Shown here: piece by piece, positions 1 to 64,000 of the stretch | Layout of the letters: each line of letters begins with the position of its first letter | Numbering within the stretch: the stretch's first letter is position 1 | DNA from: Oscillospiraceae bacterium | GTDB lineage: Bacteria; Bacillota; Clostridia; Oscillospirales; Ruminococcaceae | Assembly: GCA_031280965.1 (NCBI GenBank) | Contig: JAITFZ010000024.1 | Span: 1-64,000, forward strand | Direction: 5' to 3' | Length of the DNA: 64,000 nucleotides | Notes under the pieces: model-generated | Told to the model about the DNA's origin: nothing | Database searches by the model: none | What the model saw: only the letters and a program-made list of their open reading frames with translations | Program-made: the position numbers and the translations under genes

Positions 1-39
1 ACCGTAAAATCAATATTGAAACAAGCGGGATTGAGGTAA
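1..39 (+). CDS. hicA: HicA-type toxin, C-terminal end only
   Basis: The window opens inside a reading frame ending in SILKQAGLR and a TAA stop at 37-39. Ending in a 'SILKQAGL' block is characteristic of HicA, a small double-stranded-RNA-binding-fold ribonuclease toxin. The rest of the gene lies outside the window. The identification rests on twelve residues plus the HicB gene that follows 32 bases later, which is the usual hicA-hicB order. Confidence 0.7.
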   Translation, partial: TVKSILKQAGLR

Positions 40-71
40 TTCCGCGTGTTTCCACACAAAAGGAGGATATT

Positions 72-485
72 ATGAATCTTGTATATGCAGCGTGTTTTTA
101 TCCGCAAAGCGACGGTAAAGGAGGGTTTACTGTAGAAGTTCCCGATTTGCCCGGTTGTGTTACCGAGGGCGATAATCTTGCAGAAGCTATTACAATGGCA
201 ATTGACGCGGCTTCGGGTTGGGTACTTGGTGAATTAGAAGATGGCAATTCTGCACCATCTGCCACTCACATCAAGGACGTAGTGCTTGACAATCCAAACG
301 GAATCGTCAGTCTTATTGCCCTTGATATGGATAGTTACGCAGAAAAATATGGTGACAAAGCCGTGAGAAAAAACCTCACGATTCCCGCATGGCTTGCGAC
401 TTTCGCCGATAAACGCAATATTAATTACTCGCAAGTTTTGCAAAACGCACTAATCGCTGAATACTCACTTGTAAAGGACGCATAA
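72..485 (+). CDS. hicB: HicB family antitoxin
   Basis: This 137-residue protein has the HicB N-terminal block: a Tyr-rich start (YAACFYP), then GGFTVEVPDLPGCVTEGD and an EAITMAIDAASGW helix, the partly degraded RNase-H-like fold that binds HicA. The C-terminal half (about residues 100-135, NLTIPAWLATFADKRNINYS) looks like the DNA-binding part that lets HicB repress its own operon. An AGGAGG site sits 7 bases before the ATG. It follows the hicA end by 32 bases, so the two form a type II toxin-antitoxin operon. It appears intact. Confidence 0.92.
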   Translation: MNLVYAACFYPQSDGKGGFTVEVPDLPGCVTEGDNLAEAITMAIDAASGWVLGELEDGNSAPSATHIKDVVLDNPNGIVSLIALDMDSYAEKYGDKAVRKNLTIPAWLATFADKRNINYSQVLQNALIAEYSLVKDA

Positions 486-494
486 AGCGTCCTT

Positions 495-959
495 TTACCT
501 CTTCCACGGCGGCAATGTCGGCGGCGGGGTATTAGATACGGCGGGGATATATAAAGTAACCCCCGCCGAAAAGATATAAATATTTCTGTGAATTACATTG
601 TTTTTCATAAGCGCGTCCTTAAACATTTCGCTCCCCATAGTTCTCCGCGCTATGCCGTCCCAAATTCGCAACATAAGCCCTTGCAATCCGCTTGCCGCTT
701 TCATTTTTAGGCACGGAAACGGAAACAGTTTTACGCCGCGGTTGTTTCGGGTTTACGTTAAACTTTATAAGCGGAATTACCGTCCCTGCGAACACGATAT
801 TAGCTTCAAGGTTTGAACTGTTTGCCCGCTTTACTTTTACGTTTTTACTGTCTGTCAAGTCCCCCGTGTTTAATTGCATACGTTTCAAGTATATGCTTGC
901 TTGCCTGTGATTTTACCGTGCTTACGGCGCGGTTTAAGACGTTGTATAATACGTTTCAT
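495..959 (-). pseudogene. Decayed phage minor tail protein (gpZ/HK97 gp10-like)
   Basis: No single frame is open, but three minus-strand frames read in turn resemble prophage minor tail protein Z. From the 5' end: a frame with MKRIIQRLKPRRKHGKI, a second with ETYAIKHGGLDRQ, a third with KVKRANSSNLEANIVF and GTVIPLIKFNVNPKQP, and finally GSEMFKDALMKN in another frame. In that family a 'K.Y.IK..D' block is followed by 'NLEA.I...G..IPL..F' in the same order. At least three frameshifts are needed, so this is a relic. No other phage gene is next to it. Confidence 0.55.
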
Positions 960-1120
960 TGCTTTTTCTTTGTGTGAAGTAATCATAATCAATCACACAT
1001 TCCTTTCTTAATGTTTCATTATTTATCTGTGTTATGACACAGATTTAAACCTGTTTGAATTACGCTATCCCGATGGATTTTGCTGTCCTCGATGTGATTT
1101 TGAATTATATGGGTACGCAC

Positions 1121-1149
1121 TTGACGCAAGTTGATAAATAATGTATAAT
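1121..1149 (+). promoter_or_regulatory. Sigma-A promoter of the transposase relic
   Basis: TTGACG at 1121-1126 and TATAAT at 1144-1149 are separated by exactly 17 bases, with an ATG at 1157. It appears to be the surviving promoter of the truncated transposase gene. Confidence 0.6.
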
Positions 1150-1156
1150 ATGAGGT

Positions 1157-1214
1157 ATGGAATATCCAAAAAATCTTATAGAATTTGAAAAAGTTTTGCA
1201 ACAGACAAACAATG
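1157..1214 (+). pseudogene. IS1595-family transposase, N-terminal stub
   Basis: The start MEYPKNLIEFEKVLQQ matches the conserved opening of IS1595-type transposases, where 'YP..LIEFE..F' precedes a zinc-ribbon region. The similarity stops after about 16-20 codons; the expected zinc ribbon and DDE domain are missing and the sequence runs into the end of an oppositely oriented gene. It is what remains after deletion of an insertion sequence. I see no terminal inverted repeats. Confidence 0.5.
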
Positions 1215-1472
1215 TCAAGTTTCTGATTCTAATTTATAAATATATTTTACTGGCTTGTCCTCTCCACGTACAAAAGGTTCAAAAATATAAAGTCTCTTAC
1301 ACTTCGGACATAACCAAACCTCGTAATCGTATATGCCCGAAAGGTCAAGAACATCAACAGTATCATTTTCAAGAATTTTATCCATAGTCCTATCTGAATA
1401 AACATGATATTGAATATCATTCGGACATGAAGTATTTGACATTCGTTCGTCACATTTACACCATTGTACCAT
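1215..1472 (-). CDS. Small probable zinc-binding protein of unknown function
   Basis: This 85-residue protein starts MVQWCKCDERM and has a second cysteine pair in WLCPKCKRLYIFEP (about residues 53-66), so CxC and CxxC could bind one zinc. The rest is acidic with many aromatic residues. A GGGAGG site lies 9 bases before the ATG and a good promoter stands further upstream at 1527-1555, which argues for a real gene although it sits among mobile-element debris. I do not recognise a named family, and no partner gene suggests a role. Confidence 0.6.
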   Translation of the reverse strand: MVQWCKCDERMSNTSCPNDIQYHVYSDRTMDKILENDTVDVLDLSGIYDYEVWLCPKCKRLYIFEPFVRGEDKPVKYIYKLESET

Positions 1473-1526
1473 TTGTTCAACCTCCCATTCATTCCATGTA
1501 TTAAACTCTATCGAGCGTACTCACTA

Positions 1527-1555
1527 ATTATAGCATAAATCAGCCTAAAAATCAA
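1527..1555 (-). promoter_or_regulatory. Promoter of the small zinc-binding protein gene
   Basis: On the minus strand TTGATT (1550-1555) and TATAAT (1527-1532) are 17 bases apart, about 55 bases upstream of the ATG at 1472. Confidence 0.6.
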
Positions 1556-1578
1556 TAAAAATCGAAAGGAAATAAAAA

Positions 1579-1797
1579 ATGATTGATAATAACACAGTAG
1601 ATAAGGCGCGAAAAACAGTTAAAATTCAAAAACCTAAAATTGCCGAAACCCAAATAAAGTGGCAAAATATACTCCAATATCTGAATTCAAATTTAAGCCC
1701 GAAAGAGAGTAATACTGAGAAATTTTGTACATCACCAACAATTTCATCAAAACCTACACCCGCAATACCCTTGCCTGTAAAGTCCGTACTTCTTTGA
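1579..1797 (+). CDS. Hypothetical 72-residue protein, doubtful
   Basis: The ATG follows AAAGGAAATAAAA, a reasonable ribosome-binding site, and the first 45 residues are Lys/Gln/Asn-rich and look helical. The last 17 codons overlap the 3' end of queH on the other strand, where a real gene would rarely extend. No family is recognisable. It may be a gene remnant belonging to the mobile-DNA debris upstream. Confidence 0.25.
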   Translation: MIDNNTVDKARKTVKIQKPKIAETQIKWQNILQYLNSNLSPKESNTEKFCTSPTISSKPTPAIPLPVKSVLL

Positions 1798-2295
1798 AAG
1801 CTCAAGCGAGCGCTTGTAGCCGTCATTTTTCTTGAAATCGGCTAAAAGCGGCTCTACGCCGTACTGCCCGCCCTTTTCTTCCAATATTCTATTAATAAGC
1901 ACAGCGTTTTTATGCGAGCTGACTGAAAGCGTTGTTGTAAAGAAATCGAAACCTTGTGCTTTGGCGGCTTCGGCAGTTCGGCGAAGCCGCAGTTCTATGC
2001 ATTTTTCACAGCGCTTTCCGCCCTCGGGTTCATTTTCAAAGCCCGCAACCGCATTTAAGAACGTACTGTTTTCGTATTCATCTTCTATTAATTGCACACC
2101 GTGGAGCGCGACAAGCCGCTTTTGCTCGGAAAGGCGTTTTTCATATTCTTCACGCGGCATAATGTTCGGGTTGCTGAAAAATATAACAATATTATAATCG
2201 CCCGCAAGCCTTTCAATTACCGCGCTGCTGCACGGCGCACAGCAACTGTGTAAAAAAAGCCAAATCGAACTGTCTTTTTTTGTCGAATATGCCAC
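1747..2295 (-). CDS. queH: Epoxyqueuosine reductase QueH
   Basis: QueH reduces epoxyqueuosine to queuosine at the wobble base of tRNAs for Asp, Asn, His and Tyr, replacing the cobalamin-dependent QueG. The 182-residue protein shows HSCCAPCSSAVIERL (C18, C19, C22), KRCEKCIELRLRRTA and the C-terminal YGLYRQGYCGCRF (C178, C180); these cysteines carry an iron-sulfur cluster in the family. Length is normal. The start is a GTG at 2293-2295 preceded by GGGGGT; no better ATG exists upstream. It is divergent from the XRE regulator gene and stands alone. Confidence 0.93.
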   Translation of the reverse strand: MAYSTKKDSSIWLFLHSCCAPCSSAVIERLAGDYNIVIFFSNPNIMPREEYEKRLSEQKRLVALHGVQLIEDEYENSTFLNAVAGFENEPEGGKRCEKCIELRLRRTAEAAKAQGFDFFTTTLSVSSHKNAVLINRILEEKGGQYGVEPLLADFKKNDGYKRSLELSKKYGLYRQGYCGCRF

Positions 2296-2325
2296 TTTAC
2301 AATACCCCCGGTTTTTTTGTATAAT
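2296..2325 (+). promoter_or_regulatory. Promoter of the XRE regulator gene
   Basis: TTTACA (2296-2301) and TATAAT (2320-2325) are 18 bases apart, with the ATG at 2368. The -35 element abuts the queH start codon, so the divergent genes share a 72-base control region. Confidence 0.5.
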
Positions 2326-2367
2326 AAATATACAGTGTGAAATGTTGGAAGTGGAGAATAAGAATAA

Positions 2368-3048
2368 ATGAACAACGACTTTCCCCGTATATTATCGTTA
2401 CTAAGAAGTGAGAAGCATTTAAGTCAAAAGAAAGCCGCCGAAGACCTCGGCATAGCGCAGGCTCTGCTTTCGCATTATGAGAAAGGCAAGCGTGAGTGCG
2501 GGCTTGATTTTTTAATAAGGGCGGCAGATTATTATAATGTTTCAACCGACTATCTGCTCGGTCGTTCTCCGGTGAGCAGCGGGCTTTTTCTTACCGAGAA
2601 CGATATTCCCGAAAGCACGTCCGGCGGTAAAGCCGACGGCTTCTCGTTCTCATCATCATTAGCTAAAAAGCTGATTATCAGCAGTATTGATGTAATTTAT
2701 TCGCTTCTTAATAGAATCAAGAACAAAAAGCTAACTCACAGCATATCAACGATTCTGTCGCTTAGTATCTATAAATCATTTCGCCTTGTTTATAAACAAG
2801 GCGGCACAAAAAACGACAAAAACCTATTCATGGTGAATGAGGAAGCGGCGTTCCGTGCCGCAACGGCAGGCGAACTTTTCGCGGAGGGTGCGGCATTAAC
2901 CGCCTTAAAGGAGAGAACAGACAGCGACAATGCCGTTGCGCCTATTGAAATTACAACAGCTTCGCTTGAAAGCGAGTTTAACAAGCAGGCGGCGGCGCTC
3001 CTTAACCTTATCAGAAACAGCGAGAATACAATTAAGAAGTATGAGTAA
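2368..3048 (+). CDS. XRE-family helix-turn-helix regulator
   Basis: Residues 6-62 (ILSLLRSEKHLSQKKAAEDL ... QALLSHYEKGKRECGLDFLI) form a lambda-repressor-type helix-turn-helix that should bind an operator as a dimer. The segment DYYNVSTDYLLGRS closes the domain in the usual way. The remaining 160 residues are helical with no catalytic motif; they probably dimerise or sense a signal. Such proteins are common in Clostridia and mostly uncharacterised. The divergent promoter suggests it may control itself or queH, but that is only inference from position. Confidence 0.85.
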   Translation: MNNDFPRILSLLRSEKHLSQKKAAEDLGIAQALLSHYEKGKRECGLDFLIRAADYYNVSTDYLLGRSPVSSGLFLTENDIPESTSGGKADGFSFSSSLAKKLIISSIDVIYSLLNRIKNKKLTHSISTILSLSIYKSFRLVYKQGGTKNDKNLFMVNEEAAFRAATAGELFAEGAALTALKERTDSDNAVAPIEITTASLESEFNKQAAALLNLIRNSENTIKKYE

Positions 3049-3056
3049 GGCTTTTT

Positions 3057-4469
3057 TTACGGTTGCTGACGTTTTCTTTTAAGAAAGAACTGCAACGCCG
3101 AAACCCCCGCGCGGTAATTAAACACCACAACGAGCAAAAACAACACAACGAGCGTAATGTAGTAGAAGCTCATGTTCTCGGCGAACATAACAACCGCACC
3201 CATCAAACCGAGCAGTATAAGGTTTGTACCCATCTTAACCGGCTTTAAGTCCATGAATACAAGTGAGCGGGTATCTATAATTCTGACCGTGAAAATAATT
3301 ACATAGCTTATTAATGTGGCGAGCGTCGCGCCGTTGATTCCCATAGGTCTGACAAGCAGAAAATTCAACAGCAGATTCGCTGCCGCCCCGCTCATCGCGG
3401 TTAGCAGTGAGCGCACGGATTTTTTGGAAGCGACGTAGACGCTCCCCATAAAGGTAGAAAAGCAGGTGAAAACTACCGCTAAAATTATTAGCGGAGAATG
3501 GCGGAACGCCCCGTCAAAGCCCTCACCCTGCGCCATTATGCTCAGAAGCCGATTAATAAACAACAGCATCGTTGCCGCGACAACATAAATGATTGACTGA
3601 TAAAAGTTGAAAACATCAGAATAAAATTTAGCAATAGTTCGGGAATTTCGCTCTGTTATGGCAGACATGTTCCACGCCTGTGAAAATATTCCCGAAACAA
3701 GCGCGATTATATTAGGGAGTTTATACGCGGCATTGTAAACGCCCGTATATTCAAATCCGTGGATTGCAGTAATAAAGAAACTGCCGGAAACATTTGTAAC
3801 CCACCACATTATTGCAGTCGGCATCATCGGGATTGAAAACCGATACATGAATTTACGAAGCTGACGGTCGATTCCTATAAGCCGCAGGTATGATGTAAGC
3901 CTGCCCATATAAAACAGGAACGCAATTGACGCTAAATCCGCTAAAACTACCGACAGCACGTAACCGAGTACACCCATATTAAAGCCGAGCAGAAAGATTA
4001 AATTAAGCGAGATATTAACAATAGTCGTGAATATGCCGTCAACAGCAAAAAGCCGCACGTTTCCGGTTGAACGCACGAAAAGTGCGCAAACACTTTTTAT
4101 ACTGCCAGTAAAGACGTACAGGTAGATTAAAATACTGTAGTCCGAAAGAAAACTAATCAGACCGATTGACGGAACGATTGGTATAAAAATAATTAATCCG
4201 GTGACAGTAGTAGTAAGCCCTATTGAAAAAACCTGCGATTTATCATATTTATCGTCAAGCCCGAAGCGAATCACCGCTTCACCCACGGACAGCGAAACCA
4301 CGCCCATAATAAGCATACTGGCGTTCACAATAACGCCGACTGCGCCGTACCCTTCGGGTCCGAGTATACCGGTATAAAACGGCATCATTATGTAAACTAA
4401 CAGCTTTGAACCAAACTGTCCGAGTGCGAGGATTAACGTATTAGACGCAAGTCGTTTATATCTGTCCAA
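3057..4469 (-). CDS. Oligosaccharide/lipid flippase (MATE-like MOP superfamily)
   Basis: This 470-residue, very hydrophobic protein has 12-14 predicted membrane helices. It starts MDRYKRLASNTLILALGQFGSK and continues with VYIMMPFYTGILGPEGYGAVG, the classic N-terminus of Wzx-type polysaccharide flippases (loop around residues 15-45). Such proteins move undecaprenyl-linked sugars across the membrane for capsule, teichoic acid or glycoprotein assembly. No glycosyltransferases lie nearby, so the substrate cannot be inferred. It is convergent with the XRE gene (8-base gap) and transcribed alone. Confidence 0.88.
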   Translation of the reverse strand: MDRYKRLASNTLILALGQFGSKLLVYIMMPFYTGILGPEGYGAVGVIVNASMLIMGVVSLSVGEAVIRFGLDDKYDKSQVFSIGLTTTVTGLIIFIPIVPSIGLISFLSDYSILIYLYVFTGSIKSVCALFVRSTGNVRLFAVDGIFTTIVNISLNLIFLLGFNMGVLGYVLSVVLADLASIAFLFYMGRLTSYLRLIGIDRQLRKFMYRFSIPMMPTAIMWWVTNVSGSFFITAIHGFEYTGVYNAAYKLPNIIALVSGIFSQAWNMSAITERNSRTIAKFYSDVFNFYQSIIYVVAATMLLFINRLLSIMAQGEGFDGAFRHSPLIILAVVFTCFSTFMGSVYVASKKSVRSLLTAMSGAAANLLLNFLLVRPMGINGATLATLISYVIIFTVRIIDTRSLVFMDLKPVKMGTNLILLGLMGAVVMFAENMSFYYITLVVLFLLVVVFNYRAGVSALQFFLKRKRQQP

Positions 4470-4529
4470 CAGACAATCCTCCCCGGTTTATTTCACGCAA
4501 GAAAAATTTTTAATAAAAGGAGCCCCATT

Positions 4530-4667
4530 ATGAAAGCATTGTTCAAGTTCACGGTAATCGCGTTAGGATTAGCGGCGATTGCACTCTCGGTTGTTGCGAT
4601 TTGCAACCATGTATGCAGAGATAAGTACTTCTGCTGTGGTGACGATTACGACGATTTAGAGGATTAA
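4530..4667 (+). CDS. Small single-pass membrane protein with acidic tail
   Basis: This 45-residue ORF starts at an ATG with AAAAGGAG 6 bases upstream. Residues 4-25 (LFKFTVIALGLAAIALSVVA) form one membrane helix; the tail contains four cysteines (C25, C29, C35, C36) and ends in an acidic DDYDDLED. The excellent ribosome-binding site, the helix-plus-charged-tail design and the fact that its stop only just overlaps the tadA stop support it as real. Function is unknown; similar tiny proteins occur in Clostridia. Confidence 0.6.
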   Translation: MKALFKFTVIALGLAAIALSVVAICNHVCRDKYFCCGDDYDDLED

Positions 4668-5116
4668 TCCCTAAGCCTTTTAAAAAACTCACTGAGAATC
4701 GCGCCGCATTCCTCTGCCAACACACGGCTTCGCACCATAGGCTTATGGTTCACCGGATAGTCGTAGAGATTCAGCAGTGACGCGCAAGCACCGCCTTTTT
4801 CGTCGAAAGCGCCGTAAACAAGGCGTTTTATTCGTGCGCTCGAAATTGCACCCGCGCACATGGGACAAGGTTCGAGAGTTACATAAATAGTGCAGTCCGT
4901 CAGTCGCCGGGTACGTAAATTCCGGACGGCTTCCTGTATTGCAATAAGTTCCGCATGCATGAGCGGGGAATTCTCCTGCTCTGTTAAGTTATGCCCTCTG
5001 CCGACTATGTTCCCGTCCGCGTCAACAATGACGGCGCCGACGGGAATTTCGCTTATGGCGGCGGCTTTTTTAGCCTGCTCAAGTGCAAGAAGCATGTAGT
5101 GTTCGTCGTTGTGCAT
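4664..5116 (-). CDS. tadA: tRNA-specific adenosine deaminase TadA
   Basis: TadA converts the wobble adenosine of tRNA-Arg(ACG) to inosine. The 150-residue protein has the zinc-dependent deaminase signature: HAE at residues 54-56 (zinc ligand and proton-shuttle glutamate) and PCPMCAGAI with C84 and C87 as the remaining ligands. Length and the N-terminal MLLALEQAKKAA helix are typical. Its ATG overlaps the aspS stop by one base (TAATG), so it is translationally coupled to aspS, another tRNA gene. Confidence 0.95.
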   Translation of the reverse strand: MHNDEHYMLLALEQAKKAAAISEIPVGAVIVDADGNIVGRGHNLTEQENSPLMHAELIAIQEAVRNLRTRRLTDCTIYVTLEPCPMCAGAISSARIKRLVYGAFDEKGGACASLLNLYDYPVNHKPMVRSRVLAEECGAILSEFFKRLRD

Positions 5117-6876
5117 TACTTCTGTTCCTTTAGTTTTAAATGCAACTCATCAAGCTGTTTCGCGTCTACTTCCCCCGGACTTCCCGACATCAGCTCGCTT
5201 GCATTTTTAGTTTTCGGGAACGCCGTAACATCATGCAGATTCTTCGCGCCGCATAAAATCATCGCGAGCCTGTCAAGCCCTATTCCCGCACCGCCGTGCG
5301 GCGGACTTGCGAATTTATATGCGTCAATGAGAAAGCCGAACTTCGATTCAATTTCTTCTTCTCCAAGCCGCAGTGCCTTAAACATGCGCTCCTGAAGCTC
5401 AAAGTCGGTAATTCTTATTGAGCCGCTGCAAAGCTCGGTGCCATTCAGAACAAGGTCGTAGGCTTTCGCGTAGACTTTACCGAATTCACCGCTGTCAAGA
5501 AAGGGCAGACAATCATCGTGCGGCATCGTGAACGGGTGATGCATTGCGTCCCACTCGCCGTTTTCATCATTAAGTTCAAAGAAAGGCATTTCGGTAATCC
5601 AAACAAAATTGTAGCCACTCTCGGGGATTATGCCGAGTCTGCCTGCTGTTTTGGTTCTCATCGCACCCAAAATACGCAGAACAGCCCTAAACTTGTCCGC
5701 CGCAATTAAAGCTGTGTCGCCCTTTTCACAACCGAGCAAAGCGCAAATCTCTGAAAGCTGTTCCCCGGTCACAAACTTCCCGAATGAGCAGGACGGTGCG
5801 TCTTCATGCCAACGAATATAAGATAAGCCTTTCGCACCTATACCTTTGGCGAATTCAATGAGCTTGTCTATCTCTTTTCTTGTAAGCGCCGCCGCACTGC
5901 CTTTCGCGACAATGCCGCGAATACTTTCTGCGTCCCTGAATACTGTAAAATCGGTTTGCTTGGCAAGCTCTGTAATATCGGTAATTTCCATGCCGTAACG
6001 GGTATCGGGTTGGTCTGTACCGTACTTTGCAACGCATTCATCGTAAGTCAGGCGCGGGAGCGGGGTTACAATATCAATATTCACGACTTCGCGCATGACG
6101 TGTTTTATAAAACCCTCAAGCATTTCAAGCACATCGTCAACATCGGCGAACGACATTTCTAAATCTATTTGGGTGAATTCAGGCTGACGGTCGGCGCGGT
6201 TGTCTTCATCGCGGAAGCACCTTGCAAGCTGAATATAGCGGTCGAAGCCTGAAATCATCAGAAGCTGTTTATAAATCTGCGGCGATTGCGGCAGAGCGTA
6301 AAATTTTCCGGGGTGAAGCCGCGACGGCACGAGAAAATCCCGCGCACCTTCGGGCGTGGATTTTATGAACATCGGAGTTTCAATCTCAACGAAGCGATTT
6401 GCATAGAAATAATCCCGCGTCGCTTTAGCTAAATTGTGCCTAAGGAGCAGATTCTTTTGTAAGTCGGCGCTTCGCAGGTCAAGGCTTCGGTATTTAAGCC
6501 GAAGTTCTTCGTTCGCTTTCTTTTCACCGTGAATATCATATGGCAAAGGGGCGGATTTTGAAAGAATTTGTAAATCTTCAACCAAAATTTCAACCGCTCC
6601 GGTCGCAATATCTTTATTTATATTTTCTCGCGCGCGTAAAATGCCCGCTGCCATCAGCACATACTCGCTTTTTACGCTTCCGGCTTTCTCAAAGACTTCG
6701 CGCTTCGTGGTTTCATCGAAAACAAGCTGAACGATTCCCGTTATATCACGCAGGTCAATAAAAATCAACCCTCCCTTATCGCGTAGACGATTGACAAAGC
6801 CGCCTACCGTGACCTTTTTCCCTTGTTTTGCGGCGGCAACCTCACCGCAGTAGTGTGTGCGTTTTAAGTTTTTCAT
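5116..6876 (-). CDS. aspS: Aspartyl-tRNA synthetase
   Basis: This class II synthetase charges tRNA-Asp. At 586 residues it has the bacterial layout: an N-terminal OB-fold anticodon-binding domain (about 1-110, VGGFVNRLRDKGGLIFIDLRD), class II motif 1 and 2 (RYIQLARCFRDEDNRADRQPEF near 215-235), the bacterial GAD insertion (about 290-410) and motif 3 (GGAGIGLDRLAMILCG near 530-545). It is the first gene of an aspS-tadA operon. Whether the enzyme also mischarges tRNA-Asn cannot be judged from this sequence alone. Confidence 0.96.
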   Translation of the reverse strand: MKNLKRTHYCGEVAAAKQGKKVTVGGFVNRLRDKGGLIFIDLRDITGIVQLVFDETTKREVFEKAGSVKSEYVLMAAGILRARENINKDIATGAVEILVEDLQILSKSAPLPYDIHGEKKANEELRLKYRSLDLRSADLQKNLLLRHNLAKATRDYFYANRFVEIETPMFIKSTPEGARDFLVPSRLHPGKFYALPQSPQIYKQLLMISGFDRYIQLARCFRDEDNRADRQPEFTQIDLEMSFADVDDVLEMLEGFIKHVMREVVNIDIVTPLPRLTYDECVAKYGTDQPDTRYGMEITDITELAKQTDFTVFRDAESIRGIVAKGSAAALTRKEIDKLIEFAKGIGAKGLSYIRWHEDAPSCSFGKFVTGEQLSEICALLGCEKGDTALIAADKFRAVLRILGAMRTKTAGRLGIIPESGYNFVWITEMPFFELNDENGEWDAMHHPFTMPHDDCLPFLDSGEFGKVYAKAYDLVLNGTELCSGSIRITDFELQERMFKALRLGEEEIESKFGFLIDAYKFASPPHGGAGIGLDRLAMILCGAKNLHDVTAFPKTKNASELMSGSPGEVDAKQLDELHLKLKEQK

Positions 6877-6929
6877 TGTCTGTACCTTCCGAATTTAGTT
6901 TCTTTATTATTTTACCATATTTTAATAAA

Positions 6930-6962
6930 AAAAACAAGCCCGCATTCAGGCTTGTTCTTTTT
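6930..6962 (-). terminator. Rho-independent terminator of the ABC operon
   Basis: AACAAGCC and GGCTTGTT form an 8-bp stem with an 8-base loop, followed on the minus strand by eight T. It lies 7 bases past the last permease gene and before aspS. T-rich flanks on both sides could make it work in both directions. Confidence 0.8.
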
Positions 6963-6968
6963 AAAAAA

Positions 6969-7826
6969 TTATTCCTTTACGCCTCCCAATTGAACACCTG
7001 CTATTATGTACTTAGATAAAGAGAAATATACGATAAAAAGCGGTAAAACCGACATCGACAACCCTAAGTAAACTGAACCAAAGTTTGTATTATAAAGATT
7101 TCCGCTCAGTTGTCTTACCATTATGGGCATAGTATATAATCGCACATCAGTTAAGAGTATCATCGGCATTAACAGTTGATTCCATGTACCGACGAAAACA
7201 AAGATTGCCTGCATTGCAATTGCGGGTTTCATCATCGGCAAAACAATAAAATTAAAGGTACGGAATTCATGAGAACCATCTATTCGTGCCGCATTTACAA
7301 TATCAAGTGAGAAAGTTGAAAGCAGATATTGCCGCATAAAGAAAACAATTGGAGGTGCGGCAATTGCAGGAAGAATAAAAGGCAGAAAATTATTCACCAT
7401 ATTTATGTTATACATAAACTGAACGAAACCAATTGCCGAAAGCTGTCCCGGTATCATCATTACAGCAACAATAAAGGTGAAAACACTTTTACGGAATCTC
7501 CAGTCGTATGCGGTCAATGCATAGGCGGTAAGACAGGAGAAGTAAGTCGCGCAAATTGTTGCACCCGATGAGATTATCATAGAATTTCTAAAGCCTACAA
7601 TTGCATTAAAGGTTCTTCCCCGACTCAATGCCCTCATATTATCTGCTAAAAAATTAGACGGAACCAACGAAAGCGCTTGCTGTTGAATTTGAACAGAACT
7701 CCTTGTCGCGTTCACAAACATGATAATAAACGGAAGAATGCTCATAATTCCAAGAATAATGCAAACTATGTAAATTACTACTTTAAAGCCTATTCTAAAA
7801 GTTTTTTTAGCTTTTGTTTCCGTCAT
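6969..7826 (-). CDS. Carbohydrate ABC transporter permease, MalG-type
   Basis: This 285-residue protein has six membrane helices and the permease EAA loop at about residues 185-205 (NAARIDGSHEFRTFNFIVLP), which docks on the ATPase subunit. The family (binding-protein-dependent transport inner membrane component, CUT1 class) imports oligosaccharides. It starts directly after the partner permease stop, at an ATG. The ATPase is not in the operon; CUT1 systems of Firmicutes often use one shared MsmX-like ATPase encoded elsewhere. Confidence 0.9.
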   Translation of the reverse strand: MTETKAKKTFRIGFKVVIYIVCIILGIMSILPFIIMFVNATRSSVQIQQQALSLVPSNFLADNMRALSRGRTFNAIVGFRNSMIISSGATICATYFSCLTAYALTAYDWRFRKSVFTFIVAVMMIPGQLSAIGFVQFMYNINMVNNFLPFILPAIAAPPIVFFMRQYLLSTFSLDIVNAARIDGSHEFRTFNFIVLPMMKPAIAMQAIFVFVGTWNQLLMPMILLTDVRLYTMPIMVRQLSGNLYNTNFGSVYLGLSMSVLPLFIVYFSLSKYIIAGVQLGGVKE

Positions 7827-8942
7827 TTAATTCACCGCCTTTGCCGCTTGTTTAATAGCTCTTGCTTCCGCTTTTTTTAATTTTTTCAACCTTGCCTCAT
7901 CCTTATCACGCATGATTACGAAAATTACAGCCGAAAGAGCAGCGATGATTAGGAACATAAGTACACTTGCCGCTGATGCCGTATTATATCGGTATGCTCC
8001 CGCAAAAGCCTGGTTGTAAATGAACATACTTGTCGTTCTTGTGGCTCCTCCGGGTCCTCCGCCCGCATACAGCATCGGTATATCAAACATATTCAAACCG
8101 CCGATTAAACTTGTGACAAAGGTAAATATTAAAATCGTTCTCAGGTTTGGCAGAGTTATGAAAAAAAACTGCTTAACAGCGCCTGCGCCGTCTATATCAG
8201 CCGATTCATACATCTGAGGGTTAAGTCCGAGTATACCGGATATTAGAATCAACATAGTATAGCCATACCACATCCAAAATTGAATAAACGAAACTATTAA
8301 CCGTGTCGCGTTTGCATCGACTCGGAAATTTTTTGGCGTTTCTAAAATTCCCCACCTAATGAGCGCATCGTTGACAACTCCCGTCGGAAACAGGAAAAGC
8401 GTACTAAATAATACAGCGATTGTACCCGCCGTAATAATGTTAGGCATATAGAAGAGTACTTTAAAAACTCCTTGTCCCTTAATTTTCGTCCATCGACTTG
8501 TAAACCAAGCAGCAAGGATAATTGCAAGCAGGATTTGCGGAATGAAGTTTACTATCCAAAGCCTAAACGTAGTTGCAAATGCCCGTTTGAACATTTCCGT
8601 ATTCAAAACAGTTCTGAAATTTTCAAGCGGTGCTATTTTTATAATTTGATTCCCGTCTTCATCAAGTATGGGTGTCCTCGTTATATCGTATACACGAGCC
8701 CCGTCTTCATCATATAAAGGGTTTCCGTTGTCATCATATACGGGTATTTTCTCTTCGTCGAATAAAGCACGCGTTTGAATTCCGTATTCTCTGCCCGGCA
8801 ACGGAACTCCCTGCCTGTCAGAAATACTTATAGACACTGTATAATATAACGGGTAGAACGAAAAAATAAGAAATGCTAAAATAAAAGGTATACAGAATAT
8901 ATACCCGTACTTTGCGTAGCTGAAATTCTTACGCTGTTTCAT
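7827..8942 (-). CDS. Carbohydrate ABC transporter permease, MalF-type, with acidic loop insertion
   Basis: Starting at the ATG at 8942 (AAAGGAAG upstream; an ATG 75 bases earlier has no ribosome-binding site) this gives 371 residues. Six membrane helices and the EAA loop (ADIDGAGAVKQFFFITLPNL, about residues 240-260) identify the partner of the next permease. Odd feature: the external loop after helix 1 (about residues 44-105) holds an acidic near-repeat, PVYDDNGNPLYDEDGARVYD then PILDEDGNQI. Such Asp/Gly repeats could bind calcium or the substrate-binding protein, but this is inference. The usual MalF family loop here is shorter. Confidence 0.88.
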   Translation of the reverse strand: MKQRKNFSYAKYGYIFCIPFILAFLIFSFYPLYYTVSISISDRQGVPLPGREYGIQTRALFDEEKIPVYDDNGNPLYDEDGARVYDITRTPILDEDGNQIIKIAPLENFRTVLNTEMFKRAFATTFRLWIVNFIPQILLAIILAAWFTSRWTKIKGQGVFKVLFYMPNIITAGTIAVLFSTLFLFPTGVVNDALIRWGILETPKNFRVDANATRLIVSFIQFWMWYGYTMLILISGILGLNPQMYESADIDGAGAVKQFFFITLPNLRTILIFTFVTSLIGGLNMFDIPMLYAGGGPGGATRTTSMFIYNQAFAGAYRYNTASAASVLMFLIIAALSAVIFVIMRDKDEARLKKLKKAEARAIKQAAKAVN

Positions 8943-9038
8943 GGCGCAATCTTCCTTTCTGCCTAAAAAAATCAAGGGCGGACGGGATTCCCATCCGCCC
9001 CGATTTATAGGAGCCATTTAATTAAGAACTTAGTTTAA

Positions 9039-10484
9039 TTAGTCGATATCAACTTCAAAAGTTTCATGAACTTCAAGTTTGAAAGCAGCCATAGCGTCTT
9101 CAAAACTCATTTCACCTTGATAATACAAGCGACAGTATTCCTGGAACATGCCGTTGATTTCTCTGTCCCATTCATGCCAGTGGTCAGACCTTGCGTTCGC
9201 GCCCGCAGGAAGGAAGAAATCAAAGATGTTCTGTCCGGCGGTCATGTTAAGTTCGCCGTTAGACCTTCTCATTACTACCTGTGAAGCAACAGCGTCTTTA
9301 GCAGACGTGCCGTCTTCAAATGCTTTTGCTTCATCCGGGAACTTTGCGCTACCTTGATAGAGGGTGCCATTTGCGAAGTGGAACTGGAAGCCGTCATCTG
9401 TAGTGTCGAGAGTAATCCATTCAAGAATTTCAGCTACAGCCGCTCTTTTAGCGCTGGCATCGTCACCGATGAGGTCTTTGTGACCCATAAGCCATGTGCC
9501 GCCCCATGCCCAAGCGATAGGAGAGTCTGTTACAGCCCAGTCGCCAAAAGAAGTAGCGCCTTCACTGGATGCATGTTCAGAAATCTGATAGTTAATCAGC
9601 CATGCAGGACCTATATAAGCGAATACCTGTGGGTCGGTTGTGCCTGCCATGCCTGCGAACCAACCTTCATGCCATGCGCCTTCACCAATCATATAATCGT
9701 TTTCATAGAGTTGCTTTGCGAGATGGAAATATGCTTCGCGAGCGGGGTCAATTATAAGTCTGTTGTTTACTATCCAAGGTTGCCGAGCGCCGTCTCTTGC
9801 TACCTGCCAAACGTCCTCATCACCGTAAACTATTGCGTAGCCCGCTTCTTTTATTTCAGCTGCTGCTTCCATGAACTTATCCCAACCGGGACCGGTTTTT
9901 TTAGCGATTTCTTCGGGGTCATCGGTGCCCCATGTTTCAATCGCAATCGAACGACGGTAAATTAAGCAAGCGCCCGTTTCTTGGAAGCGGAGACCTACCA
10001 CAGCACCATCTCTTCTGCCGGCATCAACTGCATACTGAGCGAGTTCTGCCTCAACAATCTTACTTTCAACGTTTTCTATACCGAGGTCGGTATAGGTCGC
10101 CGCATAAGAAGAGAAAGCACCCTGAGTGAACTTGAGTACGAATGCCTGTTCAGCCGCATAGATGTCGGGGACGTTGTTTCCGGAAATGAGAGCCGGTTCA
10201 ATCGTGCGTTCAAACGAGCCATCCCAGTCGGTAAGGATTGTGGGAATAATATTGAAGTTTGCTACCTGGGAATCAGGATTCATTTCCACATATCTTGCTA
10301 TTGCGTCAGGAATTTCATTTGTGAACGACCAAACATTAATGTCGGGTTTGTTGGGGTCTCTTTCAACGACCGGTCCGTCTCCACCCGGTCCGTCTCCACC
10401 CGGTTCGTCTTCGTTGCTACTGCAACCGGCCGCAAGACCAAGAACCATGAACATTGATAATAAAATTGCTAAAAACTTTTTCAT
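9039..10484 (-). CDS. Sugar-binding lipoprotein of the ABC transporter
   Basis: The mature start is chosen at the ATG at 10484: GAGGTGAAAGG precedes it, and the promoter at 10546-10574 places the transcript start downstream of any earlier start. The 481-residue product begins with a lipoprotein signal (MKKFLAILLSMFMVLGLAAGC, lipidated Cys in LAAGC), then an acidic Gly/Pro linker with GGDGP repeats and a family 1 solute-binding fold (DINVWSFTNEIPDAIARYVE; GPGWDKFMEAAAEI). It captures an oligosaccharide outside the cell for the two downstream permeases. The substrate is not evident; a plant-derived sugar would fit the glycosidases elsewhere in the window. Confidence 0.9.
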   Translation of the reverse strand: MKKFLAILLSMFMVLGLAAGCSSNEDEPGGDGPGGDGPVVERDPNKPDINVWSFTNEIPDAIARYVEMNPDSQVANFNIIPTILTDWDGSFERTIEPALISGNNVPDIYAAEQAFVLKFTQGAFSSYAATYTDLGIENVESKIVEAELAQYAVDAGRRDGAVVGLRFQETGACLIYRRSIAIETWGTDDPEEIAKKTGPGWDKFMEAAAEIKEAGYAIVYGDEDVWQVARDGARQPWIVNNRLIIDPAREAYFHLAKQLYENDYMIGEGAWHEGWFAGMAGTTDPQVFAYIGPAWLINYQISEHASSEGATSFGDWAVTDSPIAWAWGGTWLMGHKDLIGDDASAKRAAVAEILEWITLDTTDDGFQFHFANGTLYQGSAKFPDEAKAFEDGTSAKDAVASQVVMRRSNGELNMTAGQNIFDFFLPAGANARSDHWHEWDREINGMFQEYCRLYYQGEMSFEDAMAAFKLEVHETFEVDID

Positions 10485-10545
10485 GCCTTTCACCTCATAA
10501 TTTTTAATTGAAAGAATTCGGTCACCATTGGGCAACCATAATGAC

Positions 10546-10574
10546 ATATTATCACATTCGGATTGCTTTGTCAA
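10546..10574 (-). promoter_or_regulatory. Promoter of the sugar ABC operon
   Basis: TTGACA (10569-10574) and TAATAT (10546-10551) are 17 bases apart, placing the transcript start near 10539 and leaving a leader of about 55 bases. A perfect -35 box suggests strong expression or repressor control; no clear cre box was seen. Confidence 0.75.
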
Positions 10575-10837
10575 GATACAATCTCCTTTTATTGTAAATT
10601 TTTTTTGACATTTAGCACATTTCTGTCACAATTACACAAAATATTACTCGTATTTTTCACATTATAGTGCGAATATAATAAAGAAAATACATTAAAATCA
10701 TGTCTGTGTTGCCGTATTCTATAATAATTGTATATAATGCTTACAGAAATTTCCCTTGCATGAGATTTTTGAAAAGGAAATTATTACAAAGTGGTTACAA
10801 AAAGATTACAATTTTATTACAATTTTTAAAAAGGGAA
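10575..10837. other. AT-rich gene-free stretch
   Basis: The gap between the ABC operon and the cysteine-rich gene is strongly AT-rich, with several runs of TTACAA and T tracts but no open frame with a ribosome-binding site. Apart from the ABC promoter at its edge and the terminator at 10838-10862 I see no defined element. Confidence 0.5.
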
Positions 10838-10862
10838 AAGCGGCAGAGTTTTTCCGCCGCTT
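10838..10862 (-). terminator. Terminator of the cysteine-rich gene
   Basis: AAGCGGC and GCCGCTT pair around an 11-base loop; the minus strand continues TTTTCCCTTTTT. It lies 38 bases beyond the stop codon at 10901. Confidence 0.7.
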
Positions 10863-10900
10863 AATGTACTTTGCACAGTCTGCGCGCTGTATTACGTAAA

Positions 10901-11059
10901 TCAGCAAGCGCAGGGGTTGCAGTTACAGCCGCTGTTGCAACTGCTGTTGCAGCAGTTACCGCCCACAGCGCCGCCTAAAAATCCGTCGTTCCCGCAGAAG
11001 CAGACGAGAAGAAGCAGGATGATGATAATCCAGCAGCAGTTTCCGTTTCCGAAAAACAT
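10901..11059 (-). CDS. Tiny cysteine-rich membrane-anchored protein
   Basis: This 52-residue protein begins MFFGNGNCCW, has a membrane helix (IIIILLLLVCF, about residues 11-21), a Gly-rich hinge and a tail of Cys, Asn and Ser: NCCNSSCNSGCNCNPCAC. Twelve of 52 residues are Cys. AAGGAGG lies 9 bases before the ATG and a terminator follows, so it is a monocistronic gene. Similar proteins in Clostridia are annotated with names such as 'chorion class high-cysteine protein', without known function. A metal-binding or disulfide-rich surface role is possible but unproven. Confidence 0.75.
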   Translation of the reverse strand: MFFGNGNCCWIIIILLLLVCFCGNDGFLGGAVGGNCCNSSCNSGCNCNPCAC

Positions 11060-11090
11060 AATATGTTCCTCCTTGATTGATTAATGATGT

Positions 11091-11104
11091 ATGAAACGTT
11101 TCAT
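11091..11104. promoter_or_regulatory. Perfect 14-bp palindrome between two divergent genes
   Basis: ATGAAACGTTTCAT is its own reverse complement, with the CG centre typical of LacI/GalR-family operators (two bases shorter than a standard CcpA cre site). It lies 32 bases upstream of the cysteine-rich gene and 52 bases upstream of clpC, so one repressor could control both. Confidence 0.45.
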
Positions 11105-11155
11105 AATAAATTGTATGCTTTAAGAAAAAATATGTTACAATGCAGGAGATAAAAA

Positions 11156-13633
11156 ATGATTGAATTCAGCGATTTCACCGAAAAAGCAAGCCGCGCCCTT
11201 GCGGAAGCGCTGAGTACCGCCATGTCACTCGGACACATTTATATAGGGAGCGAGCATATCCTTTGCGGGCTTCTGAGCGCGGAAAACACCGTGGCTTATT
11301 TGGTTTTGACCAAACACGGGGTTACGCTCGGGGAGGTTGTACGTAAAATTGAAAACGTTGTGGGACGCGGGATTCCGACTAAGCTTGACCTGCGCGACTT
11401 TACGCCGAGAAGCAAGCGGATTATGGAAAACGCGATTTCGGAAACGCGGGCAAACTACCAGAATTTCGTCGGAACGGAGCATCTGCTCCGCGCCATCATT
11501 AAAGATACCGAGTGCTATGCGGTGCTTCTTTTAAGGGAAATGGGGGTCAACCTAAGCGCGGTCAGTAACGACTGCGCGCCCGCCGAGTCCCGCGGGGCAA
11601 AAAGCCGCAGCCTTGATAATGACGGTATTCCCGACGGCAGTTATGATTACACCGGCGTTACGGAACGCGAGCGCCGCAAAGGCGGAAAAGGCGTATTGTA
11701 TAAATACGGCAGAGACTTAACCGAGCTTGCGCGGCAGAAAAAAATAGACCCTGTAATATGCCGACAGGATGAAATCGAGCGTATAATTCAAATTCTACTG
11801 CGCCGCCGTAAGAACAACCCCTGCTTAATTGGCGAGAGCGGCGTGGGTAAAACCGCCATAGCCGAGGGGTTTGCGCTTAGGATTGCGGACGGGCAGGTTC
11901 CCGAGAACATTAGGGATAAGCGGGTTTTCATGCTCGATATTTCCTCAATGCTTGCGGGTGCGAAGTATCGCGGAGATTTTGAAGAGCGCATTAAATCCGC
12001 CCTTGACGAAATTATCAAGGACGGCAACATTATATTGTTTATTGATGAAATTCATTCTATTATAGGAGCGGGAGCCGCCGAGGGCGCAATCGATGCGGCG
12101 AATATCATGAAGCCGCTGCTCGCACGGGGGGAATTACAGCTCATCGGCGCAACCACCATTGACGAATACCGGAAATATATCGAAAAAGACCCGTCGCTTG
12201 AGCGCAGGTTTCAGCCCGTTACGGTTGACGAGCCGAACGAACAGGCTTCGCTTGATATTCTTTTCGGCTTGCGGGACAAATATGAAGCGCACCACAAAGT
12301 AAAAATCACCGACAGTGCGCTTAAAGCGGCGGTGTCGATGTCCGTGCGGTATATTAACGACAGATTTTTACCCGACAAGGCAATTGACTTAATAGATGAG
12401 GCGGCTTCCGGCATAAGGTTGAAAGCGTTCACGGCACCGCCGCTTGTTAAGGAATTAGAAACTAAGCTTTCACGCATTGAGGACGAAAAAATCGCCGCAA
12501 TAAGCGCTCAGGATTTTGAAGCGGCGGCAAAACTTCGCGATGATGAAAAGGGAGTTGCGTCCGAGCTTGAAGGATTGCGAAAAAACCTCAAGAGCAAAGG
12601 CGAGGGTTTTTATGACGGCGGAGAAGTCGGCGAGGAGGAAATCGCGGCAATCGTAGCAAAGTGGACAGGAATCCCCTTGAACAAGCTTCAGGAGGACGAG
12701 GCAAAGCGGCTTGCGGGTATGGAAAATTCACTTGAAAACCGCGTAATCGGGCAGAAAGAAGCTGTCGGTGTTCTCGCTAAAGCCGTTCGGCGCGGCAGAG
12801 CGGGGCTTAAAAATCCGAATCGTCCGGTCGGGACATTCTTCTTCCTCGGTCCTACGGGCGTAGGAAAAACCGAGCTTTGCAAGGCGCTCGCGGAAGCGCT
12901 TTTCGGAGATGAGAATGCATTAATCCGCTTCGACATGTCCGAATATATGGAAAAACATGCGCTTTCTAAGCTAATCGGCTCACCGCCCGGTTACGTTGGC
13001 TTTGATGAGGGCGGTCAGCTTACGGGGAAAATTCGCAGACGACCGTATTCGGTAGTTCTGTTTGACGAAATCGAAAAAGCTCATCATGACATATTTAACA
13101 TTCTTTTGCAGATTATGGAAGACGGCGTACTGACCGCTTCCGACGGGCGCAAGGCAAACTTCAAGAATGCGGTGGTGATTATGACCTCGAATGTAGGCGC
13201 AAAATTAATATCCGAAAGCAGGCAGAGCCTCGGCTTCGTGAACGGGAATGAAACTTCTGATAAAAAGAAGCTTGTGCTTGATGAATTGAAACGTACTTTC
13301 AAGCCCGAGTTTATAAATCGTGTTGACGATGTTATTATCTTTAATAAGCTGACCAAGGAAGACATAGGTAAAATCTGCGTAAATATGCTTGATGACTTAT
13401 CGGAGCGGGCCTCCTCGCTCGGAATGGAAATAAGCTTTGACAACAGCGCGGTCGAGAAGCTTGCGGAGCTTGGTTACGATGAAAAGTACGGCGCACGTCC
13501 GCTCAGGCGGGTCATTACCTCGCATATAGAGGATATGCTGTCGCAGAGAATCGTAGAGAATCAAGTCGGTCAGAGCGGGAAACTGAAAGTGAGAGCGGAC
13601 GGGGAGGAGTTTTTAGTGGAAGCGTTGATATAA
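11156..13633 (+). CDS. clpC: ClpC-type AAA+ unfoldase
   Basis: ClpC unfolds proteins and feeds them to ClpP. The 825-residue protein has two Clp-N repeats (about 1-140), AAA domain 1 with Walker A GESGVGKT (226-233) and Walker [22 protein letters not shown], a short middle domain with a UVR-like [11 protein letters not shown] segment, and AAA domain 2 with GPTGVGKT (565-572), then the D2-small domain ([11 protein letters not shown]). ClpP-binding IGF-type loop: a LGF appears in [10 protein letters not shown] near 690. In many Firmicutes clpC lies in ctsR-mcsA-mcsB-clpC; here it stands alone and no CtsR heptad repeat is visible. Confidence 0.93.
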
Positions 13634-13754
13634 ACGGAAAAGTCTGCGGTCAGAACCCGTAGCATGACCAGGGATTTTGAATCGGATATTCTAATAATTG
13701 AAGACAGCACCGACATTTCTTACAAATCTTCGTAAATCACTTGACTACTGTATA

Positions 13755-14453
13755 TCATGTTCGCCAAATATCCGGCAGTGTCTCATGCTCCCGCATTGAC
13801 CAAACACCGTCCGTACCTGTTATTACGTGGTCAATCAGCTCAATTCCCACCTTTTCCAGAAAAACGCGCAATTCATAAGTTACGTCCGCGTCCAAACGCG
13901 ACGGCATAGAACTTCCGTATGGGTGGTTATGCGCGATTACAATGCGGTTCGAGCGCATCTTAAACACCTGCTGTAACAATCCTCTGAGCGGCAGCTCCAC
14001 TTTCCCGAAATCGCCTTCGCAAATTTTCTCGCTGTCAATTAAATTCAGCTCGTTGTCGAGGAACACGCACCGTACCTGCTCGTTATCGGCATCTAAGAAC
14101 ATGGCGGCGCAGTAATTATTTAAAGCTTCGGTGTTGTTGAGCCATAAAATATTACCCTTGCGCTCCATGATAAAATATCGCGCAGTCATTCTGAAAAGGC
14201 AAATCATGCTCGCCGTATGGTCTTTTACCCCCTTAACCTCAAGCAAATCCTCATATCTTGCCGTAATCACGTTAACAAAATCGCCGAAATGGTCAATTAA
14301 CCTGTGTGCGAGTTCGTTCGTGTCGCCGGTGGGTATGGCGTAATACAGCAGAAATTCAAGCTTCTCATGGTCGGGCATGTCGTCAATTCCGTGCTTTAGG
14401 AAGTATTCCTTTTTACGTTGTCTGTGTCCGTGATGTCTGTGTTTTTCTTTCAT
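13755..14453 (-). CDS. radC: RadC-like JAB/MPN domain protein
   Basis: This 232-residue protein has an N-terminal helix-hairpin-helix region (about 25-85, YYAIPTGDTNELAHRLIDHF; LLEVKGVKDHTA) and a C-terminal JAMM motif: H175-N-H177-P-Y-G followed by PSRLD with D188. The JAMM residues are all present. The name 'DNA repair protein RadC' is historical and the true activity is uncertain. The ATG begins one base after the ilvD stop, so it is the last gene of the ROK-ilvD operon. Nine of the first 20 residues are His or Arg, an unusually basic start. Confidence 0.9.
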   Translation of the reverse strand: MKEKHRHHGHRQRKKEYFLKHGIDDMPDHEKLEFLLYYAIPTGDTNELAHRLIDHFGDFVNVITARYEDLLEVKGVKDHTASMICLFRMTARYFIMERKGNILWLNNTEALNNYCAAMFLDADNEQVRCVFLDNELNLIDSEKICEGDFGKVELPLRGLLQQVFKMRSNRIVIAHNHPYGSSMPSRLDADVTYELRVFLEKVGIELIDHVITGTDGVWSMREHETLPDIWRT

Positions 14454-14454
14454 G

Positions 14455-16107
14455 TCAATTGAAAACCGCTCCTATATCCGCACTTGTTGTCAGTTTTACA
14501 TAACGTCCGAGATACCCGTCGGCGCTGCTTGTTTTTAAGACCGTGGCTTTCCTGCGCTCGGCAATTACACTTTCGTCCGCTAACAATTCGAGTTTCCTGT
14601 TCGGTATATCGATGCATATTCTGTCGCCGTCTTGAACGTAGGCTATAAGTCCGCCTGCCGCCGCTTCCGGTGCGATATGCCCGATAGCCGCCCCGCGTGA
14701 TGCCCCGCTGAAACGCCCGTCGGTAATCAGCGCTACACTGCCGTCAAGTCCCATACCCGCAATCGCCGCCGTAGGCGCAAGCATTTCCGGCATACCGGGA
14801 CCGCCCTTCGGTCCTTCGTAACGTATAACCACAACATCTCCCGCTTTTATTTCGCCGCCCATAATCGCGTCAACCGCTTCCTGTTCGCCGTCATATACCT
14901 TCGCCGTTCCCGTCACTTTCATCATCGCGGGAAGCACCGCTCCTTGCTTTACAACCGCGCCACGCTCTGCCAAGTTGCCTTTCATAATCGCGATTCCGCC
15001 GTCTTTCCGATGGGGGTTATCAAGCTTTCTTATAACTTGTCCGTCGGCTTCTCCTGCCGCTTTTATTCTTTGCTCCTGTGTTCCCGAAACGGTAAGCCCG
15101 CTCAATTCGAGCAGATTCATTTTCGCAAGTTCCCGCATAACAGCTTGAATTCCGCCAACTGTGTTCAAGTCCTCGATGAATACCTCGCTTGCTGGGTTAA
15201 GCTTGCATAACTGCGGGGTTTTGCGGCCGATAACATCTATGTCGTCAAGCGTGAGATTTACCCCCGCTTCCTGCGAAATTGCAAGAATATGCAGAATAGT
15301 GTTGCTTGACGCGCCGATTGCCATATCAACGGCAAGCGCGTTTTCAATATTTGCGCGTGTCATTATATCTAAGGCACAAATATTTTTCTTGTAAACTTCC
15401 ATAATCAGCTCGCCTGTTTCTTTCGCCAAACGCCGCCGCGCCGCCGTTACGGCGGGTTCTGTGCCGCTAAACGGCAAAGCTAAACCGAGCGCTTCCGTAA
15501 GGCAGTTCATGGAGTTCGCCGTGTACATTCCCGCACAGGAACCGCAGGTCGGGCAGGCGTTGTTCTCAAAGTCGGCTAAGTCTGCGTCTGTGAGTTGCTT
15601 GTCTTTGTATTTACCAATCGCTTCATACGATTCAACAAAACCTATGCGTCTGCCGCCGACAACCCCCGAATTCATCGGCCCGCCCGAAACGAACGCCGAC
15701 GGCAGATTTAACCGAGCCGCCGCCATAAGCATACCGGGAACTATTTTATCGCAGTTCGGAATAAACACAGCCGCATCTAAGGGATGCGCCATCAGCATTA
15801 CTTCTATACTGTCGGCAATCAACTCCCGCGAACACAGCGAATACCTCATACCCCTGTGATTCATGGCGAGCCCGTCGCAAACGCCGATTGTGAAAAACTC
15901 GAAAGGTACGCCGCCCGCGTTTCTGATGCCGTCCTTGACACAGCGCGAAATTTCGTGCAAATGCGTGTGACCGGGGACATATTCGCTCGCCGCGCTGATT
16001 ACGGCAATGAAAGGCTTTTTCATTTCACTGTCGGTAATTCCGAGCGATTTTAAAAGCGCTCGGTGCGGAAGGCGGCTGACGCCTTTTTTCATTAGTTCGC
16101 TTCTCAT
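14455..16107 (-). CDS. ilvD: Dihydroxy-acid dehydratase
   Basis: IlvD dehydrates 2,3-dihydroxy-isovalerate and -methylvalerate in valine, leucine and isoleucine synthesis, using an iron-sulfur cluster and Mg. The 550-residue length is normal. Cluster ligands are seen in [12 protein letters not shown] and in [18 protein letters not shown] (about residues 180-200), and [15 protein letters not shown] near the C-terminus contains the conserved catalytic serine region. GGAG precedes the ATG. No other ilv gene is adjacent; instead it follows a small membrane protein and a ROK kinase. Confidence 0.95.
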
Positions 16108-16123
16108 TTTTATGCTCCTTGAT

Positions 16124-16303
16124 TTATTTTCTCCTCTTTTTGCTTTTGATTATCATAAAAGCTATTAATATTGCAATCACCACAAATATTGTCAAAACTA
16201 TGTTTACCGCAAAACGCATAATAGGTCTGAGAACTCTTCTGACAAACCACCACGCCGCCGCAATTACAATTACAAGTATAAAAATATTGCCAAGTTTCTT
16301 CAT
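16124..16303 (-). CDS. Small two-helix membrane protein
   Basis: This 59-residue protein has two hydrophobic segments (about residues 5-20, [16 protein letters not shown], and 32-51, [18 protein letters not shown]) joined by an Arg-rich turn (VRRVLRP) and ends in KSKKRRK, so both termini should face the cytoplasm. AGGGGGA lies 4 bases upstream of the ATG. It sits 9 bases after the ROK gene and 16 bases before ilvD, inside the operon. The function is unknown. Confidence 0.7.
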
Positions 16304-16312
16304 ATTTCCCCC

Positions 16313-17263
16313 TTAATCGTTCACTAACGCCGCGCCGATAATTCCCGCATCATTTCCGAGCCTGCAGATTAAAATCTCGGTGTTTTTCACGCTGTTTCTT
16401 GAATAAATTTCCCTTGCGATTAACTCCCGAAGCGGCACGAGCAGATAATCCCCTTCGTTACAGACTCCACCGCCTATACAAAGGCAATCCGGCTGAAACG
16501 TATTGATTACGTTCGTAATTCCGCAAGCCAAATATTTGATATATTCGTCCACAACGCTCTTCCCTGCTTTATCACCCTGCTTCGCCGCCGCGAACGCCGT
16601 CCGCGCACTGACTTTTCTCATCTCTGAAGCTATCCGGTGCATTTTACTGTTCGGGTTACGTGCCATAACTTCTTTTGTCATGCGGATTAAACCGGTCGCC
16701 GAGGAAAAAACCTCAAAACAGCCCTTTCTTCCGCATGTACATGGCGGACCGTCAGCGGAAATAACCGTATGCCCGATTTCACCGCCTGCATAATTCTCAC
16801 CGTAGAAAAGCTTTTTATTTATGATTATGCCGGAGCCGACGCCGGTTCCGAGCGTAATAACAACCGCGCTGTTACAGCCTTTCGCCGCACCGGCAATAAA
16901 TTCGCCGTAAGCCGCCGCGCTTGCATCGTTTTCAAGGAAAACAGGCAGTTCTGTTTCCCTTTGCACATCAGCCGCCAACGGTACGTTGTGCCAGTTCAGA
17001 TTCCCCGAAAATTCGACTGCGCCGGTGCTTTTGTTACAACTCCCGGGACAGCCGAGCCCGATGCTTACAGCCCCGCCGTGCAACGGATTTTTCGCGGCTT
17101 CGGACTGCACTTTACGGATTATCCCGATTATATCGGCGAGAATCTCCTTATAAGCCCGCTCCTTACCCGTTTTCACGGATTTTTTAAAAAGCAGTTCGCC
17201 GTCTTTTCTTACCGCGCCCGCCGAAATGTTCGTCCCGCCTATGTCAACGCCAATATAATACAT
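16313..17263 (-). CDS. glk: ROK-family glucokinase
   Basis: The 316-residue protein phosphorylates glucose with ATP. It has the N-terminal phosphate loop DIGGTNISAG (residues 7-16), FLENDASAAAYGE with the catalytic D113, LGTGVGSG (139-145) and the ROK zinc site H165 with CTCGRKGC (C175, C177, C182). An in-frame extension to 17416 is rejected: the promoter at 17514-17542 gives a transcript in which AAGAAAGGACTTTATG precedes the ATG at 17263, and VDIGGTN then starts at the usual place. The leader belongs to a repeated family shared with pfkA and an HD hydrolase gene. First gene of the ROK-ilvD-radC operon. Confidence 0.92.
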   Translation of the reverse strand: MYYIGVDIGGTNISAGAVRKDGELLFKKSVKTGKERAYKEILADIIGIIRKVQSEAAKNPLHGGAVSIGLGCPGSCNKSTGAVEFSGNLNWHNVPLAADVQRETELPVFLENDASAAAYGEFIAGAAKGCNSAVVITLGTGVGSGIIINKKLFYGENYAGGEIGHTVISADGPPCTCGRKGCFEVFSSATGLIRMTKEVMARNPNSKMHRIASEMRKVSARTAFAAAKQGDKAGKSVVDEYIKYLACGITNVINTFQPDCLCIGGGVCNEGDYLLVPLRELIAREIYSRNSVKNTEILICRLGNDAGIIGAALVND

Positions 17264-17268
17264 ATTTT

Positions 17269-17292
17269 CATAAAGTCCTTTCTTCACCGATG
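17269..17292 (-). repeat. Leader-repeat core in front of the ROK gene
   Basis: The sense sequence AAGAAAGGACTTTATGAAAA directly before the start codon is identical to those before pfkA (58144) and the HD gene (31509). It carries the Shine-Dalgarno site and an ATG that opens a 10-codon ORF (MKICIILALT, stop TAG) overlapping the ROK start in another frame. Upstream of 17292 the sequence departs from the longer unit seen at the other two loci. Confidence 0.75.
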
Positions 17293-17306
17293 TGGATTTC
17301 ATGGAT

Positions 17307-17508
17307 GGTGCTGTTGCGACAGCACCCGCAGACTGCGGAATCCCCAAACTCCATTTTAATGGAGTTTGGTATAAAACAACCTCTGAAACGCATAATATAG
17401 TAAATCTTGTTGACATTTGAATGAATCAAACGTCAACGCTCGCCTCCATCGGCGGCGGACAGCGGTTCCCGCTGTCATAGCAATTCCACATTTCATATGG
17501 AATTGCTA
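17307..17508 (-). other. Structured 5' leader of the ROK operon: four hairpins
   Basis: Four inverted repeats fill the transcribed leader: 17478-17508 (11-bp stem TAGCAATTCCA), 17458-17476 (8-bp GACAGCGG), 17344-17369 (11-bp CCAAACTCCAT with a 4-base loop) and 17307-17326 (nearly perfect GGTGCTGT). The first begins at the predicted transcript start near 17507. None is followed by a T tract, so they are not terminators. They could be a structured regulatory leader or remains of short inverted-repeat elements. Confidence 0.6.
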
Positions 17509-17513
17509 TAATC

Positions 17514-17542
17514 AGTATAACATGATTCGGTCATAAAGTCAA
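17514..17542 (-). promoter_or_regulatory. Promoter of the ROK operon
   Basis: TTGACT (17537-17542) and TATACT (17514-17519) are 17 bases apart, with a TG one base before the -10. The predicted transcript starts near 17507, giving a leader of about 245 bases. Confidence 0.75.
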
Positions 17543-17583
17543 CTTAACCCGGCAGTCAGTTTAGGCGACCGCCGGGTTAAGTT
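17541..17583 (-). terminator. Strong inverted repeat after the zinc-ribbon protein gene
   Basis: AACTTAACCCGGC and GCCGGGTTAAGTT form a perfect 13-bp stem 13 bases past the stop codon at 17596. There is no T run after it on the minus strand, so termination may be imperfect. Its edge overlaps the ROK -35 box by two bases. Confidence 0.6.
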
Positions 17584-17595
17584 ATAAATATCTCT

Positions 17596-19416
17596 TTACT
17601 TTATTTCAGTAAAGCGTTTGCCGTCAGTAGAACGGTATACGATATATTCGCCGCCATCCAAGCCTCTTGCGTAAACTCCCGACGCATTCGCATAAACATT
17701 GAGTATGTCAGCGTTTAAGCCATTGATTTTAGTTCCGTTTCGTCCTGTTGAGGAGAACAACTCGTTTTCCTGAATATAGAACAAGGTGTTTCCTTTATAT
17801 AGCGCCAAGTTTCCCGCAAAACTATAAGCAATAGTGTTCGCCCTGCTCGTGCCTCTTTGATAATTTAAGTCTCTGTGGCTGTCAACAAAGAAAATCGCGC
17901 TTCCGTCATTGGTAGGAATGAAGTTCCAAACATCATCGCCGACAAGCTCAATAGGATTAGGGTTGGAAGCTGTGCCGTTGACCTTGAAAATGCTGTTATT
18001 CCTTGAATATGTAAGCGTTTTTCCGTCATTGGCGAGATGGGCGTAACCTACACCCCTCATAACACTGTCAGTTTCAAACCTGCTGTTATTGATGCGTATG
18101 ATTGCGCCGTTGTAATAGAACGTATTTACAAAACTGCGCACACCGTATATGACTGCTCCGCTTACGTAGGATTCCCTTGTATTTGCCGGCATAATAAAGC
18201 CGTCTACAGTTCCGGACAGCGATACCGGTTCTCTTCCTTTATTGCTGATAAAGCTTCTTGAGTCCCTTGTAAACACCACCTGCGACAAATCATTGTTGAA
18301 GGCGACCAAATACGCATTGTCGCCGAGTCTTTGGCGGGTGGATTCGTTGGTGCCTCTTTGAACATTTAAACTGACTGTAGTTCCGCCGTCGTTGCTTGTG
18401 CTGATTCTGTTATAGTAAATATACCTTGCGTTGTTGGAAACCGCGAGAGGAATAAAGTCTCTGCCGAGTTCATTTTCTTTTCCGTTGTTCCAAATGATTC
18501 CGATGAGCGTGTCTTCGCTTTTTTCAGCTACGAAACCAACCGTCTTGCCGTCTGGTGAAATCACGCAATTATATGCGGGAGACATTGACCACCATGAAAG
18601 CGCGAAGTCGTTAGAAATTTTTCTCGGGTTGCCGCCGTCCCAAAGGAAGAGTTCGCCCGCATCATCGTCTGCTTCGTATTTCGTATACGCAATCGTGTTA
18701 CCGTTAGCCGAAAGCCAAAAATCGCGCACATCTTCGGCTACTATTTCAACTCTGCTGCCGATGTGATACAATGTGTATCCGAATTCATAACCCATATAGT
18801 CTTCATCGACTAACATCGCGGCTTTTGTTCCGTCAAGGCTTCTTTCAAAATCCTCAAGTTCGCCGATAATCTTAACGCCCGTTTTTCCGTGCGGGAAAAC
18901 CATAAGGGTTTCATAGTCAAGCTGTTCTATATGCACAATACCCTTGAACGTTTGATACTGCGACGGGCTGAGCGCAATAAGCAGTACAATCAGCGCAATC
19001 AAAGCCACCACTGCCGCTCCCGCAATTATAGCAACCTTCTTTATGTCCATTCCTGCGACCTTGGTTGTTTTGATTTTTTCAATGGCATTGCCTGCTGTTG
19101 CGGCGGCAAAAGCCGGAGTTGCCGGAGCGACAGCGGGCGGAGGAACAGGAGTGGGAACTGCCGCAACAACGGCAGGCGGAGGAACGGGAGTGGGAATTGC
19201 AGCAGCAGCAGGCGGAGGAACGGGAGTAGGAACTGCCGCAACAACGGCGGGTGGAGGAACGGGAGCAGAAGATACCGGAGCAACGTCAGGTTGAGGAATG
19301 GACGCAACGGAAACTGCCGCCGGAACGGCTTCTTCCGTTTTTGCACCGCATGTACCGCAGAACTTAGTCACTTCTGCCATTTCAGCGCCGCAACTTTTGC
19401 AATAGATGATATTCAT
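17596..19416 (-). CDS. Zinc-ribbon, single-pass membrane protein with propeller-like outer part
   Basis: The 606-residue protein starts with a zinc ribbon (YCKSCGAEMAEVTKFCGTCG, residues 5-24), followed by an Ala/Pro/Val linker with near-identical repeats of PTPVPPPA (about 45-110), one membrane helix (AIIAGAAVVALIALIVLLI, about 130-150) and roughly 450 extracellular residues. That part has recurring blocks such as VISPDGKTVGFV, SANGNTIAYTKY and LANDGKTLTYSRN, typical of WD40/TolB-like beta-propeller blades. It may anchor or sense something at the surface. No catalytic motif is seen and no neighbour explains it. Confidence 0.75.
   Translation of the reverse strand: MNIIYCKSCGAEMAEVTKFCGTCGAKTEEAVPAAVSVASIPQPDVAPVSSAPVPPPAVVAAVPTPVPPPAAAAIPTPVPPPAVVAAVPTPVPPPAVAPATPAFAAATAGNAIEKIKTTKVAGMDIKKVAIIAGAAVVALIALIVLLIALSPSQYQTFKGIVHIEQLDYETLMVFPHGKTGVKIIGELEDFERSLDGTKAAMLVDEDYMGYEFGYTLYHIGSRVEIVAEDVRDFWLSANGNTIAYTKYEADDDAGELFLWDGGNPRKISNDFALSWWSMSPAYNCVISPDGKTVGFVAEKSEDTLIGIIWNNGKENELGRDFIPLAVSNNARYIYYNRISTSNDGGTTVSLNVQRGTNESTRQRLGDNAYLVAFNNDLSQVVFTRDSRSFISNKGREPVSLSGTVDGFIMPANTRESYVSGAVIYGVRSFVNTFYYNGAIIRINNSRFETDSVMRGVGYAHLANDGKTLTYSRNNSIFKVNGTASNPNPIELVGDDVWNFIPTNDGSAIFFVDSHRDLNYQRGTSRANTIAYSFAGNLALYKGNTLFYIQENELFSSTGRNGTKINGLNADILNVYANASGVYARGLDGGEYIVYRSTDGKRFTEIK
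19136..19272. repeat. Tandem repeat encoding the Pro/Ala linker
   Basis: A unit of 36-39 bases containing GGCGGAGGAACGGGAG recurs at 19136, 19175, 19211 and 19250, in frame with the zinc-ribbon protein. Each unit adds 12-13 residues of PTPVPPPAVVAAV type, so linker length probably varies between strains. Confidence 0.8.
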
Positions 19417-19512
19417 AACTTATTACCTTTCCCTTTTATTTGAATTATTGTATTAACGGAGTAAACGTTAAAAAAATTTTACCATATGTTGGAATTTTTG
19501 TCAAGCTTTTCA

Positions 19513-19545
19513 GCAAAAAAGCTGTCCGTTAACCGAACAGCTTCT
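19513..19545 (-). terminator. Terminator after the HPr-like gene pair
   Basis: On the minus strand AAGCTGT and ACAGCTT pair, with further pairing inside, followed by TTTTTT. It lies about 25 bases past the stop at 19569. Confidence 0.8.
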
Positions 19546-19568
19546 TTATTTTGCAGTTTTGTAAGTAA

Positions 19569-19796
19569 CTACACCATGAATTCTTTGACTTCCGCGAGCA
19601 GTTCGTCGCAGTTGTCGTAGTGAATTTTCATCACTACCGCCTTTGAGAGGTCGATACTGAACAATCCGAGGATTGACTTCGCATCTACCGCGTAGCGGCC
19701 CGAAATCACATCCACATCGTATTCATACCTAAAAACGATGTTCACGAACTTTTTTACGTCGTCAATCGTGCTTAATTTGATGTTTACTTCTGTCAT
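19569..19796 (-). CDS. HPr-fold protein lacking the phosphocarrier histidine (copy B)
   Basis: This 75-residue protein has HPr length and the HPr motif around the regulatory serine: VDAKSILGLFSIDLSK, with S41 where HPr has Ser46. The region where HPr has the phosphotransfer His15 (GLHARPA) reads KKFVNIVFRYEYDVDV with no histidine, so it cannot carry phosphate for the PTS. Keeping the serine and losing the histidine is the pattern of Bacillus Crh, a catabolite-repression co-effector. AAGGAG lies 8 bases before the ATG. It is 17 bases downstream of a paralogue. Confidence 0.75.
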   Translation of the reverse strand: MTEVNIKLSTIDDVKKFVNIVFRYEYDVDVISGRYAVDAKSILGLFSIDLSKAVVMKIHYDNCDELLAEVKEFMV

Positions 19797-19813
19797 TACG
19801 TTTTCTCCTTTTC

Positions 19814-20044
19814 TTACTTTATGATATACTTTTCCAGCTCTTCGCCGAGTTCCCTGCAGTCGTCCGAATATGCTCTCATTTCATGAGTTTTGCTTAGGTC
19901 TAAGCTGAAGAGCCCCAATATGGACTTTGCGTCCACCACATACTTTCCGGAAATTATGTCCGCATCAAAGTCTTGCCTGTTCATGAGTGCCACGAATTTT
20001 TTTACGTCCTCAATTGATGATAAAAAAATCTTGAAAGCCGTCAT
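19814..20044 (-). CDS. HPr-fold protein lacking the phosphocarrier histidine (copy A)
   Basis: This 76-residue protein is a clear paralogue of the next gene (IEDVKKFVALMNRQDFDADI, then YVVDAKSILGLFSLDLSK, with S41 in the HPr Ser46 position). It too lacks the active histidine. The two genes form a short operon ending in a terminator at 19513-19545. Divergent residues lie mostly in the first helix (MNRQDFDADI against VFRYEYDVDV), the face that binds PTS partners in HPr. The role is unproven. Confidence 0.75.
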   Translation of the reverse strand: MTAFKIFLSSIEDVKKFVALMNRQDFDADIISGKYVVDAKSILGLFSLDLSKTHEMRAYSDDCRELGEELEKYIIK

Positions 20045-20133
20045 CTTTTCTCATTTATGCCTTTACAGCGGGGATTTATTTCTCTGCCCCCAAATTCATA
20101 ATAGCGCAAAATGAAAAAATAGTCAATGCAATC

Positions 20134-20162
20134 TTGCAAAGTTTGGAAGTTTGAGGTATAAT
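20134..20162 (+). promoter_or_regulatory. Promoter of mtaB-purL
   Basis: TTGCAA (20134-20139) and TATAAT (20157-20162) are 17 bases apart, about 50 bases before the mtaB start. Confidence 0.7.
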
Positions 20163-20218
20163 AAAAAAGTAAAGATTGATTATTTGGCAAAGTTGCACAA
20201 TGCGGATGGTGTATATTT

Positions 20219-21496
20219 ATGCATTTCCTACTAACAACCCTTGGGTGCAAGGTAAATCAATATGAAAGCTCGGGGTTGTCGGCTGAACTTGAGAGGTTCG
20301 GTTTCAAGCCTGCTTTCGGCATCGAAAGCGCCGCCATTTTTATTTTGAATTCCTGTACCGTTACCGAAAACAGCGACAAGAAAACCCGTCAGCTTCTTAA
20401 TTCGGCAAGAAGCAAAAACCCCCGTGTAATCACTGTCTTGACCGGCTGTTTCCCGCAGGCTTTCCCTGAAAAGGCGCGGGAACTCGGTGCAGATATAATT
20501 TGCGGAACTTCTAAGCGGAGTGAACTGCTCGCGCTTATTTTAAGCTTCATGGAAACCCGCGCCGCTATTGATAAAATCACAGACTTACCCGATACCTACG
20601 AGGAATTCAGCGTCTTTAGCACCGATAAAGACTTCAGCCCAAACAGCGGGCGAACCCGCGCTTTCATAAAAATTCAGGACGGCTGTGATTGTAACTGCGC
20701 CTATTGCATAGTGCCGAAAGCGCGCGGAAACCCGCGTTCCCGCCCCCCCGACAGTATTCGGGCAGAAGCCGAAGCCGCCGCGGGCGCAGGGTATAAGGAG
20801 CTTGTGTTAACGGGAATTAACCTTACTAAATATGAATTTGGTTTGTACGAGGCGGTCAGCATTGCCGCGCAGTTTGCAGAGCGTGTGCGGCTTTCCTCGG
20901 TTGAGCCCGATTTATTAACCGATGCTCTGCTTGAAAAACTCGCGCAGATAAAGAAGCTTTGCCCGCATTTTCATCTGTCGCTGCAAAGTGGGAGCGATAG
21001 CATTTTAAAGCGCATGGGCAGACGTTATACCGCCGATGAATATTATAAAAAAGTACAGAAAATACGCTCGCTTTTCAAAACTCCCGCGTTTACCACCGAC
21101 ATGATGACCGGATTCCCCGGGGAAACCGAGGAAGAGTTTGTCGAAAGCCTCGGCTTCGCCCGTAAAGCAGGCTTCTCGAAAATCCACGTATTCCCTTTTT
21201 CGGCAAGAGCGGGAACTGCGGCGGCTTCCATGGAAAATCAGGTTCCCGAAAATATCAGGCGCGAACGCCGCAATCGGCTTCTTTCAGCCGCTGATGAAAT
21301 GCGCCGGGAATTCCTGACCGCGCAAATCGGAAGAACCCTGAGCGTTTTAGTTGAGAAAAGAACAAGCGCAGATGAAGTCTTCGGGCATGCAGAGAATTAC
21401 ACACCCGTGAAGATATTAAGCAAAACCGCGCAGAAAAATGATATTCTAAGCGTCACTGTTATTAAAGCCGAGAACGGCTTTTGTGTGGGAAAATAG
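20219..21496 (+). CDS. mtaB: tRNA t6A37 methylthiotransferase MtaB
   Basis: MtaB is a radical-SAM enzyme that adds a methylthio group to N6-threonylcarbamoyladenosine 37 of tRNAs reading ANN codons. The 425-residue protein has the N-terminal MTTase domain with three cluster cysteines (TLGCKVNQYES, ILNSCTVTENSDKK, LTGCFPQ), the radical-SAM motif CDCNCAYCIVPKARG (CxxxCxxC, about residues 155-168) and a C-terminal TRAM-like segment. The LGCKVNQ start separates it from MiaB and RimO. No strong ribosome-binding site precedes the ATG. It overlaps the raw purL frame but ends before the chosen purL start. Confidence 0.93.
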   Translation: MHFLLTTLGCKVNQYESSGLSAELERFGFKPAFGIESAAIFILNSCTVTENSDKKTRQLLNSARSKNPRVITVLTGCFPQAFPEKARELGADIICGTSKRSELLALILSFMETRAAIDKITDLPDTYEEFSVFSTDKDFSPNSGRTRAFIKIQDGCDCNCAYCIVPKARGNPRSRPPDSIRAEAEAAAGAGYKELVLTGINLTKYEFGLYEAVSIAAQFAERVRLSSVEPDLLTDALLEKLAQIKKLCPHFHLSLQSGSDSILKRMGRRYTADEYYKKVQKIRSLFKTPAFTTDMMTGFPGETEEEFVESLGFARKAGFSKIHVFPFSARAGTAAASMENQVPENIRRERRNRLLSAADEMRREFLTAQIGRTLSVLVEKRTSADEVFGHAENYTPVKILSKTAQKNDILSVTVIKAENGFCVGK

Positions 21497-21518
21497 AAAA
21501 ATAAAAGGAGAGCAAAAC

Positions 21519-24500
21519 ATGTCTGTCTACAGAATTTTCACAGAGAGAAAACCTCAATTCGCCGTTGAAAGCCAAAACATTCTCGCTGAACTCCGAAATG
21601 CCCTGTTAATCAGCGCACTTGAAAACGTCCGCGTGATTAACCTTTATGACGTTGAGGGGCTTCACCGCGAGGATTTTGACAAGGCGGTTACGGCTGTGTT
21701 TTCCGAGCCTGCCGCCGACTATGTTTACAGCGATTTGCCCGCTTTAGAAGCGGATGAACGCATACTCGCCGCAGAACTTCTGCCCGGTCAATATGACCAG
21801 CGCGCCGACAACGCGGCGCAGTGCGCGGGTATGCTGTTTATAACCGAACCGCCTGTGGTAAATTACACAAAAATCTATATTTTCAAAGGTGCAATCAGCG
21901 ACACCGACTTCGCAAAAATTAAAAGCTACCTGGTTAACGCAGTTGAAGCGCGGGAATGTGGCTATGAAGCCAAGCAAACACTTAAAACCGAATGCGAAAT
22001 TCCAACAGAAGCAGAAACGCTCGACGGCTTTATTAATCTGTCGCGTGAAAAACTCGGCGGCTTCCTGAATAAGTACGGCATAGCAATGGATTTGGACGAC
22101 ATCGCGTTTTGTCAGGACTATTTCAAAAGCGAGAGAAGAAATCCCACCATTACCGAAATCCGTATGCTCGATACTTACTGGTCTGACCACTGCCGCCACA
22201 CTACATTTTTGACTTTCATTGACGATGTGCAGATTGAAGCAGATTATATTAATGAAACTTATAAGAATTATCTTTCGGATAAAAGCGAACTGGGGCGCGC
22301 AGATAAGCCCGTAACCCTCATGTGTCTTGCAACCATGGGCATGAGGAAGCTCAAAGCCGACGGGTTGCTCGGTGACCTTGACGAGAGCGAAGAAATCAAC
22401 GCCTGCTCGGTTAAAATTGATGTGAACGGCGAACAGTGGCTTCTTATGTTCAAGAACGAAACGCACAATCACCCGACCGAAATCGAGCCGTTCGGCGGCG
22501 GCGCAACCTGTCTCGGCGGCGCAATCCGCGATATTATGTCCGGACGGGCATACGCATTTCAGGCTATGAGAATCTCCGGCAGCTCAAACCCCCTTCTTCC
22601 TGTTTCAAAGACGATTCCCGGTAAACTTCCGCCCCGTAAAATCACCGGCACGGCGGCGGCGGGGTATTCGTCTTACGGTAATCAATTCGGACTTGCGGGC
22701 GGCATCGTTACCGAGATTTACCACGACGGCTATATGGCTAAACGCATGGAACTCGGTGCGCTTGTAGGCGCAGCGAAAGCCGAAAATGTAATCCGCAGAG
22801 CGCCTGTTGTCGGCGATGTTGTAATCCTTCTCGGCGGCAGGACGGGGCGTGACGGTTGCGGCGGCGCAACAGGTTCATCGAAATCGCACAGCCTCGAAAG
22901 CCTTGAAAAGAGCGGTGCGGAAGTGCAAAAGGGTGATGCGCTCATCGGACGTAAAATACAGCGTCTGTTCAGGAATCCGGAGGCCGCAAAGCTCGTAAAG
23001 CGTTGTAACGACTTCGGCGCAGGCGGTGTGAGCGTTGCAATCGGCGAGCTTGCGGACGGGTTGTTCATTGACCTTGACAAGGTTCCCGTGAAGTATCCGG
23101 GGCTTGACGGCACGGAGCTTGCAATTTCGGAATCGCAGGAGCGCATGGCTGTCGTCGTTGATAAGACGGATGCGGAAAAGTTCATCGCGCTTACCGAAAG
23201 CGAGAACCTTGAAGCCGTAAAGGTAGCCGAGGTTAGTGCCGAACCGCGTCTTAAAATGACTTGGAAGGGAAAAATTATTGTTGACCTTTCGCGTGAGTTT
23301 CTGAACTCAAGCGGCGCACCAAAGCGCGCACATGTTAAAATTACAAAGCCCGCGTTAATATACACCGATATGCAAAACAGCGCTGAAAACTGGAAAAAGC
23401 TTGTCACCGACTTGAATATCTGCTCACAGCGCGCGTTAATCCGGCGCTTCGATTCAACGGTCGGCGCAGGTACAGTGCTGATGCCGCTCGGCGGCAAAAC
23501 CCAGCAAACTCCGATTCAGGCGATGGTTGCAAAAATTCCGGTACAAGGCGGCGAAACCAAGACTTCTTCCGTTATGTCATGGGGGTTCAATCCTGCTGTT
23601 TCTGAGCAGTCTCCGTATCACGGCGCGGCTTTTGCCGTTGTTGAATCCATTGCGAAAATCGTTGCCACCGGCGGCAAGCATACAGGTGTCCGCCTTACTT
23701 TTCAGGAATACTTTGAGCGTTTGAGGGACTGCCCCGAACGCTGGGGAAAGCCTTTCGCGGCTCTGCTCGGCGCATATGGGGCGCAGATTGCGCTTAAAGC
23801 CCCGTCGATTGGGGGGAAGGACTCGATGTCCGGCAGTTTCGAGGATATTGACGTACCGCCGACATTGGTTTCATTTGCGGTTACAACCGAAAACGCCGAT
23901 AATATTATTTCCCCGGAATTTAAGAAATCGGGCAGTAAAATCATGTACATCGCACCTGATTATGACGAAAATATGATGCCGGATTATGTGAGTGTTAAAC
24001 GTGTTTTTGAAACAGCGGAACGCGAAATCGAGCGCAAAAACGCCCTTTCTGTCCGGACTATTGGGGCGGGCGGAATTGCCGAGGGTGTATTTAAAATGTC
24101 GCTCGGTAATCAAATCGGCGCTAATCTTAACAACATCGGCGGCTTAAAGCTCTTCACGCCTTGCTACGGCGCATTTATAATTGAAGCGGATAATGCCTTT
24201 GAAGGCGCTGAGCAAATTGGCGAAACCATTGCCGATTACGCAATAAAGTGTAATGACGTGCAAATTAATCTTAATGAATACGAAAAGCTGTGGGAAAGCG
24301 TTCTTGAGCCTGTTTTCCCGTCTGAAACCCCGCCCGAAGCCGCACCGCCAAAAATTTCATACAGCGGTAAAAACGAAACTGTTTGTAATCCCGCGCACAA
24401 AACCGCGAAACCCCGCGTGTTGATTCCCGTTTTCCCCGGCACGAATGGCGAATATGATATGCAGTCTGCTTTTGAAAGAGCAGGAGCGGAAACCAAGCTT

Positions 24501-25187
24501 TTTGTTATAAGAAACCTCTCGCCCGCCGATATACGAGAGTCGGTTTCGCAGTTCTCGCAGCTTCTTAAAGCAAGTCATATAATTGCACTGCCCGGCGGCT
24601 TTTCAGCAGGAGATGAACCGAACGGCGCAGGTAAGCTTGTTACCGCATTCTTCTGTAATACGGGCGTGGCTGATGAAGTTGCCGCCCTGCTTAATTCACG
24701 CTACGGACTCATGCTCGGAATAGGCAATGGTTTTCAGGCGCTGTTGAAGCTCGGTCTTATATCGCCTCACGGCTTGAACTTATCCCTGACAGGCAACAAA
24801 ATCTGCCGTCATCAGTCGCAGATGGTATTTACGCGCATCGCTTCCGTGAAATCGCCGTGGCTGTCACTTTGCAGTGCCGATGAAATTTACGCCGCGCCTG
24901 TTTCGTGCGGCGAGGGCAGATTTACGGCAAGCGAAACGATAATGAATGAGCTGATTGGCGGCGGACAGGTCTTTTCGCAGTATGTTGATTTAAAGGGTGA
25001 ACCGAGTATGGAAACGGCGTTTAATCCGGGCGGTTCAATGTGCGCCGTCGAGGGCTTAATCTCCGCCGACGGGCGTGTACTCGGCAAAATGGCGCATACA
25101 GAGCGGGTTTCCGCAGATATTGCAAAGAATGTTCCGGGCAATAAAAATATGCCGTTGTTTGCGGCGGGGGTTGAATACTTCAGATAA
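21519..25187 (+). CDS. purL: FGAM synthase PurL with fused glutaminase domain lacking its catalytic cysteine
   Basis: PurL makes formylglycinamidine ribonucleotide in purine synthesis, taking ammonia from its glutaminase domain. The start at 21519 follows AAAAGGAG; the product has 1222 residues in the one-chain clostridial form: a PurS-like N-terminus, two AIR-synthase-like halves (TYWSDHCRHTTF, FKNETHNHPTEIEPFGGGAT) and a PurQ-like glutaminase from about residue 965. In that domain the nucleophile motif reads LGIGNGFQ, with Gly at 1069 where GICNG is expected. PGTNGEYD has Gly977 instead of the usual Cys, while the H1193-T-E1195 pair is kept. The synthase part looks intact. Confidence 0.94.
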   Translation: MSVYRIFTERKPQFAVESQNILAELRNALLISALENVRVINLYDVEGLHREDFDKAVTAVFSEPAADYVYSDLPALEADERILAAELLPGQYDQRADNAAQCAGMLFITEPPVVNYTKIYIFKGAISDTDFAKIKSYLVNAVEARECGYEAKQTLKTECEIPTEAETLDGFINLSREKLGGFLNKYGIAMDLDDIAFCQDYFKSERRNPTITEIRMLDTYWSDHCRHTTFLTFIDDVQIEADYINETYKNYLSDKSELGRADKPVTLMCLATMGMRKLKADGLLGDLDESEEINACSVKIDVNGEQWLLMFKNETHNHPTEIEPFGGGATCLGGAIRDIMSGRAYAFQAMRISGSSNPLLPVSKTIPGKLPPRKITGTAAAGYSSYGNQFGLAGGIVTEIYHDGYMAKRMELGALVGAAKAENVIRRAPVVGDVVILLGGRTGRDGCGGATGSSKSHSLESLEKSGAEVQKGDALIGRKIQRLFRNPEAAKLVKRCNDFGAGGVSVAIGELADGLFIDLDKVPVKYPGLDGTELAISESQERMAVVVDKTDAEKFIALTESENLEAVKVAEVSAEPRLKMTWKGKIIVDLSREFLNSSGAPKRAHVKITKPALIYTDMQNSAENWKKLVTDLNICSQRALIRRFDSTVGAGTVLMPLGGKTQQTPIQAMVAKIPVQGGETKTSSVMSWGFNPAVSEQSPYHGAAFAVVESIAKIVATGGKHTGVRLTFQEYFERLRDCPERWGKPFAALLGAYGAQIALKAPSIGGKDSMSGSFEDIDVPPTLVSFAVTTENADNIISPEFKKSGSKIMYIAPDYDENMMPDYVSVKRVFETAEREIERKNALSVRTIGAGGIAEGVFKMSLGNQIGANLNNIGGLKLFTPCYGAFIIEADNAFEGAEQIGETIADYAIKCNDVQINLNEYEKLWESVLEPVFPSETPPEAAPPKISYSGKNETVCNPAHKTAKPRVLIPVFPGTNGEYDMQSAFERAGAETKLFVIRNLSPADIRESVSQFSQLLKASHIIALPGGFSAGDEPNGAGKLVTAFFCNTGVADEVAALLNSRYGLMLGIGNGFQALLKLGLISPHGLNLSLTGNKICRHQSQMVFTRIASVKSPWLSLCSADEIYAAPVSCGEGRFTASETIMNELIGGGQVFSQYVDLKGEPSMETAFNPGGSMCAVEGLISADGRVLGKMAHTERVSADIAKNVPGNKNMPLFAAGVEYFR

Positions 25188-25215
25188 CAGGGTCACATAA
25201 AAATGTTTTCAACAC

Positions 25216-25248
25216 AAAAACAGACACTTAAATATAGTGTCTGTTTTT
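25216..25248 (+). terminator. purL terminator
   Basis: AAAAACAGACACT and AGTGTCTGTTTTT form a 13-bp stem with a short AT loop and end in T5, 28 bases after the purL stop. The A/T arms make it work in both directions, so it may also serve the convergent gene. Confidence 0.85.
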
Positions 25249-25282
25249 CGTCATATGTAGATTTTTAAGTTTTTTTTTATGT

Positions 25283-25978
25283 TTACGCCGACGCGCTGAA
25301 CTTATCGCCTTTAAACCTATCCTGTGCGCCTACTTTGAAAAGGTCTATATAAGCGGGGTCTTGATACCTTGTGCTGGTTCTCGTTGTGCCGCCGGAAACG
25401 TAATTTTTCCCGCATTCGGGGCAGGAACTCGTATGAATCTGCACACTCTGCGAAATAATTCGCCTGCTGCTGTCGCCCGCCACTTTCTGCTGTTCACGGC
25501 GGACATGCTCCATCTCGTGCGCCATAACCTTGTGCGCGGCTTCTTCCGGTCTCATTCTCGTAGGTTTCTGGAACGAAACAGCCGAGTCGTTCGACTGGTC
25601 TACATAGCGCCTGTTTTTGCAGGTTTCACACTCGCAAAGCGGACAGTCGGTGTGAGTGCCTTTATGCTTGTTTTTAAGGTGGTCACTGGCGAGTTCCGCT
25701 TTCGGCTTAGCCGCGTCGGGCTTATATGTATTCTCGTTTCCGATGTTGAACATCTTTTCGAGATGCTCCTTATGAGCCGCCTTCTTCGTGTCTTCCCTTC
25801 CGTTAATTCCATCGGGGTCATACCGGGTTTGCTTCTGCTCAACAATATTCACCCGCTGAGAATCTTCAAGCCCCGTACCTGCTTTTTCATTCTTCATTCT
25901 TGAAAAAGCCGTAGCTTGCGCGTATTTATTTGCATCGTCAACATGATTAAACCTAACTCCGTAAGATTGCGCCAACAT
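25283..25978 (-). CDS. SprA-related putative metalloprotease
   Basis: The 231-residue protein contains HEMEH at 154-158, an HExxH zinc-protease signature inside a helix (EEAAHKVMAHEMEHVRREQQ). It also has a cysteine cluster DCPLCECETCKNRRYVD (C112, C115, C117, C120) and a second pair CPECG (C186, C189) leading into KNYVSGGTTRT. This arrangement matches a widespread, uncharacterised Firmicutes family grouped with SprA. No signal peptide is seen. The start at 25978 follows AAGGGGGTGA; an ATG six codons earlier lacks a site. Substrate unknown. Confidence 0.75.
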   Translation of the reverse strand: MLAQSYGVRFNHVDDANKYAQATAFSRMKNEKAGTGLEDSQRVNIVEQKQTRYDPDGINGREDTKKAAHKEHLEKMFNIGNENTYKPDAAKPKAELASDHLKNKHKGTHTDCPLCECETCKNRRYVDQSNDSAVSFQKPTRMRPEEAAHKVMAHEMEHVRREQQKVAGDSSRRIISQSVQIHTSSCPECGKNYVSGGTTRTSTRYQDPAYIDLFKVGAQDRFKGDKFSASA

Positions 25979-26022
25979 TCCGGTCACCCCCTTCATAAAA
26001 ATAAAGCCAATTACACACTATA

Positions 26023-26051
26023 ACTATAACATGTACGGTTAACAATGTCAA
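26023..26051 (-). promoter_or_regulatory. Promoter of the SprA-like gene
   Basis: TTGACA (26046-26051) and TATAGT (26023-26028) are 17 bases apart on the minus strand, roughly 45 bases before the start codon. It is divergent from the sir2 promoter about 50 bases away. Confidence 0.7.
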
Positions 26052-26101
26052 TAAGTTTGATAAATTTTTGTATAAAAATACAAAAATTGACGATTTTTTT
26101 G

Positions 26102-26130
26102 TTGACTTATGATAAAAATAATGTTATATT
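26102..26130 (+). promoter_or_regulatory. sir2 promoter giving a leaderless transcript
   Basis: TTGACT (26102-26107) and TATATT (26125-26130) are 17 bases apart. Transcription should start about 7 bases after the -10, at 26137-26138, which is the A of the ATG chosen for sir2. No Shine-Dalgarno site exists between promoter and gene. Confidence 0.65.
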
Positions 26131-26137
26131 TATGAAT

Positions 26138-26875
26138 ATGAACAACATTCAGAAGTTAGCGCAGGCTATAAAATCTCACGAGCGGATTGTATTTTTCGGC
26201 GGAGCGGGAGTTTCAACAGAAAGCGGTGTACCCGATTTCAGAAGCGCGGACGGAATCTTCAACAATAACGAAAGCGCCGAAACACTGCTCTCCTACAGCT
26301 ATTTCAAGCTTAATCCCACCCGCTTCATGGAATTCTACCGCACAAAATTGTTTTTCCCCGATGTAAAACCTAATTTCGCACATAATTACCTTGCAAAATT
26401 AGAAAAAGCCGAAAAGCTTCATGCGGTTATTACGCAGAATGTCGACGGGCTTCATCAGAAAGCGGGAAGCGGAAACGTCATTGAACTCCACGGTACGGCG
26501 CATAAGTGCTTCTGTGATTTGTGCAAAGAAGCGCAGCCTGCCGTTGTTGTCAATGAGTTTGTAAACCCTGCCGAATTGCCTTTCTGCAAGTGCGGCGGTG
26601 TGATTCGCCCCGCAATCATAATGTACGAGGAGCCGCTTGACCCGGATGTAACGGGCAGGGCAATCCGCGCTATCGCCGAAGCCGATATGCTAATCATCGC
26701 GGGAACATCGCTTCGTGTTTATCCCGCCGCATCCTATATCGGCTATTTTACAGGCAATTGCCTTGCGGTCATTAACCGCGAAGCTATTGCAGCTAAAGCA
26801 GATATAGTGATTGAAGGAAGTGTCGGGGAAACATTCAAAAAAATCAATATAATTTTAAGAGAAAGAGGGTTTTAA
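26138..26875 (+). CDS. NAD-dependent protein deacylase, sirtuin
   Basis: Sirtuins remove acyl groups from lysines while consuming NAD. The 245-residue protein has the Rossmann NAD loop GAGVSTESGVPDFRS (about 23-37), TQNVDGLH (99-106), the catalytic H118 in IELHGT and zinc cysteines in CFCDLC and FCKCGG. Length matches bacterial CobB/SrtN. A longer frame opens at 26045 but includes the promoter; the start at 26138 lies exactly at the predicted transcript start, so translation is probably leaderless. It is followed after 2 bases by the GH3 gene, suggesting co-transcription. Confidence 0.93.
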   Translation: MNNIQKLAQAIKSHERIVFFGGAGVSTESGVPDFRSADGIFNNNESAETLLSYSYFKLNPTRFMEFYRTKLFFPDVKPNFAHNYLAKLEKAEKLHAVITQNVDGLHQKAGSGNVIELHGTAHKCFCDLCKEAQPAVVVNEFVNPAELPFCKCGGVIRPAIIMYEEPLDPDVTGRAIRAIAEADMLIIAGTSLRVYPAASYIGYFTGNCLAVINREAIAAKADIVIEGSVGETFKKINIILRERGF

Positions 26876-26877
26876 CA

Positions 26878-28968
26878 ATGACCGACTACAAAAAAGCCGC
26901 ACGCGCACTTATCTCACAAATGACCCTTGAAGAAAAAGTTTCGCAGATGCTTCACGGCTCTGCCGCGATTCCGCGGCTCGGAATCCCCGCTTACAACTGG
27001 TGGAACGAAGCACTGCACGGCGTTGCACGCGCCGGAACGGCTACGGTGTTCCCGCAGGCAATCGCTATGGCGGCAATGTTCGATGAAGAATTGATTTATG
27101 AGATTGCGGTCGCTGTTTCAGACGAGGGGCGGGCAAAGTATCACGCTTATCAGGAAGAAGGCGACAGAGATATTTACAAGGGGCTGACTTTCTGGTCTCC
27201 GAACATCAACATCTTCCGCGACCCGCGCTGGGGCAGAGGTCACGAGACTTACGGCGAAGACCCGTACTTAACCGCACGGCTCGGCATTAAGTTTGTAAAC
27301 GGTCTTCAGGGTCCGGACAAGAACCACCTGAAGACCGCCGCCTGTGCCAAGCATTTCGCGGTACATTCGGGTCCCGAAGGCATAAGGCACGAATTCGATG
27401 CGGTGTGTAATGACTACGACCTCTGGAATACATATCTGCCGCAATTTGAGGCGATGGTTTATGAAGCGGACGTAGAGGGCTTCATGCCCGCGTACAACCG
27501 CACGAACGGCGAACCTTGTTGCGGCTCAACAGCGCTGCTTGTGGATATTTTACGCGGGAAGTGGAGCTTCGACGGCTATGTAACGTCCGACTGCTGGGCA
27601 ATTAAAGACTTCCACGAGAAGCACAAAGTTACGTCAAACGCAACGGAATCGGTCGCGCTTGCCGTTAACGCGGGTTGTCACCTCAACTGCGGAAACCTTT
27701 ACGGTTACTGCCTGATTGCTGTGAAAGAGGGTTTACTTTCGGAAGAAAAAATCAACGATGCGGTTGAGCATCTTTACGTTACGCGAATGAAACTCGGCTT
27801 ACTCGGCGCGCCCGAAATTCCCGAATATATCAACATTCCTTATGATATACTCGACTGCCCAAAACACAAGGCATTAAACTTAAAAGCCTCACAAAACGGC
27901 ATTGTCATGCTGAAAAACGACGGCGCTCTGCCGCTTGACCCCGCGAAAATCAAATCTGTTGCCGTAATAGGGCCCAACGCCAACAACCGCACCGCCCTTA
28001 TCGGGAATTACTTCGGGACGGCGAGAGAGCTTATTACCGTTGTAGAGGGAATCAGCGAAAAAGCGGACGAACACGGCTTCCGCGTGTATTATGCCGAGGG
28101 CTGTCACCTTTTCAAAGACAGATTGAGTATCTTAGCTTTTAAAGACGACCGCGAATCGGAGGCTGTTTCTGCCGTTAAACACAGCGACGCCGTTGTAGTT
28201 TGTCTCGGTCTTGACTCAACGGTTGAAGGTGAGGAAAACGACCTTGGAAACGAGTTCGGAGGCGGCGATAAAGAAGGGCTTAACTTCCCCGGAAGACAGC
28301 AACATCTCCTTGAAAAAGTAACAAAAGCCGCAAACGGGAAACCCGTGATTCTCGTCACGCTTGCCGGAAGCGCAATGGCGGTTACGTGGGCTGACGAGAA
28401 TGTAGGCGCGATTCTGCACGGCTTTTATCCCGGCGCACAGGGCGGCAGGGCAATCGCCGACATCATCTTCGGCAAAGTCAGCCCGTCGGGTAAGCTTCCG
28501 GTGACCTTTTACAGAAGCGATACCGACCTGCCGGATTTCTGCGATTATAACATGGAAAACCGCACGTACCGCTACTTTAGGGGCGAACCGCTGTACCCGT
28601 TCGGGTTTGGATTAGGGTATTGCAAGTTCGAGATGAGCGGTGTCGGCGCTACCGAAAACGAAGTAACGCTTACCGTAAAAAACAACGGCTCTATGCAAGC
28701 CGCCGAGATTGTGCAAGTCTATGCATCTAATCCTAACCTGCGTGAAGTCCGCAGTCTGATTGGATTTAAAAGAACCGAGCTTGAAGCGGGGCAATCGAAA
28801 ACCGTTGTAATCCCGCTCGACAAAAACGCTTTCTTCCGCCGCGACAGTAACGGCGACCTTTATAAAGTTGGCGGGAAGTACGAAATAAGCGTGGGGTTCA
28901 GTCAGCCGGATGAGAGAAGTGTACGGCTTTGCGGGGTAAAGCCGGCAGTTGTTATGCTTAATGTTTGA
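26878..28968 (+). CDS. Glycoside hydrolase family 3 beta-glycosidase
   Basis: The 696-residue enzyme has the GH3 N-terminal barrel (SQMLHGSAAIPRLGIPAYNW, WNEALHGVARAG, CAKHFAVHSGPE), the nucleophile D238 in VTSDCWAI, the GH3 C-terminal alpha/beta domain (KSVAVIGPNANN; GLDSTVEGEENDLGNEFGGG) and a fibronectin III-like end (about 600-690). The YNWWNEALHGVA motif is typical of beta-xylosidase/glucosidase subgroups. There is no signal peptide, so it should cleave imported oligosaccharides in the cytoplasm, which fits xylan use with the GH11 protein in this window. Cellobiose and other substrates remain possible. Confidence 0.93.
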   Translation: MTDYKKAARALISQMTLEEKVSQMLHGSAAIPRLGIPAYNWWNEALHGVARAGTATVFPQAIAMAAMFDEELIYEIAVAVSDEGRAKYHAYQEEGDRDIYKGLTFWSPNINIFRDPRWGRGHETYGEDPYLTARLGIKFVNGLQGPDKNHLKTAACAKHFAVHSGPEGIRHEFDAVCNDYDLWNTYLPQFEAMVYEADVEGFMPAYNRTNGEPCCGSTALLVDILRGKWSFDGYVTSDCWAIKDFHEKHKVTSNATESVALAVNAGCHLNCGNLYGYCLIAVKEGLLSEEKINDAVEHLYVTRMKLGLLGAPEIPEYINIPYDILDCPKHKALNLKASQNGIVMLKNDGALPLDPAKIKSVAVIGPNANNRTALIGNYFGTARELITVVEGISEKADEHGFRVYYAEGCHLFKDRLSILAFKDDRESEAVSAVKHSDAVVVCLGLDSTVEGEENDLGNEFGGGDKEGLNFPGRQQHLLEKVTKAANGKPVILVTLAGSAMAVTWADENVGAILHGFYPGAQGGRAIADIIFGKVSPSGKLPVTFYRSDTDLPDFCDYNMENRTYRYFRGEPLYPFGFGLGYCKFEMSGVGATENEVTLTVKNNGSMQAAEIVQVYASNPNLREVRSLIGFKRTELEAGQSKTVVIPLDKNAFFRRDSNGDLYKVGGKYEISVGFSQPDERSVRLCGVKPAVVMLNV

Positions 28969-29061
28969 TTTAATGAATTTTGTGAATATTATACAGAAAA
29001 ACACGTGGGTTTTTGTTAATGTTTTTCGACATATTTTTACACACATTTGAAAAATATATGT

Positions 29062-29165
29062 TATAATGTTGCTTTCCACGCAAAATGACAAAAACTGACA
29101 CGCAAAATGACAAAAAACGCCCTGAATGTTGAGAAGTTAAAAACTCACAACAGGGCGTTTTTACG
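29062..29165 (+). ncRNA. Candidate small RNA with its own promoter and terminator
   Basis: An extended -10 (TGTTATAAT, hexamer 29062-29067) has no good -35. It is followed by two direct copies of CACGCAAAATGACAAAAA (29077-29094, 29099-29116) and at once by a terminator: AAAAACGCCCTG (29113-29124) pairs with CAGGGCGTTTTT (29151-29162), with more pairing inside. A transcript of about 90 bases would result. There is no ORF. The terminator alone could also belong to the GH3 gene, whose stop is 145 bases upstream. Confidence 0.4.
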
Positions 29166-29355
29166 ATTGCAAAGCTATTTGATGGCATTTTTCGCGGGGA
29201 ATTATACAAAGAGTAATATCTGCGGTTTGTCTCATAAAAATCTTTCAGCAAAATGCATAATTTACGCTTGTGGTTTTTCATTTTAGATTCTCAAATATTG
29301 CGAAAACGGTATTGCCGAAATGATTTGAAAGTTCATATTTTCATTGGCGAGGAAT
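29166..29355. other. Gene-free spacer
   Basis: I see no supported gene, promoter pair or inverted repeat in this AT-rich stretch between the candidate small RNA and the small doubtful ORF downstream. Confidence 0.4.
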
Positions 29356-29526
29356 TTAAACCTTAATTAAACTCGAATCAACAACAGCCGCCGTAACCAG
29401 TCCGTTACGCCCTATGACTACCCTCGTGCCGTTCGGAGGCTCTAAAACATCGAATATTTCGGAATAAACCCAGCCCGACAAAGCGCAACCGTTAAATGTT
29501 CGTGCGCCCTGCTTATTACTGCACAT
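29356..29526 (-). CDS. Small ORF, possible gene remnant
   Basis: The 56-residue ORF (MCSNKQGARTFNGCALSGWV, then YSEIFDVLEPPNGTRVVIGR) has protein-like composition with Gly/Pro turns and hydrophobic strands. There is no good ribosome-binding site and it begins abruptly, so it may be the tail of a degraded gene. I do not recognise a family. Confidence 0.25.
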   Translation of the reverse strand: MCSNKQGARTFNGCALSGWVYSEIFDVLEPPNGTRVVIGRNGLVTAAVVDSSLIKV

Positions 29527-29574
29527 TATAATACTAATGCGAGAAGAGATTATTTAGCAAGGCATGAAATCGGT

Positions 29575-29976
29575 ATGCGGGACGAAACATTGAGAGTAAC
29601 AGTATCGGAAGATGAGATTGCGTGGGGGCTTTCACCCGTTATTGATTACTCGTTCCACGTTATCAAATTAAATGAAACAATAAGGGGTGAGGTCAAGGGT
29701 GAAGAAATCTGTGTTCTGTTCCCAAGCAACATCACTGCGCCCGATATTAAGGAGAACGTGATTATATTTTTAAACGCCCGCTTAGTTGACGGATTTGTAT
29801 TTTATGTGCCTGTTTCTCTTGAACACAGCGTTTTCGCTTACGACAGAAGAGACCGACTTTATTCTTTTTCAAATATGCAAGAACTTTCCGCTTTTGACGG
29901 ACGAAATAAGTCGGAGTTGATTGAGATAATAAAAAGCTCAGAGATTTTTAATGTAATGTTCGATTTCGATTCATAA
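29575..29976 (+). CDS. Hypothetical protein, 133 residues
   Basis: The protein has alternating hydrophobic strands (SFHVIKLNETIRGEV, EEICVLFPSNI, VIIFLNARLVDGFVFYVPVS) and ends in acidic FDFDS. The frame stays open upstream of the first ATG and no ribosome-binding site is seen, so the true start may be different or the gene may be 5'-truncated. A bidirectional terminator follows immediately. No family is recognisable. Confidence 0.5.
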   Translation: MRDETLRVTVSEDEIAWGLSPVIDYSFHVIKLNETIRGEVKGEEICVLFPSNITAPDIKENVIIFLNARLVDGFVFYVPVSLEHSVFAYDRRDRLYSFSNMQELSAFDGRNKSELIEIIKSSEIFNVMFDFDS

Positions 29977-29983
29977 TAACAAC

Positions 29984-30020
29984 CCGGCGGTCAAATGAAA
30001 CTGACCGCCGGTATATTTTT
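29984..30020. terminator. Terminator shared by two convergent genes
   Basis: CCGGCGGTCA and TGACCGCCGG form a 10-bp GC-rich stem with an 8-base loop, followed on the plus strand by TATATTTTTATT. It lies between convergent stops at 29976 and 30024. Confidence 0.75.
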
Positions 30021-30023
30021 ATT

Positions 30024-30596
30024 CTAATCTTCATCTCCGTTTGACGCCGCCGGTTCTTCAACATTTGCGGCGGCTTCGGTTTCCTCCGGCGCTTCCCTTG
30101 CCCCCCACTTCTCCTGAACCCTCACCGATTCCCTCTCCTGCATTTTCACAAGGTCGGCGTTAATCCTGTCGATTATAGGTGTAGCGGCTGTTCTCGGCTT
30201 CGGAGATTCCATTGCTTTGTCAATGTTATTGCCGAGGTTTTTATTCATTATGTCAAGGTTGCCGGTCAGCGCAGAGAGCTGCTCCCTCTTTAAACTCGTG
30301 TCAACCCCGCGCAACTGGTCCATTCTAATTTCAGACAAGAGTGTCCTCGCCCTGTTTTCAATTCCGAGACGTGCAGAGTTCATCGTCTTCACCGACGCCA
30401 TAGACGCGCCCGCTCCGAAGAAAAAGTCCATTCCCGTTTGATTTCGGTCGTTATTGTCGCCAAGCGATGTAAAAAGCCCCGTTGCGCTGTGCTGAACACT
30501 TGCGAGTCTTGCGGCTTGCGCTTCCCGTATTTCTTCCTTAGAAGCGTTTTTCGGCGTAATTGCGCCCCCCGATACCATATTTTGAACAGTAGACAT
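30024..30596 (-). CDS. Hypothetical helical cytoplasmic protein
   Basis: The start at 30596 is chosen because GGAGGAGC lies 6 bases upstream; an ATG 15 bases earlier overlaps that site. The 190-residue protein is rich in Ala, Asn, Glu and Met, with long helical segments (ASKEEIREAQAARLASVQ, DTSLKREQLSALTGNLDI, ADLVKMQERESVRVQEKW) and an acidic Ala/Glu tail ending NGDED. A Gly-rich turn (FFFGAGASMAS) sits in the middle. There is no signal peptide, membrane segment or cysteine. I do not recognise a family. Confidence 0.65.
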   Translation of the reverse strand: MSTVQNMVSGGAITPKNASKEEIREAQAARLASVQHSATGLFTSLGDNNDRNQTGMDFFFGAGASMASVKTMNSARLGIENRARTLLSEIRMDQLRGVDTSLKREQLSALTGNLDIMNKNLGNNIDKAMESPKPRTAATPIIDRINADLVKMQERESVRVQEKWGAREAPEETEAAANVEEPAASNGDED

Positions 30597-30793
30597 AATT
30601 AGCTCCTCCATAAAAATAGCTGTCAGATATACTCATAAATAATATCGAACGCAGACACTGAAAACTTTAGCAAAAACAAAAAATATTTTTTTATTTTATA
30701 TGCAACCTTTTGCATTGCTGTATCGTGTTATTATTATAGCGCGGTTTCATATTCGCAGCGTGCAGGCGGCGGTGAGCAATGCGTTATTGTCAG

Positions 30794-30837
30794 GTGTGCG
30801 GGCGAACAGCGCGCTACGCGTTGTTCAGCCCCTACAC
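30794..30837. repeat. GTAGGGG hairpin element 1
   Basis: On the minus strand GTGTAGGGGCTGAACA pairs imperfectly with TGTTCGCCCGCACAC around a GC-rich core. It overlaps the 3' end of the HD gene by 6 bases. Related hairpins containing GTAGGGG occur at 54977-55013 and 61828-61852. Confidence 0.5.
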
Positions 30838-31503
30838 GATTTTAGAATTATTCATAACTAATCTGAAACTGATTCCCAGCGCTTGCGCCGAACGTCTGCA
30901 AAGCGACATTCTTTGCAGGAAAATCTCGAAATATTCCATAATCGAGCTGATTTCCTTGTCTATGATTAAATCTAAGAACAGCTCGCTTTTATCCTCTGAA
31001 AAATAATAACGCGACTGCACACAGGCATAATTTACCCTGTCGTGAATGTCGTGTATATCCCAGTTTTCGCCGCAATGCCTTACGCGGGAACGGCGAACGT
31101 CCATCTTATCCGCTAAAATCACAGCGGCGGCAATCGGGTTGACGGGCGTTGCAGTATGTTCATCGTGGTTGCCTATGGCTGAAATAATCACCGCGATTTC
31201 TTCGGCGGGCATGGCGAGCTTGTCAAGCAGGTTGAGTGCCATGATTGCGCCGGTTTGGGCGTGATTGCTGCGGTTAACGCAGTTGCCTATATCGTGCATG
31301 TAACCCGCGATTTGTGCGAGTTCGCACTCCCGCTCCGAATAACCCAGCGTACTTAAAATATCATAAGCCGCTTCTGCCGTGATTGCCGCGTGAGGACCCG
31401 AATGTTCGGTGTAACCCATAGATTCCAGCGCCTTGTCGGCGTGGTTGATGTAGGTTTGAATATCGCTGTTTTGTTTTATATACTTATAGGTGACATTACT
31501 CAT
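30832..31503 (-). CDS. HD-domain phosphohydrolase
   Basis: The 223-residue protein has the metal-binding HD pattern: H38 (GPHAAITAEAAYDIL), H70-D71 in GYMHDIGN, H81 in SNHAQTGA, NHDEHT (about 107-112) and the closing D in ILADKMDVRRSRVRH. Such enzymes hydrolyse phosphate esters, often nucleotides or cyclic dinucleotides; the substrate is not evident. The start at 31503 is preceded by the AAGAAAGGACTTTATG leader shared with the ROK and pfkA genes; a frame extension upstream runs through that leader. It is divergent from the GH11 gene. Confidence 0.88.
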   Translation of the reverse strand: MSNVTYKYIKQNSDIQTYINHADKALESMGYTEHSGPHAAITAEAAYDILSTLGYSERECELAQIAGYMHDIGNCVNRSNHAQTGAIMALNLLDKLAMPAEEIAVIISAIGNHDEHTATPVNPIAAAVILADKMDVRRSRVRHCGENWDIHDIHDRVNYACVQSRYYFSEDKSELFLDLIIDKEISSIMEYFEIFLQRMSLCRRSAQALGISFRLVMNNSKIV

Positions 31504-31508
31504 GTTTT

Positions 31509-31611
31509 CATAAAGTCCTTTCTTCACCAACGAGGAATAAAAATGACATTTTCCCCGCCTCGGTTGTATTTTGTTTCAAACTGTTTTCATAAAGTCCTTT
31601 CTCCGCCAACG
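31509..31611 (-). repeat. Leader repeat of the HD gene: one full and one partial unit
   Basis: The full 73-base unit (31509-31581) matches those before pfkA at most positions, including the sense blocks GTTTGAAACAAAATACAAC and AGAAAGGACTTTATGA. A second copy starts 79 bases upstream at 31588 but diverges after about 24 bases. The unit is inside the transcript predicted from the promoter at 31624-31652. ATGAAAACATGA at the gene start encodes Met-Lys-Thr-stop, overlapping the HD start codon. Confidence 0.8.
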
Positions 31612-31623
31612 TCAATTTTTATA

Positions 31624-31652
31624 AGTATAACACAAATTTTGTCTGTTGTCTA
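31624..31652 (-). promoter_or_regulatory. Promoter of the HD gene
   Basis: TAGACA (31647-31652) and TATACT (31624-31629) are 17 bases apart, with a transcript start near 31617 and a leader of about 115 bases. Confidence 0.65.
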
Positions 31653-31665
31653 CTGTAAATTTTCC

Positions 31666-31694
31666 TTGCAATATAATCTCTTATATGTTATTAT
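31666..31694 (+). promoter_or_regulatory. Promoter of the GH11-dockerin gene
   Basis: TTGCAA (31666-31671) and TATTAT (31689-31694) are 17 bases apart. Its -35 is 13 bases from the -35 of the divergent HD gene, so the two promoters face away from a shared centre. Confidence 0.65.
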
Positions 31695-31738
31695 AAAGAT
31701 GTACAACTATAAAAATATCATTTCAGGAGGAATTCACT

Positions 31739-34700
31739 ATGGCAAATAAAGTAAAGGTAAACCGTTTTGTCGCGGCTTTAACGGCATTTGTGTTCGTTAT
31801 TACCGCATTTGGCGTCGGTTATCTCGCGCCGCTGACGGTAAGCGCATCTGCTTCTCTCGTTATCACTTCTAACCTCATTCAGCGAATCGGCGACTGGGAC
31901 GTTGAATACTGGCGTGACGGCGGAACAGGAACCATGACTTATCATAATAACGGCACGTTCTCTGCCGATTGGGATGTAAGAAACATGGGCGACGGCAGTA
32001 AAAATATACTATTCCGCACGGGCAGGAAATTCGGTACGCCGGCAGGGGTAACTCAATCTCACGAACAAATTGGTGAAATAATTCTTAATTTTGACGCAAC
32101 ACACTCTACTGATACAAACTCTCTCCTTTGCGTATACGGCTGGACTACCAAAAGCACTGTGGAGTGGTATATCATTGAAAGCTGGGGAACTTACGCGAAA
32201 GGCAGGGCTTCCTCGCAAGCAGTGTTTATAGGTACGTATACTGTTGCCGGAGAGGGTACATATGAGTTTTATATATCGAACGAGAGGGTAAATGTGCCTT
32301 CTATATTTAGTCCCAGTGATACTTTCCCGCAGTATTTCAGTATCCGCAGCGACGCATCGGGCAAACGCACCGGCGGCACTGTTTCGGTTTCCGAGCATTT
32401 CAGGCAATGGGAATTACTTAACGGCACGGTAGTAGATAATGTTACATATAATGTGAACATGGGCGGCGCTTTGTATGAAGTTGCATTCTGCGTCGAAGCT
32501 TTTGGCGGCTCGGGCAATGCGGCAGTAAATAACCTCTCACTGCAATTTGGCAATACCACCATAAACAGCAAGGGAAGCGATAACAGCATCAACCTTAATA
32601 ACTTTAACTTTGGTGCAGACATAAACGAGTTCACAAACTGGTCATATAACGCAGGCACCCGTACATTCAATATTAATGACGATGTCATCGCTAACGGCAC
32701 AATGAATATAACAAGCGATATAACTTTCAATATCGCCGACACTAAAACTCTGACTTTAGCCGGCAGTATACAAGGTTCGGGCGGGGTTATAATAACCGGC
32801 ATAGGTACGGCGATTTTTAACGGTATAAACAGCTATACGGGCAATACCTCAGTGAATGGTGCGTTATTGAGTCTGAACAGTAACTACACCATCCCCGCAA
32901 ACAGTACATTTACTGTAGGTAATTCTGCCACCCCTTCTGCTTCGTTACTCAGAATAGGCAATAACACAACACTTACCGTTGCCGGCACACTCACCAACAA
33001 TGAAACGCTCACAAACAACGGTTTTCTCGCAGTAAGCAACGGCGGCGTTCTGAATATAGGAACAGGCGGCGAAAGAGGTACTGTTACGGGAAATATTATT
33101 AACAACGGTAATGTCACGTTCAACAGAAGCGGCTCAACTCTCAATTACGGCGGCATTATCTCCGGCACCGGCTCCCTCACCAAATCCGGCGCGGGTACGC
33201 TCACGCTTTCCGGCGCGAATACTTACACCGGCGGCACAACCATAAACGCCGGCATATTGCATGTCATCGGTACTTTGGGTACAGGCGGCAATTACGGAGG
33301 AACTATTGCTATCAGCGGCGGAACTTTAGAAATCGCTCAAACCGCCAATCAAACCCTAAGCGGCATTATTTCCGGCGCAGGCGCCCTCACCAAATCCGGT
33401 TCGGGTACGCTCACGCTTACAGGCGTGAATACCTACTCCGGCAGTACGACAGTAAACGCGGGAACACTGACTCTCGGCGCTAACCGCACGGCAACCGGAG
33501 CGCACACAATAATAAGCGGCGCAACGCTTATCATAAACGCCGTGATTATTAATAACGGCACACTCACCAACGGCGGTACGCTGACGGTAAACAGCGGCAG
33601 AACATTAACACAGAACGGCGCGGCAACAAACACCGGAATCGTAAACAACAACGGTATAATCAACGGTACAAATGCGAATGTACTTGCCCCTCCCACCATA
33701 AACATCGGCGCGCAAAACGCACATTTAATTGTAGGTGAACCAAACAGTACAACAGGCGCCGGATTCACGGTCTCAACGATAAACACCGTAACAGGTAATC
33801 CGACAATCGCCTGGTTCTCGGACGCAATAGGTACAGTGCCGGCAACCGCTCCGCCGGCAGCTGTGGTTGTAGCTTTTCAAAATGCGAGCGGCGCGAATAT
33901 CACGACAGGGATTCCCGCTATGGTGAGAATACTGACAGGCATTACCGCAACTGAAGCATTCAATATGATTGCGGGAACGTATTATTTCAGATTGACGATT
34001 GGCAATACGGTTTCAAACGTTGCCACTCTTATAATTACCGAACACGGCACGCCAACCATCACCATAGGCGCACAGAGCGGCGCACTGACGGCGGGCGTAG
34101 CGAATGCGGCGGGCATTACTTTCCCTGTCGAACCGCGAAACAACGTAGCGGCTAACGTGGTTCCAATGATTACATGGTATACGAATTCGAGCGCTACAGC
34201 AACGGCAGGCGTTCCCACGGGCGTAACTACAACTTTCCTTAATGCAAGCGGTACGCCTATGGCGACGGGCGCGGCGGGAATTCCGGGCAGTATCAGAATA
34301 ACCACAACCAATCAGACTGTTGCGGGGACGTATTTTTTCAGAGTAACGATTGGCGGTACGGTATCAAACCTCGGGACGCTTACAATATCAGCGCCGGGCG
34401 CCATTACAATTACAGCACAACCTCAAAACAGAACGGTTACGGCAGGAAGCATAACCGGAAATTTATCTGTCACGGCTAATATAACAGGCGGCGGGACGCT
34501 TAGTTATCAGTGGTTCTCGAACACTGTAAACAGTAACACGGGCGGTACGCAAATCGCGGGCGCAACAAGCGCAACTTTCAATATACCAACCAATCTGGCG
34601 GCGGGAACATATTATTATTTCTGCATTGTCAGAGCCACGAATGCGACAGATGTGCGCTCCTCTGTGGCAATTGTTACAGTTAATGCGGCTTCGGGCGGCG

Positions 34701-35482
34701 GAGGCGGCGGAGGTGGCGGCGGTGGCGGAGGCGGCAGTGGCGGCGATAATTCCACCGCTTCAACAGATGCGGCGCAGAATCAAATTAACACAGCGGTTAA
34801 CAGCAATAACGGTTCAACTGTTAATATAACAATGGCAGAGGGGTCAACATCTCTTTCTCAGGCAACTTTAAACTCAATCGCGGGCAAGAATGTAAACCTG
34901 AACCTGAACTTCGGAACATCTCGGGTTGTGATTAACGGGCAGAACGTACCGGCAAACTTAACGGGCAATCTTAACCTGAGCGTCACACAATCAACTTCCA
35001 CGACTACAGTATTACCTAACTCAAATATTCCGCGGGCGGCGATTCAGCAACAGGCGCGCCACCTTCCCGTTCAGCAGTTCAGAATCGGCGCGGCGGGCTC
35101 ACCTGTAAATGTTTCCGGAGCCGCAACTGTAAGTATCGGTTCGCAGTATGCGCGGCAGAACGCGATTTTAGCTTCGTATAATTCAACTGCGGCAAGATTC
35201 GACTTTGTTTCCGGCAGTGCAATCGGCACAAACGGAAGCGCAACCATGAACTTCAAAAACACCGGTGATTATATCGTGATTGTTCAGCAAACCGGCGATG
35301 TCATGGGAACAGGTGCGATTGACGAAGATGACGCGCTCGAAATATTAAAGCATATGGTGGGGCTTGCAGAACTTAACCCGCTTCAGAAGTTTGTTGCAAA
35401 CGGCGGTAAAAACGCCGACATCAGCGAGGACGACGCGCTCAATATTCTAAAGCTTATAGTAGGGCTTATTGACAGAATATAG
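31739..35482 (+). CDS. Secreted GH11 xylanase with autotransporter-type repeats and dockerin
   Basis: The 1247-residue protein has a signal peptide (about 1-37, cleavage near VSASA). Residues 45-270 are a GH11 endo-xylanase: YGWTTKSTVEWYIIESWGTY with nucleophile E142, the thumb NVPSIFSPSDTFPQYFSIRS (186-204) and acid/base E253 in AFCVEAFGGSG. Residues 295-645 hold beta-strand repeats of the autotransporter passenger type (GSLTKSGAGTLTLSGANTYT at 479-498, again at 549-568). Then come Ig-like domains (650-985), a Gly14 linker, a further domain and a C-terminal type I dockerin (DEDDALEILKHMVGL, SEDDALNILKLIVGL). AGGAGG precedes the start. It should act on xylan while docked on a cohesin scaffold. 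Confidence 0.88.
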   Translation: MANKVKVNRFVAALTAFVFVITAFGVGYLAPLTVSASASLVITSNLIQRIGDWDVEYWRDGGTGTMTYHNNGTFSADWDVRNMGDGSKNILFRTGRKFGTPAGVTQSHEQIGEIILNFDATHSTDTNSLLCVYGWTTKSTVEWYIIESWGTYAKGRASSQAVFIGTYTVAGEGTYEFYISNERVNVPSIFSPSDTFPQYFSIRSDASGKRTGGTVSVSEHFRQWELLNGTVVDNVTYNVNMGGALYEVAFCVEAFGGSGNAAVNNLSLQFGNTTINSKGSDNSINLNNFNFGADINEFTNWSYNAGTRTFNINDDVIANGTMNITSDITFNIADTKTLTLAGSIQGSGGVIITGIGTAIFNGINSYTGNTSVNGALLSLNSNYTIPANSTFTVGNSATPSASLLRIGNNTTLTVAGTLTNNETLTNNGFLAVSNGGVLNIGTGGERGTVTGNIINNGNVTFNRSGSTLNYGGIISGTGSLTKSGAGTLTLSGANTYTGGTTINAGILHVIGTLGTGGNYGGTIAISGGTLEIAQTANQTLSGIISGAGALTKSGSGTLTLTGVNTYSGSTTVNAGTLTLGANRTATGAHTIISGATLIINAVIINNGTLTNGGTLTVNSGRTLTQNGAATNTGIVNNNGIINGTNANVLAPPTINIGAQNAHLIVGEPNSTTGAGFTVSTINTVTGNPTIAWFSDAIGTVPATAPPAAVVVAFQNASGANITTGIPAMVRILTGITATEAFNMIAGTYYFRLTIGNTVSNVATLIITEHGTPTITIGAQSGALTAGVANAAGITFPVEPRNNVAANVVPMITWYTNSSATATAGVPTGVTTTFLNASGTPMATGAAGIPGSIRITTTNQTVAGTYFFRVTIGGTVSNLGTLTISAPGAITITAQPQNRTVTAGSITGNLSVTANITGGGTLSYQWFSNTVNSNTGGTQIAGATSATFNIPTNLAAGTYYYFCIVRATNATDVRSSVAIVTVNAASGGGGGGGGGGGGGGSGGDNSTASTDAAQNQINTAVNSNNGSTVNITMAEGSTSLSQATLNSIAGKNVNLNLNFGTSRVVINGQNVPANLTGNLNLSVTQSTSTTTVLPNSNIPRAAIQQQARHLPVQQFRIGAAGSPVNVSGAATVSIGSQYARQNAILASYNSTAARFDFVSGSAIGTNGSATMNFKNTGDYIVIVQQTGDVMGTGAIDEDDALEILKHMVGLAELNPLQKFVANGGKNADISEDDALNILKLIVGLIDRI

Positions 35483-35499
35483 CGGTTAATACTAAAATC

Positions 35500-35534
35500 C
35501 AAAAGGCTATCGGTTTTATCGATAGCCTTTTCTT
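35500..35534 (+). terminator. Terminator of the GH11 gene
   Basis: AAAAGGCTATCG and CGATAGCCTTTT form a 12-bp stem with a 7-base loop ending in a T run, 18 bases past the stop. It can also serve the convergent rmuC gene. Confidence 0.9.
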
Positions 35535-35548
35535 AGAGCCGTAATGTT

Positions 35549-36715
35549 TTAATGTTCGCTTGTTTCAATAATCTCCCCCGGCAGTTCCTGTACTCCCCGA
35601 AGCCTGCGCTCAATCGCCCGTGAACGAACGCCCACGCTGTCAATTTCTTTCGCCGCAAGGTCGATTTTCCTTTTAATGCTCTCCATGAGGTCGCCGTACT
35701 TCCCGAATTCAACTTTAACAGCACCGAGAAGTTCCCAAACCTCGTTAGAGCGCCGCTCAATCGCCAGTGTCCTGAAGCCCATTTGCAGGCTCGAAAGAAA
35801 CGCCGCCAAGTTCGTCGGTCCAACCACGGTAATTTTATACCTGCTCTGCAATTCCTCAAACAGGTTAGTCCTGCGAACTATTTCCGCGTACAGCCCTTCG
35901 GTCGGAACAAACATAATCGCGAAATCTGTTGTAATCGGTGGATTTATGTATTTATCGGAAATTTCTTTGGCGCATTTTTTAACCACCACTTCAAAGGCGG
36001 ACGCCGCACGCTTTAATTCATCGTCTGCAACATTATTTTCATAAGTTTCGAGCAGTTTCTGATAATCCTCGGTCGGGAATTTCGAGTCAATAGGCAAAAG
36101 CAAAGTACCCGACTGATTGTTTTTATCCGGCAACTTAACTGCAAAATCCACCCGTTCGCGCTCGCCCTTGACAGACACCTGCGCTTCATACTGCGCGGGA
36201 GAAAGGATTTGCTCTAAAATCCCGCCGAGTTGAATTTCGCCGAGATTGCCTTTGGTTTTTACATTGGTCAGCACCCGTTTCAGGTCGCCCACACCGGACG
36301 CAAGCTGTTGCATTTCTCCAAGCCCTTTATGCACCTGCTCAAGCCGCTCACTGATTAACCTGAACGATTCGTTGAACCTCTTCTCAACAGTATCTTTAAG
36401 GTTTTCATCTACAGTTTTACGCATTTCGTCAAGCTTTTTCGCTGTTTCTTCACGTATTTCCCTAAGCTGTGCGTCTATTTTATCGCCGAGAACCTTAAAA
36501 GAGTTCATCAGCTCTTCGCGGTTCGTGCGGGAAATCCCGGCATTCTCCGTCCGGCTGCGCGAAAACTCATCACGTATCAGAGTATCGAGTCTGGACACCC
36601 CTGCATCAAGCCGTGAGATTTCCGGATTATCGCGCTTCTTCGTGATAAAAATAAGACTAATCACATTTAAAACTAAAATCAGCGCCATTAAAACCATAAT
36701 AATTTCCATTGACAA
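35549..36715 (-). CDS. rmuC: RmuC-family protein
   Basis: RmuC proteins limit recombination at inverted repeats and have a nuclease-like fold. The 388-residue product has an N-terminal membrane helix (MVLMALILVLNVISLIFI), a long coiled coil (about 30-150) and the conserved core with LLPIDSKFPTEDYQKLLE and FAIMFVPTEGLYAEIVRR. Order and length fit the family. It is transcribed alone, convergent with the GH11 gene and divergent from the AraC regulator. An antisense open frame over its 5' part is an artefact. Confidence 0.92.
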   Translation of the reverse strand: MSMEIIMVLMALILVLNVISLIFITKKRDNPEISRLDAGVSRLDTLIRDEFSRSRTENAGISRTNREELMNSFKVLGDKIDAQLREIREETAKKLDEMRKTVDENLKDTVEKRFNESFRLISERLEQVHKGLGEMQQLASGVGDLKRVLTNVKTKGNLGEIQLGGILEQILSPAQYEAQVSVKGERERVDFAVKLPDKNNQSGTLLLPIDSKFPTEDYQKLLETYENNVADDELKRAASAFEVVVKKCAKEISDKYINPPITTDFAIMFVPTEGLYAEIVRRTNLFEELQSRYKITVVGPTNLAAFLSSLQMGFRTLAIERRSNEVWELLGAVKVEFGKYGDLMESIKRKIDLAAKEIDSVGVRSRAIERRLRGVQELPGEIIETSEH

Positions 36716-36866
36716 ATCCCCCTGTTATTACAATAATTCTACCATAAACAGTTTTCTTTGTCAATTTACTTTACAAAAACCGAAAGCCATACTACAATTA
36801 ATTGCAATTATTATCGGGACAACTGCTCATGTATCGTTTATAATAAAAGCGAAAGGCAAGGTAATT

Positions 36867-37727
36867 ATGGATATAATAGGACAACTCAACGCCGCCGTAA
36901 ACTACATCGAAAATAACCTGACGGGCGATATTGACTACAATGAAATTGCGAAAACCGCCTGTTCATCGCCCTACCATTTCCAGCGTATGTTCAGCGCAAT
37001 AACCACCATTCCTCTCTCGGAATACATACGCAGAAGACGGCTGACAAGGGCGGCGATGGACTTGCAGGGCGGCGATGATAAAATCATCGACATCGCTCTC
37101 CGCTACGGTTACAACTCACCCGATTCATTCACACGCGCATTTAAAAGTATGCACGGGATTACACCCTCATACGCAAAAACCCGCGGCGTTAAGCTGAAGG
37201 CCTATCCCCGCATCATCTTCGCCTTAACAATAAAAGGAGTAATTGCTATGGACTACAAAATCATAGAAAAAGATGCCTTCAAAATCGTAGGCATTAAAGA
37301 ATGGACATCTATTGAAGGCGGACAGAATTTTGTAAACATCCCTCAAATGTGGCAGAAAATGCCGGCGGAAAAATATGAACAGCTCGCCTCTCTTGCTAAT
37401 ACCGACATCACAGGCATAATCGGCGTATGCGGCGAAGGTGATGAAATTAACGGTTTTCATTACTGGATTGCCGCCGCCACAACGTTACCCTGCCCGCCCG
37501 ACTTGGAAGAGCGGGAAATTCCCGCTTCAACATGGGCGGTATTTGAATCGGTAGGCCCGATGCCTAAAGCGATTCAAGATGTTTGGGGGCGAATATTCTC
37601 GGAATGGTTCCCGAATTCAGGTTACGAGCATGATTGTGCGCCCGACTTTGAGTGGTACGACTGCGGCGATATTCAGGCGGAGGATTACAGAAGTGAGGTT
37701 TGGATACCGGTAGTAAAAAAATCATAG
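36867..37727 (+). CDS. AraC-family regulator with GyrI-like effector domain
   Basis: The start at 36867 is preceded by AAAGGCAAGG. The 286-residue protein begins with two AraC helix-turn-helix motifs (DYNEIAKTACSSPYHFQRMF; IIDIALRYGYNSPDSFTRAF), followed by a GyrI/SOUL-like effector-binding domain (about 125-286, YKIIEKDAFKIVGIKEW ... GDIQAEDYRSEVWIPV). In relatives such as Rob and BmrR-type proteins this domain binds lipophilic compounds. The target genes are unknown; neither neighbour is an obvious transporter. A terminator follows at 37763. Confidence 0.92.
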   Translation: MDIIGQLNAAVNYIENNLTGDIDYNEIAKTACSSPYHFQRMFSAITTIPLSEYIRRRRLTRAAMDLQGGDDKIIDIALRYGYNSPDSFTRAFKSMHGITPSYAKTRGVKLKAYPRIIFALTIKGVIAMDYKIIEKDAFKIVGIKEWTSIEGGQNFVNIPQMWQKMPAEKYEQLASLANTDITGIIGVCGEGDEINGFHYWIAAATTLPCPPDLEEREIPASTWAVFESVGPMPKAIQDVWGRIFSEWFPNSGYEHDCAPDFEWYDCGDIQAEDYRSEVWIPVVKKS

Positions 37728-37762
37728 GATGTTTAATAAAGTTAAACAAAAAATAAACCCAC

Positions 37763-37795
37763 AAAGGCAGTTGTCAATAAGACATCTGCCTTTTA
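37763..37795 (+). terminator. Terminator of the AraC gene
   Basis: AAAGGCAG and CTGCCTTT pair, continuing past one mismatch into TGTC/GACA, followed by TTTTATAT. It lies 36 bases after the stop. Confidence 0.7.
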
Positions 37796-37838
37796 TATCT
37801 TTCTTTAGAGCCCTCTACAGCCTTTCTGCTACTTTATA

Positions 37839-37872
37839 CTAAAATCCAATAAACAAGTTTATTGGATTTTAG
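37839..37872. repeat. Perfect 16-bp inverted repeat
   Basis: CTAAAATCCAATAAAC and its complement are separated by two bases. There is no T run after either arm. It stands alone in the 440-base gap between the AraC gene and nrdD; the rest of that gap upstream of the nrdD promoter holds nothing I recognise. It could be a cruciform, a processing site or a small inverted-repeat relic. Confidence 0.55.
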
Positions 37873-38056
37873 GGATGGCGCGGTTGAGATAGCGGGAATA
37901 TCGGCTGTATAAGTACATTATTGGGAAATCGGAACCTCGTATTTTTTTGCAATAATTTCAGCCCCCTTTTTAATGCATAGCACTAAAAAAGGGGGGTTTG
38001 TAGAAATTGCACAAATTTGCACGAAAAATATTTACATTAAAGATTTCGCTATTCTA

Positions 38057-38085
38057 TTGACTTTTAAGCCAAAACGCAATATAAT
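38057..38085 (+). promoter_or_regulatory. nrdD promoter
   Basis: TTGACT (38057-38062) and TATAAT (38080-38085) are 17 bases apart, about 85 bases before the start codon. Confidence 0.8.
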
Positions 38086-38121
38086 AGATATTACGGTGTT
38101 CAACAATACCATATATAGTGG
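38074..38121 (+). promoter_or_regulatory. Pair of NrdR boxes
   Basis: ATACCATATATAGTGG (38106-38121) matches 13 of 16 positions of the NrdR consensus (ACACWATATATWGTGT form). A weaker copy, ACGCAATATAATAGAT, starts exactly 32 bases upstream at 38074 and covers the -10. NrdR boxes usually come in pairs about three helical turns apart, so this promoter is probably repressed by NrdR when dATP is high. Confidence 0.65.
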
Positions 38122-38170
38122 TTCTTGGCACACAGCACCACGCAAAGCGTTACGAAAGGAAAAATGAAAA

Positions 38171-40531
38171 ATGCTAACTAAAATTCTCAAGCGCGACGGG
38201 CGCCATGTCCCGTTCAACATTGAAAAAATCGCCGACGCTATTTATAAGGCGGCGCGTGCCGTAGGCGGGCACGACTATGAATCCGCGCTCCGGCTTGCGG
38301 AAAAAGCCTGCGAATTACTTGAGAGAGAAGCCGAAAAAAGCGGGCAACCTCCCTCCGTTGAAGAAGTTCAGGACGTAGTGGAGAAGGTGCTGATTGATGC
38401 CGGTCACGCCAAAACCGCCAAGGCCTATATAATCTACCGCTCCGACCGCACCCGCGTTCGCGAGATGAATACAAAGCTTATGAGAATTTATGAGGACTTG
38501 ACCTTCAAGCCCGCGATTGACTGTGATATAAAACGTGAAAACGCCAATATCGACGGAGATACGGCGATGGGTACAATGCTCAAGTACGGTTCGGAAGGTG
38601 CAAAGCAGTTCTATGAAATGTATCTGCTCATGCCCGAACATTCAAAAGCGCACTCCGAGGGCGATATTCACATACACGACCTTGATTTTTTTACGCTGAC
38701 GACCACCTGCTGTCAGATTGATTTAATTAAACTTTTCAAAGACGGCTTCTCGACCGGTCACGGCTATCTGCGCGAGCCTAATAATATCGCAAGCTATTCG
38801 GCTCTTGCCTGTATCGCGATTCAGTCGAACCAAAACGACCAGCACGGCGGGCAGTCGATTCCGAACTTCGACTACGCGCTTGCCGAAGGCGTAAGGAAAA
38901 GCTATCTCCAGCTTTATAAAAAGAACATACTCCGCGCTGTCGGGCTTTTTTCGGGCAGTCTTGAAATAAACGACCTTGAAGATAAAATCGATGCTTTCAT
39001 AGAGAAAATCAAGGCAGAGCATAATATTATGCCGTCCCTTTCCCTTTCCGGGTGCAAGGAACTGCGCGCATTGGAAAAGCCGTATATAACCGAACTCGCC
39101 GGAAGCGAGGAACTCGCGGAAAAAATACAGGATTTCACCCGTAAGCTTACGGAAAAGGAAACCGAACGCGCCACATATCAGGCGATGGAGGCGCTGGTTC
39201 ACAACCTTAACACCATGAACAGCCGCGCAGGAGCGCAGACGCCTTTCTCCTCGATTAACTACGGCACGGACACAAGCGAAGAGGGCAGAATGGTAATCAG
39301 GAATATTCTCCTTGCCAATGAGAGCGGTCTCGGCAATGGTGAAACGCCCATCTTCCCCATTCACGTGTTTAAAATTAAAGAAGGTATAAGCTACAACCCC
39401 GGTGACCCGAACTATGACCTGTTTAAGCTCGCCTGCCGTGTATCGGCGAAACGCCTTTATCCCAATTTTTCGTTCCTTGACGCACCGTTCAATCTGCAAT
39501 TTTACAAAGAGGGCGACTACGACACCGAGGTTGCTTACATGGGTTGCCGCACCCGCGTGATTGCCAACAGGCACGACCCGACCCGCCAAACTGTTTCCGG
39601 ACGCGGAAACCTAAGCTTCACCTCCATAAATCTGCCGCGAATCGGCATTATCTCCTCAAGCGATTTAGTGGAATTCTTCAAGAACCTTGAAGAAATTATG
39701 AATCTGGCAATAAGCCAGCTTATGTATCGCTTTAAGATTCAGTGCCAGAAAAAAGTTAAAAACTTCCCGTTTCTTATGGGACAGGGCGTTTGGATGGATT
39801 CCGATAAGCTCAGACCCGACGACAGCGTTGAGGATATACTCAAGCACGGTACGCTTGCGTTGGGTTATATCGGGCTTGCGGAATGTCTTTGCGCACTGAT
39901 TGGGGAACACCACGGCGAAAGCGAAAAGGCACAGGAACTCGGACTGCGTATAATAAAACGTATGCGTGACCGCCTTGACGAAGAGGGTGCAAAAACCGGT
40001 TTAAACTTTACTTTGCTTGCTACCCCTGCCGAAGGGCTTTGCGGGCGCTTCCTCAGAATGGATAAGAAGCGTTTCGGCGTAATCAAAGGCATAACCGACC
40101 ATGAATACTACACCAACTCTTTCCATGTTCCGGTTTATTTTGATATTTCGGCATATGATAAAATCAAGCTCGAAGCGCCCTACCACGCTTTAAACAACGC
40201 AGGGCACATCACTTTCGTTGAAATGGACGGCAACCCTACTAATAATCTTGAAGCTTTCGAGAAAATCCTCCGCCTTATGAAAGAGAGCGGCATTGGTTAT
40301 GGTTCTATAAACCATCCCGTTGACCGCGACCCCGTTTGCGGCTACACGGGCGTAATCGGCGACCGTTGCCCTAAATGCAACCGGCTTGAATACGAGCAGG
40401 GTGGTGTTAAATTCGAGCGTATACGCCGCATAACAGGCTACTTAGCGGGTACAATCGACCGCTTTAACAACGCCAAGCGTGCGGAGGAGCAAGAACGGCT
40501 CAGGCATGACCTTACAACAACCATCGAATGA
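38171..40531 (+). CDS. nrdD: Anaerobic ribonucleoside-triphosphate reductase
   Basis: This class III enzyme makes deoxynucleotides without oxygen, using a glycyl radical. The 786-residue protein has an N-terminal ATP-cone (TKILKRDGRHVPFNIEKIAD, about 1-95), the NrdD core (HIHDLDFFTLTTTCCQIDLI; NTMNSRAGAQTPFSSINYGT), a zinc site near 735-750 (DPVCGYTGVIGDRCPKC) and the radical Gly756 in RRITGYLAG. Three cysteines and an Asp are visible in the zinc segment. The activase gene nrdG does not follow and is not in the window, so it must be elsewhere. Strong promoter and NrdR boxes stand upstream. Confidence 0.96.
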   Translation: MLTKILKRDGRHVPFNIEKIADAIYKAARAVGGHDYESALRLAEKACELLEREAEKSGQPPSVEEVQDVVEKVLIDAGHAKTAKAYIIYRSDRTRVREMNTKLMRIYEDLTFKPAIDCDIKRENANIDGDTAMGTMLKYGSEGAKQFYEMYLLMPEHSKAHSEGDIHIHDLDFFTLTTTCCQIDLIKLFKDGFSTGHGYLREPNNIASYSALACIAIQSNQNDQHGGQSIPNFDYALAEGVRKSYLQLYKKNILRAVGLFSGSLEINDLEDKIDAFIEKIKAEHNIMPSLSLSGCKELRALEKPYITELAGSEELAEKIQDFTRKLTEKETERATYQAMEALVHNLNTMNSRAGAQTPFSSINYGTDTSEEGRMVIRNILLANESGLGNGETPIFPIHVFKIKEGISYNPGDPNYDLFKLACRVSAKRLYPNFSFLDAPFNLQFYKEGDYDTEVAYMGCRTRVIANRHDPTRQTVSGRGNLSFTSINLPRIGIISSSDLVEFFKNLEEIMNLAISQLMYRFKIQCQKKVKNFPFLMGQGVWMDSDKLRPDDSVEDILKHGTLALGYIGLAECLCALIGEHHGESEKAQELGLRIIKRMRDRLDEEGAKTGLNFTLLATPAEGLCGRFLRMDKKRFGVIKGITDHEYYTNSFHVPVYFDISAYDKIKLEAPYHALNNAGHITFVEMDGNPTNNLEAFEKILRLMKESGIGYGSINHPVDRDPVCGYTGVIGDRCPKCNRLEYEQGGVKFERIRRITGYLAGTIDRFNNAKRAEEQERLRHDLTTTIE

Positions 40532-40811
40532 AGCCTGTCATAAGCGAGAAATTTATTATAATAGTGATAATTGCCGCAGTTTATGTTTATTATCAAATCC
40601 GAATACTGCAAAGCATTTCGGGGATTTATGCCCCCGACCACAAGATTAATTAAAATACAACGTACTTTTCCTTGATGCAAAAATAAATATGCTTGAGGAA
40701 AATTACAGCGAAGCCCGTGCGAAATTCGAGAATGTAATGCACGACAGCCGGAATTACGGGAACATAAGACTGGCAAGAGGGGAGTTAGAATATTGGATAA
40801 CACGTTTTTAG
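40528..40811 (+). pseudogene. Frameshifted small membrane/helical protein after nrdD
   Basis: An ATG overlaps the nrdD stop (ATGA) and opens 41 codons: MKPVISEKFIIIVIIAAVYV, a membrane helix, then YYQIRILQSISGIYAPDHKIN and stop. In another frame the sequence continues LKYNVLFLDAKINMLEENYS, then EARAKFENVMHDSRNYGNIR, a TPR-like helix pair, ending at 40811. Read together after a one-base shift they make one membrane-anchored helical protein, so the gene is probably broken by a frameshift. The 3' end overlaps the next gene start. Confidence 0.5.
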
Positions 40812-41383
40812 CCATGCTGTTCCGCATGAGACATATAAGCCGCTGGAGTCTTATGTTCAATACTCAGCAGGAGAACCTTATGCAGCATACGGTTGAATGT
40901 GCTTTCATCACGCATTTCCTCGCTATCGTCGGGAACTGTCACTTCAATAAAAACTACGACGCCGAAAAACTCTGCGCTTACGCTTTATTCCATGATGTTT
41001 CCGAGGTTTTGACGGGCGATATGCCGACACCCGTCAAGTACTTCAACGAGGATATAAAAGCGGCATACAAGGACATAGAGAAAATAGCTTGCGAACGGCT
41101 TTTAACCCACCTTCCGAAAGAACTTCGCAAGGTTTATTCAGCTTATTTTGACAGCGATAATTTAACCGAAGACGAGAACAGGCTTATAAAAATAGCGGAT
41201 AAGCTCTGCGCCTATCTGAAATGCGTAACAGAACTCAACGCCTCAAACAAGGAATTCATGCCAGCCCGTGAAAGCATACGCAAACAGCTTGAAAGCATGG
41301 AGAGCGAGGAACTGCGGTATTTTCTCGATAATTGCCTTGATTCGTTCACGCTGTCGCTTGATAATTTGAAAGGTACGTTGTAA
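40793..41383 (+). CDS. yfbR: YfbR-like 5'-deoxynucleotidase (HD domain)
   Basis: YfbR-type enzymes dephosphorylate deoxynucleoside monophosphates, a sensible partner for the ribonucleotide reductase just upstream. The 196-residue protein starts at TTG (40793) after AGAGGGGAG and has MLFRMRHISRWSLMFNTQQE, then H in LMQHTVECAF, H68-D69 in YALFHDVSEVLTGDMPTP and D in LIKIADKLCAYLK, the full HD set. The RW and MxT segments around residues 18-25 match the family that recognises the phosphate. Confidence 0.88.
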   Translation: MDNTFLAMLFRMRHISRWSLMFNTQQENLMQHTVECAFITHFLAIVGNCHFNKNYDAEKLCAYALFHDVSEVLTGDMPTPVKYFNEDIKAAYKDIEKIACERLLTHLPKELRKVYSAYFDSDNLTEDENRLIKIADKLCAYLKCVTELNASNKEFMPARESIRKQLESMESEELRYFLDNCLDSFTLSLDNLKGTL

Positions 41384-41385
41384 CT

Positions 41386-42021
41386 TTGAGATACACGCAC
41401 ATAATTTGGGACTGGAACGGAACTTTGCTTGACGATATAGACTGGTGCGTCAGTATAATAAACCGGATGCTTTCAGGGCGCGGACTTAAAACATTCAAGA
41501 AAACCCGCGAATATCATGATGTTTTTTCATTCCCTGTGATTGACTACTATAAGAAAATAGGTTTTGATTTCGAGAAAGAGCCGTTTGAAAAATTAGCTGT
41601 CGAATACATTGAGTTTTATTATTCAAAAAGCTGTAAACTGCATAAAGGTGCAGAAGAGGTTTTACGTATAATTAACGAAAAAGGTATAAAACAAGTTATT
41701 TTGTCGGCTTCTGAAATAAATAATCTCAAATCTCAGCTTGCCGGTTTTGATATCGGAAAGTACTTTGATGAAATACTCGGCATTTCGGACATTTACGCCG
41801 GAAGCAAAACTGAAACAGGCTTGGAATTTATAAAGAAGAATAAAATTAACAGCGCTTTGCTAATCGGCGACACGGAACATGATTTTGAAACCGCAAAAGC
41901 TCTCGGCGCAGATTGTGTTTTAATCGCGAATGGTCATCAGAGCCGCGAAAAGCTACTGACGCTGGGTGTTAGGGTGCTTGACAGTATCGCGGACGTTTTG
42001 GAGGTTTTACCGATATGTTAA
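41386..42021 (+). CDS. HAD-superfamily hydrolase (phosphoglycolate phosphatase-like)
   Basis: The 211-residue protein starts at a TTG two bases after the yfbR stop, with GAAAGG upstream. HAD motif I is DWNGTLLDD (residues 9-17, nucleophile Asp9), motif II LSASEINN (about 103), motif III the Lys in GSKTETG, and motif IV LLIGDTEHDFETAKALGA (about 159). A helical cap fills residues 20-90. It removes phosphate from a small metabolite that cannot be specified. It overlaps the next gene by 7 bases. Confidence 0.9.
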   Translation: MRYTHIIWDWNGTLLDDIDWCVSIINRMLSGRGLKTFKKTREYHDVFSFPVIDYYKKIGFDFEKEPFEKLAVEYIEFYYSKSCKLHKGAEEVLRIINEKGIKQVILSASEINNLKSQLAGFDIGKYFDEILGISDIYAGSKTETGLEFIKKNKINSALLIGDTEHDFETAKALGADCVLIANGHQSREKLLTLGVRVLDSIADVLEVLPIC

Positions 42022-42332
42022 AACCCTCCCGCTTTACCGTTATAGACGAGCCGTTCAGGTGCGCCGTCTGCGGCGCGGAAACGCCGCCGCTCGGTTACAC
42101 TGCCCGCGACCACTGTAACAAGTGCCTTTGTTCGCTTCATCTTGATGAAAACCCCGGCGACCGTCTCAGCAATTGCGGCGGTGTACTTGAGCCTGTCGGC
42201 GCGGAGCAGGGTAAAAAAGGCTTTAAAATTATCTACAAGTGTAAAAAATGCGGCGTTACAAAGAAAAATATCGCCGCCAAAGACGACGATAACGAGATAA
42301 TCATAAGACTTTTCGGGAATCCGGTTTCATAA
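42015..42332 (+). CDS. RNHCP-domain zinc-binding protein
   Basis: The 105-residue protein has FRCAVCGAETPPLGY, then RDHCNKCLCSLHLDENPGDR (RNHCP-type motif, about 30-50), NCGGVLEPVG and a C-terminal zinc ribbon IIYKCKKCGVTKKN. These eight cysteines and a histidine suggest two zinc sites. The family is uncharacterised; an RNA- or translation-related role is a guess based on similar zinc ribbons. GGAGG lies inside the 3' end of the HAD gene. Confidence 0.88.
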   Translation: MLKPSRFTVIDEPFRCAVCGAETPPLGYTARDHCNKCLCSLHLDENPGDRLSNCGGVLEPVGAEQGKKGFKIIYKCKKCGVTKKNIAAKDDDNEIIIRLFGNPVS

Positions 42333-42351
42333 AGACGGTCGCCTTGCGTTT

Positions 42352-42588
42352 CTACATTATGTGTACTTCATATTTCGACTCCGAAACATCATAACCCAGC
42401 TTTTCTATTTGAGCGAAAAGCTGGTTTTTTCTTATTCCCGTGGTATCGAAGTCTACAGCCACGCTGTTTCTTACCGTGTTCATGCTTACGGATATTACGC
42501 CCGAGAGCGTATCCAGGTCACTCTTTATTTTTTTAATATCATGTTTGCCAATATCATTGACAATAAAATACGCGCTCGCCTTTGACAT
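42352..42588 (-). CDS. HMA-fold protein without metal-binding cysteines
   Basis: The start at 42588 is chosen from AAAGGAAGC 8 bases upstream. The 78-residue protein shows the heavy-metal-associated beta-alpha-beta pattern: AYFIVNDIGKHDIKKIKSDL, then SGVISVSMNTVRNSVAVDFD and a second helix IRKNQLFAQIEKLGYDV. The CxxC loop that binds copper or mercury reads NDIGKHD, with no cysteine anywhere. It might bind something else or act as a structural partner. It is convergent with the RNHCP gene and stands alone. Confidence 0.75.
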   Translation of the reverse strand: MSKASAYFIVNDIGKHDIKKIKSDLDTLSGVISVSMNTVRNSVAVDFDTTGIRKNQLFAQIEKLGYDVSESKYEVHIM

Positions 42589-42687
42589 TTGTCCGCTTCC
42601 TTTCATGCTTTTAACATTTCTATGATTATTCTTGTCAAAATATACTGGTTTTATGCGTTTGAAAAACGCTTGAAAGTTTTCACTGTT

Positions 42688-42719
42688 CAGCGGCGTTCAG
42701 TATAAACCGAACGCCGCTG
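42688..42719 (-). terminator. Inverted repeat after pnp
   Basis: CAGCGGCGTTC and GAACGCCGCTG form an 11-bp stem 16 bases past the pnp stop. The minus strand lacks a T run, so it may protect the mRNA 3' end rather than terminate. Confidence 0.55.
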
Positions 42720-42734
42720 TTATTATTTAAACTA

Positions 42735-44873
42735 TTAAATCGTGCTTGAACTTCCCTGCTCTTTTTCGGTTTTCTTCTTTTCAATGTCTGCGAGCGCTTC
42801 TTTCCTTGATAAACCTATTTTGCCCTGTGCATCAATTTTGATTATTTTCACAATAATCATATCGCCCACATTACAAACGTCCTCAACTTTTTCAACACGG
42901 CGGTTTTCAAGCTCGGAAACATGCACCATGCCTTCTTTGCCGGGTGCGAATTCCACAAACGCGCCGAAACCTGTCACACGGACGACTTTCCCTTTGTAAA
43001 TCGCTCCCATTTCCGGCTCGGAAACAATAGCTTCTATCATTTCCACGCAAGCCTGCGCTTTGTCAAAGTCGTTACCGCAAACAAATACGTTGCCTTCTTC
43101 ATCGACATCAATCTTAACGTCATAATCAGCGCAAAGTTTCTGTATAACCTTGCCGCCCGTTCCGATAACTTCGCGGATTTTATCAACGGGTACTTTAGTA
43201 GTAAGCATTTTCGGAGCGTACTTATTAACAGTCGGGCGCGGCGCGGGAATAGCTTTAAGCATAACTTCATCAAGGATATAAATACGCGCCTTATGCGTGG
43301 ATTCGATTGCTTCTTTTATGATTTCCGGGGTAAGCCCGTCTATTTTTAAGTCCATTTGAATAGCGGTAATGCCTTTATGTGAGCCGGCTACCTTGAAATC
43401 CATGTCGCCGAAGAAGTCTTCAACGCCTTGAATATCAATCATAGTCATCCATCGGTCGTCCTCGGTAATAAGCCCGCAGGAAATTCCCGCTACCGGATTT
43501 TTAATCGGTACGCCCGCATCCATAAGCGCGAGTGTAGAGCCGCAGATTGAACCCTGAGAAGTCGAGCCGTTCGATGAAAGTATTTCGGAAACAAGGCGAA
43601 TCGCGTAAGGGAAGTCTTCAATAGCAGGAATTACCGGTTCCAGCGCACGTTCGGCGAGTGCGCCATGTCCGATTTCGCGCCGTCCCGGACCTCTGCTTGT
43701 TTTAGCTTCACCAACCGAATATCCCGGGAAGTTATAATGATGCATATAACGCTTGCTGTCCTCGTCGTCAAGCCCGTCAATACGCTGTGAATCGCTGACA
43801 GGTCCGAGCGTCGTAACAGTCAGCACCTGCGTCTGCCCTCTCTTGAACAGTCCGGAGCCGTGAACACGCGGCAGTACGTTTACCTCCGATTCAAGGTTGC
43901 GGATTTCGTCCATTCTTCTGCCATCAACGCGCTTGCCCTCATCAAGCAACCAGCGTCGTACAATCTGCTTTTGAAGCTTATAAATACATTCATCAATCTG
44001 TGACGATTGTTCAGGATATTGTTCGCCGAATTTAGCGTGAATTTCGTCCTTAACGGGCTGTAAACGTTTTTCGCGGGTATTCTTGTCATCGGTGTCAAGG
44101 GCATGCTTAACCTTAGCTTCAGCAAATGCGCGAATAGCTTCGTACATGTCCTTATCAACGTCCATTGACGGGAACTCGAATTTTTTCTTCCCTATTTCGG
44201 CAGTTATATCATTGATGAAAGGTATAATTGTTTTCACGATTTCGCCATGCCCAATTTCAATAGCTTTAAGCATAATGTCATCCGGGATTTCGTTTGCGCC
44301 CGCTTCAATCATCACGACTTTCTTTGCGCTTGAAGCTATTGTAAGGTTCAAATCGGATTTGCTTCTCTGCTCTGCATTCGGCATAAGCACGATTTCACCA
44401 TCTACTAAACCCACGGAAATACCGCCGATTGGCCCGTTCCACGGAATATCAGAAATGGAAAGCGCAATAGAAGCGCCAATCATGCCCGCGATTTCGGGCG
44501 AGCAGTCGGGGTCAACCGCCATAACCGTCATTACAACAATCACGTCATTACGCATGTCTTTCGGGAAGAGCGGACGGGTCGGGCGGTCAACAACACGTGA
44601 GGTCAGCACTGCCTTTTCGCTCGGTCTGCCTTCTCTTTTAAGAAAACCTCCGGGGATTTTCCCCACTGAATACAGACGTTCTTCAAAGTCCACAGACAGA
44701 GGGAAGAAGTCGATTCCGTCGCGGGGTTTTTCGCTGGCGGCGACGTTCACCATTACTACGGTTTCGCCATAGCGAACCCAGCACGAGCCGTTTGAAAGCT
44801 CGCAGGTTTTACCGGTTTCGATGATTAGCTCGCGCCCGCAGAATGTCGTCTTGAATGTTTTGGGATTTGTCAT
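42735..44873 (-). CDS. pnp: Polynucleotide phosphorylase
   Basis: PNPase degrades RNA 3' to 5' with phosphate and is a core of the RNA degradosome. The 712-residue protein has two RNase PH domains (first about 10-230, second about 320-545 with SNGSTSQGSICGSTLALMDA), a helical linker, a KH domain (TTKVPVDKIREVIGTGGKVI, about 555-610) and an S1 domain (GAIYKGKVVRVTGFGAFVEF, about 620-690). It is in its usual place behind rpsO, probably co-transcribed across a spacer with an inverted repeat at 44996. Confidence 0.97.
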   Translation of the reverse strand: MTNPKTFKTTFCGRELIIETGKTCELSNGSCWVRYGETVVMVNVAASEKPRDGIDFFPLSVDFEERLYSVGKIPGGFLKREGRPSEKAVLTSRVVDRPTRPLFPKDMRNDVIVVMTVMAVDPDCSPEIAGMIGASIALSISDIPWNGPIGGISVGLVDGEIVLMPNAEQRSKSDLNLTIASSAKKVVMIEAGANEIPDDIMLKAIEIGHGEIVKTIIPFINDITAEIGKKKFEFPSMDVDKDMYEAIRAFAEAKVKHALDTDDKNTREKRLQPVKDEIHAKFGEQYPEQSSQIDECIYKLQKQIVRRWLLDEGKRVDGRRMDEIRNLESEVNVLPRVHGSGLFKRGQTQVLTVTTLGPVSDSQRIDGLDDEDSKRYMHHYNFPGYSVGEAKTSRGPGRREIGHGALAERALEPVIPAIEDFPYAIRLVSEILSSNGSTSQGSICGSTLALMDAGVPIKNPVAGISCGLITEDDRWMTMIDIQGVEDFFGDMDFKVAGSHKGITAIQMDLKIDGLTPEIIKEAIESTHKARIYILDEVMLKAIPAPRPTVNKYAPKMLTTKVPVDKIREVIGTGGKVIQKLCADYDVKIDVDEEGNVFVCGNDFDKAQACVEMIEAIVSEPEMGAIYKGKVVRVTGFGAFVEFAPGKEGMVHVSELENRRVEKVEDVCNVGDMIIVKIIKIDAQGKIGLSRKEALADIEKKKTEKEQGSSSTI

Positions 44874-44995
44874 GTTTATTATTCCTCCGTTTTTTGGAAA
44901 ACGGCTTTAGCAATAAATTCAGCCGGTGTCGAAACCGCAACGACCCCACAGGCTCAATTTAGTGCTAAGACTCGTTTTCCTTTTTAATGTGTTAA

Positions 44996-45029
44996 AGGGC
45001 AGGCGATTTTTTACAATCGCCCCGCCCTA
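44996..45029 (-). terminator. Hairpin between rpsO and pnp
   Basis: AGGGC-A-GGCGATT pairs with AATCGCC-C-CGCCCT around a short A/T loop, directly after the rpsO stop. It has no proper T run on the minus strand. In related bacteria this spacer hairpin is an RNase III or attenuation site. Confidence 0.5.
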
Positions 45030-45040
45030 AAAGCCGTTTG

Positions 45041-45307
45041 TTATTTACGTATGCCGAGTTTTGCGATGATGGTTCTGTAACGCTCAATATCCTTTTTCAT
45101 CAGGTAATTAAGCAGGTTACGTCTGTGACCGACCATCTTCAACAGCCCGCGCCTTGAATGGTGGTCTTTTTTGTGAGCTTTCAGGTGTTCTGTCAGGTCG
45201 TTGATTCTCTTTGTAAGAATCGCGATTTGCACTTCCGGCGAACCGGTATCATTTTCGTGGGTGCGGTTATTTTCGATTACCGCTGTTTTTTCGTCTTTGA
45301 GTAACAT
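45041..45307 (-). CDS. rpsO: 30S ribosomal protein S15
   Basis: The 88-residue protein has the complete S15 sequence pattern ([60 protein letters not shown]). It binds 16S rRNA early in 30S assembly. AAAGGAG lies 8 bases before the ATG. A long leader of about 140 bases from the promoter at 45457 suggests the S15 autocontrol seen in many bacteria. Confidence 0.97.
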
Positions 45308-45456
45308 AAATTACACTCCTTTTCGGCGTTTCAGCCTATTATTCTTCCCGAAACATAGTAAAGGGCAAAGTGCATTCCTCTTGCCGACCGCGCAATACGC
45401 GACCGTTCGGGCATACGCCGCAAAACCAAGAACCGGGAAATTTACACAACGTTAAC

Positions 45457-45485
45457 AGTATATCACATATTAAACGAAAAGTAAA
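45457..45485 (-). promoter_or_regulatory. rpsO promoter with long leader
   Basis: TTTACT (45480-45485) and TATACT (45457-45462) are 17 bases apart. The transcript would start near 45450 and carry about 143 bases before rpsO, containing GC-rich stretches that can form hairpins. Confidence 0.6.
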
Positions 45486-45499
45486 GGGAATTTTAACAA

Positions 45500-46804
45500 T
45501 TATCCTATTTTTCTTTTTTGCTTCTTTTTCGGATGAATACGTTTTCTCGGCGCGCCGTGTTCAACACGGGGCAATTCCGCGCCTTCGGCGCTTGCGGCGG
45601 TGATTATAACCTTGTTAACCGTATCGTCGCCGGGAGTGGTGAACATCACCTCTGACAGAATAGTTTCCATGACTGAACGCAGTCCGCGCGCCCCCGTCTT
45701 GCGTTCAAGCGTCTTTTCAACGACTTTAACAAGCGCGTCGTCTTCAACGTCAAGCTCGATGCCGTCCAGCTCAAAGAGATATTTGTACTGCTTGAGAAGC
45801 GCATTCTTCGGTTCGGTGAGAATTTTCATGAGCGCGTCTGCGTCAAGCTCGTCAAGCACCGCGATTACGGGAAGCCGCCCGACAAGCTCGGGAATAAGCC
45901 CGTACTTAACCAAATCCTCGGGAACTACGCTGTGCATAACATCAACGCTTTCTTTTTCTTTCTGCGATTTAACTTCCGCACCAAAGCCCATAGCCGACGA
46001 ATGAATCCGTTTTGCAATCGTTTTTTCAATCCCGTCGAACGCGCCGCCGCAAATGAAAAGAATATTCTTTGTGTCGATTTGAATGAATTCCTGGTGCGGA
46101 TGCTTTCTTCCGCCTTGCGGCGGAACATTGGAAACCGTGCCTTCGATTATTTTAAGCAACGCCTGCTGAACACCCTCGCCGCTTACATCGCGGGTAATTG
46201 ACGTATTTTCCGAGCGACGCGAAATTTTATCAATTTCATCAATGTATATTATACCCTGTTCAGCGGCTTCTATGTCATAATCGGCGGCTTGAATCAGGCG
46301 CAACAACACATTTTCAACGTCTTCGCCGACATAACCCGCCTGCGTAAGGGTAGTAGCGTCCGCAATCGCAAAAGGTACGCGTAAAATCCGCGCTAAGTTC
46401 TGCGCTAACATAGTTTTTCCCACGCCCGTAGGCCCCATAAGAAGCACGTTGCTCTTTTGCAGTTCTACGCCTGTATTTTCCGTTTTCCGGAATGAATCAA
46501 GCGAGCGTTTATAATGGTTATAAACCGATACGCAAAGCGTTTTCTTCGCTCCGTCCTGTCCGATTATATACTGGTCGAGAATTTTCTTGATTTCCATCGG
46601 CGTAATCAGCGCAAACGGCTCTTCGTCAAAAATTTGCTTTCTCTTGACGGGATGATACTCCGGCGGCTCTAAGCTTGCGTCTTCCTCATCAAGCAACATC
46701 TGATACGAGGTTACAACACATTCATCGCAAATGCAACCGCTCGCCCCGAAAAGCATCCGCATAACTTCATTTTCTGTTTTGCCGCAAAAACTGCATCTTA
46801 ACAT
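45500..46804 (-). CDS. clpX: ClpX ATPase subunit of ClpXP
   Basis: The 434-residue protein has the ClpX zinc-binding domain (C4 and C7 in MLRCSFCGK, then GCICDECV), an AAA domain with [14 protein letters not shown] and [13 protein letters not shown], the RKH pore loop region ([10 protein letters not shown]) and sensor 2 [13 protein letters not shown]. It unfolds tagged proteins for ClpP, encoded directly upstream. A Lys/Arg-rich tail ([15 protein letters not shown]) ends the protein. Confidence 0.97.
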
Positions 46805-46864
46805 AAATTTTACCTTTCGCCGGCGTATCGCCGATGATGATTCCGCCGCATCACGGCGGGGTTT

Positions 46865-47464
46865 TTACTTTTTAGGTTCCATAACCTTGTCAATTATTCC
46901 GTAAGAGAGCGCTTCTTCGGCTGTCATAAAATTATCGCGCTCGGTGTCCTTGCGAATAATATCAATAGGCTGACCGGTCTTTTCCGAAAGAATCGAGTTC
47001 ATTCTGTCTTTTATGAAGAGCAGGCGCTTGGTGTGAATCTCGATGTCTGTGACTTGTCCCTTATAACCTGCGGAGGGTTGGTGAATCATGATTTCGCTGT
47101 TCGGAAGGGCATAGCGTTTTCCCTTTGTCCCCGCCGCAAGCAGAAACGCGCCCATTGATGCCGCAAGTCCTAAGCAAATCGTGGAAACATCGCATTTTAT
47201 ATACTGCATGGTATCGAAAATCGCCATGCCGTCAGTTATTGAACCGCCCGGGCTGTTAATATAAAGGAAGATGTCTTTTTCCGGGTCCTGACCTTCAAGA
47301 AAGAGCAACTGCGCCACTGTAAGGCTCGCGGTTACGGGGTTCACCTCTTCGTGCAGCATGACGATTCTGTCGTTTAACAGGCGCGAATAAATATCATAAG
47401 CCCGCTCACCTCTGCCGGTCTGCTCGATTACTGTGGGGACAAGGCTCATTAAGGGATTATACAT
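46865..47464 (-). CDS. clpP: ClpP serine protease
   Basis: The 199-residue protease has catalytic S103 ([11 protein letters not shown]) and H128 ([11 protein letters not shown]), with the partner Asp in [20 protein letters not shown]. It forms the barrel that degrades substrates supplied by ClpX or ClpC. The start overlaps the tig stop by one base, the conserved tig-clpP-clpX order. Confidence 0.97.
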
Positions 47465-48753
47465 TATTTATCTCCTTTTATTTTTTTGGCGTTCTCTTTG
47501 ACTATTTCCATTGCTTTTTCCGTTTTAAGGTCACGGGCAAGCGCTTCGGGTTCGATTAACTCCTTAACCTTATCCACGGACATTCTATAAAATCCCGAAA
47601 GTTTTTCATACTCGGCTTCGATTTTTTCCGCTTCAACCTCAATGGTTTCAAGCTCGGATATTTTTTCAAGCGCAAGCCGCATCTTAACCTGCTTTTCAGC
47701 CATCTCGCGGAACATCTCCCTGAACTGCTCCATTGTCGAATTCGAGTATTGCAGATATGTTTGTACGCTCATGCCCTGCTGTTTGTTCTTATATTCCCAG
47801 TCGCGCACCATGTCGTCAATGCGGTTTTCATACATAACAGGGGGAATATCGGCTTCAACCAATTCAATTAGCTTTTCCGAAAGCTCACCCTCAAAATGTT
47901 CATCTGCCCGCTTCTCGGCGGCTTCTTCAAGCTTTTTCTTTATATCGGCTTTAAGCTCGTCAAGCGTGTCGAATTCGCTGACGTCTTTTGCGAATTCATC
48001 ATCAAGCTCGGTTAGTTCCCTGCCCTTAATGCTGTTAATTTTGCACTCAAACACAGCTTCCTTTCCCGCAAGCTCCTTCGCCTGATACTCTTCGGGGAAT
48101 GTGACGTTAACATCAAAGTCCTCGCCTATATTCTTGCCTGCAATCTGCGGTTCAAATCCCGGTATAAATCTGCCGCTTCCGAGTTCAAGGCTGAAATTTG
48201 CCGCTTCTCCGCCTTCAAAAGCTTTTCCTTCGCAAAATCCCTTAAAATCGAAAACAACAGTATCGCCCATTTCTGCCGCACGGTCTTCCACATCTATAAT
48301 CCGCGCACCGCGAAGTTGCATTTCCTTGAGCTTGCCTGCAATATCATCTTCGTTTATTTCCTGAACGCTTTCCTCAACTTCAAGCCCTAAATAGCCTTTA
48401 ATGCTCACCTCCGGCTTAACGGTGAATGTAGCCTTAAACTCTACGCCTTCTTCTTTGCCGACTGAAACAACTTCCGTATCCGGCACGTCAACCACATCGA
48501 TTTTGAGTTCTTCAATCACATCGGAAATTATTTTCTTATACAAGCCATTGACCGCTTCTTCATAGAAAACGTTTTCGCCGTACTGGTTTTCTATCATCTT
48601 ACGCGACGCTTTTCCCTTTCTGAAGCCGGGGATGGCTATGTTGTTCTTCTGCCTGTGATATGCCTTGTCAAGCGCCTGCTCGAACTCCTCCGAATTCACC
48701 TTAAACTGCGCTTCTACCGTGTTTCCTGTCTTGTTGTTTTTTGTTATTTCCAT
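47464..48753 (-). CDS. tig: Trigger factor chaperone
   Basis: The start at 48753 follows GGAGGA; a longer frame lacks such a site and contains the promoter. The 429-residue protein has the ribosome-binding signature [13 protein letters not shown] (about 38-50), the FKBP-type isomerase domain (about 155-240, [31 protein letters not shown]) and the long helical chaperone arms. It folds nascent chains at the ribosome exit. Confidence 0.96.
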
Positions 48754-48788
48754 TTTCTGAGTGTCCTCCGTTTTAAGTATCGTTTTTA

Positions 48789-48817
48789 AGTATAACATAA
48801 AAAAACAAAAATTTCCA
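48789..48817 (-). promoter_or_regulatory. tig-clpP-clpX promoter
   Basis: TATACT (48789-48794) with an extended TG is preceded by TGGAAA (48812-48817) at 17 bases, in the 80-base gap after the phosphoesterase gene. Confidence 0.6.
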
Positions 48818-48833
48818 GTGTTTTTTATTAAAA

Positions 48834-49544
48834 TTATACTTGTAAAGGTGTAAAACTGACAAAATCCGCTGAAATAAGGGAAAATTCTATGCCGTAATGT
48901 GTTCCTGTGACAGCGTTCTTGTGTGCCGTGCCGTGTAAATGACCGTAAAAACATCGTTTTATGCCGTACCGCCTGAGCACGTCAATTATATTATGATTCT
49001 CGAAGCCGCCGTAAACCGGCGGATAATGCAGAAAAGCGCACACTTCCAAACCGCCGGACTCAATACCGCCGCCGCTAATTTCAAGCGCCTGCTTAGCAGA
49101 GAGTTCAAGTCTTGTTTCTTCACGTTTTTGCAACTTTTCGCAGTGTTTATCGTTCGCTTCGTTGAACCATCCGCGAGTACCGCAAACTACAGTATTTTCA
49201 ACAATAAAAGCGTTGTTATGCAAAAAACTGATGTTGTTTAAATTATTTTCGGCAAGGAAACGATTCATTTTTGAAAGCGACGCCCACCAATAGTCGTGGT
49301 TTCCTTTTAATATTATTTTCCTGCCGCGAAGCTCCCTGCTTATAAATTCAAGGTCGGGCAGTACCGTTTCAAGGCTCTTGCCCCACGAAATATCGCCTGC
49401 GATTACAACGGTATCGCTTTCCCCGACAATGCCGTTCCAGTTCTCCCTGAGCCTTCTGACGTGGTTTTCCCAGCCTTTAAAAATATTCATCGGCATATTC
49501 CCGCCGAATGACAGGTGTAAGTCAGCGATTGCAAACAGGCTCAC
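48834..49544 (-). CDS. Calcineurin-like metallophosphoesterase
   Basis: The 236-residue protein has all metal motifs: IADLHLSFGG, VIAGDISWG, LKGNHDYWW, FLHYPP and FYGHLHGTAH. It resembles the YkuE/YPO-type cytosolic phosphoesterase group; the substrate is unknown. It overlaps thrC by 4 bases (ATGA) and is co-transcribed with it. Confidence 0.9.
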   Translation of the reverse strand: MSLFAIADLHLSFGGNMPMNIFKGWENHVRRLRENWNGIVGESDTVVIAGDISWGKSLETVLPDLEFISRELRGRKIILKGNHDYWWASLSKMNRFLAENNLNNISFLHNNAFIVENTVVCGTRGWFNEANDKHCEKLQKREETRLELSAKQALEISGGGIESGGLEVCAFLHYPPVYGGFENHNIIDVLRRYGIKRCFYGHLHGTAHKNAVTGTHYGIEFSLISADFVSFTPLQV

Positions 49545-51040
49545 AGCGAACTTATTATGCCGGAAACTGCACGCTTCATCTCGCTTATCTCCACCGAATC
49601 GGCGAAACGGACAGGCAGGCTTTGGGTTCTCGCCAAAGGTTCGGGCATCTTCGTATTAGTCAGCTCCTCTAACTTTCGGGCGGTGATGAATTCATCAGCT
49701 TCCGGCGCTTCCCCCGTAAGTGCGCCCTTAACAGCCGCGCAGAATTTATAGGGACTGGCTGTAGCTGTAATTATGGTTTTGGTGCTGTCGCCGGAGTTTT
49801 TCCTGTAGTCGGTGTATATTTTATAAGCAACCGCCGTATGTGTATCCAATAGATAGCCGTATTCGGTGAAAACATCTCTGATGGTTTGCCCGGTTTGCCC
49901 TTCGTCGCACCAGCCGCCGTAGAATAAAGCTTTCAGCTTTTCATGAATGACAGAGCTTAACCTGTATCTGCCTTCTTCTTTTAAGTCGGCGAACAGCGCC
50001 TTGATTACACTCTCGTTGTTGCCGGAAAGGTGGTAAAGCAAACGCTCGAAGTTCGATGAAACCAAAATATCCATAGACGGCGAGGCAGTTAAAACAAGTT
50101 CCCTGTTCTTATCGTAAACCCCTGTGTTTATGCAGTCGGTAAGTACATTATTCGAGTTTGACGCGCAAATCAGCTTATTCACCGGCAATCCCATTTCCCG
50201 CGAGTAATATGCGGCTAATATGTTCCCGAAGTTGCCGGTCGGAACGCAGATGTTAACTTTTTCGCCCTGCTCAATTTCACCCGCCGCAAGAAGCGATGCG
50301 TATGCCGAAATATAATAAACAATTTGCGGAACAAGGCGTCCCCAGTTGATTGAATTCGCGCTTGAAAAAACCATGTCCTTTTCAGCAAGTTGCGCTTTTA
50401 AGTCGCTGTCGCTGAAAATCTCCTTTACGCCGGTCTGGCAGTCGTCGAAGTTACCCTTAACTGCGCACACGCGTATATTTGCACCTTCTTGTGTGGTCAT
50501 CTGGCGCTTTTGCATAAGGCTGACGCCGTCTTCGGGAAAAAATACGGTCACGCTGGTATTTTCAATGTCCCTGAAACCTTCAAGCGCCGCCTTGCCCGTA
50601 TCGCCGGAAGTAGCTGTCAAAACAGCGATATGTCTGCCTTTAACTGCTTCGGATTTACTCGCAGAAATCGTCATGAGGTGCGGCAGCAATTGCAGTGCCA
50701 TATCCTTGAACGCGCAGGTAGGTCCGTGAAAAAGTTCGAGTATATAACAATCGGGGTAAAGCTGTGATAATTCTGTAATGCCTTCGACTGAAAAATTGTC
50801 GTTATACGCGCTTTCAACCGCGCTTTTAAGCTCGCTGTCAGTGAAGTCGGTCAGAAACTTTTTAAGTACCAGATGCGCTCGCTCCGCATAACTCATCTTG
50901 CAGAGATGCTTCATATCGCTTTCAGTAAGTTTCGGCAGATTTTCAGGCACGAACAAACCGCCCTCATCCGACAGACCTTTAACAATTGCCTCGGCGGACG
51001 TGACTTTTATATTAGAATTCCGTGTGCCGGTGTAAAACAT
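49541..51040 (-). CDS. thrC: Threonine synthase
   Basis: ThrC makes threonine from phosphohomoserine with pyridoxal phosphate. The 499-residue protein belongs to the longer class I enzymes, with K112 in HGPTCAFKDMALQLL as the PLP lysine, LTATSGDTGKAALEG and VPTGNFGNILAAYYSREMGL (phosphate-binding Gly/Ser loops). No other thr gene is next to it. AGG precedes the start in AAAAGAGGTTAAT. Confidence 0.95.
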   Translation of the reverse strand: MFYTGTRNSNIKVTSAEAIVKGLSDEGGLFVPENLPKLTESDMKHLCKMSYAERAHLVLKKFLTDFTDSELKSAVESAYNDNFSVEGITELSQLYPDCYILELFHGPTCAFKDMALQLLPHLMTISASKSEAVKGRHIAVLTATSGDTGKAALEGFRDIENTSVTVFFPEDGVSLMQKRQMTTQEGANIRVCAVKGNFDDCQTGVKEIFSDSDLKAQLAEKDMVFSSANSINWGRLVPQIVYYISAYASLLAAGEIEQGEKVNICVPTGNFGNILAAYYSREMGLPVNKLICASNSNNVLTDCINTGVYDKNRELVLTASPSMDILVSSNFERLLYHLSGNNESVIKALFADLKEEGRYRLSSVIHEKLKALFYGGWCDEGQTGQTIRDVFTEYGYLLDTHTAVAYKIYTDYRKNSGDSTKTIITATASPYKFCAAVKGALTGEAPEADEFITARKLEELTNTKMPEPLARTQSLPVRFADSVEISEMKRAVSGIISSL

Positions 51041-51051
51041 ATTAACCTCTT

Positions 51052-51759
51052 TTATTTTTTCGCTTTTTTCTTTTCAATTATTTTTACGATTATATAAATT
51101 ATCTGATAAATCACACATATAGGCAAAATCGGGACTACGATTAAAACTGCTATTCCCCAGCTTAAATCATGCAAGAACGCCTCCATGCCGTAAACCATAT
51201 TCACCGAGCCGAACAATCCTGTATTGACTCCGGTTTCCGACATTCCGGCGGGAATTGAGAAAAGCAATATAAACATATGAGGGATAAACGATAAAACAAA
51301 AATGACCTTTGCTGCGGTTTGCCCTTTTGTTTTGGGTCTTATCGGCGCATCACCTTCAACTTTAGATATGGTCACGCCGAAGATTTTGAAGAGTTTCGTT
51401 TCTTTTCGCTTGATGTTTTCAATTTTATCAAGTTCATTACCCTCTTTGGCAGGGTGGTCGGGTTTTCCGATGTGCCGCAATTTTAATATATACAGCATTT
51501 GATACGGCACGATGATTAGGAAAAGTAAGTGAATCCGGTTAGGTACTTGAAGCCACGCGTCGAACAAATATATACTCAGCCATTCGTAAACGGCAGTCAA
51601 ACCGTATTCTCTGCGCCAATGCGGTTCTTCGTAGCCGAAAATCGCGACAACCAAGCAAATAACTATAATTATGGCATACGGCAGCAGCGACAGCAGGAAA
51701 AACTTCTTGAATTTACTCTGCTTTTTAATATAACCTAAAAGTTTGAACAAAAATTTCAT
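51052..51759 (-). CDS. Membrane protein of unknown function
   Basis: The 235-residue protein has about five membrane segments (FLLSLLPYAIIIVICLVVAI, IHLLFLIIVPYQMLYIL, VIFVLSFIPHMFILLFSI, a weak one near 185, and AVLIVVPILPICVIYQIIYI), with a charged cytosolic loop in the middle (about 95-140) and Lys-rich ends. I do not recognise a family. The start overlaps the yraN stop by 4 bases, so it is expressed with the yraN-rnhB cluster. Confidence 0.8.
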   Translation of the reverse strand: MKFLFKLLGYIKKQSKFKKFFLLSLLPYAIIIVICLVVAIFGYEEPHWRREYGLTAVYEWLSIYLFDAWLQVPNRIHLLFLIIVPYQMLYILKLRHIGKPDHPAKEGNELDKIENIKRKETKLFKIFGVTISKVEGDAPIRPKTKGQTAAKVIFVLSFIPHMFILLFSIPAGMSETGVNTGLFGSVNMVYGMEAFLHDLSWGIAVLIVVPILPICVIYQIIYIIVKIIEKKKAKK

Positions 51760-52157
51760 ATAAATAAAACCTGCTTTCCCTTTGTGCCGCTCGCGTCAAA
51801 CGCATCCTCGAAGTGATTAATCTCGATTACATCAGGGTTTGTGCTGTCGGTAACAGTAACTTCAATTATATCGAAGCCAACTAACTTTTCGGTTTCATTA
51901 AACGCTAAATAAATCTGCGCGGTTTTGATAATTTTGTTCTTCTTTTTATAATCCACTGCGTCGCTCGGTCTGCCCATACCCATTAGCTTGCGGGTTTTCA
52001 CTTCCGCGAACGCAAGACGCTCGCTGTTCTCTGCGATTATATCAATTTCACCGGCTTTGCTCCGGAAATTACGTGCGGTTATATTATAGCCTTTATTTAT
52101 GAGGTATAAACAGGCTTTTTCTTCCCCGAAGTCGCCTTTTTTCTTCTTTTCTGTCAT
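51756..52157 (-). CDS. yraN: YraN/UPF0102 endonuclease-like protein
   Basis: The start at 52157 overlaps the rnhB stop (ATGA). The 133-residue protein has the nuclease-like core [20 protein letters not shown], then [21 protein letters not shown], i.e. the E-x(n)-D-x(n)-ExK pattern of Holliday-junction-resolvase-like folds. The family's function is unproven, but it nearly always sits beside rnhB, as here. Confidence 0.92.
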
Positions 52158-52756
52158 AGTTTCTTTAAAAAGCTCATACGATGAACCGCACACGGACCAT
52201 GTTCGCGCAGTGCATCATAATGCAGTTTCGTGCCGTAGCCTTTATGCTTATCGAAGCCGTATTGCGGGTATTTTTGTGCAAGCTCGAGCATTTCTCTGTC
52301 CCTTGAAACTTTTGCGAGGATTGAAGCCGCCGCTATGCTCGCCGAGGTGCTGTCGCCTTTAATTACAGCTTCACAGTTAATGCCGAGATGCGGCTTTTTG
52401 TCGCCGTCAATCAGCGCATAACAGGGTTTAATATGTAGCCTTTCCACCGCTCGTTTCATGGCGAGAAGCGCGGCTTGTAAAATATTTAATTCTTCTATTT
52501 CCGCAACACTTGCCTGTGCTATTGAATAGGCTGATGCTTTTTCTGTGATTTCGGCGTATAAAACTTCCCGTTTTTTCCCGGTCAGTTTCTTTGAATCGTC
52601 CAAGCCGTTAATAACCGCGCCCGCCGGCAGAATCACCGCCGCCGCATAAACATCGCCTGCAAGCGGTCCGCGACCCGCTTCATCAACGCCGCAGATAATT
52701 CCATGTTCCGCACGTATTATGCTGTCGAATTCATATAATTCATTAAGGTTGTTCAA
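52154..52756 (-). CDS. rnhB: Ribonuclease HII
   Basis: RNase HII cuts RNA in RNA-DNA hybrids and at single ribonucleotides. The start is taken as TTG at 52756, preceded by GGGAGG; earlier in-frame ATGs have no ribosome-binding site. The 200-residue product shows [20 protein letters not shown] (D25, E26), [22 protein letters not shown] and [20 protein letters not shown], the complete active site. It overlaps rbgA by 14 bases. Confidence 0.93.
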
Positions 52757-53582
52757 GTGAAATCCTCCCGAGTTTACCGGCCCTGAATTCATCAAGCAAG
52801 GCAATTGCCGCACGTTCCGTGTCGGGTACGCCGCCCGAAGCGAGCATTTTCCTGTTGACGGCGATGGCTTCCAATATACGGGCGGAAACAGATTCCGTCC
52901 CTACGGAATATCGTTCTTTCAGGGCGCCTGGGTAATTTTCTTCTAAAAACGCAATGAACTCAAACGCGAGTTCCACGCTGTCCATGACCTCGTCTTTAAC
53001 TGCACCCGTGAACGCTAATTTCATTGCAACTTCCGGGTCGTCGAATTTATGCCACAGGATTCCCGGTGTATCAAGCAGCTCGATTTCCCTGTCAATCGTC
53101 ACCCACTGCTTTCCGCGGGTAACGCCCGGTTTATCGGCGACTTTGACCTTCCGTGAGTTTGCCATACGATTTATAAAAGAGGATTTCCCGACATTCGGGA
53201 TTCCTACAACCATAACTCTTAAAATCATGCCTTTCATGCCTTTGGCACTGCGTTTTTCGATAATGTGCGAAAGCTTCTTTTTTAAAAGCGGAACAAAATA
53301 ACTTACACCCTTACCGCTTCGGCAGTCGCAAATAAGCACTGCGGCGCCTTTATTTTCGTAGTGATTTTTCCAGCTTACCGTCGTCTTTTCATCGGCGTAG
53401 TCGCATTTATTCAGAATCATCACCCGCGGCTTGTCCTTAATCAGCTCGTCTAAAATAGGGTTTCTGCTTGCTTCGGGACAGCGGGCATCAGTAATTTCCG
53501 CGACCGCATCCACAAACTTTATGTCCGCTTCAATCATGCGGCGGGTCTTTGTCATATGTCCGGGATACCATTGTATATTCAC
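52743..53582 (-). CDS. rbgA: Ribosome biogenesis GTPase YlqF/RbgA
   Basis: RbgA helps the last steps of 50S assembly. The 279-residue protein has a circularly permuted GTPase domain: G4 NKCD at 58-61 comes before G1 GIPNVGKSS (127-135) and G3 DTPGILW. The start [15 protein letters not shown] is diagnostic. The C-terminal helical domain binds rRNA. It lies 5 bases after lepB. Confidence 0.95.
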
Positions 53583-53587
53583 TTTTG

Positions 53588-54334
53588 TTATTCTCCTAAT
53601 GTTCCGAAAACGTTGAACGGATAAATCCGAAATACCGCCCTGCCTATTATGTTTCCAATATCAACGCAACCAACGTAGTAAAGAACGCCTGCGCCCGCCG
53701 TAACCCTGCTGTCCGTTGAGTGATTACGGTTGTCACCCATAACAAAAACGCGCCCTTCTTCAACAATCAGCGGGTAAATCTGATTCCCTGCTTTATCGGG
53801 CGCGATTTTTTCCGCGATGTATAACTCATCAAGCCTTATACCGTTCCTGAATACTTCGCCGCTTTCGTTGTCTATAAATATTTCGTCGCCGGGCAGAGCG
53901 ATGACCCTTTTAACGATTGGTTCGCCCATTTCCCCCGTTATTGAATTTGGTAAATGAAGCGCCTCTAAAACCACTATATCACCGTACTTAGGCATACCGT
54001 ACAGCGGCGAAACTATTAGCCTGTCGCCTTCCGTCAGGGTCGGCTGCATCGAAATACCGTAAACCTGATTTATACGCGCAATAAACACCATGATGAAAAT
54101 AACCGCCGCAACGGAAACAATCAGGCTTTCAAGCCAATCGCAAATATCCCTGCGTGAAACAGACGGGAGTTTTAAAATGTGTTTGTTCCCCGAAGTTTCA
54201 AAATCCGCTATCCATGAGGGTATATAAGCTTCTTCCTTACCTTTTTCATCTTCATATAAAACATTTGATTCGGGTTTCTTTGAGCTGTATTGCGCTAAGA
54301 TTTCGTCTAAGCTGAAGCCTTTTTCCTCATCCAT
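53588..54334 (-). CDS. lepB: Type I signal peptidase, second copy
   Basis: The 248-residue membrane protease has a long cytosolic N-terminus (about 65 residues), one membrane helix (LIVSVAAVIFIMVFIA), catalytic S95 in VYGISMQPTL and K142 in PIVKRVIALPGD, and VFVMGDNRNHSTDSR. It removes signal peptides from secreted proteins. It lies 4 bases after a shorter paralogue; the acidic cytosolic extension is unusual. Confidence 0.94.
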   Translation of the reverse strand: MDEEKGFSLDEILAQYSSKKPESNVLYEDEKGKEEAYIPSWIADFETSGNKHILKLPSVSRRDICDWLESLIVSVAAVIFIMVFIARINQVYGISMQPTLTEGDRLIVSPLYGMPKYGDIVVLEALHLPNSITGEMGEPIVKRVIALPGDEIFIDNESGEVFRNGIRLDELYIAEKIAPDKAGNQIYPLIVEEGRVFVMGDNRNHSTDSRVTAGAGVLYYVGCVDIGNIIGRAVFRIYPFNVFGTLGE

Positions 54335-54338
54335 ACTG

Positions 54339-54956
54339 TTAATTCACCATACCGAACTTATCAAACGGCGTTATCCGCAATATAACTCTGCCGATTACAT
54401 AATTCTGGTCAACCATGCCGACATCTCTGTTGCGGCTGTCTTTGGAGTAATTACGATTGTCGCCCAGTACAAATATGTGATACTCGGGCACAGTCCATGT
54501 TGCGCCTTCCGGCATTTCGCCTCTGCTTCTTGTGTAATCGTTGATGACATGCCCGTCTTCGTAAATTAAACCGTCTCTGTACTCAGTGGGAAGCGCTTCA
54601 TCGTTTCGGTAAATCACTCCGTTCCCGGAATCAAGGTATATTGTATCGCCCGGCAAACCGATTACCCGCTTGATAATCGGTTTGCCGTATTCGTTTTCAT
54701 CTGTTTCAATATTCTTTGCGTATATGACTACAATATCGTTATATTTAAGTCCGCTGTATAAATGCGTGATTGCAAGAAACTCCGAATCATGAAGCGTCGG
54801 AAGCATGGAGCCGCCCTCAACCCTCGTAGTTCTCACAACAAAAACTAAAATGATGATTACCGCTATAAGGGCGGCGAGAATACTCTCCGTCCAGTCATAT
54901 AATTCATGTATTGCTGATTTCGCTGTTTTTTTCTTTGGCAAGGCTTTTTCTTCCAT
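54339..54956 (-). CDS. lepB: Type I signal peptidase, first copy
   Basis: The start at 54956 follows AGGAGAG. The 205-residue protein has a membrane helix (about 26-41), S50 in VEGGSMLPTL, K96 in PIIKRVIGLPGD and IFVLGDNRNYSKDSR. Two paralogues in tandem, each with the full Ser-Lys pair, suggest differing substrate preference or secretion load, which fits an organism that exports large enzymes. Confidence 0.95.
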   Translation of the reverse strand: MEEKALPKKKTAKSAIHELYDWTESILAALIAVIIILVFVVRTTRVEGGSMLPTLHDSEFLAITHLYSGLKYNDIVVIYAKNIETDENEYGKPIIKRVIGLPGDTIYLDSGNGVIYRNDEALPTEYRDGLIYEDGHVINDYTRSRGEMPEGATWTVPEYHIFVLGDNRNYSKDSRNRDVGMVDQNYVIGRVILRITPFDKFGMVN

Positions 54957-54976
54957 GATACTCTCCTGATTTAAAA

Positions 54977-55013
54977 GCGGGCGGATAGGCGCAGTGCGCG
55001 AATCCACCCCTAC
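54977..55013. repeat. GTAGGGG hairpin element 2
   Basis: On the minus strand GTAGGGGTGGATTCGCGCA pairs with GCGCCTATCCGCCCGC in an imperfect GC-rich hairpin, placed between the rplS stop and the first lepB gene. It is a relative of the elements at 30794-30837 and 61828-61852. Confidence 0.5.
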
Positions 55014-55021
55014 AAAGGCTT

Positions 55022-55366
55022 TTAGTTAAACTTCGATTTAACTTTAGCAGCTTTTCCGACCTTGCCGCGCAGGTAGTAAAGCTTGGCTCTGCGAACCTTG
55101 CCCTGCCTGACGATTTCAACATTGTGAACCGATGGTGAGTGAAGCGGGAAAACTCGCTCTACGCCTACGCCGTGCGCCACTCTGCGAACCGTAAAGGTTT
55201 CACCAACACCGCCGTGCTTCTTAGCGATACAAATTCCCTCAAACAATTGAATACGGGACTTGCTCCCGTCCTGTATGCGGACATGCACACGCACAGTATC
55301 TCCTATGCTGAATACCGGCGTTTCCTTTTTAAGGCTGTCCTGCGCTATTAAATTCAATGCGTCCAT
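55022..55366 (-). CDS. rplS: 50S ribosomal protein L19
   Basis: The 114-residue protein has the L19 pattern (FSIGDTVRVHVRIQDGSKSR, QLFEGICIAKKHGGVGETFT, GVGVERVFPLHSP, RAKLYYLRGKVGKAAKVK). It stabilises the 30S-50S interface. First gene of the rplS-lepB-lepB-rbgA-rnhB-yraN cluster, with its own promoter upstream. Confidence 0.97.
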   Translation of the reverse strand: MDALNLIAQDSLKKETPVFSIGDTVRVHVRIQDGSKSRIQLFEGICIAKKHGGVGETFTVRRVAHGVGVERVFPLHSPSVHNVEIVRQGKVRRAKLYYLRGKVGKAAKVKSKFN

Positions 55367-55491
55367 TTTTATTGTTTCCTTTCTGTTTTTCGCGGTTTAA
55401 AAACATTAACCTGCTGACATTCATGTCATGCGCTCAATAGCTAAAGCCATAACAGAGGACTGTCTTCTTTGCTGAAAAAGCATACTTTAAT

Positions 55492-55520
55492 ATTTTATCA
55501 TAAATTTTATGATAATGCAA
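55492..55520 (-). promoter_or_regulatory. rplS promoter
   Basis: TTGCAT (55515-55520) and TAAAAT (55492-55497) are 17 bases apart on the minus strand. The spacer contains part of the palindrome ATCATAAATTTTATGAT. The leader is about 120 bases. Confidence 0.55.
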
Positions 55521-55537
55521 GTGTTTTTTGATTTTTT

Positions 55538-56338
55538 TTACTCACCTAATTCATAAGCCCGCTTTGTACAGGCTTCACAGGCGCTTTTAACAAGCTTTTC
55601 AAGCCCGCCCGAGTAAAATTCATCAAGCCCCGCAAGCGTAGTCCCGCCCTTTGAAGATACCTGCTCTATAAGCTCGTTTACGCCTAAACCCGAATCCGTC
55701 ATCATCTTCGCCGCGCCAATCAGCGCGTGAGAAAATAAATTGAGCGCCGCTTTTTCGTTAATCCCCTGCCCTGCCGCATAATCGGCAAAGTATTTCGCAA
55801 AAAGATATATGAAAGCGGGAGAGCTGGCGTTTATGCAAATGATTTCGTTCATTTTATCAAGCGGAATAATCTCAAACGCACCGCAACTTTCAATAAGCGA
55901 CCGCGCAAAAGCAAATTCCTCGCCGCTTACCGCTTCATCACAGGCAATTGCGCTTGAACCCAAACCAAGAAGCATCGGCATGTTCGGCATAACAAGAATG
56001 ACCTTTGTGTTTTCGCCTGTATACCTGCGTATGAACTCGGCGGAAATACCGGCGCATAGAGATATAAGCACGGTTCCGGCGGTTAAGTCGTCTTTTATTG
56101 TTTGGAGCAGTTCCGATATTTGCTGAGGTTTGCAGGCGAGGACTATGTATTTGCACGTTTTTGCAATTTCGCTCCCGCTTTCAAATACGGAAAAGTTGCT
56201 TTTTCTCAGTTCATCTCTTTTATTTAAGTCAGCGTCATATATATGAAGCCGTGCTTCCTGTGCCGCTTTTGATGCGGAAAAGCCTTTAATCAGTGCCATA
56301 CCCATATTACCCGCGCCGATGAAGCCTAAAGTTGTCAT
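55538..56338 (-). CDS. proC: Pyrroline-5-carboxylate reductase
   Basis: ProC performs the last step of proline synthesis. The start at 56338 follows AAAGAAAGGA. The 266-residue protein has the NAD(P) loop LGFIGAGNMGMALIKGF, VLACKPQQISEL, SLCAGISAEFI and the C-terminal dimer region with SSKGGTTLAGLDEFYSGGLE. Its 5' end overlaps the folT gene by 32 bases, so the two are likely co-transcribed. Confidence 0.95.
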   Translation of the reverse strand: MTTLGFIGAGNMGMALIKGFSASKAAQEARLHIYDADLNKRDELRKSNFSVFESGSEIAKTCKYIVLACKPQQISELLQTIKDDLTAGTVLISLCAGISAEFIRRYTGENTKVILVMPNMPMLLGLGSSAIACDEAVSGEEFAFARSLIESCGAFEIIPLDKMNEIICINASSPAFIYLFAKYFADYAAGQGINEKAALNLFSHALIGAAKMMTDSGLGVNELIEQVSSKGGTTLAGLDEFYSGGLEKLVKSACEACTKRAYELGE

Positions 56339-56981
56339 ATATTTTCCTTTCTTTGCCTGCACCCTGTGATGCTCTTTGATATGCTTTATTTATTATAGGC
56401 AACAGCATAAACATCAATGCTAAATCAACAGGCAGCTTAGCAGTATTAAGCCACCCCGACCTAAACCACGCATAAATCCAAAACGATTGCTCCGACAGGA
56501 TTTCTGCTGCTCTGCCCGGCTGTAAAATAAAAAATATAACTATAAGTGTATTGATTACAGAATAGCACACAATCACCACAATCAATCTTGCGATGACAAT
56601 TCGCAGAGTCTGCCATGCCGCCCAGACCGCGCCGCCGCGACTGCCGCCTGCGCCGCGTGAGCCGTAACCGTACAGGAAGATTCCGTATATTAAAGCTTCC
56701 AACATTCTGCTGGGAATAAAAGCGGCAACAAACGGAAAAGGACTGAGGAGACCGGTAATAATATCGCACGGGATTGCCGCTATGACCGCGACCACAGGAC
56801 CGTACAACATTCCGATTGCTGCGAGGGCGAGATAGCCGATTGTCACCTTCAGTATTTCACTGAATTGAGGCGCGTAAGCGTTAAGCGCTATATAGAGCGC
56901 GCATAAAATACCTGTTGTCGTCAGGCAACGCGGACTTTTAAGTTCCCGCGCCGAAGCGCGGAACATTACAAAAATGTTCAT
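56307..56981 (-). CDS. folT: ECF transporter substrate-binding subunit FolT (folate)
   Basis: The start at 56981 follows AAGGAGG. The 224-residue protein has six membrane helices and the folate-type S-component start SARELKSPRCLTTTGILCAL, then GYLALAAIGMLYGPVVAVIA and AFIPSRMLEALIYGIFLYGY. It delivers folate to the shared ECF ATPase module encoded elsewhere. A THF riboswitch directly upstream supports folate as the substrate. Confidence 0.9.
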   Translation of the reverse strand: MNIFVMFRASARELKSPRCLTTTGILCALYIALNAYAPQFSEILKVTIGYLALAAIGMLYGPVVAVIAAIPCDIITGLLSPFPFVAAFIPSRMLEALIYGIFLYGYGSRGAGGSRGGAVWAAWQTLRIVIARLIVVIVCYSVINTLIVIFFILQPGRAAEILSEQSFWIYAWFRSGWLNTAKLPVDLALMFMLLPIINKAYQRASQGAGKERKIYDNFRLHRRG

Positions 56982-57044
56982 ATAAACATTCCTCCTTTTT
57001 TGCACACTAACAAAGAGGAGTCGTTTATGCCCCTAATTATAATG

Positions 57045-57145
57045 TACAGCGAGATGCGGAAAACCTACCGCGGCTCTTTGAGCCTTCGTCCGCTTGACAA
57101 CTCTCCGTTCAAACGGCACTTAACGCAGGGATTCCTACTCTGTAA
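57045..57145 (-). promoter_or_regulatory. Tetrahydrofolate (THF) riboswitch controlling folT
   Basis: The minus-strand leader has the conserved THF-aptamer blocks in order: AGAGTAGGAATCC, TGCGTTAAGTG, GGACGAAGG, CCGCGGT and CCGCATCTCGCT, where the last pairs back to the first. Downstream, ACTCCTCTTT can pair with AAAAAGGAGG, the folT ribosome-binding site, so folate binding probably blocks translation. A TATAAT sequence stands just upstream of the aptamer. Confidence 0.88.
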
Positions 57146-57178
57146 TTTATATTATACGGGCGGTATACGCCCTTATAA

Positions 57179-58138
57179 TCAGAAACTAATATCCATCGCT
57201 ATTCGGTAGAGGTCGTTCTCGAAAGACTTTTTCATGGAAAGCGCCTCCTGAATATCAAAGTCAACGATATTGCTGTGCCGCATACCAATGACGCGGTTGC
57301 TGTAGCCTTTAATCAGAAGTTCCACTGCGTAATGCCCCATCTGGCTTGCCACAACCCTGTCGCGCACGGTGGGCGTTCCGCCTCTCTGCACATGTCCGAG
57401 AATCGTAGCGCGAGTATCAACGCCTGTGGCATGTTCGATTTTCTTTGCTATTTCCTGTGAGTTGCCTATTCCCTCGGACACTACGACGATGAAATGGTGT
57501 TTGCCGGTGGTTTGCGTATTTTGTATGCGCTCAATTACGTCGTCAACAGTATAAGGCACTTCCTCGGTGATAATATAAGTTGCGCCGGTAGCTATGCCGG
57601 TATTGACCGCAATGTGACCGGCGTGTCTTCCCATTACCTCTACCACGGAGCAACGGTCGCAACTCTGCATGGTATCGCGAAGCTTGTCAATCAGCGCCAT
57701 TGCCGTATTCATGGCGGTATCATAACCTATTGTGTATTCGGTCATGGCAATATCGTTATCAATCGTTCCCGGAATAGCCACACAGGGAATCCCTCGCGCC
57801 GATAAATCCGCCGCACCCCTGAAAGAGCCGTCGCCGCCGATTACCACAAGCCCGTCAATTCCTTCCCGGATACAGGTGGTTTTAGCTTTTTGCAGACCTT
57901 CATCAAAGCGGAATTCGTTGCAACGGGCTGTATAAAGCATGGTTCCGCCCCTTTGAATTATGTCCGAAACACTGCGTATATTGAGCGGAATTATATCGCC
58001 GTTAATAAGCCCGTTATATCCTCTTCGTACACCCATAACAGTCATGTTGTGTTTTAAGGCTGTTCTTGTTACCGCCCGGATTGCGGCGTTCATGCCGGGA
58101 GCATCGCCGCCGCTGGTTACGATTCCTATTTTCTTCAT
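57179..58138 (-). CDS. pfkA: ATP-dependent 6-phosphofructokinase
   Basis: PfkA commits fructose 6-phosphate to glycolysis. The 319-residue protein has IGIVTSGGDAPGMNAAIRAV, RRGYNGLI, GGDGSFRGAADL, IPGTIDNDIAMTEYTIGYDT (catalytic Asp) and VEVMGRHAGHIA, with GHVQRGGTPTVRDR for the allosteric site. The start at 58138 is chosen because the frame extension upstream is the repeated leader. It lies downstream of dnaE, as in many Firmicutes, but with its own promoter. Confidence 0.97.
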   Translation of the reverse strand: MKKIGIVTSGGDAPGMNAAIRAVTRTALKHNMTVMGVRRGYNGLINGDIIPLNIRSVSDIIQRGGTMLYTARCNEFRFDEGLQKAKTTCIREGIDGLVVIGGDGSFRGAADLSARGIPCVAIPGTIDNDIAMTEYTIGYDTAMNTAMALIDKLRDTMQSCDRCSVVEVMGRHAGHIAVNTGIATGATYIITEEVPYTVDDVIERIQNTQTTGKHHFIVVVSEGIGNSQEIAKKIEHATGVDTRATILGHVQRGGTPTVRDRVVASQMGHYAVELLIKGYSNRVIGMRHSNIVDFDIQEALSMKKSFENDLYRIAMDISF

Positions 58139-58143
58139 ATTTT

Positions 58144-58295
58144 CATAAAGTCCTTTCTTGAATAACAAGGAATGAAAACGACGTTCTCCCCGTTTCAGTT
58201 GTATTTTGTTTCAAACTTATTCTCATAAAGTCCTTTCTTCAATAACGAGGAATGAAAACAACGTTCTCCCCGTTTCAGTTGTATTTTGTTTCAAC
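58144..58295 (-). repeat. Leader repeat of pfkA: two tandem units
   Basis: Two nearly identical units of about 73 bases lie at 58144-58216 and 58224-58295 (period 80). Each has in the sense direction GTTTGAAACAAAATACAAC (one base shorter in the distal unit), a GAAACGGGGAGAACG block and AAGAAAGGACTTTATGA. The distal copy's ATG opens a 27-codon ORF (MRISLKQNTTETGRTSFSFL then VIQERTL) running through the proximal copy and stopping at the TGA just before pfkA. The proximal ATG encodes Met-Lys-Ile-stop overlapping the pfkA start. Confidence 0.85.
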
Positions 58296-58343
58296 CCTGT
58301 ATTCTCCCCTACTATAATAAATTGAATACTATTTTCCATATTA

Positions 58344-58372
58344 AATATACTATATTTATAAATAAACGTCAA
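58344..58372 (-). promoter_or_regulatory. pfkA promoter
   Basis: TTGACG (58367-58372) and TATATT (58344-58349) are 17 bases apart. The transcript starts near 58337, giving a leader of about 200 bases that holds both repeat units. Confidence 0.75.
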
Positions 58373-58382
58373 GTGTTTTATC

Positions 58383-61300
58383 TTACTTTAGCTTAATATT
58401 CGGTTTTCCGCATAATTTTTCGAGGTTCGCGAGCAATTCCTTTGTTATATTTACACCTGTTATGCTTTTTAAGTTTTTCACTTCGCGGGTATCGGAGAAG
58501 CAGATTTTAACCTTCTGTATACCCTGAAACTGACTCAAAAGCTCTGTTATTTGCATCAGCTTGCCTGTTTCGGCAGAATTTATGTTTATATACAGCGTAT
58601 TTGACTGAAGCGAATCTGTCTCGTTGATTTGCAGATTTTCGGCGTTTTCGAGCCTTTTGATAATGACTTTCGCTTCTTCCTCTTCCTTGGTCGCGATATT
58701 TCCGAACAGCGCGTAAATCCTGCCTGCGCTAAGGTTCACGGCTTCTTTTTCGTACAGGTCGCTGAAAATTATACCTTCGATTTTGCCTGTCTTGTCCTCA
58801 AATTCGGTGAAGCACATGGTCTTCCCTGCTTTTGTAATGAACTGCTTCTTAGATACGAGCATGGCGATAATACAGACACTGTCGCCGTCACGGAAGCCGT
58901 CGCTCAAAGCCGCGCCAATCTGCGAAAAACCATGAAATCTTGCATAATAATCATATTTTTCGGTCGGATGTCCCGAAACATAAATTCCTATACTTTCTTT
59001 TTCCATCAGCAGTAACTGCATACGCTCGAACTCGGCGGTTTCCGGCATTTTAAAGATTTCATCGTCTTTTATTTCACCACCCATAATTTCAAATAAATCA
59101 AGCTGACCTGCGATATTGCCGGTTCTCCCCTGCGATAATTTATCGAGAATTTCTTCATAAACCATGAACATGGAACGGCGATTTGCGCCGAGCCTGTCGA
59201 ACGCGCCCGATTTAATCAGGGATTCGACAGCGCGCTTGTTTAACCCGCCCCCCTGCAATCTTTTGCAGAAGTCATAAAGAGAAGTGAACTTTCCGTTTCC
59301 GCGTTCTTTTATAACAGCGTTTATTATTCCCGCGCCGAGATTTTTTATTGCGAGAAGACCAAAGCGTATACCGTCATTTTCACAGGAAAATTCAAGCATA
59401 CTCTTGTTTATATCGGGCGGGAGAATTTTTGCGCCTTGTCTTTCTGCCTCTGAAATATACTCAATAAGTTTTCCCGTGTGGTCGAGAACGCCGGTCATTA
59501 GCCGCGCCATATATTCCTTATAATGATAACGGCGCAGATACGCGGTTTGATATGCAAGCGTGGCGTATGCCGCCGCATGGGATTTATTAAACGCGTACTC
59601 GGCAAAACCTGCAAGCTCATCGAAAATCTCAGAAGCGGTTTTTTCATCTGCGCCGTTAGCGGCGGCGCCGTTTATAAAGCTTTGGCGCTCTTTCTGCATT
59701 ACATCGGCTTTTTTCTTACTCATAGCGCGTCTAATCAAGTCTGCTTTTCCGTAAGAAAACCCCGCTAATTCCCTGCAAATTTGCATTACCTGTTCCTGAT
59801 AAACCACGCACCCGTAAGTTACATCAAGTATATTTTTAAGAAGCGGGTGCTTGTAGCGTACCTTTTCGGGGTTGTGACGGCTTTCGATATAGCGCGGAAT
59901 TGAAGCCATAGGACCGGGTCGGTAGAGCGAAATCGCCGCAGTTAAGTCTTCAAGGCTTTCGGGGTGCAACCGCATCAGAAGGTTCGTCATGCCCGCGCTC
60001 TCAAACTGGAACACGCCGCTTGTTCCGCCGCGTGACAACATTCCGTAAACTTCCGCATCGTCTTCGGGGAATTTTTCCGCTTCTTTACCGACGACTTGTG
60101 CCGTTTCATGCACTACTGTCAAGTAGCGCAGTCCGAGGAAGTCCATCTTCAGCAAACCGAGGCTCTCAAGATTACCCATTGCGTACTGGGTTACAATATC
60201 ATTTTCGTTCTTCTGCACGGGTACAAAGTCAATGACAGGCTCGCGGGTTATAACCATGCCCGCCGCATGAACAGAACCGTGGCGCGGCATACCCTCGATT
60301 TTAAGCGCGGTGTCAAGCATAGTTCTGATTTCGTTGTCATTCTCACACATTTCGCGCAGTTGTTTTTCCTGCTTCAAGGTTTCCGCTATGCTTTTTTGAA
60401 AAGGGATTAACTTTGCCGCGCCATCCGCCTTGGCATACGGTAAGCCCATTGCACGACCGGCATCACGAATAGCCGCACGTGCCGCCATAGTCCCGAATGT
60501 GATTATTTGCGCGACGTGACCGGAACCGTACTTATTCGTGACGTAATCAATAACTTCCTGCCTTCTACGGTAACACAGGTCTATATCGAAGTCCGGCATA
60601 CTGATGCGCTCCGGATTTAAAAACCGCTCGAACAGCAAACCGAAGCGTAAAGGGTCAACAGCCGTAATCCCGAGCGCATACGCGCATAAGCTCCCCACGC
60701 CCGAACCGCGTCCGGGCCCTACCGGAATGTTGTTTCTTCGCGCATAGTCAATGAAGTCCGCAACAATTAGAAAATAATCAATAAAGCCCATTTTTTCAAT
60801 GGATTCCATTTCAAAGTCCGCACGATTTTTCACTTCATCTGAATAATCCCTGCCATATCTTTTAATTAAACCCGCCCGTACCTGTTCTTTGAAAAAAGCT
60901 GTATTATCAGTTATATGAGCAATCTTAAAAAACGGCAGTTTATAAACGCCGAACTCGAAAGAAACATTGCACATATTTGCGATTTTCACGGTATTTTCGA
61001 GCGCCCTGTCGGCTTTAATCCCGAACAACTGCGCCATTTCATCGCCTGATTTTACATAGAATTCATCGGTTTCAAACCCAAGCGATTTCTCGTTAATTGT
61101 TGTGTTGGTTGCAATCGCGGTTAAAATCCGCTGAACCGGCGCATCCGCTTTTGTAATGTAATGCGCGTCATTCGTAGCGCAGAGCGGGATTCCGCTTTCC
61201 CGCGAAAGCTTGTAAAGAAGCGGCAGAATATCCCGCTGCTCCTTTAAATCGTGGTTCTGCACTTCAATATAGAAGTTGCTTTCTCCGAATATTTCTCTGT

Positions 61301-61784
61301 ATTCGCGGGCGGCGGCGACCGCTTCCCCGTACTTTCCGTCAGAAAGAAGCCGCGGGATTTCCCCCGCTAAGCACCCCGAAAGCGCGATTAAACCTTTTGA
61401 ATAGCGGCGCAGGGTTTCCTTATCACAGCGGGGTTTGTTGTAAAAACCCTCGATATAAGCGTCCGACACAAGCTTTACAAGATTTTTATAGCCTTCGTTG
61501 TCCTTACAGAGCAAGACGAGATGATACGGGGACATATCCCGCCTCCCCGCTTTATCATGGCGGGAGCCGGGCGCAACGTAAACTTCACAGCCTATTACAG
61601 GTTTAATGCCGTTCATAATACACTCGGCGTAAAAATCTATACAGCCGTACATTACGCCGTGGTCGGTGATTGCAACCGCGGACTGCCCGAGTTCTTTTAC
61701 ACGGCGAATAAGCTCCTTGATTCGGCAGGCGCCGTCAAGGAGACTGTATTCGGTATGAACGTGCAAATGAACGAAATCGGTCAT
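58383..61784 (-). CDS. dnaE: DNA polymerase III alpha subunit
   Basis: The 1133-residue replicative polymerase has an N-terminal PHP domain (FVHLHVHTEYSLLDGACRI, about 1-200), the C-family palm with PDFDIDLCYRRRQEVI (the two catalytic Asp), GSGVGSLCAYALGI, a helix-hairpin-helix and an OB domain near 990-1070 (VCIIAMLVSKKQFITKAGKT). It is DnaE rather than PolC because no 3'-5' exonuclease is inserted. Long plus-strand frames over it are antisense artefacts. Confidence 0.97.
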   Translation of the reverse strand: MTDFVHLHVHTEYSLLDGACRIKELIRRVKELGQSAVAITDHGVMYGCIDFYAECIMNGIKPVIGCEVYVAPGSRHDKAGRRDMSPYHLVLLCKDNEGYKNLVKLVSDAYIEGFYNKPRCDKETLRRYSKGLIALSGCLAGEIPRLLSDGKYGEAVAAAREYREIFGESNFYIEVQNHDLKEQRDILPLLYKLSRESGIPLCATNDAHYITKADAPVQRILTAIATNTTINEKSLGFETDEFYVKSGDEMAQLFGIKADRALENTVKIANMCNVSFEFGVYKLPFFKIAHITDNTAFFKEQVRAGLIKRYGRDYSDEVKNRADFEMESIEKMGFIDYFLIVADFIDYARRNNIPVGPGRGSGVGSLCAYALGITAVDPLRFGLLFERFLNPERISMPDFDIDLCYRRRQEVIDYVTNKYGSGHVAQIITFGTMAARAAIRDAGRAMGLPYAKADGAAKLIPFQKSIAETLKQEKQLREMCENDNEIRTMLDTALKIEGMPRHGSVHAAGMVITREPVIDFVPVQKNENDIVTQYAMGNLESLGLLKMDFLGLRYLTVVHETAQVVGKEAEKFPEDDAEVYGMLSRGGTSGVFQFESAGMTNLLMRLHPESLEDLTAAISLYRPGPMASIPRYIESRHNPEKVRYKHPLLKNILDVTYGCVVYQEQVMQICRELAGFSYGKADLIRRAMSKKKADVMQKERQSFINGAAANGADEKTASEIFDELAGFAEYAFNKSHAAAYATLAYQTAYLRRYHYKEYMARLMTGVLDHTGKLIEYISEAERQGAKILPPDINKSMLEFSCENDGIRFGLLAIKNLGAGIINAVIKERGNGKFTSLYDFCKRLQGGGLNKRAVESLIKSGAFDRLGANRRSMFMVYEEILDKLSQGRTGNIAGQLDLFEIMGGEIKDDEIFKMPETAEFERMQLLLMEKESIGIYVSGHPTEKYDYYARFHGFSQIGAALSDGFRDGDSVCIIAMLVSKKQFITKAGKTMCFTEFEDKTGKIEGIIFSDLYEKEAVNLSAGRIYALFGNIATKEEEEAKVIIKRLENAENLQINETDSLQSNTLYININSAETGKLMQITELLSQFQGIQKVKICFSDTREVKNLKSITGVNITKELLANLEKLCGKPNIKLK

Positions 61785-61827
61785 TTTTTATTCCTTATAA
61801 TTGTATATAATGCTTAATAACGTCAAT

Positions 61828-61852
61828 CTGTAGGGGACGCCGCACCCTACAG
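61828..61852. repeat. GTAGGGG hairpin element 3
   Basis: CTGTAGGG and CCCTACAG form an 8-bp stem with a 9-base loop between dnaE and the methyltransferase gene. It resembles the elements at 30794 and 54977 in sequence and intergenic placement. Confidence 0.5.
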
Positions 61853-61879
61853 TACATTAAATATTACCTATGACTGTAT

Positions 61880-62761
61880 TCAAAAAACCGCAACAGCTGT
61901 ATTTCCGCACGGGATTGCAAGTCCCGTTGCCGTCACCGGCAGTCCTATTTCTTCTGCTGTGATTTCCACCTTGTATCTGCGCCCCACGGTCATCTTCAAT
62001 AAATACGCCATCACCGACGGCGACAATCCCGTTGTATAGCTGTTCAGCAGAACGAACAACGGCTTGTCCGACAAGATTCCGGTACAGCCGAGCATTAAAT
62101 CATGAATCGAATCTTCAAGCCGCCACATCTCGCCGTTAGTCCCTCTGCCGTAACTCGGAGGGTCGAGGATTATAGCGTCATATCTGCTTCCGCGCCGCTT
62201 TTCACGAGCTATAAACTTCATAGCATCGTCTGTAATCCAGCGAATTTTTCTGTCCGGCAATCCAGATAGGGAGGCGTTATGTTTCGCCCATTCAACCATG
62301 TTTTTTACCGCATCTAAATGGCATACTTCCGCACCCGCTTCTGCACATGCCAATGTCGCGCCGCCTGTATACGCAAAAAGATTTAAGACCTTTACAGGTT
62401 TTTCCGCGTTTTTAATTAAATCCGCGCACAAATCCCAGTTTACTGCTTGTTCCGGGAATAATCCCGTGTGCTTGAAGCCGGTGGGTTTAACCTTAAAGCG
62501 CAGGTTCTTATAACCGATTTCCCAGCTTTCGGGAAGCGTAAATATGTTGCTCGTGCCTACGCGGCGCTCCCAGCTTCCCCCGCCCGAAGACGAGCGGATA
62601 TAACGAGCGTTCGAGCTGTTCCAAAGCGGCGAAGGCTCAGTGTTTCGCCATATAATCTGCGGGTCCGGACGTATAAGAATCGCACTGCCCCAGCGCTCGA
62701 GCCGCTCACCCTCAGATGTGTCAATCAATTCATAATCCCGCCACTCGTCCGCTACTCGCAT
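61880..62761 (-). CDS. SAM-dependent RNA methyltransferase, RlmI-like
   Basis: The 293-residue protein has the methyltransferase motif I VLNLFAYTGGATLACAEAGA (about 124-143), motif II VCHLDAVKNMVEWAKHNA, and motif IV AIILDPPSYGRG (about 196-207), as in the COG1092 group of 23S rRNA cytosine methyltransferases. It lacks the PUA domain of RlmI and starts directly in a beta-rich N-terminus with SAILIRPDPQIIW. Target unknown. Its start overlaps the glmM stop by 10 bases. Confidence 0.85.
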   Translation of the reverse strand: MRVADEWRDYELIDTSEGERLERWGSAILIRPDPQIIWRNTEPSPLWNSSNARYIRSSSGGGSWERRVGTSNIFTLPESWEIGYKNLRFKVKPTGFKHTGLFPEQAVNWDLCADLIKNAEKPVKVLNLFAYTGGATLACAEAGAEVCHLDAVKNMVEWAKHNASLSGLPDRKIRWITDDAMKFIAREKRRGSRYDAIILDPPSYGRGTNGEMWRLEDSIHDLMLGCTGILSDKPLFVLLNSYTTGLSPSVMAYLLKMTVGRRYKVEITAEEIGLPVTATGLAIPCGNTAVAVF

Positions 62762-64000
62762 AATTCTCTCTCGACAACTTCTCTGATTTTTCCGAGCCAG
62801 TGTTCAACGTCACTTTCGCTCTTCCCTTCAATCATAATCCGGATAAGCGGTTCGGTTCCGCTCGGTCTTACATTAACCCGCCCGTTGCCGGAAAAGAATT
62901 CTTCGGCTTCCTTTATAACTTTAATAATAGATTCGTTTTTGCTCCAGTTTGCCTTTGCTTCGGACGTAATTTTTATGCCTGTTAGTTTCTGCGGGTAATC
63001 TTTTATGCCGGAAACAAGCTCCGACAGCGGCTCGCCCGATTCTTTCAGCATATGTAAAAACCGCGCTGCCGAAAGCAGACCATCGCCGGTTGTGGCGTAA
63101 TCCGAGAGTATTATATGCCCGGAATTCTCCCCGCCGATATTGAAGCCGCCTTTTTTCATTTCTTCATATACGTAGCGGTCGCCGACTTTAGCGCTGATTG
63201 TATTTATGCCGTTTTCATGCATGAATTCGTGGAAGCCGAGGTTTGACATTATAGTTACAACAACGGTGTCCTTTTTGAGCATACCTTTTTCTTTCATGGA
63301 TTTCGCCATCAACGCGATAATCTTGTCTCCGCTGACTTCGCGCCCTTTTTCATCCACGAAAAGACACCTGTCGGCGTCTCCGTCAAAGGCAACACCTGCA
63401 TGGTAATTCCCTTCCCTGACCTTTTCCGAAAGATTCGTCAGGCAGGTGGAACCGCAGTTATGATTAATGTTCAGCCCGTTCGGGCGGACGGCGATAAAGT
63501 CACATTCCGCGCCGAGTTCCGTAAACACACAGGCGCAGGAACACGCGCTTCCGTTCGCACAGTCAAAGAGCAGTTTTAAGCCGCGCAAATCGCCCGACGC
63601 AAACTCCCCGTCTCCCGTATTTTCTATTATATGTTTTATATAAGTATCCTTCCCGCTGTAAAACGAGCGGATTTCCCCTATTTCCGCGCCGCTTTTCAGA
63701 ATTATTTTTTCGGGACAGTCAAGTATATATTTTTCAATTTCTTCTTCTGATTCATCGGATAATTTCTCACCGCTTTCAGAAAATATTTTTATGCCGTTGT
63801 CTTCAAAAGTATTGTGCGAAGCGGAAATCATTATACCGCCGTCCGCGCCGAATTCCCGTATAAGAAGCGCTAATGCCGGCGTGGGTACAACGCCGAGCAG
63901 TTCCGCGCTTGCGCCCGCTGATGTAATCCCCGCAATCAGAGCGGCTTCAAGAGTATCGGAAGAAATGCGGGTGTCCTTCCCGATGAGAATGTTAAGTTTT
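62752..64000 (-). CDS. glmM: Phosphoglucosamine mutase, 5' end outside the window
   Basis: GlmM converts glucosamine 6-phosphate to the 1-phosphate for cell-wall synthesis. The frame is open to the window edge and codes for 415 residues plus a stop, so about 35 N-terminal residues are missing. Visible are ILIGKDTRISSDTLEAALIA, the catalytic serine in GGIMISASHNTFEDNGIKIF, the metal site VAFDGDADRCLFVD, EMKKGGFNIGGENSGHIIL and the sugar-phosphate motif RVNVRPSGTEPLIRIMIEGK. TFEDNGIK separates it from phosphoglucomutases. It is followed by the methyltransferase gene, overlapping 10 bases. Confidence 0.94.
   Translation of the reverse strand, partial: KLNILIGKDTRISSDTLEAALIAGITSAGASAELLGVVPTPALALLIREFGADGGIMISASHNTFEDNGIKIFSESGEKLSDESEEEIEKYILDCPEKIILKSGAEIGEIRSFYSGKDTYIKHIIENTGDGEFASGDLRGLKLLFDCANGSACSCACVFTELGAECDFIAVRPNGLNINHNCGSTCLTNLSEKVREGNYHAGVAFDGDADRCLFVDEKGREVSGDKIIALMAKSMKEKGMLKKDTVVVTIMSNLGFHEFMHENGINTISAKVGDRYVYEEMKKGGFNIGGENSGHIILSDYATTGDGLLSAARFLHMLKESGEPLSELVSGIKDYPQKLTGIKITSEAKANWSKNESIIKVIKEAEEFFSGNGRVNVRPSGTEPLIRIMIEGKSESDVEHWLGKIREVVERELCE

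What the first reader, a model, noticed from the sequence alone, without database searches (positions are those of the whole stretch)
58139..58295. Repeated leader cassette with Shine-Dalgarno site and overlapping mini-ORF before three unrelated genes
Seen: pfkA, the HD hydrolase (31503) and the ROK glucokinase (17263) all begin with the same sense leader AAGAAAGGACTTTATGAAAA, so that an ATG lies just upstream of the true start. Before pfkA and the HD gene this ATG reads Met-Lys-(Ile/Thr)-stop with the stop overlapping the gene's ATG (ATGA). A unit of about 73 bases is present twice before pfkA and one and a half times before the HD gene; each gene has its own promoter upstream, so the units are in the 5' UTR. 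Inference: a dispersed, expanding 5'-UTR element controlling initiation or re-initiation. Two of the three genes are sugar kinases of glycolysis, so it may mark a regulon.
Basis: partly seen in the sequence, partly recalled or inferred. Interest (0 to 1): 0.75.

Follow-up and report, generated by a model that had tools for sequence, protein, structure and literature searches.

The report
Repeats inserted exactly at start codons
A bacterium and several of its relatives carry many copies of an 80-letter DNA repeat slotted exactly in front of the start signal of unrelated genes, where the repeat appears to bring its own ribosome landing site; I found no description of a bacterial repeat that sits with this precision.

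Summary
The unit is 80 nt, not 73. The window's genome holds 134 near matches to its 3' end, none to a reversed control. Of 91 loci examined, 85 stand in sense directly before an ATG-started frame; in 160 contiguous kb of a relative 49 of 54 loci do, against 21% of random positions. Most orthologous sites compared in relatives lack the copy, and copies group by genome. A young burst shows base-precise insertion: native Shine-Dalgarno and spacer, 80 nt, ATG, no duplication. The genes are unrelated, so a regulon is not supported. Best reading: a start-codon-targeted dispersed repeat that brings its own ribosome-binding site and a short TTG-led frame. Placement, empty sites and recent spread are shown; translation from the element, coupling and mobility are inferred. 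Conserved RNA structure is not supported; the short frame is broken in 34 of 79 copies. MITE-type ends are absent by inspection, and neither reverse transcriptase nor Y1 transposase domains track it.

The parts
58139..58218 (-). gene-proximal 80-nt unit before pfkA, ending ATGAAAAT directly before the ATG
58219..58298 (-). distal 80-nt unit before pfkA (tandem copy)
58304..58309 (-). likely native Shine-Dalgarno (GGGGAG) of pfkA, 5-nt spacer, then the element
   Evidence: G009 and G011, without the element here, have GGAG-spacer-ATG
58151..58159 (-). element-borne Shine-Dalgarno-like AAGAAAGGA, 12 nt before the pfkA ATG
58143..58214 (-). short frame of the proximal unit, TTG to TGA (23 codons plus stop)
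58223..58294 (-). short frame of the distal unit, TTG to TGA
58135..58146 (-). mini-frame ATG AAA ATA TGA whose stop overlaps the pfkA ATG
57179..58138 (-). pfkA, ATP-dependent 6-phosphofructokinase
31504..31582 (-). 79-nt unit before the HD-type gene
31583..31612 (-). 5'-truncated unit upstream of it
30832..31503 (-).
17264..17296 (-). 5'-truncated element, last ~30 nt, before the ROK gene
16313..17263 (-). ROK-family glucokinase-like gene
   Evidence: TIGR00744 252.5 bits, under its cut-off of 260.35

Best explanation
The sequence belongs to a family of dispersed ~80-nt repeats that enter genes in sense, exactly between the native Shine-Dalgarno spacer and the ATG. Each unit is a miniature cistron cassette: it starts with a TTG-led short frame placed behind the resident Shine-Dalgarno, and ends with its own Shine-Dalgarno (AAGAAAGGA) about 12 nt before the gene's ATG. 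The host gene is thereby handed from its old ribosome-binding site to the element's, so insertion costs little, and copies can accumulate and tandemly duplicate at gene starts. Shown: dispersal, orientation, base-level placement, empty sites in relatives, a recent burst, grouping of copies by genome. Inferred: that ribosomes start the gene from the element's site, that translation of the short frame is coupled to the gene through stop/start overlap, and that an insertion mechanism, not selection alone, picks start codons. How it moves is unknown.
For: 134 near matches, reversed control 0. G000: 85 of 91 loci directly before an ORF start; element ATG to gene ATG is 8 nt in 63, 11 in 13, 0 in 8 and more in 3 of 87 copies. 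Contiguous sequence: G014 49 of 54 loci and G000 14 of 16 by rule; random positions pass at 20-21%, or 5-6% under a stricter rule that 48 of 54 G014 loci pass. Empty orthologous sites: pfkA in G009, G011, G012; 9 of 9 G011 and 8 of 12 G014 orthologs of element-bearing G000 genes (one of the 8 unclear); 20 of 23 G000 orthologs of element-bearing G014 genes (counted by inspection). Young G046 copies: 19 full-length first units within 3 mismatches, 6 identical, 17 followed directly by ATG, 15 with a Shine-Dalgarno-like 5-mer upstream against 3.5 in shuffles. The same upstream in 33 of 57 G000 copies (8.9 shuffled) and 16 of 37 G014 copies (4.6 shuffled). Tree of 139 copies from three genomes: 14 changes of genome label, shuffled mean 57.6, minimum 48. 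AAGG core 10-13 nt from the ATG in 39 of 54 G014 units. TTG frame open in 143 of 213 full-length copies, the other two frames in 11 and 29; in a set at most 75% identical 30, 3 and 11 of 56.
Against: The short frame is intact in only 45 of 79 full G000 units; stop-making changes are not depleted (10 seen, 9.0 expected, 42 copies). No clear covariation, and three of four copies fold no better than shuffles. Some copies are not at a recognisable gene start: 6 of 91 loci in G000, 5 of 39 in G046, some before decayed frames, 1 of 6 in G005. Within G014 the native Shine-Dalgarno is hardly rarer for diverged copies (9 of 18 against 7 of 19). No mobilising enzyme was found. No expression data exist here.
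Confidence: 0.72

Rival explanations
1. An ordinary non-autonomous mobile repeat inserts widely; only insertions at ATG survive because the unit carries a Shine-Dalgarno site, and all others are purged or lost by drift.
For: The unit looks like a safe passenger; a few copies lie elsewhere.
Against: Neutral sites such as convergent intergenic DNA should hold many copies (argument, not modelled); 49 of 54 contiguous loci are at starts and the young G046 copies are already exact (17 of 19 followed by ATG). No terminal inverted repeat or target duplication is visible at the ends (by inspection).
Confidence: 0.17
2. A host regulatory leader (leader-peptide attenuator or translational coupler) that spread because it benefits its genes, a true regulon.
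For: TTG frame open far more often than the other frames; its stop mostly next to the gene start; ATGA enriched; complementarity between inner TTTTCAT..TCC and the 3' GGA..ATGAAAA.
Against: Frame broken in 34 of 79 copies, stops not depleted, no clear covariation, no Rfam match in the window or in 8 loci, unrelated genes, and mostly different gene sets in G000 and G014.
Confidence: 0.13
3. A retroposed short RNA (SINE-like): reverse-transcribed and inserted, with 5' truncation.
For: 22 of 87 G000 copies are 5'-truncated or too short to class, with the 3' end kept (copies were found through that 3' end).
Against: In the young G046 set only 4 of 31 copies listed have a replaced 5' end, one of them explained by an 11-nt deletion, so truncation looks like later loss; RVT_1 is absent from G004, G005, G006, G007, G009, G010 and G014 and present once each in G000 and G046; no duplications.
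Confidence: 0.05
4. Vertical inheritance of an ancient common leader, with loss in relatives and homogenisation within each genome by gene conversion.
For: The rpsK copy looks shared by G014 and G046; pfkA carries diverged copies in three genomes. Homogenisation would also make copies group by genome.
Against: Most orthologous sites compared differ; six identical copies with different flanks in G046.
Confidence: 0.06

Closest known systems
Rickettsia palindromic elements (RPE)
   Same: Dispersed ~100-150-nt repeats compatible with translation, each with an open frame, found in unrelated genes (PMC10969869 and PMC2229807, passages seen).
   Different: RPEs are palindromic and lie inside genes, fused in frame, or between genes; the present element lies before the ATG, is not palindromic over its length and carries a ribosome-binding site.
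MITEs (ERIC, RUP, Correia/NEMIS)
   Same: Short, non-autonomous, many copies, near genes.
   Different: Those three have terminal inverted repeats and target duplications (table in PMC2229807, passage seen); neither is seen here, and MITEs are not known to me to be tied to start codons.
REP elements with RAYT transposases (recalled)
   Same: Dispersed extragenic repeats.
   Different: Not palindromic; Y1 transposase domain not found in nine of the ten genomes with element matches, one weak match in G005.
Leader-peptide attenuators and translational couplers (recalled)
   Same: Short upstream frame, stop next to the next start, possible Shine-Dalgarno sequestration.
   Different: Those belong to few genes and conserve frame or structure; here many unrelated genes, frame often broken.
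Spliced-leader relics in dinoflagellate genes (recalled, no paper seen)
   Same: Tandem copies of a leader directly before unrelated genes.
   Different: Nothing here points to trans-splicing or reverse transcription.

Membership tests
MITE | terminal inverted repeats | tested here: not met
   ends of the young consensus (AAGTTTGAAAC... / ...TTAATGAAAAT) are not complementary; by inspection
MITE | target site duplication | tested here: not met
   19 young copies: left flank mostly Shine-Dalgarno plus spacer, right flank ATG in 17; no shared direct repeat (by inspection)
Rickettsia palindromic element | placed inside reading frames, palindromic | tested here: not met
   placement before ATG; palindromy by inspection only
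REP / RAYT | Y1 transposase in the same genomes | tested here: not met
   PF01797: 0 in G000, G004, G006, G007, G009, G010, G011, G014, G046; one weak hit in G005; some of these genomes are incomplete
Retroelement (SINE-like) | reverse transcriptase available | tested here: not met
   PF00078: 0 in G004, G005, G006, G007, G009, G010, G014; 1 each in G000 and G046, 2 in G011; some genomes incomplete
Retroelement (SINE-like) | 5' truncation in young copies | tested here: not met
   4 of 31 listed copies have a replaced 5' end; one is explained by an 11-nt deletion (by inspection)
Riboswitch / known RNA leader | match to an Rfam family | tested here: not met
   window at gathering cut-offs and 8 loci at E <= 1: only THF riboswitches elsewhere and one hit under its cut-off
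Structured RNA leader | covarying helices | tested here: inconclusive
   three candidate helices pair in 77-86% of cells, more than their slid versions, but do not clearly exceed shuffles (25, 500 and 208 of 500 shuffles reach the percentage paired); RNAalifold finds none
Leader-peptide attenuator | short frame kept by selection | tested here: inconclusive
   frame open more often than the others but intact in 45 of 79 copies; synonymous excess p = 0.08, stops not depleted
Translational coupler | gene expression depends on translation of the upstream frame | not testable with these tools
   needs reporters or ribosome profiling

The most novel reading that the evidence does not exclude
A mobile element whose insertion machinery recognises translation start sites (through DNA context or through the mRNA-ribosome complex) and so replaces, gene after gene, the host's own ribosome-binding sites with copies of its own, until about a third of the genes in one genome stretch start from an element-borne site.
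Probability: 0.45. Interest if true: 0.92.

Novelty: categorically new. Interest (0 to 1): 0.82.

Why it matters
Bacterial mobile repeats are usually filed as intergenic or intragenic. This family occupies one functional position, the start codon, with base precision, at roughly two hundred of the places checked, ribosomal-protein genes among them. If its mobility is confirmed, an element can rewrite translation initiation across a genome without silencing genes, and some machinery must read start codons as insertion targets. It gives a natural experiment in swapping ribosome-binding sites: same gene, with and without the element, in sister species. It also warns annotators: the gene's frame can be open back through the element (...KKGLYENM... 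before pfkA), so automatic start calls may be too long.

Tried and rejected
Regulon of sugar kinases: rejected from the gene list. Conserved RNA structure: no consensus structure over 69 diverse copies; a stem that looked covarying by eye, C-G to T-A, gave Fisher p = 0.51; three registers counted without clear support; of four copies folded, one was more stable than shuffles (z -2.2) and three were not; one search used a wrong register and is ignored. Leader peptide kept by selection: only weak support. Retroposition and IS200/IS605-type movement. Phage or plasmid carriage: no match of the unit in phages or plasmids, and none of a 27-base pattern in viral contigs. A direct-repeat-flanked copy in G046 (L112/L271) was read first as a target duplication, then as a plain 77-nt tandem duplication that includes 12 nt of the gene start. 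Paper searches for prior description listed nothing whose title or abstract start describes such an element; most subscription papers and all preprints are not held.

Full report
1. What is in the window. The 20-mer AAGAAAGGACTTTATGAAAA occurs exactly at three places on the minus strand and with one mismatch at two more; shuffled windows give 0.01 on average. Read on the minus strand, the two units before pfkA are each 80 nt: 58139-58218 and 58219-58298. The first begins AAGTTTGAAACAAAATACAACTGAAACGGGG and ends GGACTTTATGAAAAT, and the pfkA ATG follows at once. Before the HD-type gene there is one unit of 79 nt and a 5'-truncated one; before the ROK gene only the last ~30 nt. pfkA is confirmed by family models; the ROK kinase scores a little under its curated cut-off.

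2. Genome-wide. In the window's genome the exact 17-mer AAAGGACTTTATGAAAA occurs 76 times (36+/40-) and its reversed control 0 times; the 20-mer with up to 3 mismatches occurs 134 times (70/64), control 0 (the listing was cut, so what follows covers the copies in the regions I fetched). In those regions 116 distinct copies with at most 4 mismatches were found. Of these, 87 are followed by an ATG opening a frame of at least 45 codons, 23 are upstream units of tandem arrays, and 6 are neither (the split of the last 29 is mine from the listing). Two of the 87 are themselves upstream units (L033, L076), so 85 of 91 loci stand directly before such a frame; a few of these frames may not be real genes (L059 looks doubtful). 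The element's ATG lies 8 nt before the gene's in 63, 11 nt in 13, 0 nt in 8 and further in 3 of 87 copies. By a loose alignment rule 65 of 87 are full length (44 short, 21 with a 21-nt longer middle; at least two of the 44, L028 and L031, align poorly) and 22 are truncated at the 5' end or too short to class.

3. Unbiased stretches. To avoid choosing by the 3' motif I scanned contiguous DNA with a profile of the whole element. G000, 444 kb: 16 loci, 14 at gene starts. G014, 160 kb: 54 loci (78 units, 16 tandem, up to 4 units), 49 at gene starts. Three more lie before genes shorter than my 60-codon rule that have homologs in G000 (by eye ribosomal L36 and L30, and a 59-aa protein). G011, 240 kb: none (an earlier, looser scan gave one hit at E 0.04). 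My crude gene calls give 156 genes of at least 90 aa in the G014 stretch, so roughly a third carry the element, many of them in the ribosomal-protein operons. Control: random positions pass the same rule in 20-21% of trials, and in 5-6% when the point 60 nt upstream must also lie outside gene bodies. Element loci pass the stricter rule in 48 of 54 (G014 C1), 5 of 6 (G000 C20) and 6 of 7 (G000 C16) (the window itself was not in this control).

4. Empty sites. Upstream of pfkA, G011, G009 and G012 (82-88% identical PfkA) have plain GGAG-spacer-ATG or GGGG-spacer-ATG; G014 has GGAGAAGTATTA, then one unit of another subfamily, then ATG; G046 has a very diverged unit. G009 carries the element elsewhere. 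Of orthologs of element-bearing G000 genes, 9 of 9 in the fetched G011 stretches and 8 of 12 in G014 lack it (one of the 8, L080, is unclear). Of orthologs of element-bearing G014 genes, 20 of 23 shown in G000 lack it. These counts are by inspection of the pairs that passed my filters. In the murD locus of G000 and G014 the element appears to have separated the upstream gene from its own stop codon, so that the upstream protein now ends inside the element (my reading). At several genes two or three genomes carry different subfamilies (pfkA, glmU, murD and a gene beginning MNKKxSLGVCISLIAVACAVTF).

5. A young burst. In G046, a 32-nt tail pattern is found 48 times with at most 3 mismatches, control 0. 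Among fetched G046 loci, 19 full-length first units lie within 3 mismatches of one 80-nt sequence, 6 identical. 15 of 19 have a Shine-Dalgarno-like 5-mer 3-20 nt upstream against 3.5 in shuffles, and 17 of 19 are followed directly by ATG, 16 by ATGA; the other two have ATA or ACG there. Such flanks read native Shine-Dalgarno, short spacer, AAGTTTG...GAAAAT, ATG. A separate scan of fetched G046 loci put 33 of 39 before an open start, 1 at an edge and 5 elsewhere; of those five, one lies before what I read as a spoIVA-like remnant (name recalled) and one before a frame with an early stop. The native Shine-Dalgarno is rarer in the other sets, 33 of 57 in G000 and 16 of 37 in G014 (shuffled 8.9 and 4.6). 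That is what one expects if it becomes dispensable once the element supplies one, but within G014 the trend is weak (9 of 18 higher-scoring copies, 7 of 19 lower). A tree of 139 copies (G014 67, G000 52, G046 20) needs 14 changes of genome label against a shuffled mean of 57.6 and minimum of 48, so copies group by genome; independent amplification or homogenisation would both do this.

6. Distribution. Exact 24-mers in the named genome collection occur in two MAGs labelled Oscillospiraceae, Pal332_bin19 and Lab288P3bin172 (records very near the window's genome may be left out there). Contig lengths and coordinates suggest that they are G046 and G014. That these come from termite guts is recalled from the isolate names and not tested. 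A profile of 69 diverse copies run over 71 genomes of the genus finds G014 83, G000 74, G006 69, G046 67, G005 64, G007 46, G009 35, G010 8, G004 3, G011 1; ten others have a single hit with E between 0.0019 and 0.009, and 51 have none (only 65 candidates per genome were scored, so the counts saturate). A deeper run on seven genomes gave 150 matches for 150 scored in G006. A family scan, 347 genomes of 126 genera with 13 candidates scored each, found only G000 and one hit at E 9.6e-5. Of the best-scoring loci fetched, placement before an open start holds in G004 3/3, G005 5/6, G006 6/6, G007 6/6, G009 5/5, G010 5/5.

7. Mechanism. The sequence AAGAAAGGA is complementary to the usual 3' end of 16S rRNA (recalled; not checked in this genome). 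The AAGG core stands 10-13 nt from the ATG in 39 of 54 G014 units measured, while the element's own ATG or TTG is about 4 nt away, close for initiation. So the gene's ATG is the likelier start; this is an argument from spacing, not a test. The TTG near the 5' end opens a frame that runs through the unit in 143 of 213 full-length copies, while the other frames do so in 11 and 29; most of those 143 then stop within about a dozen nt of the next ATG, and 25 do not stop in the stretch read. Yet the frame is broken in 34 of 79 G000 copies and stop changes are not depleted, so a kept leader peptide is not shown. In class-8 copies ATGA is strongly enriched (56 of 63 against 93 of 196) but not in class 11 (5 of 13); the two classes mostly belong to different subfamilies. 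Either coupling through the overlapping stop or a target preference would do this. Inner TTTTCAT and TCC could pair with the 3' ATGAAAA and GGA, but counts do not clearly exceed shuffles.

8. Movement. Most young copies are full length, without duplication, and sit at the A of the ATG. Reverse transcriptase and Y1 transposase domains do not follow the element. I saw no autonomous version, and did not search for one beyond these domains. Purely random insertion plus selection is hard to fit with so few copies in other non-coding DNA, but I did not model it.

9. Novelty. Papers: the reviews PMC10969869 and PMC2229807 were seen as passages; the rest only as listings. None of what I saw describes a repeat fixed to start codons. 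By the defining features tested it is neither a MITE nor an RPE, REP or known RNA leader. I therefore call it categorically new, with the reservation that it belongs in the wide class of small dispersed repeats, and that its mobility is inferred from copies, not seen.

Noticed in passing
window 57045-57144, minus strand: THF riboswitch (Rfam RF01831, 92.2 bits) between pfkA and the 232-aa gene at 56307-57005; one also lies near pfkA in G014 (L101).
   Followed up: no
window 57179-58168, minus strand: The pfkA frame is open back into the element (MLFKKGLYENM...), so automatic start calls may add about 10 false residues.
   Followed up: partly
L042 and L061: Genes that look like serine recombinases (L042: weak CcrB-like match far under its cut-off; L061 by eye) also carry the element, so it may enter mobile genes too.
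   Followed up: no
L233/L267 (G046): A copy stands before what reads as a broken spoIVA-like gene start (MTTTSIYQDIAQRTDGNIYIG then stop; name recalled).
   Followed up: no
G000 long-variant copies, e.g. L045, L047, L039: A 21-nt longer version carries the palindrome GCTTCGTTTTAAAACGAAGC upstream of the Shine-Dalgarno site; 21 full and 5 truncated of 87 copies.
   Followed up: partly
L112/L271 (G046): A 77-nt tandem duplication that includes the first 12 nt of the gene, leaving a second ATG copy upstream.
   Followed up: partly
G145:C4:23136-23195: Single weak profile hit (E 9.6e-5) in another genus of the family; may be chance.
   Followed up: no
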